A stretch of DNA of 11,794 nucleotides from Methanobacteriota archaeon (GTDB lineage Archaea > Halobacteriota > Bog-38 > Methanoflorentales > Methanoflorentaceae): assembly GCA_003170935.1 (NCBI GenBank), contig PMYA01000185.1:1-11794 (forward strand). The letters run 5' to 3'. The translations under genes and the position numbers were made by a program. The first letter of the stretch is position 1; every line of letters starts with the position of its first letter. The notes below the pieces were generated by a model, which was not told the DNA's origin, searched no databases, and was given only the letters and a program-made list of their open reading frames with translations. Below are positions 1 to 11,794 of the stretch, in pieces.

Positions 1-357
1 ATGCGTTACGTGTAACCAACGCTACACCAACGTATCTGGTAGGCACTCTTAGCTGATTTTTTTGGAGAAAACAAGCCCGCTTCTTAGCTATTTTCAAAAT
101 AAAGCAATAGGATTTTATATCATAACAGTTGTGTATCAGTAATATGCAACGGCCTCGATTTCAGCTAAGGAACTTTGACTTGGTTACTTTTGCCTTAATA
201 TTCGCTGTTTCGTTCATTTTGTACATGATTCCTTACCTCAAAGAACTTCTCATAATTGTAGCTATTTCTGCTGTCTTGTATACGTTCGTAAAAAGCCAGT
301 TTTAGCTGGACGCTTTCTCCACGGCAATCAATAGCAGATTGAGGACGTTTAGGTAGA

Positions 358-365
358 TTATAAAG
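358..365 (+). promoter_or_regulatory. TATA-like box of thrS
   Basis: TTATAAAG fits an archaeal TATA box. Transcription would start about 25 bases downstream, near 385-390, giving a leader of about 50 bases before the thrS start at 436. The BRE position upstream is only weakly purine-rich. This is inferred from sequence alone. Confidence 0.4.
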
Positions 366-372
366 AGCGTCG

Positions 373-390
373 TGAAATAGCACTATTTCA
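373..390. promoter_or_regulatory. Perfect 8+8 palindrome at the predicted thrS start site
   Basis: TGAAATAG-CA-CTATTTCA is a perfect inverted repeat with 8-base arms and a 2-base centre. It lies just downstream of the TATA-like box and over the predicted transcription start of thrS. In archaea, dyads at this place often serve as repressor operators because they block polymerase recruitment. The 2-base centre is too small for a stable RNA hairpin loop without melting inner pairs, which favours a DNA-binding site. No known regulator can be named from it. Confidence 0.4.
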
Positions 391-420
391 TACAGAAAAA
401 AACAGACCATCATTTAAAAC

Positions 421-426
421 AAAGGA
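421..426 (+). promoter_or_regulatory. Ribosome binding site of thrS
   Basis: AAAGGA lies 9 bases before ATG 436 but only 3 bases before the alternative TTG at 430. This spacing supports ATG 436 as the true start. So does the usual archaeal ThrRS N-terminus, which begins Met-Arg followed by a run of hydrophobic residues. Confidence 0.55.
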
Positions 427-435
427 CGGTTGCAA

Positions 436-2250
436 ATGCGTCTCCTTCTAATGCACGTTGACTACTTTGAATACAAGACTACAAAGGCAACTAAGTACGC
501 GGAAGACTTGGACGGTCTGAGAAACGAAGCACGAATAGAGGAGGCTTTAGCGGTATTCATTGCAGCAGAACGTGTAGATGCAATAAATGCGGATGAAGTT
601 GCCCTAGAGGCTTCAAAGGCTATACAGGACGTAGCGACCAACGTAGCGACGAAGAGGGTGCTGCTTTATCCATATGCTCATTTGAGTTCCGAATTGGCCT
701 CGCCTGAGATTGCCTTAGCAATTCTGCAACAAATAGAATCTCTGCTCGTTGGTTATGAGGTGTTACGAGCACCATTTGGGTGGTACAAATCGTTTAGTCT
801 CAAGTGTAAAGGGCATCCTCTCGCTGAACTTTCACGATCTATTAAAGTCGAAGCTCAACCAGAAAAGAAGAAGGTCGACAGAGATTTTTATGTAATGGAG
901 CCCGATGGCAAGCTCACTCCCGCAAATGCTTATTCATCTGCGGATTCTGAATTCCAAGATATTTTACGATACGAATTGGGACAATACGTGACACGTAGTG
1001 CGGAATCTGAATTGCCGCATATCAGGTTGATGAAGGAAAAGGAGCTGGTTGAGTATGAGCCATTATCTGATGTGGGCCATCTCAAGTGGTTGCCTAAAGG
1101 GAAACTGATTCGCGACCTTTTGATCGATTATACATACCTTCTATCGGTGAGTTATGGTGCGATGCCGGTCGAAACGCCGGTGATGTATGACCTTTCTAGC
1201 AAAGCGGTTAGCGAACATGCAAGCAAGTTTGGAGAGCGACAATACAGGTTGAAAGCGGGCTCCCGCGATATGATGCTAAGATTCGCCGCATGTTTTGGCA
1301 TGTTTAGCATGATGCACGAGATGCATTTGACCTCAAAAGACCTGCCGTTGAAATTATATGAGCTTTCAACTTACTCCTTCCGTTATGAGCAACGTGGGGA
1401 AGTGACCGGTCTCAAGCGCCAACGAGCGTTTACCATGCCTGACATGCACACGGCTTGTAAGGACATGAATGAAGCGAAGCGGTTTTTTTTAGAACAATTA
1501 AAACTTGGGTTTAAATCTGGTTTAGATCTAGCTATTAAGTATGAACCTATATTTCGAAGCACAAAAACGTTTTATGAAGAGAACAAAACGTGGGTTCAGC
1601 AGATGGTTCGCGAATTTAAGCGCCCATTCCTTCTAGAACTTTTATCAGAGCGTGCGCACTACTGGGTTTGTAAGTGCGACCTCGCGGCGTTGGATACCTC
1701 TCGAAAACCAATAGAATGTCCTACTGTCCAGATTGACGTGGAGAGTGCGGAGCGGTTTGACATAAAGTACTATGATGAAACGGGAGAAGCCCGACCCATC
1801 ATTTTACACACATCACCAACAGGGGGGATAGAGCGTGTGCTTGGAGCGATCCTCGAAGCACAGGCGCTTGAAAGAGTACCCTCCTTACCTGTGTGGTTGG
1901 CACCGACTCAGGTAAGGATTATTCCGATCTCTGACAAATACCTAAATTATGCGGAAGAGGTTTTAGATGAAGTCCAAAAAGCGAAGATTCGCATTGACAT
2001 CGACGATCGGGATGAGTCCATCAACAAAAAAGTAGCTGCTGCTGGAAAAGAGTGGGTACCCTATGTCGTCGTTTTGGGGGAAAAAGAGCAAGAAGAAAAA
2101 AGCCTTGCCGTCACTAAACGCTTAACCGGTACAAAGCAGTCTATGTCGGTTAAAGAACTAATCTATGAAGTGCGCCAAAATACCAATCAAATGCCATATA
2201 GGCCCCTAACTTTACCTCAGAAGTTATCCAAGCGACCGAAATTCGTGTGA
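436..2250 (+). CDS. thrS: Threonyl-tRNA synthetase, archaeal type
   Basis: Charges tRNA-Thr with threonine using ATP, in the cytoplasm. The protein is 604 residues from ATG 436; TTG 430 would add two. Residues 1-140 form the archaeal editing domain, related to D-aminoacyl-tRNA deacylase, which removes serine mischarged onto tRNA-Thr. It ends in the hallmark run APFGWYKSF...KCKGHPLAELSR (112-134). The class II core follows, with motif 2 (RYEQRGEVTGLKRQRAF, from 316) and motif 3 (GGIERVLG, 463-470). The three expected zinc ligands that recognise threonine are present as C286, H338 and H458. The last 120 or so residues are the anticodon-binding domain (LPVWLAPTQVRIIPIS, from 484). All domains are present in full, so it should be both active and editing-competent. 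It stands alone, converging on the next gene across 69 bases. Family assignment is secure. Confidence 0.97.
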   Translation: MRLLLMHVDYFEYKTTKATKYAEDLDGLRNEARIEEALAVFIAAERVDAINADEVALEASKAIQDVATNVATKRVLLYPYAHLSSELASPEIALAILQQIESLLVGYEVLRAPFGWYKSFSLKCKGHPLAELSRSIKVEAQPEKKKVDRDFYVMEPDGKLTPANAYSSADSEFQDILRYELGQYVTRSAESELPHIRLMKEKELVEYEPLSDVGHLKWLPKGKLIRDLLIDYTYLLSVSYGAMPVETPVMYDLSSKAVSEHASKFGERQYRLKAGSRDMMLRFAACFGMFSMMHEMHLTSKDLPLKLYELSTYSFRYEQRGEVTGLKRQRAFTMPDMHTACKDMNEAKRFFLEQLKLGFKSGLDLAIKYEPIFRSTKTFYEENKTWVQQMVREFKRPFLLELLSERAHYWVCKCDLAALDTSRKPIECPTVQIDVESAERFDIKYYDETGEARPIILHTSPTGGIERVLGAILEAQALERVPSLPVWLAPTQVRIIPISDKYLNYAEEVLDEVQKAKIRIDIDDRDESINKKVAAAGKEWVPYVVVLGEKEQEEKSLAVTKRLTGTKQSMSVKELIYEVRQNTNQMPYRPLTLPQKLSKRPKFV

Positions 2251-2319
2251 ATACGCTTATAGTGTCGCCAGTTCTTCAGTTTGTAGAGTCAGTCGTCCAC
2301 ACAAGCGTGCTCAAGGGCC

Positions 2320-3786
2320 TCAGAACGAGTCGTCTTGTGCGTAGCTTCTTCCCAACTTCAGTGCAATTTCTGCCTGTTTTAATTCACGTCCAAGGTACCC
2401 TGCGTGTGCTGCAGTTGATACTAGGTTGAGTTCAAGAATGGCAGTGAGAATTCTCTCTGCAGAATCACCTTGGATAGTTGTTCCAGAGTCGTGTCGTGCA
2501 TAAATAATTCCTTCTTTGATACCGATCACGAAGTTGCCTGAAGGGTCCGGCGAAAAAAATTCAGGACCGAAGTCTTTTGCATCAAAAACGTTTCTACTAG
2601 TGATTTCGTATTCTGGTCTGCGCTTGCGTTCTTTCAGCTTGAGCAGATCGATGCCCAGATCCTTCGGCGACCCCTTTTTGAACTGTGCCAGCTGCATCAT
2701 TTGAGCGGCGGTCTTAAGTTCTCCCACGCTGCCTCTTGCTTTGTCGCTGTGTTCAGGTGTAAAGAGCATGCTCACTCCAAGTTCCATAGCTAAGCCGGCG
2801 AGCAAAGCATTAGCGCCGACTGAGTCGGCTTCCATAAGTTCAACTATGTTACCCACGCCGAGAAAAAGCGGCACACCGCTGAGGGATCGCACGCGGCGGT
2901 ACTCTGCGAGTGAATCGGCGGCCCCTACGCCAATAGGGTAAAGCACAGGATCAGCTAAGATTTTCCTGATTTGGTAACTGCGTGCAAGAGCTACGGAAGA
3001 GCATACATCGCCATTATGGGGTAGAACGACAGTCGCAATGTCTTTCTCAGCAATTAAAGGGCCGATCTCGCTTGCGTTTTCCGCTGTAAATGAAAGAACT
3101 AGCTCCGCTCCTGCGTCTATTCCAGCGCAGATAAGTGCTGGATCTAGGCTGTCAACGCTAGTTGCGACATTGTACTTGCTCGTTACTTCATTGACTTTAG
3201 CAAAGGTCTGTCTTACCTCTTTTTCTGTGGTTCCAGCGGGTATGCCAACGTCGATTATGTCAGCGCCGTTTCGTATGTGTCGCTCAGCGATGTGTTTAGA
3301 GTCTACAAAAGGCGCGTCTATTATCTCGGCAAGTACCTTCATTCGAGAATTACCGCCTATTTTTTTGTCACGAATCTTGAAATCATAGGTGGCGGATTTT
3401 TCCAGTTTTATTAACAACTGCAAAGCGTCATTTTTGCGTTTTTCCAGAATGATCCGATCTGCCGGTTCATTTAGTGATAGCTGAGAATCATCGAGGGAAT
3501 CTAGTACTAAGCTTAGATCATAGGCTTGCTTTGGGCCCAGAACAATGTTTGTGTTTAGTTCTTCAGCAAGAGATCTAAACCCTGCTGCGTTCGAAGAACC
3601 CGGGATCAAGATCATATCATACTCACGAGCTAGCTTTTTTATATGTTCTACGTACGCTTTCTTTAACAAAGGCGGGGTCATTAACGCCGCAACGTCGATA
3701 TCTAAAATAAGCACGTCCGCAGCTTGACCTACGCTTTCTTTGACGACGCGTTCGGCGCAGCGACCGGTTGCTACCAGCACTCTCAT
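2320..3786 (-). CDS. Dihydropteroate synthase-related protein (H4MPT-linked)
   Basis: A 488-residue member of the archaeal dihydropteroate synthase-related family (TIGR00284 type). That family occurs in archaea lacking an ordinary folate-type DHPS and is thought to serve methanopterin synthesis. Residues 1-140 are the N-terminal domain specific to this family. Residues 148-340 form a TIM-barrel pterin-binding region, with GADIIDVG (174-181), SVDSLDPA (210-217) and ADPVLYPIGVG (278-288). The C-terminal domain carries the family signature HAGYLGRELKQAEIAL (461-476). The exact reaction is not settled; joining the pterin to the ribofuranosylaminobenzene side chain or a related step is an inference from homology. 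The ATG at 3786 is preceded by GGTGA seven bases away. It diverges from the PHP gene and converges on thrS, so it is transcribed alone, but it lies next to other methanopterin genes. Confidence 0.88.
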   Translation of the reverse strand: MRVLVATGRCAERVVKESVGQAADVLILDIDVAALMTPPLLKKAYVEHIKKLAREYDMILIPGSSNAAGFRSLAEELNTNIVLGPKQAYDLSLVLDSLDDSQLSLNEPADRIILEKRKNDALQLLIKLEKSATYDFKIRDKKIGGNSRMKVLAEIIDAPFVDSKHIAERHIRNGADIIDVGIPAGTTEKEVRQTFAKVNEVTSKYNVATSVDSLDPALICAGIDAGAELVLSFTAENASEIGPLIAEKDIATVVLPHNGDVCSSVALARSYQIRKILADPVLYPIGVGAADSLAEYRRVRSLSGVPLFLGVGNIVELMEADSVGANALLAGLAMELGVSMLFTPEHSDKARGSVGELKTAAQMMQLAQFKKGSPKDLGIDLLKLKERKRRPEYEITSRNVFDAKDFGPEFFSPDPSGNFVIGIKEGIIYARHDSGTTIQGDSAERILTAILELNLVSTAAHAGYLGRELKQAEIALKLGRSYAQDDSF

Positions 3787-3812
3787 AAAGCGCTCACCCT
3801 AACTACATATCC

Positions 3813-3828
3813 TTAATATGTTATATCA
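3813..3828. promoter_or_regulatory. Shared divergent promoter region
   Basis: Only 56 bases separate two divergent starts (3786 minus and 3843 plus). On the plus strand, TTAATATG (3813-3820) lies about 26 bases before ATG 3843, the spacing expected for a leaderless transcript. No Shine-Dalgarno sequence precedes that ATG, which agrees. On the minus strand, TGATATAA (3828-3821) would start RNA near 3799, leaving a short leader with a GGTGA ribosome site. The two TATA-like boxes abut, so the genes are probably co-regulated or compete for TBP. Confidence 0.45.
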
Positions 3829-3842
3829 CAATTACTGATCGT

Positions 3843-4508
3843 ATGCGGCTCGACCTGCACGTTCACTCTGAATATTCGCCTGACTCACACAGCTCAATTG
3901 AAGCAATATTAAAACAAGCGCAAGAAGTAGGTCTTGATGGCATCGCAATTACTGATCACAACTCAGTGCTGTCTTTTTCTGTAGCATCGAAACTTGCTGA
4001 AGAGCTCGGACTTGATCTAATCATAGTACCCGGTGCTGAAATTTCGACGAGGGAGGGTCATCTGATCGCACTTGGTACAATCAACCTCTTGCCTTCCGGT
4101 ATACCTGCTAATGAAGTAATAGAACATGTTCACGATAACGGTGGAATCGTAGTCGCCCCACACCCTTATGCGATCTTTAGAAAAGGCATCCGAAACCTTC
4201 AAGACATACGATTAGACGCTGTGGAAACGTTCAATTCGAAACAACTGTTTGGATTAGCAAACTATCTCGCTAATCGTTCTGCTCGTCAGCTGAACCTTGG
4301 GGTGACAGGCGGAAGCGATTCACACAAAGTAGAAACGATTGGTTTTGGTTACACCGACGTGAATATTGCAGACGGCGCAGATGTGGAGCGTATTCTGCAA
4401 GCTATAAAGAGTTGCAGATCGCAATCAAAGGGCCGGGCTTCGCCGCGTCTGCGATCAGTTGGCCACTCGCTCAAAATTCGTATGGGGAACTATAAAAACA
4501 GTAGGTAA
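3843..4508 (+). CDS. PHP-domain metal-dependent phosphoesterase
   Basis: A 221-residue PHP-family protein. This fold hydrolyses phosphoester bonds with a tri-metal centre. The ligand set appears complete: H6 and H8 in HVHSEYSPD, D38 and H39 in ITDHN, E66 in GAEIST, H73, H107 in APHP, then D159 and H161 in GGSDSH. It resembles the stand-alone PHP proteins common in archaea, some of which act on nucleotides or small phosphate esters; the substrate cannot be read from sequence. The last 30 residues form a basic tail after the fold, without a recognised domain. The gene appears leaderless and diverges from the DHPS-related gene. Whether it acts on a methanopterin intermediate is only a guess from position. 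Confidence 0.85.
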   Translation: MRLDLHVHSEYSPDSHSSIEAILKQAQEVGLDGIAITDHNSVLSFSVASKLAEELGLDLIIVPGAEISTREGHLIALGTINLLPSGIPANEVIEHVHDNGGIVVAPHPYAIFRKGIRNLQDIRLDAVETFNSKQLFGLANYLANRSARQLNLGVTGGSDSHKVETIGFGYTDVNIADGADVERILQAIKSCRSQSKGRASPRLRSVGHSLKIRMGNYKNSR

Positions 4509-4555
4509 ATTGCATGCGCTAATAGTCCTACAAGAGACGGGCCGAGATATACAAC

Positions 4556-5257
4556 TCAAACCATCGCCCAAAGTGCATCTTTGAGCTCAGTCGGGTCGTT
4601 GAGAACTGTGAGTCCTGACTGCTTCAGTAGAGCTTTGACATTGTTTTTATCGATCTCACGTACCGCGAGGTTTACTGACCCTCCGATAATCGCATCAGAA
4701 CGGCACACGTCCTTACACAGCCCACAACCGTTGCATCTAAGGTAGTCAATTTGCTCGTCAATCGCGTCGTTTGGGCAAGCTTGTGCGCATTCACGACATT
4801 GAATACAAAGCTCCCTATTTATGAAGTACGGCACAGGGCTTTCCACCCTCCCCTCAATATCAACAGGAAGTATAAAAACTACAATACCGGCCTTCAGTGC
4901 GTGTGCAGCTGCATTTGTGACTAGTGAGTCTGCTATGCCGTGGGCTATCTTGGCAACTGAGTTAGATGTAGCTGGGGAAATGAACAAAGCGTCATAGACA
5001 CCGCGTGAGAAGCGACCGGTTTTGGGATAGCTCCAACCTTGCTCTGTTTCGAGTATGATCTCTTCCATATATCCACCAGGAGAGACAGTACGCAAGTGCT
5101 GAAAAAGCCCGTAAACGCGTGTTACTTCTTGTGCTGCGCGCGAGACAAACGAAGTGATGTTGACACGATCAAACTGGAGTCGCTTGAGTTCAACGAATAA
5201 CTCAAAGCTATCCTTTAAGTAATGGCCGGCACCAGTGATGCCCCACGCAATTTTCAC
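4556..5257 (-). CDS. dmrX: Dihydromethanopterin reductase (acceptor), flavin/iron-sulfur
   Basis: Last gene of the minus-strand run. This 233-residue protein matches the MJ0208/DmrX family. A Methanosarcina member of that family reduces dihydromethanopterin to tetrahydromethanopterin, the last step in making the C1 carrier. Residues 1-145 form a UbiX-like flavoprotein domain that should bind FMN, with GITGAGHYL (6-14) and SPATSNSVAKIAHGIADSL (94-112). A two-cluster ferredoxin domain follows, with C151/C154/C157/C161 and C175/C178/C181/C185, each CxxCxxCxxxC. The first set is followed by the usual proline, the second by arginine (R186). The start is GTG, supported by AGGAGG six bases away. It follows DUF447 by 49 bases, so co-transcription is likely. 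The archaeoflavoprotein AfpA family is an alternative, but AfpA is not known to me to carry this ferredoxin tail. Confidence 0.88.
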   Translation of the reverse strand: MKIAWGITGAGHYLKDSFELFVELKRLQFDRVNITSFVSRAAQEVTRVYGLFQHLRTVSPGGYMEEIILETEQGWSYPKTGRFSRGVYDALFISPATSNSVAKIAHGIADSLVTNAAAHALKAGIVVFILPVDIEGRVESPVPYFINRELCIQCRECAQACPNDAIDEQIDYLRCNGCGLCKDVCRSDAIIGGSVNLAVREIDKNNVKALLKQSGLTVLNDPTELKDALWAMV

Positions 5258-5306
5258 TCTTTTCCTCCTATTGCTGTGATCTCGATTCGACAGCGAGACC
5301 TACGAT

Positions 5307-5861
5307 TTAAGCTAGGTATTCTTTTAGCACGTGAAATGCTTCTAACTCCGGTTTTCCGCCACATTTTCTAATGATGCTCTCATAGTGCGGCATGCATTCT
5401 AGGTATTTTGGATCTTTAAGCGTTTTATATCGGGTTGCGTGAATTGTTGCTTCAAGCACTGCATAGAATGCTCGGTTGACTGGCGATATAGGCCTTTGCA
5501 GTATAACAGACCTTGTCGGATGAAGTTTTACGAGAGCGGTCTTTTGAGTCGATCTCTCTTGAATTGTACATGCGAATTCAACCCATGCGTAAGCAGCGGT
5601 GAGAACCGGCGCGTCTTCATCTGAGCGAAATAACGAAGGATCTACGTCATCAAAGGCCGTTTTTACGTAAAGTAGTGGGTCTAAAACAAAGTTTGCAACC
5701 ATCTCATTATTCTTTTTGACGTTCAGGAAAGTGTGACTATCTTTATAAATCAAAGCGTAGAGGAAGCCGCGATTTATGATGCCCATGGGTGCCGCATTGG
5801 GCCGATCGTTGCGCGTGGTTGCTATGACCTCGGAGATTCCCTCGCGAAATTCGATCTCCAT
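5307..5861 (-). CDS. DUF447 family protein, FMN-binding split-barrel fold
   Basis: A 184-residue protein of the archaeal DUF447 family, which has the FMN-binding split beta-barrel fold seen in flavin reductases and flavoredoxins. The N-terminus (residues 6-30: EGISEVIATT, NAAPMGII) and the region around NEMVANFVLDPLLYVKTAFD (51-70) are typical. The function is unproven. The family repeatedly sits beside H4MPT genes in archaea and in H4MPT-using methylotrophic bacteria, so a role in that pathway is likely. Its ATG overlaps the CitG-like stop by one base (TGATG), which implies translational coupling. GGAGG lies 12 bases upstream, inside the preceding gene, a rather long spacing. Confidence 0.85.
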   Translation of the reverse strand: MEIEFREGISEVIATTRNDRPNAAPMGIINRGFLYALIYKDSHTFLNVKKNNEMVANFVLDPLLYVKTAFDDVDPSLFRSDEDAPVLTAAYAWVEFACTIQERSTQKTALVKLHPTRSVILQRPISPVNRAFYAVLEATIHATRYKTLKDPKYLECMPHYESIIRKCGGKPELEAFHVLKEYLA

Positions 5862-6727
5862 CAGAACTTATATCCTCCCAAGAGCGTAACGAACAACGAT
5901 CCGATCACGAGATCTGCCGTCGTGCCAGGGTTGATGCGCCGTGCGATGAGCTCTTCGTTAAAGTCTTCAATATTGCCATGTTCCAGTACGTGTGTCGCCT
6001 TTGCCGAAACCTGAAAAGCTACCCGAGAACCAAATTTCTTAGCCACGAGGGTGTCGGGCTCCTCGCTAAGAAGGCGAAGAAACAGGCACACGATCGACTT
6101 GTTTAGGTTATGTCCCGATTCGTCGAACTGTCTGAAGAGTTCAGCGCCGTGAAAGATTCGCGGAAACCCTTCAATCCATTCCTTAGCTATCGTATCGTTT
6201 GAGCTAGATATTTCCATAATATCGAAGAGCGTTAGTTGTTGCTTTTGAATAGTACGCACGGAATCAGGATCATTTATGTCTAGATAATGCCGTTCTTGGA
6301 CGCGCACGTTGACGCTCCGAAATGATTTGTAAAACCGTACGGCGTCCGTACTTGTTGTGCTTCTCACTATATCCACTGCGTTTTTCCTAAGCTGAGGTAT
6401 CGTGCTGCTTCTGCTTGCCGCGGCACACAACGGAATCAACAGAAGGATGGCACCAAAGTGGCAGTTTCCTGCCCTTTGCCACGTAGCGCTAGCTTGCACG
6501 GCATTTAAAATCAAATCACCAATATTATTTCCCTCCGATGCTGCTTTTCTGAACACTGGAAACATGCCTGCAGCCGACCCGAGGAAATGCTCGTAGGTTA
6601 AATCTTCAAAGTCGTGTGTTCTGTCTACATTGCCTGGTTTTGGTGTCGCGGAGACTTCGAGCAACATTGCAAGCTCCGCGGAACCGGCTATGAAGTCTGT
6701 TTCGTACATGTTGAAAAGGTGTTTCAC
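5861..6727 (-). CDS. CitG-like triphosphoribosyl-dephospho-CoA synthase family protein
   Basis: A 288-residue member of the CitG/MdcB family. Bacterial CitG joins dephospho-CoA to the ribose of ATP through an alpha-glycosidic bond, releasing adenine. Family motifs are visible: TPKPGNVDRTHDF (28-40), GNCHFGAILLL (87-97, equivalent to the usual NTHKG segment but with C and F substituted), and INPGTTADLVIGSLF (265-279). No citrate lyase or malonate decarboxylase gene is nearby, so the classic role is unlikely. Archaeal copies sit with methanopterin genes, and a ribosylation step in the side chain is a reasonable inference. The GTG start overlaps the upstream stop by 4 bases (GTGA) and lacks a Shine-Dalgarno sequence, suggesting coupled translation. 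An internal ATG at 6709 is the alternative. Confidence 0.85.
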   Translation of the reverse strand: MKHLFNMYETDFIAGSAELAMLLEVSATPKPGNVDRTHDFEDLTYEHFLGSAAGMFPVFRKAASEGNNIGDLILNAVQASATWQRAGNCHFGAILLLIPLCAAASRSSTIPQLRKNAVDIVRSTTSTDAVRFYKSFRSVNVRVQERHYLDINDPDSVRTIQKQQLTLFDIMEISSSNDTIAKEWIEGFPRIFHGAELFRQFDESGHNLNKSIVCLFLRLLSEEPDTLVAKKFGSRVAFQVSAKATHVLEHGNIEDFNEELIARRINPGTTADLVIGSLFVTLLGGYKF

Positions 6728-7830
6728 TCAAGATTTCGACAAGCGAGAAATGTGTCCGCGAGCTGTTTTTTGAGTTGCATGTACTCAACATCAGAAAAGT
6801 CTAGGTCTTGTAAACTGCCGTCTCTCCAAGGACAAGGCCTCGTGATCTTACAACACCAAACCATGCTGCCGAAGCACGTATGTGGGCCCTCACCGAGCTT
6901 TGTTTCCTTAAAGCTCTCTTTAATAAGGACATAATCTTCCTTTGTAATGCCCGCTCTTTTCAGAACGTACTGGAGGGGGCAATCCTTCACAGGCATACAA
7001 CAATACGCCAACCCTCGCAGGTCCCCACTGGCACAGATGTGTTTTGGCGCGTTATACCACCCAACTGTTTCTTGATAAAACTGAACTTCAGCTAGTATTT
7101 CCTGTAAAATCGTGTCGCCGGCAATTGCAGCGCGGGCTACTGAAACATAGTCTGCACCCATCGAGAACATTTTGTGAGCGCTTGTATAGTCTACTATAGA
7201 ATTGTTGGCGATGATTTTGAGCGCGGTAGCATCTCGTATCTTCTTGACTAACGTAGGCCCCGAATCCATCATGTCGATATGGATTACATCGGCCCCTGCC
7301 TTGTCTATGGTCCTAGCAAGCTCGACGTCGCTGACCACTCCTGAGCGAACCTTCACAGATAAAGGCACGTCTGTCTGTTTTATCTCCTGAATCCAAGTGG
7401 CAAGCTTGGGTAGATCTCGCGTCAGACATTGACCAGCGCCTATAGCTTCCATCTCAGGCTGCCTGCAGTGCGCATTCAGTTCAAATATTGCCCCTTTTTG
7501 ATGGGCCAGTTCAGCGATTTCGAGCAGAGGTTCTAACGTGGTCGATCGTGCATTTACTCCCGCAATTATTTCAGTCGCATTCATGACCCCAAGCTCGTTT
7601 TTAATAACGGGGGTTGGGTCATCATACGCGAATTCGCTTCGCCCTTTCTTAACCAGCTCTTTTGCGGCTATGATGGTTGCCTCATCGAGATTATAACCAC
7701 CTAAAAATGCGAGCCCAGCACTGCGCGTTATGGCAAAAGAACTGTTCGTCAGTCCTGCCATTGACGCGAGCACTAGAGGGTTCGGTATCTTAATGTCTCC
7801 GATTGTCAGGTTATAGTCTATTTGCGGCAA
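6724..7830 (-). CDS. DUS-like TIM barrel fused to methanogenesis marker 9 domain
   Basis: This 368-residue protein has two parts. Residues 1-250 form a flavin-binding TIM barrel of the NifR3/dihydrouridine synthase type (PNPLVLASMAG 17-26, LSVKVRSGV 157-165, GADYVSVARAAIAGD 225-239). Where true tRNA dihydrouridine synthases have an NxGCP catalytic loop, it reads NAHCRQPEM (119-127), so tRNA reduction is doubtful. Residues 262-335 are the methanogenesis marker 9 domain with all eight core cysteines: C266, C277, C278, C284, C319, C326, C327 and C333. These include the paired motifs YCCMPVKDC and WCCKITRPC, which suggest metal or Fe-S binding. The fusion is a known architecture; the function is unknown. 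The TTG start is supported by GAGG six bases upstream. It heads the CitG-like/DUF447/dmrX run. Confidence 0.9.
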   Translation of the reverse strand: MPQIDYNLTIGDIKIPNPLVLASMAGLTNSSFAITRSAGLAFLGGYNLDEATIIAAKELVKKGRSEFAYDDPTPVIKNELGVMNATEIIAGVNARSTTLEPLLEIAELAHQKGAIFELNAHCRQPEMEAIGAGQCLTRDLPKLATWIQEIKQTDVPLSVKVRSGVVSDVELARTIDKAGADVIHIDMMDSGPTLVKKIRDATALKIIANNSIVDYTSAHKMFSMGADYVSVARAAIAGDTILQEILAEVQFYQETVGWYNAPKHICASGDLRGLAYCCMPVKDCPLQYVLKRAGITKEDYVLIKESFKETKLGEGPHTCFGSMVWCCKITRPCPWRDGSLQDLDFSDVEYMQLKKQLADTFLACRNLE

Positions 7831-7920
7831 GATTAGCCTCTATCGTCTCGAGTTTATTTTTTTAGGGCGCTGAGGTAACTGGGCAACAATGCATCCTTGT
7901 TTCATTATTGTAGTTCGCTG

Positions 7921-7937
7921 ATATTTAATCTTACTTT
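7921..7937 (-). promoter_or_regulatory. TATA/BRE candidate before the marker-9 gene
   Basis: Read on the minus strand, AAAGTAA followed by GATTAAATAT resembles an archaeal BRE plus TATA box. A transcript would start near 7899, giving a leader of about 70 bases to the TTG at 7830. The surrounding 136-base gap after cofD (7831-7966) is wider than other gaps in the run. The downstream genes may therefore have their own promoter as well as read-through from cofD. A second A/T-rich stretch at 7851-7861 lies too close to the ribosome site. Confidence 0.4.
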
Positions 7938-7966
7938 GCTGAAAGGCGCAAACTTTGACTACGCCC

Positions 7967-8878
7967 TCAGTAATGCTGAGCAAGTAATTGTAGGATCTTT
8001 GCAGCAAGTGCGTTGCTTTGTCTTCTGTCTGACATGATAGTATTCGTGTGCATCACTTCTACTTCGTCGGGCAAATCGCTCTTCGAGACTGCAAAGTCTG
8101 CATTGTCGACGATTAAGATATCCAAAAAGTCGGAGTAGAACTCGGCAACCCCAATAGAACTAACCGGAAGTCCCACAGATTCCATAAACTTTCGTGCTGG
8201 TCCACTAACGGGTTCAGTTCCCACTATCGGACTGACTGCGACGACGAATCTATCCTTAAGAGCTTCTCTCATACCATTTACGCGAAGAATGGGCCCAATG
8301 CTTGAAATTGGGTTCGATGGCCCGATGACAACAGCATCGTTCTCCTCTAGGGTGGTTTTTACCTCTGTCGTCATTGCACTCGTCTCACAATTGACTTGTG
8401 TAACGGCCGGCAGCTGCTTGTGTTTAATAAGAAAATCTTGGATATGCATCTCGCCTTCGTCCGTTTGGATAATGGTAGGAACGAAGTCGTTCGTCATCGG
8501 GAGGACTCTGGAAGACACACCGAACGAAGCGCACAGGAGGAGTGTTGCTTCAGTCAAAGACACGCCCTGTCGCAGAAGGTCGGAACGGAAAATATGAGTC
8601 GCCCGATCAAACTCCCCTATAATAAGCCTCTCTTCGTGTCCTCGGCTGACTAGCGCTTCGTGGGTTAAGAACGTATCGTCCCTTATGCCCCACCATCGGT
8701 CGGTTGTAACTCCTGCTATAGTATAGATGACTGTGTCGATATCTGGACAAACAAGGTTACCAGAGGCCCAAATATCGTCTCCAGTATTTGCAATAACGGT
8801 CAATTGTTTTTTAGGACAGAGGCTAAGCAGCCCGCGAAGCAACTTCGGAGTGCCTGTCCCCCCAGACAGCAATAGCAA
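7967..8878 (-). CDS. cofD: 2-phospho-L-lactate transferase (F420 biosynthesis)
   Basis: A 303-residue CofD. It transfers the activated lactyl phosphate moiety (lactyl-diphosphoguanosine, or a phosphoenolpyruvate equivalent as found in other lineages) onto the deazaflavin Fo, giving F420-0. Signature motifs are LSGGTGTPKLLRGL (4-17), NTGDD (31-35), GEFDRATHIFRSDLL (88-102), GPSNPISSIGPIL (186-198) and SPIVGTEPVSGPARK (216-230). Length and motif order match the archaeal family, and no key residue appears lost. The start is TTG, fixed by a strong GGAGG six bases upstream and by the glycine-rich loop starting at once. It is first in the minus-strand run of C1-cofactor genes, so F420 and methanopterin synthesis may share control here. 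A weak TATA-like stretch (ATTTATTT, about 8912-8919) could be its promoter. Confidence 0.96.
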   Translation of the reverse strand: MLLLSGGTGTPKLLRGLLSLCPKKQLTVIANTGDDIWASGNLVCPDIDTVIYTIAGVTTDRWWGIRDDTFLTHEALVSRGHEERLIIGEFDRATHIFRSDLLRQGVSLTEATLLLCASFGVSSRVLPMTNDFVPTIIQTDEGEMHIQDFLIKHKQLPAVTQVNCETSAMTTEVKTTLEENDAVVIGPSNPISSIGPILRVNGMREALKDRFVVAVSPIVGTEPVSGPARKFMESVGLPVSSIGVAEFYSDFLDILIVDNADFAVSKSDLPDEVEVMHTNTIMSDRRQSNALAAKILQLLAQHY

Positions 8879-9278
8879 AGCTTTCCTCCGCGTTTGTAGT
8901 AAGTTTTACTCAAATAAATGCGTATGTCTAGTCAAGATAAGATCTTCACTCAGTTGCTAAGGCCTTTCTAAAGCTTTCGTTAAAACAATTATAGTGTTAT
9001 GTCAGATTCGGAGTCTTTTCGATTTACGCGTGCCTTTTGCATATAGTCGTCTACCATCTTTTTTTGTGTCCAAAGAAAACCCCCGGCTGTTATCTAGCCA
9101 CACTTTGCCAGCACTTCTAGACTCGTTGGCTCGTCTATTTCAGCGCAAAAAACGCTAAACCCAAAAGCCTTTAGGCTGTTAGTACGATAAAACAAGAGGA
9201 GGCTGCACGGTGCTCAGCCCACGGTTTCGGCGATTCAAGGACTAAATCGCCAAAAAATCACTTAAAAGGAGCAAGTAT
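8879..9278. other. Noncoding divergent region between cofD and the prenyl-flavin operon
   Basis: About 400 bases without a supported gene. It must hold the cofD promoter on the left (minus strand) and that of the LpdD-like/ubiX/ubiD operon on the right. A TATA-like GATAAAAC at 9186-9193 would start the operon's RNA near 9216, placing the 9229-9251 hairpin in the leader. A second TATA-like ATTATAG at 8988-8994 and a run of seven T's at 9059-9065 could bound a short plus-strand RNA, but nothing else supports one. No tRNA or known ncRNA was recognised. Confidence 0.45.
9229..9251 (+). promoter_or_regulatory. Leader hairpin upstream of the prenyl-flavin operon
   Basis: GGCGATT (9229-9235) and AATCGCC (9245-9251) are perfect 7-base inverted arms around a 9-base loop, followed by A-rich sequence. 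A smaller GGCTG/CAGCC pair precedes it at about 9201-9219. The hairpin ends 15 bases before the AGGAG ribosome site at 9267-9271, so it could modulate translation or mRNA stability. It is not followed by T's on the plus strand, so it is not a terminator for that strand. Confidence 0.4.
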
Positions 9279-9632
9279 TTGTTTCGTGATACCTTGGTAT
9301 TGACCAGAAGCGTAGGCTCAACAGATTTGAGGATAGATGTGACCCATCTGGGTCGAGATTTGCTTGTCACGCTCGTAGGGGGCGAAGCGCACGTAGGCGC
9401 CGTCGCGTTGGGCGGATTTCACACGCGGTCGTACGCTTCAGTGATAACTGTGCCTGACCATCGGGATGACGTAATAGCTAAAGAAGCTGCGTCGTTAATT
9501 TCAAAAGAGCTGAATTGCAGCTGTGTAGTAATAGTTGGAATTCACGTCAGCAATGCATCCGAGAAGCAAATCAGCCAGATTGTTGAAGCATCATTTACGC
9601 TTATTAAAGAACTTATTGAGGCACTTAAATGA
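9279..9632 (+). CDS. Prenylated-flavin chaperone, LpdD-like
   Basis: A 117-residue protein that fits the LpdD-like family, small partners of UbiD-type decarboxylases named after the gallate decarboxylase subunit D of Lactobacillus. They are thought to help deliver or mature prenylated FMN. Visible features are LVGGEAHVGAVALG (32-45) and the C-terminal segment from PDHRDD (59-64) through IVGIHVSNASEKQI (85-98), a pattern I associate with this family. The start is TTG with AGGAG seven bases upstream; no nearer in-frame ATG exists. Its TGA overlaps the ubiX ATG (ATGA), so translation is coupled. It is first in a three-gene operon with ubiX and ubiD, which supports the role. The mechanism is inferred, not shown. 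Confidence 0.75.
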   Translation: MFRDTLVLTRSVGSTDLRIDVTHLGRDLLVTLVGGEAHVGAVALGGFHTRSYASVITVPDHRDDVIAKEAASLISKELNCSCVVIVGIHVSNASEKQISQIVEASFTLIKELIEALK

Positions 9633-10183
9633 CGATAACAGTGGCGATTACCGGCGCAAGCGGAGTGCAATACGGCGTTCGGCTACTCGAAGCCTTAAGG
9701 GATTTGCAGGTTGAAACGCAGCTCATCGTGACCAAGAGTGGTCAAGATCTCATGAGCATTGAGACTCAACATAGTTTGAATTACGTCACTTCGCTGGCCC
9801 GCCAGACTTATGAAGAAACAGACTTATCTGCGCCCATTGCCAGCGGATCTCACATTAGCGATGGTATGGTGATAATTCCATGCAGTATGAAGACGCTTGG
9901 AAGCATCGCACACGGTATTTCTTCAAATCTTGTGACTCGTGCGGCTGATGTGTGCTTAAAGGAAAGAAGAAAACTGGTATTAGTGGTGCGCGAGACGCCA
10001 CTTAGTGGGATTCATTTGAACAATATGTTGAAATTGTCACAATGTGGGGCGGTGATAATGCCTGCTAGTCCCGGGTTTTATACACGTCCAGCGACGATCG
10101 GAGAGCTCATCGATACCCTAGTCGCTCGCGTGCTCGATCTGATGCAATTGGATCATTCGCTTTCGCGGCGATGGGGGGACTAG
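9629..10183 (+). CDS. ubiX: Flavin prenyltransferase UbiX
   Basis: A 184-residue UbiX/PAD1-type enzyme. It attaches a dimethylallyl group, usually from dimethylallyl phosphate, to reduced FMN and closes a fourth ring, producing the prenyl-FMN cofactor of UbiD. The family motifs are clear: ITGASGVQYG (7-16) for the FMN phosphate, ASGSHISDGM (71-80), PCSMKTLGSIAHGISSNL (84-101), RETPLS (121-126), and the signature PASPGFYTRPATI (145-157) with the active-site tyrosine and arginine region. Length is normal. The ATG is preceded by GAGG seven bases away and overlaps the LpdD-like stop; the stop abuts the ubiD ATG with no gap. The cofactor should therefore be made at a fixed ratio to its user. Confidence 0.95.
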   Translation: MTITVAITGASGVQYGVRLLEALRDLQVETQLIVTKSGQDLMSIETQHSLNYVTSLARQTYEETDLSAPIASGSHISDGMVIIPCSMKTLGSIAHGISSNLVTRAADVCLKERRKLVLVVRETPLSGIHLNNMLKLSQCGAVIMPASPGFYTRPATIGELIDTLVARVLDLMQLDHSLSRRWGD

Positions 10184-11422
10184 ATGAGAAGTTTTGTTCA
10201 GTATCTAATGGACTCTGGGCAACTTGAGGTCATTACGAAGGCCGTTTCACCTATCTTAGAGGCCCCGCGTTTGGCCCGTGGACGAGGACCCGTTCTATTC
10301 GAGCGCGTCGGCGGTTGTCGTGCTATTGTAAATCTTATCGGCTCACGTGCGCTGCTTGCCCACGCATTGAGGGTTAACGAACTAGGACTCATCAGTAGAC
10401 TTCTGAGCACAGTACCTGAAGGAAAAACAACGGTGGAAGATTTTGCTTGGGACGTTGACCGCACTCCCGATTTGAGCAAGTTGCCTGTTATGAAGTTCTT
10501 TGAGCGAGATGGTGGACCTTACATCACAGCAGGCGTTCTAGTGGTAAAATATGGCCAAAGAGTAAACGCTTCCGTTCATCGAATGATGGTCCTCGACAAC
10601 ACGTCACTTGCCGTGAGGCTTGTTCCCCCGCGTCACGCATACTTGATGTATAAAGCGAGTGTGAAAAAAGCGGAGCCTCTAAGCGTCGCTATTGCTATCG
10701 GCGTCGATCCTATCACGCTGTTTGCTACAACAACGAGGGTGCCATGTGGTTTAGAATTCAATTACGCTGCGGCACTGAAGGGCGAAGTGCAACCTCTTAT
10801 CGAATGCGAAAATGGAGTTCCAGTTCCGCCGAGCGAAATTGTATTAGAGGGGCAAATAAGCCCAACAAGAACGGCAAAGGAAGGTCCGTTTGTAGATCTC
10901 ACAGGCACTTATGACCTAGTGAGACAGGAACCAGTCATCGAACTAACAAGACTGGTTTCAGTTAAAGATCCGATCTATCATTCCATATTGCCGGCCGGCG
11001 TCGAGCATTCACTTTTGATGGGCATTCCCTATGAGCCACGGATATACAAAGCATGTCAAGACGTCACGAAAGTCAAGAATGTGATATTGACTGCGGGGGG
11101 CCGGCACTATCTGCACGCTATCATTCAGATAGAGAAACAGACTGAAGGGGATGCAAGAAATGTTATGATGGCAGCGTTCGCATCTCACACTAGTTTGAAA
11201 CACGTCGTTGTTGTCGACGAAGATATTGACATTTACGATATGGCTGATGTGGAATTCGCAATTGCCTCGCGAGTCCGAGGGGACACAGATATTATGATAG
11301 TACCTAACGTTCGCGGATCGTCTCTTGATCCCCGAGCACAAAGCGACGGTACAACAACGAAAGTTGGCATAGATGCAACTGCTCCGCTTAGTGACCGTTG
11401 GAAGTTTGAGAAGGTTACTTAA
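10184..11422 (+). CDS. ubiD: UbiD-family decarboxylase, probable anhydromevalonate phosphate decarboxylase
   Basis: A 412-residue prenyl-FMN-dependent decarboxylase, the compact length usual for archaeal UbiD. Residues aligning with the metal-binding triad of the fungal homologue Fdc1 are N128, H151 and E191. The catalytic Glu-Arg-Glu/Asp set corresponds to R133, E233 and D238, within NASVHRM and KEGPFVDLTG. The valine at 237 replaces the glycine often found there. In several archaea a UbiD of this kind converts trans-anhydromevalonate 5-phosphate to isopentenyl phosphate in the archaeal mevalonate pathway; that is the likeliest role. Decarboxylation of an aromatic acid for quinone or catabolic use cannot be excluded. 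It is last in the operon with its cofactor maker and starts directly after the ubiX stop, with a G-rich stretch five bases upstream as a weak ribosome site. Confidence 0.92.
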   Translation: MRSFVQYLMDSGQLEVITKAVSPILEAPRLARGRGPVLFERVGGCRAIVNLIGSRALLAHALRVNELGLISRLLSTVPEGKTTVEDFAWDVDRTPDLSKLPVMKFFERDGGPYITAGVLVVKYGQRVNASVHRMMVLDNTSLAVRLVPPRHAYLMYKASVKKAEPLSVAIAIGVDPITLFATTTRVPCGLEFNYAAALKGEVQPLIECENGVPVPPSEIVLEGQISPTRTAKEGPFVDLTGTYDLVRQEPVIELTRLVSVKDPIYHSILPAGVEHSLLMGIPYEPRIYKACQDVTKVKNVILTAGGRHYLHAIIQIEKQTEGDARNVMMAAFASHTSLKHVVVVDEDIDIYDMADVEFAIASRVRGDTDIMIVPNVRGSSLDPRAQSDGTTTKVGIDATAPLSDRWKFEKVT

Positions 11423-11481
11423 ACGCGACTCGTCAGTGGCTCGATTCAAACTGCGCGGCACGCTCCACGTAAATCACGATC

Positions 11482-11489
11482 TTATAATA
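11482..11489 (+). promoter_or_regulatory. TATA-like box of trm1
   Basis: TTATAATA lies 33-40 bases before ATG 11522. Transcription would start near 11512, leaving a leader of about 10 bases with no Shine-Dalgarno sequence, as in a near-leaderless archaeal mRNA. The 99 bases between ubiD and trm1 hold no gene, and no T-run terminator follows ubiD. Confidence 0.45.
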
Positions 11490-11521
11490 AACGTAATTAT
11501 TTCCAAAACTGTACCCTATCA

Positions 11522-11794
11522 ATGCAAACGATACTAGTTATCGAAGGTCAAACCCCTGTCTTAGTACCAAAATTGGATATAAGAGCGTCTTATCCCCCTT
11601 CATCGGCCGCGGTCTTTTATAACCCGACTATGGAGTTTAACAGGGACATAAACGTTGCTTGTATGCAGACTATCGCCGAGAGTCTAATTAAGGGGTCCAC
11701 TATCACGTATCTCGATGCCCTGAGTGCGAGCGGCATTCGAGGGCTCAGAGTCGCAAATGAAGCACATTTAGAAGTCACCCTAAATGATTATAAT
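11522..11794 (+). CDS. trm1: tRNA (guanine26-N2)-dimethyltransferase, N-terminal part
   Basis: An open frame begins at ATG 11522 and runs off the window after 91 codons. It encodes the N-terminus of Trm1, which methylates guanosine 26 of tRNA with S-adenosylmethionine. The signature VFYNPTMEFNRDI (31-43) and the SAM-binding motif YLDALSASGIRGLR (63-76) are both unmistakable, and the following LNDYN (87-91) fits the family's next conserved strand. About three quarters of the usual 370-400 residues lie beyond the edge. The gene appears near-leaderless with its own TATA-like box, so it is probably separate from the ubiD operon. Confidence 0.93.
   Translation, partial: MQTILVIEGQTPVLVPKLDIRASYPPSSAAVFYNPTMEFNRDINVACMQTIAESLIKGSTITYLDALSASGIRGLRVANEAHLEVTLNDYN

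Follow-up and report, generated by a model that had tools for sequence, protein, structure and literature searches.

Genes at the locus

The window, that is, the whole stretch of 11,794 nucleotides that was analysed, carries on its minus strand a row of five genes, in the order cofD, MM9 (methanogenesis marker 9), CitG-like, DUF447 and dmrX. All five were present by profile match (Table 1), as the original prediction had described. The 4-nt overlap that it had reported between MM9 and the CitG-like gene was read at the junction as GTGA; CitG-like and DUF447 overlap by 1 nt (TGATG), and a 136-nt gap separates cofD from MM9, both on one strand. The dihydropteroate-synthase-like gene of the window adjoins the cluster in Ca. 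Mnemosynella too (L040/L052/L053). DmrX, the window neighbour of MM9, is an Fe-S flavoprotein of H4MPT synthesis according to PMC6193120, yet its fold is unrelated to that of the MM9 barrel.

Table 1. Genes, modules and motifs of the window
Feature	Positions	Strand	Evidence or remark
cofD, F420 side-chain transferase; next gene upstream of MM9	7967..8878	-	TIGR01819, 340.5 bits (cut-off 257.45)
MM9, 368 aa; FMN-type TIM barrel plus C-terminal eight-Cys domain	6724..7830	-	TIGR03277, TIGR00736, AlphaFold2
Barrel module of MM9, MJ0144/archaeal-Dus type	7111..7761	-	
NAHCRQ motif, residues 119-124	7459..7476	-	Cys122 occupies the position of the catalytic cysteine in Dus
KxR motif, residues 160-162	7345..7353	-	K160, R162 invariant in alignment A3
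HxD motif, residues 184-186	7273..7281	-	H184, D186 invariant in alignment A3
C-terminal marker-9 domain, two Cys4 units	6745..7062	-	TIGR03277 match G000:C132:6745-7062
Cys4 unit 1: C266, C277, C278, C284	6979..7035	-	
Cys4 unit 2: C319, C326, C327, C333	6832..6876	-	
CitG-like protein, 288 aa; H4MPT-type associate	5861..6727	-	PF01874, 256.4 bits; PDB relative 3h9p
DUF447 protein, 184 aa	5307..5861	-	PF04289 and PF20766; PDB relatives 2nr4, 2iml
dmrX, dihydromethanopterin reductase family	4556..5257	-	TIGR02700, 277.6 bits (cut-off 251.35)
PHP-domain protein, recurrent convergent neighbour	3843..4508	+	PF02811
Dihydropteroate-synthase-like protein	2320..3786	-	TIGR00284, 296.4 bits, over cut-off

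Two modules of MM9

MM9 has the look of a fusion between a flavin enzyme and a domain with eight cysteines. It scores 149.9 bits against TIGR03277 (above the curated cut-off of 96.2) and 144.4 bits against TIGR00736, the MJ0144 family (below the curated cut-off of 218.7, a value exceeded in only 19 of the 196 genomes). In the AlphaFold2 model (mean pLDDT 94.9), the predicted barrel folds like the FMN enzymes DHODH, DPD and Dus, a class whose members reduce a C=C bond adjacent to a carbonyl. The ‘archaeal Dus' motif set of NxHC[KR], KxR and HxD is present, with A120, H121, C122 and Q124 invariant among the 37 sequences of alignment A3. PMC3674756 describes an ‘archaeal Dus' form of the NxGCP motif, and places HxR in other Dus where archaeal Dus have HxD. 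By these motifs (N-A-H-C-R/K, KxR and HxD; TIGR00736) the MM9 barrel resembles the MJ0144 or ‘archaeal Dus' proteins, whereas their haloarchaeal and Archaeoglobaceae members are barrel-only and the window MM9 adds the eight-Cys domain.

All eight Cys of the C-domain are invariant among 38 aligned sequences and, together with the over-cut-off score, are shared with the methanogenesis marker 9 domain (TIGR03277). By hhalign, one half of the domain matches the other with a probability of 95% and E 2.6e-8, pointing to a tandem duplication, and a Foldseek search with its model returned no significant PDB fold match. Dihydropyrimidine dehydrogenase (DPD) combines an FMN domain with a C-terminal Fe-S domain, and MM9 shares the FMN-barrel fold with it, but the Cys spacing of the DPD Fe-S domain presumably differs from that of the MM9 Cys domain.

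The two modules are separable. The barrel occurs alone in Archaeoglobaceae and haloarchaea, and the C-domain alone in Methanoliparia-like, Syntropharchaeia-like and Asgard archaea, its stand-alone relatives being listed as Asgard, Hadarchaeales, Undinarchaeales and others. Moreover, the MM9 proteins of Methanothrix-like genomes (f19) have a decayed barrel, with HCRQ missing from all eight, and a full set of Cys. The C-domain was found in Ca. Mnemosynella (G148), a genome without an McrA match, and the Asgard and other archaea with a stand-alone C-domain are, to our knowledge, mostly without MCR. Thus the marker 9 domain is not methanogen-specific and extends beyond MCR-bearing archaea.

Association of the barrel with cofD

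Among the 31 genomes with a haloarchaeal-type barrel, the barrel gene lies directly behind cofD in 29 (28 as same-strand neighbours by listed coordinates and G046 by sequence); the two exceptions are G098, for which the cofD position is not listed, and G133 (f25), in which the barrel stays with CitG-DUF447 and cofD is on a different contig. The two genes overlap by 1 nt in L133, L136, L152 and L153 and by 4 nt in L135 and L170, and are 1 nt apart in L134 and L154 (in L132 and L137 over-long ORF calls obscure the junction); GGAGGT stands ahead of the start in five of eight junctions inspected. The pair persists in G038, G179 and G194, where CitG has moved elsewhere. The 29 genomes are not 29 independent events, as their operons share one ancestry. 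In the window's genus, with seven genomes, cofD directly precedes MM9 in the five loci read. Outside these two groups, within the archaeal phylum surveyed, the barrel was beside cofD in none of the 67 barrels with a listed cofD position (0 of 23 in Archaeoglobaceae, 0 of 25 in f2 (Methanosarcinaceae) and 0 of 19 in six other families).

All 126 barrel genomes carry cofD, which is a weak test because cofD is nearly universal (189 of the 196 genomes). Conversely, 63 of those 189 were without a TIGR00736 match at E<=1e-12, so the barrel falls short of the presence in every cofD genome that an F420 enzyme might show. Of 14 control genomes, M. jannaschii, H. volcanii and M. acetivorans matched both cofD and TIGR00736, and no other control matched either. 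A complete haloarchaeal genome (G018) has cofD-CitG-DUF447 and no barrel match, and in G020 cofD abuts CitG-DUF447 with no barrel; these arrangements suggest that the cluster mixes two pathways.

Association with H4MPT-type genes

The original prediction placed MM9 in the making or maturing of H4MPT or a related pterin. MM9 and H4MPT-type genes are indeed linked as neighbours: CitG follows MM9 on the same strand within 300 nt in 81 of the 122 fetched MM9 loci (at least four genomes being counted twice in this set), usually with DUF447 and often with dmrX, a recurrence that is not chance. The row cofD-MM9-CitG-DUF447-dmrX recurs in four other fetched loci of the genus (L042-L045; two more genomes of the genus are outside the fetched loci), and MM9-CitG-DUF447 is also found in Ca. 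Mnemosynella and, among methanogens, in Methanosarcinaceae and several further families. Of the 97 barrel genomes for which a CitG position is listed, 83 have barrel and CitG at most 2.2 kb apart on one strand, including 14 of the 17 haloarchaeal-type ones.

H4MPT synthesis includes the reductive opening of a ribofuranosyl ring to deoxyribitol and an alpha-ribosylation (CitG-like), steps for which we know of no assigned enzyme. MM9 could thus be a flavin redox enzyme of H4MPT synthesis that, for example, opens this ring together with the CitG-like and DUF447 proteins. Besides the CitG adjacency, this unlikely alternative draws on the dihydropteroate-synthase-like gene of the window, on Ca. Mnemosynella, which keeps MM9-CitG-DUF447-PHP-dihydropteroate-synthase-like with no McrA match, and on G133, whose barrel sits with CitG and not with cofD. 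However, RFAP synthase, CitG and DUF447 are all without a match in three haloarchaeal genomes of 99% completeness (G008, G059 and G118), which yet keep the barrel right behind cofD with its NAHCRQ, KxR and HxD motifs (barrel dN/dS between G008 and G059, 0.16); the barrel is therefore not lost along with these genes. In the other direction, S. acidocaldarius, in addition to the three controls with cofD, matches RFAP synthase, CitG and DUF447, whereas neither cofD nor the barrel reached the applied thresholds in it (CitG matches in the E. coli control too). Genes of this trio without a barrel match also occur in some Archaeoglobaceae and in many ANME-1-like genomes. None of the nine Archaeoglobaceae barrels with a listed CitG position was near CitG, and MM9 is away from CitG in 25 Methanoperedens-type and 10 ANME-2-type loci.

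The retention of cofD-barrel in the three genomes without H4MPT-type genes favours a role in F420 synthesis. A link to an F420 gene and retention after the loss of H4MPT-type genes were found in haloarchaea and the window's genus, and F420 is the better-supported pathway for MM9 than H4MPT. The original reading of a cofactor operon therefore stands as to coupling with cofactor genes and is not supported as to H4MPT as the pathway, cofD having been noted there and left unweighed. It had also suggested a flavin and Fe-S redox enzyme, in agreement with the flavin-type barrel, the probable metal module and the cofactor-gene neighbours of MM9.

A candidate reductase of the F420 linker

The origin of the reduced lactyl linker of archaeal F420 is described as open in PMC8498797, PMC7253369 and PMC6450877: the first two call the source of archaeal 2-PL unknown, and the third postulates an unidentified archaeal reductase, ‘CofX', its authors reporting that they looked near cofE. 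With a gene directly behind cofD, and with a barrel-only form in genetically tractable haloarchaea, the linker question becomes testable.

MM9 may be a two-module flavoprotein of F420 assembly and a candidate linker reductase, a reading to which we give somewhat less than even weight. It builds on the predicted fold class, the conserved motifs and Cys, the separable modules, the gene order and the way the barrel stays with cofD in genomes without H4MPT-type genes; the FMN, residue roles, metal content, substrate and direction of electron flow of MM9 are what we infer from these. The barrel would bind FMN, Cys122 of NAHCRQ would be the proton donor, and the conserved His, Arg and Lys would anchor both the phosphate of the flavin and a substrate that is anionic, while two electrons from the reduced flavin would pass to an enolpyruvyl C=C, the future lactyl linker of F420. 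The substrate might be dehydro-F420-0 made by CofD, giving F420-0, or PEP, ahead of CofC/CofD, giving 2-phospho-L-lactate; of these two, the dehydro-F420-0 variant is disfavoured by the preference for 2-PL that archaeal CofC/CofD pairs show in vitro (PMC8764529). In methanogens the duplicated Cys4 C-domain would carry metal, most likely Fe-S clusters, and pass electrons to FMN, on the model of the DPD C-terminal clusters; in haloarchaea and Archaeoglobaceae the barrel would work alone. CitG, DUF447 and dmrX would serve H4MPT-type pterin synthesis, sharing the operon with MM9 and not its reaction. More tentatively, the marker-9/MJ0144 barrel at large could be the enzyme behind the reduced F420 linker of archaea (‘CofX' or a PEP reductase), with the C-domain as a new duplicated Cys4 electron-entry module.

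If so, marker 9 would gain a function, the ‘methanogenesis marker' would turn out to combine two modules that are each more widespread, and the source annotations (tRNA dihydrouridine synthase, hydrolase) would be corrected. As a PEP reductase making 2-phospho-L-lactate, it would render the lactate kinase CofB, never identified, unnecessary. Where the barrel is decayed or missing, as in Methanothrix-like and ANME-1-like lineages, F420 would then be made by another route or with another linker, for example 3PG, a possible alternative that requires no reduction.

The reaction proposed for MM9 in the CofD-product variant, reduction of dehydro-F420-0 by FMNH2, is that of the C-terminal reductase of FbiB, which has a nitroreductase fold fused to a ligase (PMC6450877), whereas MM9 is modelled as a TIM barrel near cofD; by its predicted fold MM9 is thus not a reductase of the FbiB type. 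None of the 196 genomes has that FbiB domain (TIGR03553) over the cut-off, and weaker, sub-cut-off nitroreductase-family matches in 157 make another reductase possible.

Counting against an F420 role are the barrel-free third of cofD genomes, the missing adjacency in other families, the arrangements in G133, G018 and G020 and the degenerate barrel of Methanothrix-like genomes, Methanothrix being an F420-containing genus according to PMC8498797.

Other readings of the protein and the cluster

The Cys domain might itself be the working part, for MCR activation or metal handling, with the barrel as an accessory that decays in some lineages, as the Methanothrix-like proteins with all Cys kept would suggest. 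A stand-alone C-domain lies directly behind mmp17-mmp7 in an f7 genome (L034; gene sizes in L037 are alike), another near MJ0865-like radical SAM and LarC genes in an f15 genome (L033), and 82 of the 88 C-domain genomes are McrA-positive by hand count. This reading is nonetheless quite improbable given the stand-alone domains of many Asgard and other archaea, the McrA-negative Mnemosynella and the 23 McrA-positive genomes from which the domain is absent.

Alternatively, the cluster could be an inherited block of unrelated cofactor genes in which MM9 does something else. In L155 and L162 cofD abuts CitG-DUF447 without a barrel, and in L143 a Fic-domain gene sits between cofD and CitG, where MM9 would be; the idea is highly doubtful, since haloarchaeal loci preserve overlaps of 1-4 nt and the window's genus, which is a deep lineage of its own, has its genes in the same order.

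Slightly less credible again is a true RNA dihydrouridine synthase, as the original prediction had judged of tRNA modification: the barrel has motif and fold kinship to Dus, its motif type is classed as archaeal Dus by Kasprzak et al. (PMC3674756) and Methanococcoides burtonii tRNA contains D (PMC9176250), but its NxGCP and HxR motifs are altered, it is coupled to cofD/CitG, H. volcanii tRNA is reported without D in PMC2584109 while Haloferax matches TIGR00736, and six of the eight f2 (Methanosarcinaceae) genomes tested carry a separate canonical Dus at 248-287 bits.

Gene order in the window and its host genome

The original prediction placed marker 9 (MM9) in a cofD-MM9-CitG-DUF447-dmrX row, and all five genes and their order were confirmed on the minus strand, together with the 4-nt MM9/CitG overlap (GTGA). 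The remaining junctions are 136 nt for cofD/MM9, a 1-nt overlap (TGATG) for CitG/DUF447 and 49 nt for DUF447/dmrX. The host assembly (1.79 Mb, 77% complete, 186 contigs) harbours McrG, McrA, Mch, RFAP synthase and CofD. Within our sample, its only relatives nearer than phylum level belong to its own genus, thus it represents a deep lineage of the Methanosarcina/Archaeoglobus phylum.

Genes of the marker-9 region in the window
Gene	Position	Strand
PAC-like gene, UbiX and UbiD (beside cofD)	9279-11422	
cofD	7967-8878	minus
MM9	6724-7830	minus
CitG-like	5861-6727	minus
DUF447	5307-5861	minus
dmrX	4556-5257	minus
PHP gene	past dmrX	plus
DHPS-like gene	past dmrX	minus

The PAC-like/UbiX/UbiD group adjoins cofD in the window's genus, and UbiX, accompanied by either UbiD or the PAC-like gene, is also near cofD at loci L143 (genome G058, family f16) and L162/L165 (G020, G138); these genes perhaps encode a prenyl-FMN decarboxylase of cofactor synthesis.

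Modular architecture of marker 9

A total of 196 genomes of the phylum were searched, with identical handles in every search. The TIGR00736 barrel (E<=1e-12) was found in 126 genomes and the TIGR03277 C-domain in 89 (79 above cut-off; of the others, 9 are short ORFs that stand alone and fall below it, and 1 is a weak fragment with stops). Both occur in 71 of the 126 barrel genomes, including G040, where the two halves are on separate contigs. None of the 55 barrel-only genomes (23 Archaeoglobaceae, among them Ferroglobus placidus and A. veneficus; 31 haloarchaeal-type; and G030) has a TIGR03277 match, and none of the nine C-domain-only genomes has a TIGR00736 match. The haloarchaeal label is based on GC, on barrel pI, on the Haloferax control and on the fact that no McrA match exceeds the cut-off; GC of the measured loci is 0.64-0.72 (family f25, at 0.56, only resembles this type) and barrel pI is 4.4-4.8, except at L137 (pI 11.4; over-long ORF). 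In a tree of 49 barrels, the haloarchaeal ones are near Methanomicrobia-type fused barrels (support 93/75 and 98/90), and their line has possibly lost the C-domain.

The fetched loci gave 125 C-domain proteins, of which 111 are joined to a full barrel carrying the active-site motif HC[RK]Q, 8 stand alone and 6 are degenerate (L019 and L024 were added separately). Among the best 120 of 198 matches, C-domains without barrel are named for Asgard, Hadarchaeales, Nezhaarchaeales, Verstraetearchaeota and Undinarchaeales. In family f19, probably Methanotrichaceae, none of the eight genomes with a C-domain has a TIGR00736 match at E<=1e-12 and HC[RK]Q is absent from all eight proteins; from its sequence, this MM9 would be a fusion retaining a decayed enzyme half. 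These f19 loci (L006, L007, L009, L011, L012, L017, L019 and L024) have lost HCRQ and kept the C-domain and the CitG-DUF447 neighbours.

Stand-alone C-domain genes were also seen directly after mmp17 and mmp7, two MCR-region marker genes (L034 in G007), and beside genes for methionine aminopeptidase, LarC and a radical SAM protein resembling the MJ0865 MCR glutamine methyltransferase (L033); L037 (G037) and L038, respectively, resemble these rows by gene size only. L034 and L037 belong to f7, which is probably Methanoliparia-like (several of its genomes have Mcr together with a divergent McrA copy), and L033 and L038 to f15, which like f28 appears Syntropharchaeia-like; f5 appears ANME-1-like.

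Neighbourhood link to CitG and DUF447

The 122 fetched MM9 loci comprise 42 by handle and 80 named, with at least four genomes counted twice. CitG is next on the same strand (<=300 nt) in 81; three have DUF447 with CitG undetected (one of them, L024, does carry CitG), one meets a contig edge, and 37 have neither gene next to MM9 (25 Methanoperedens-type and 10 ANME-2-type by our own grouping, partly from layout, plus JdFR-42 and L046). In 83 of the 97 barrel genomes with listed positions, CitG lies no more than 2.2 kb from the barrel and in the same orientation. Thus the predicted link of marker 9 with CitG and DUF447 extends across many families. Ca. Mnemosynella (G148) has no McrA match and keeps the MM9-CitG-DUF447-PHP-DHPS-like row; five remnant markers are reported for JdFR-21 (PMC9635834).

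At three Methanoperedens-type loci (L054, L058 and L101), MM9 is oriented divergently from a series of genes that resemble the fpo operon in size (order by size only). At L143, a Fic-domain protein gene (6933-7856) takes MM9's place between cofD and CitG in an otherwise window-like row (CitG-DUF447-dmrX-PHP-DHPS-like).

Coupling to cofD

Listed coordinates put the barrel gene behind cofD, in the same orientation, in 28 of 31 haloarchaeal-type genomes, and the sequence adds G046; the exceptions are G098 (no listed cofD position) and G133, where cofD is on another contig and the barrel stays with CitG-DUF447. Ten such junctions were read: overlaps of 1 or 4 nt occur in six and a 1-nt gap in two, the other two giving no value because of over-long ORF calls; GGAGGT precedes the barrel start in five of eight printed junctions. 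CitG is close behind the barrel, in the window's order, in 14 of 17 haloarchaeal-type genomes with a listed CitG position, and in G038, G179 and G194 it is relocated with cofD-barrel still together.

Matches to RFAP synthase, CitG and DUF447 are all absent from G008, G059 and G118 (each 99% complete), the only barrel genomes lacking all three. The cofD-barrel pair and active-site motifs are retained there, and the dN/dS of 0.16 (G008 versus G059) indicates, at the sequence level, purifying selection on the barrel. The job of the barrel therefore does not depend on the H4MPT-type set. Mch and CofD are also present in the three genomes, which thereby offer a natural experiment on the RFAP synthase/CitG/DUF447 product in haloarchaea.

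The 126 barrel genomes have cofD in 126, RFAP synthase in 122 (E<=1e-5, some weak), CitG in 123 and DUF447 in 123. Among 14 named controls, cofD and TIGR00736 match in the same three species (M. jannaschii, H. volcanii and M. acetivorans); S. acidocaldarius matches RFAP synthase, CitG and DUF447 with neither cofD nor barrel, and E. coli CitG alone.

Candidate roles

Marker 9 is more plausibly a flavoprotein built of modules and linked to F420 assembly; its methanogen version lies in one operon with H4MPT-type genes. An FMN-type barrel (DHODH/DPD/Dus class) beside cofD would be a candidate for either of two missing reductions, dehydro-F420-0 to F420-0 or PEP to 2-phospho-L-lactate (2-PL), and we tentatively favour such an F420-linker reductase. 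Methanogen MM9 resembles dihydropyrimidine dehydrogenase in module order, a barrel followed by a C-terminal Cys module, which suggests that electrons may enter through the latter. No genome of the 196 has an FbiB-type reductase over cut-off; 157 have weaker matches of the nitroreductase family. PEP is reported to be usable by CofC/FbiD to give dehydro-F420-0, and a separate archaeal reductase, 'CofX', was predicted and sought near cofE (PMC6450877); the archaeal CofC/CofD pairs tested were specific for 2-PL (PMC8764529), whose source is termed unknown (PMC8498797, PMC7253369).

Several results weigh against an F420 role. Co-occurrence of cofD and barrel tells little since cofD is present in 189 of 196 genomes, and in 63 of these TIGR00736 finds nothing. 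Outside the haloarchaea and the window's genus, by listed cofD positions, which leave out 30 (seven in that genus), the barrel is near cofD in 0 of 23 Archaeoglobaceae, 0 of 25 Methanosarcinaceae (f2) and 0 of 19 genomes of six other families. In G018, cofD-CitG-DUF447 is present but no barrel match was obtained. F420 is present in Methanothrix (PMC8498797), yet barrels in Methanothrix-like f19 are degenerate. The haloarchaeal cofD-barrel operons represent a single inheritance, which reduces their weight.

An H4MPT role, which the CitG/DUF447 adjacency favours, is improbable given the three genomes without the H4MPT-type genes. Literature searches, covering few subscription papers, found none for 'methanogenesis marker 9' or 'MJ0144' (earlier proposals may exist), none linking H4MPT with DUF447 and none linking triphosphoribosyl-dephospho-CoA with tetrahydromethanopterin; marker 9 is missing from the core proteins in Table 5 of PMC4153887, as far as its labels tell. 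Regarding RNA modification, the Haloferax control has a barrel match, and dihydrouridine is reported to be absent from H. volcanii tRNA (PMC2584109). A separate canonical Dus (248-287 bits) was found in 7 of 29 genomes tested, namely six of eight Methanosarcinaceae and G190.
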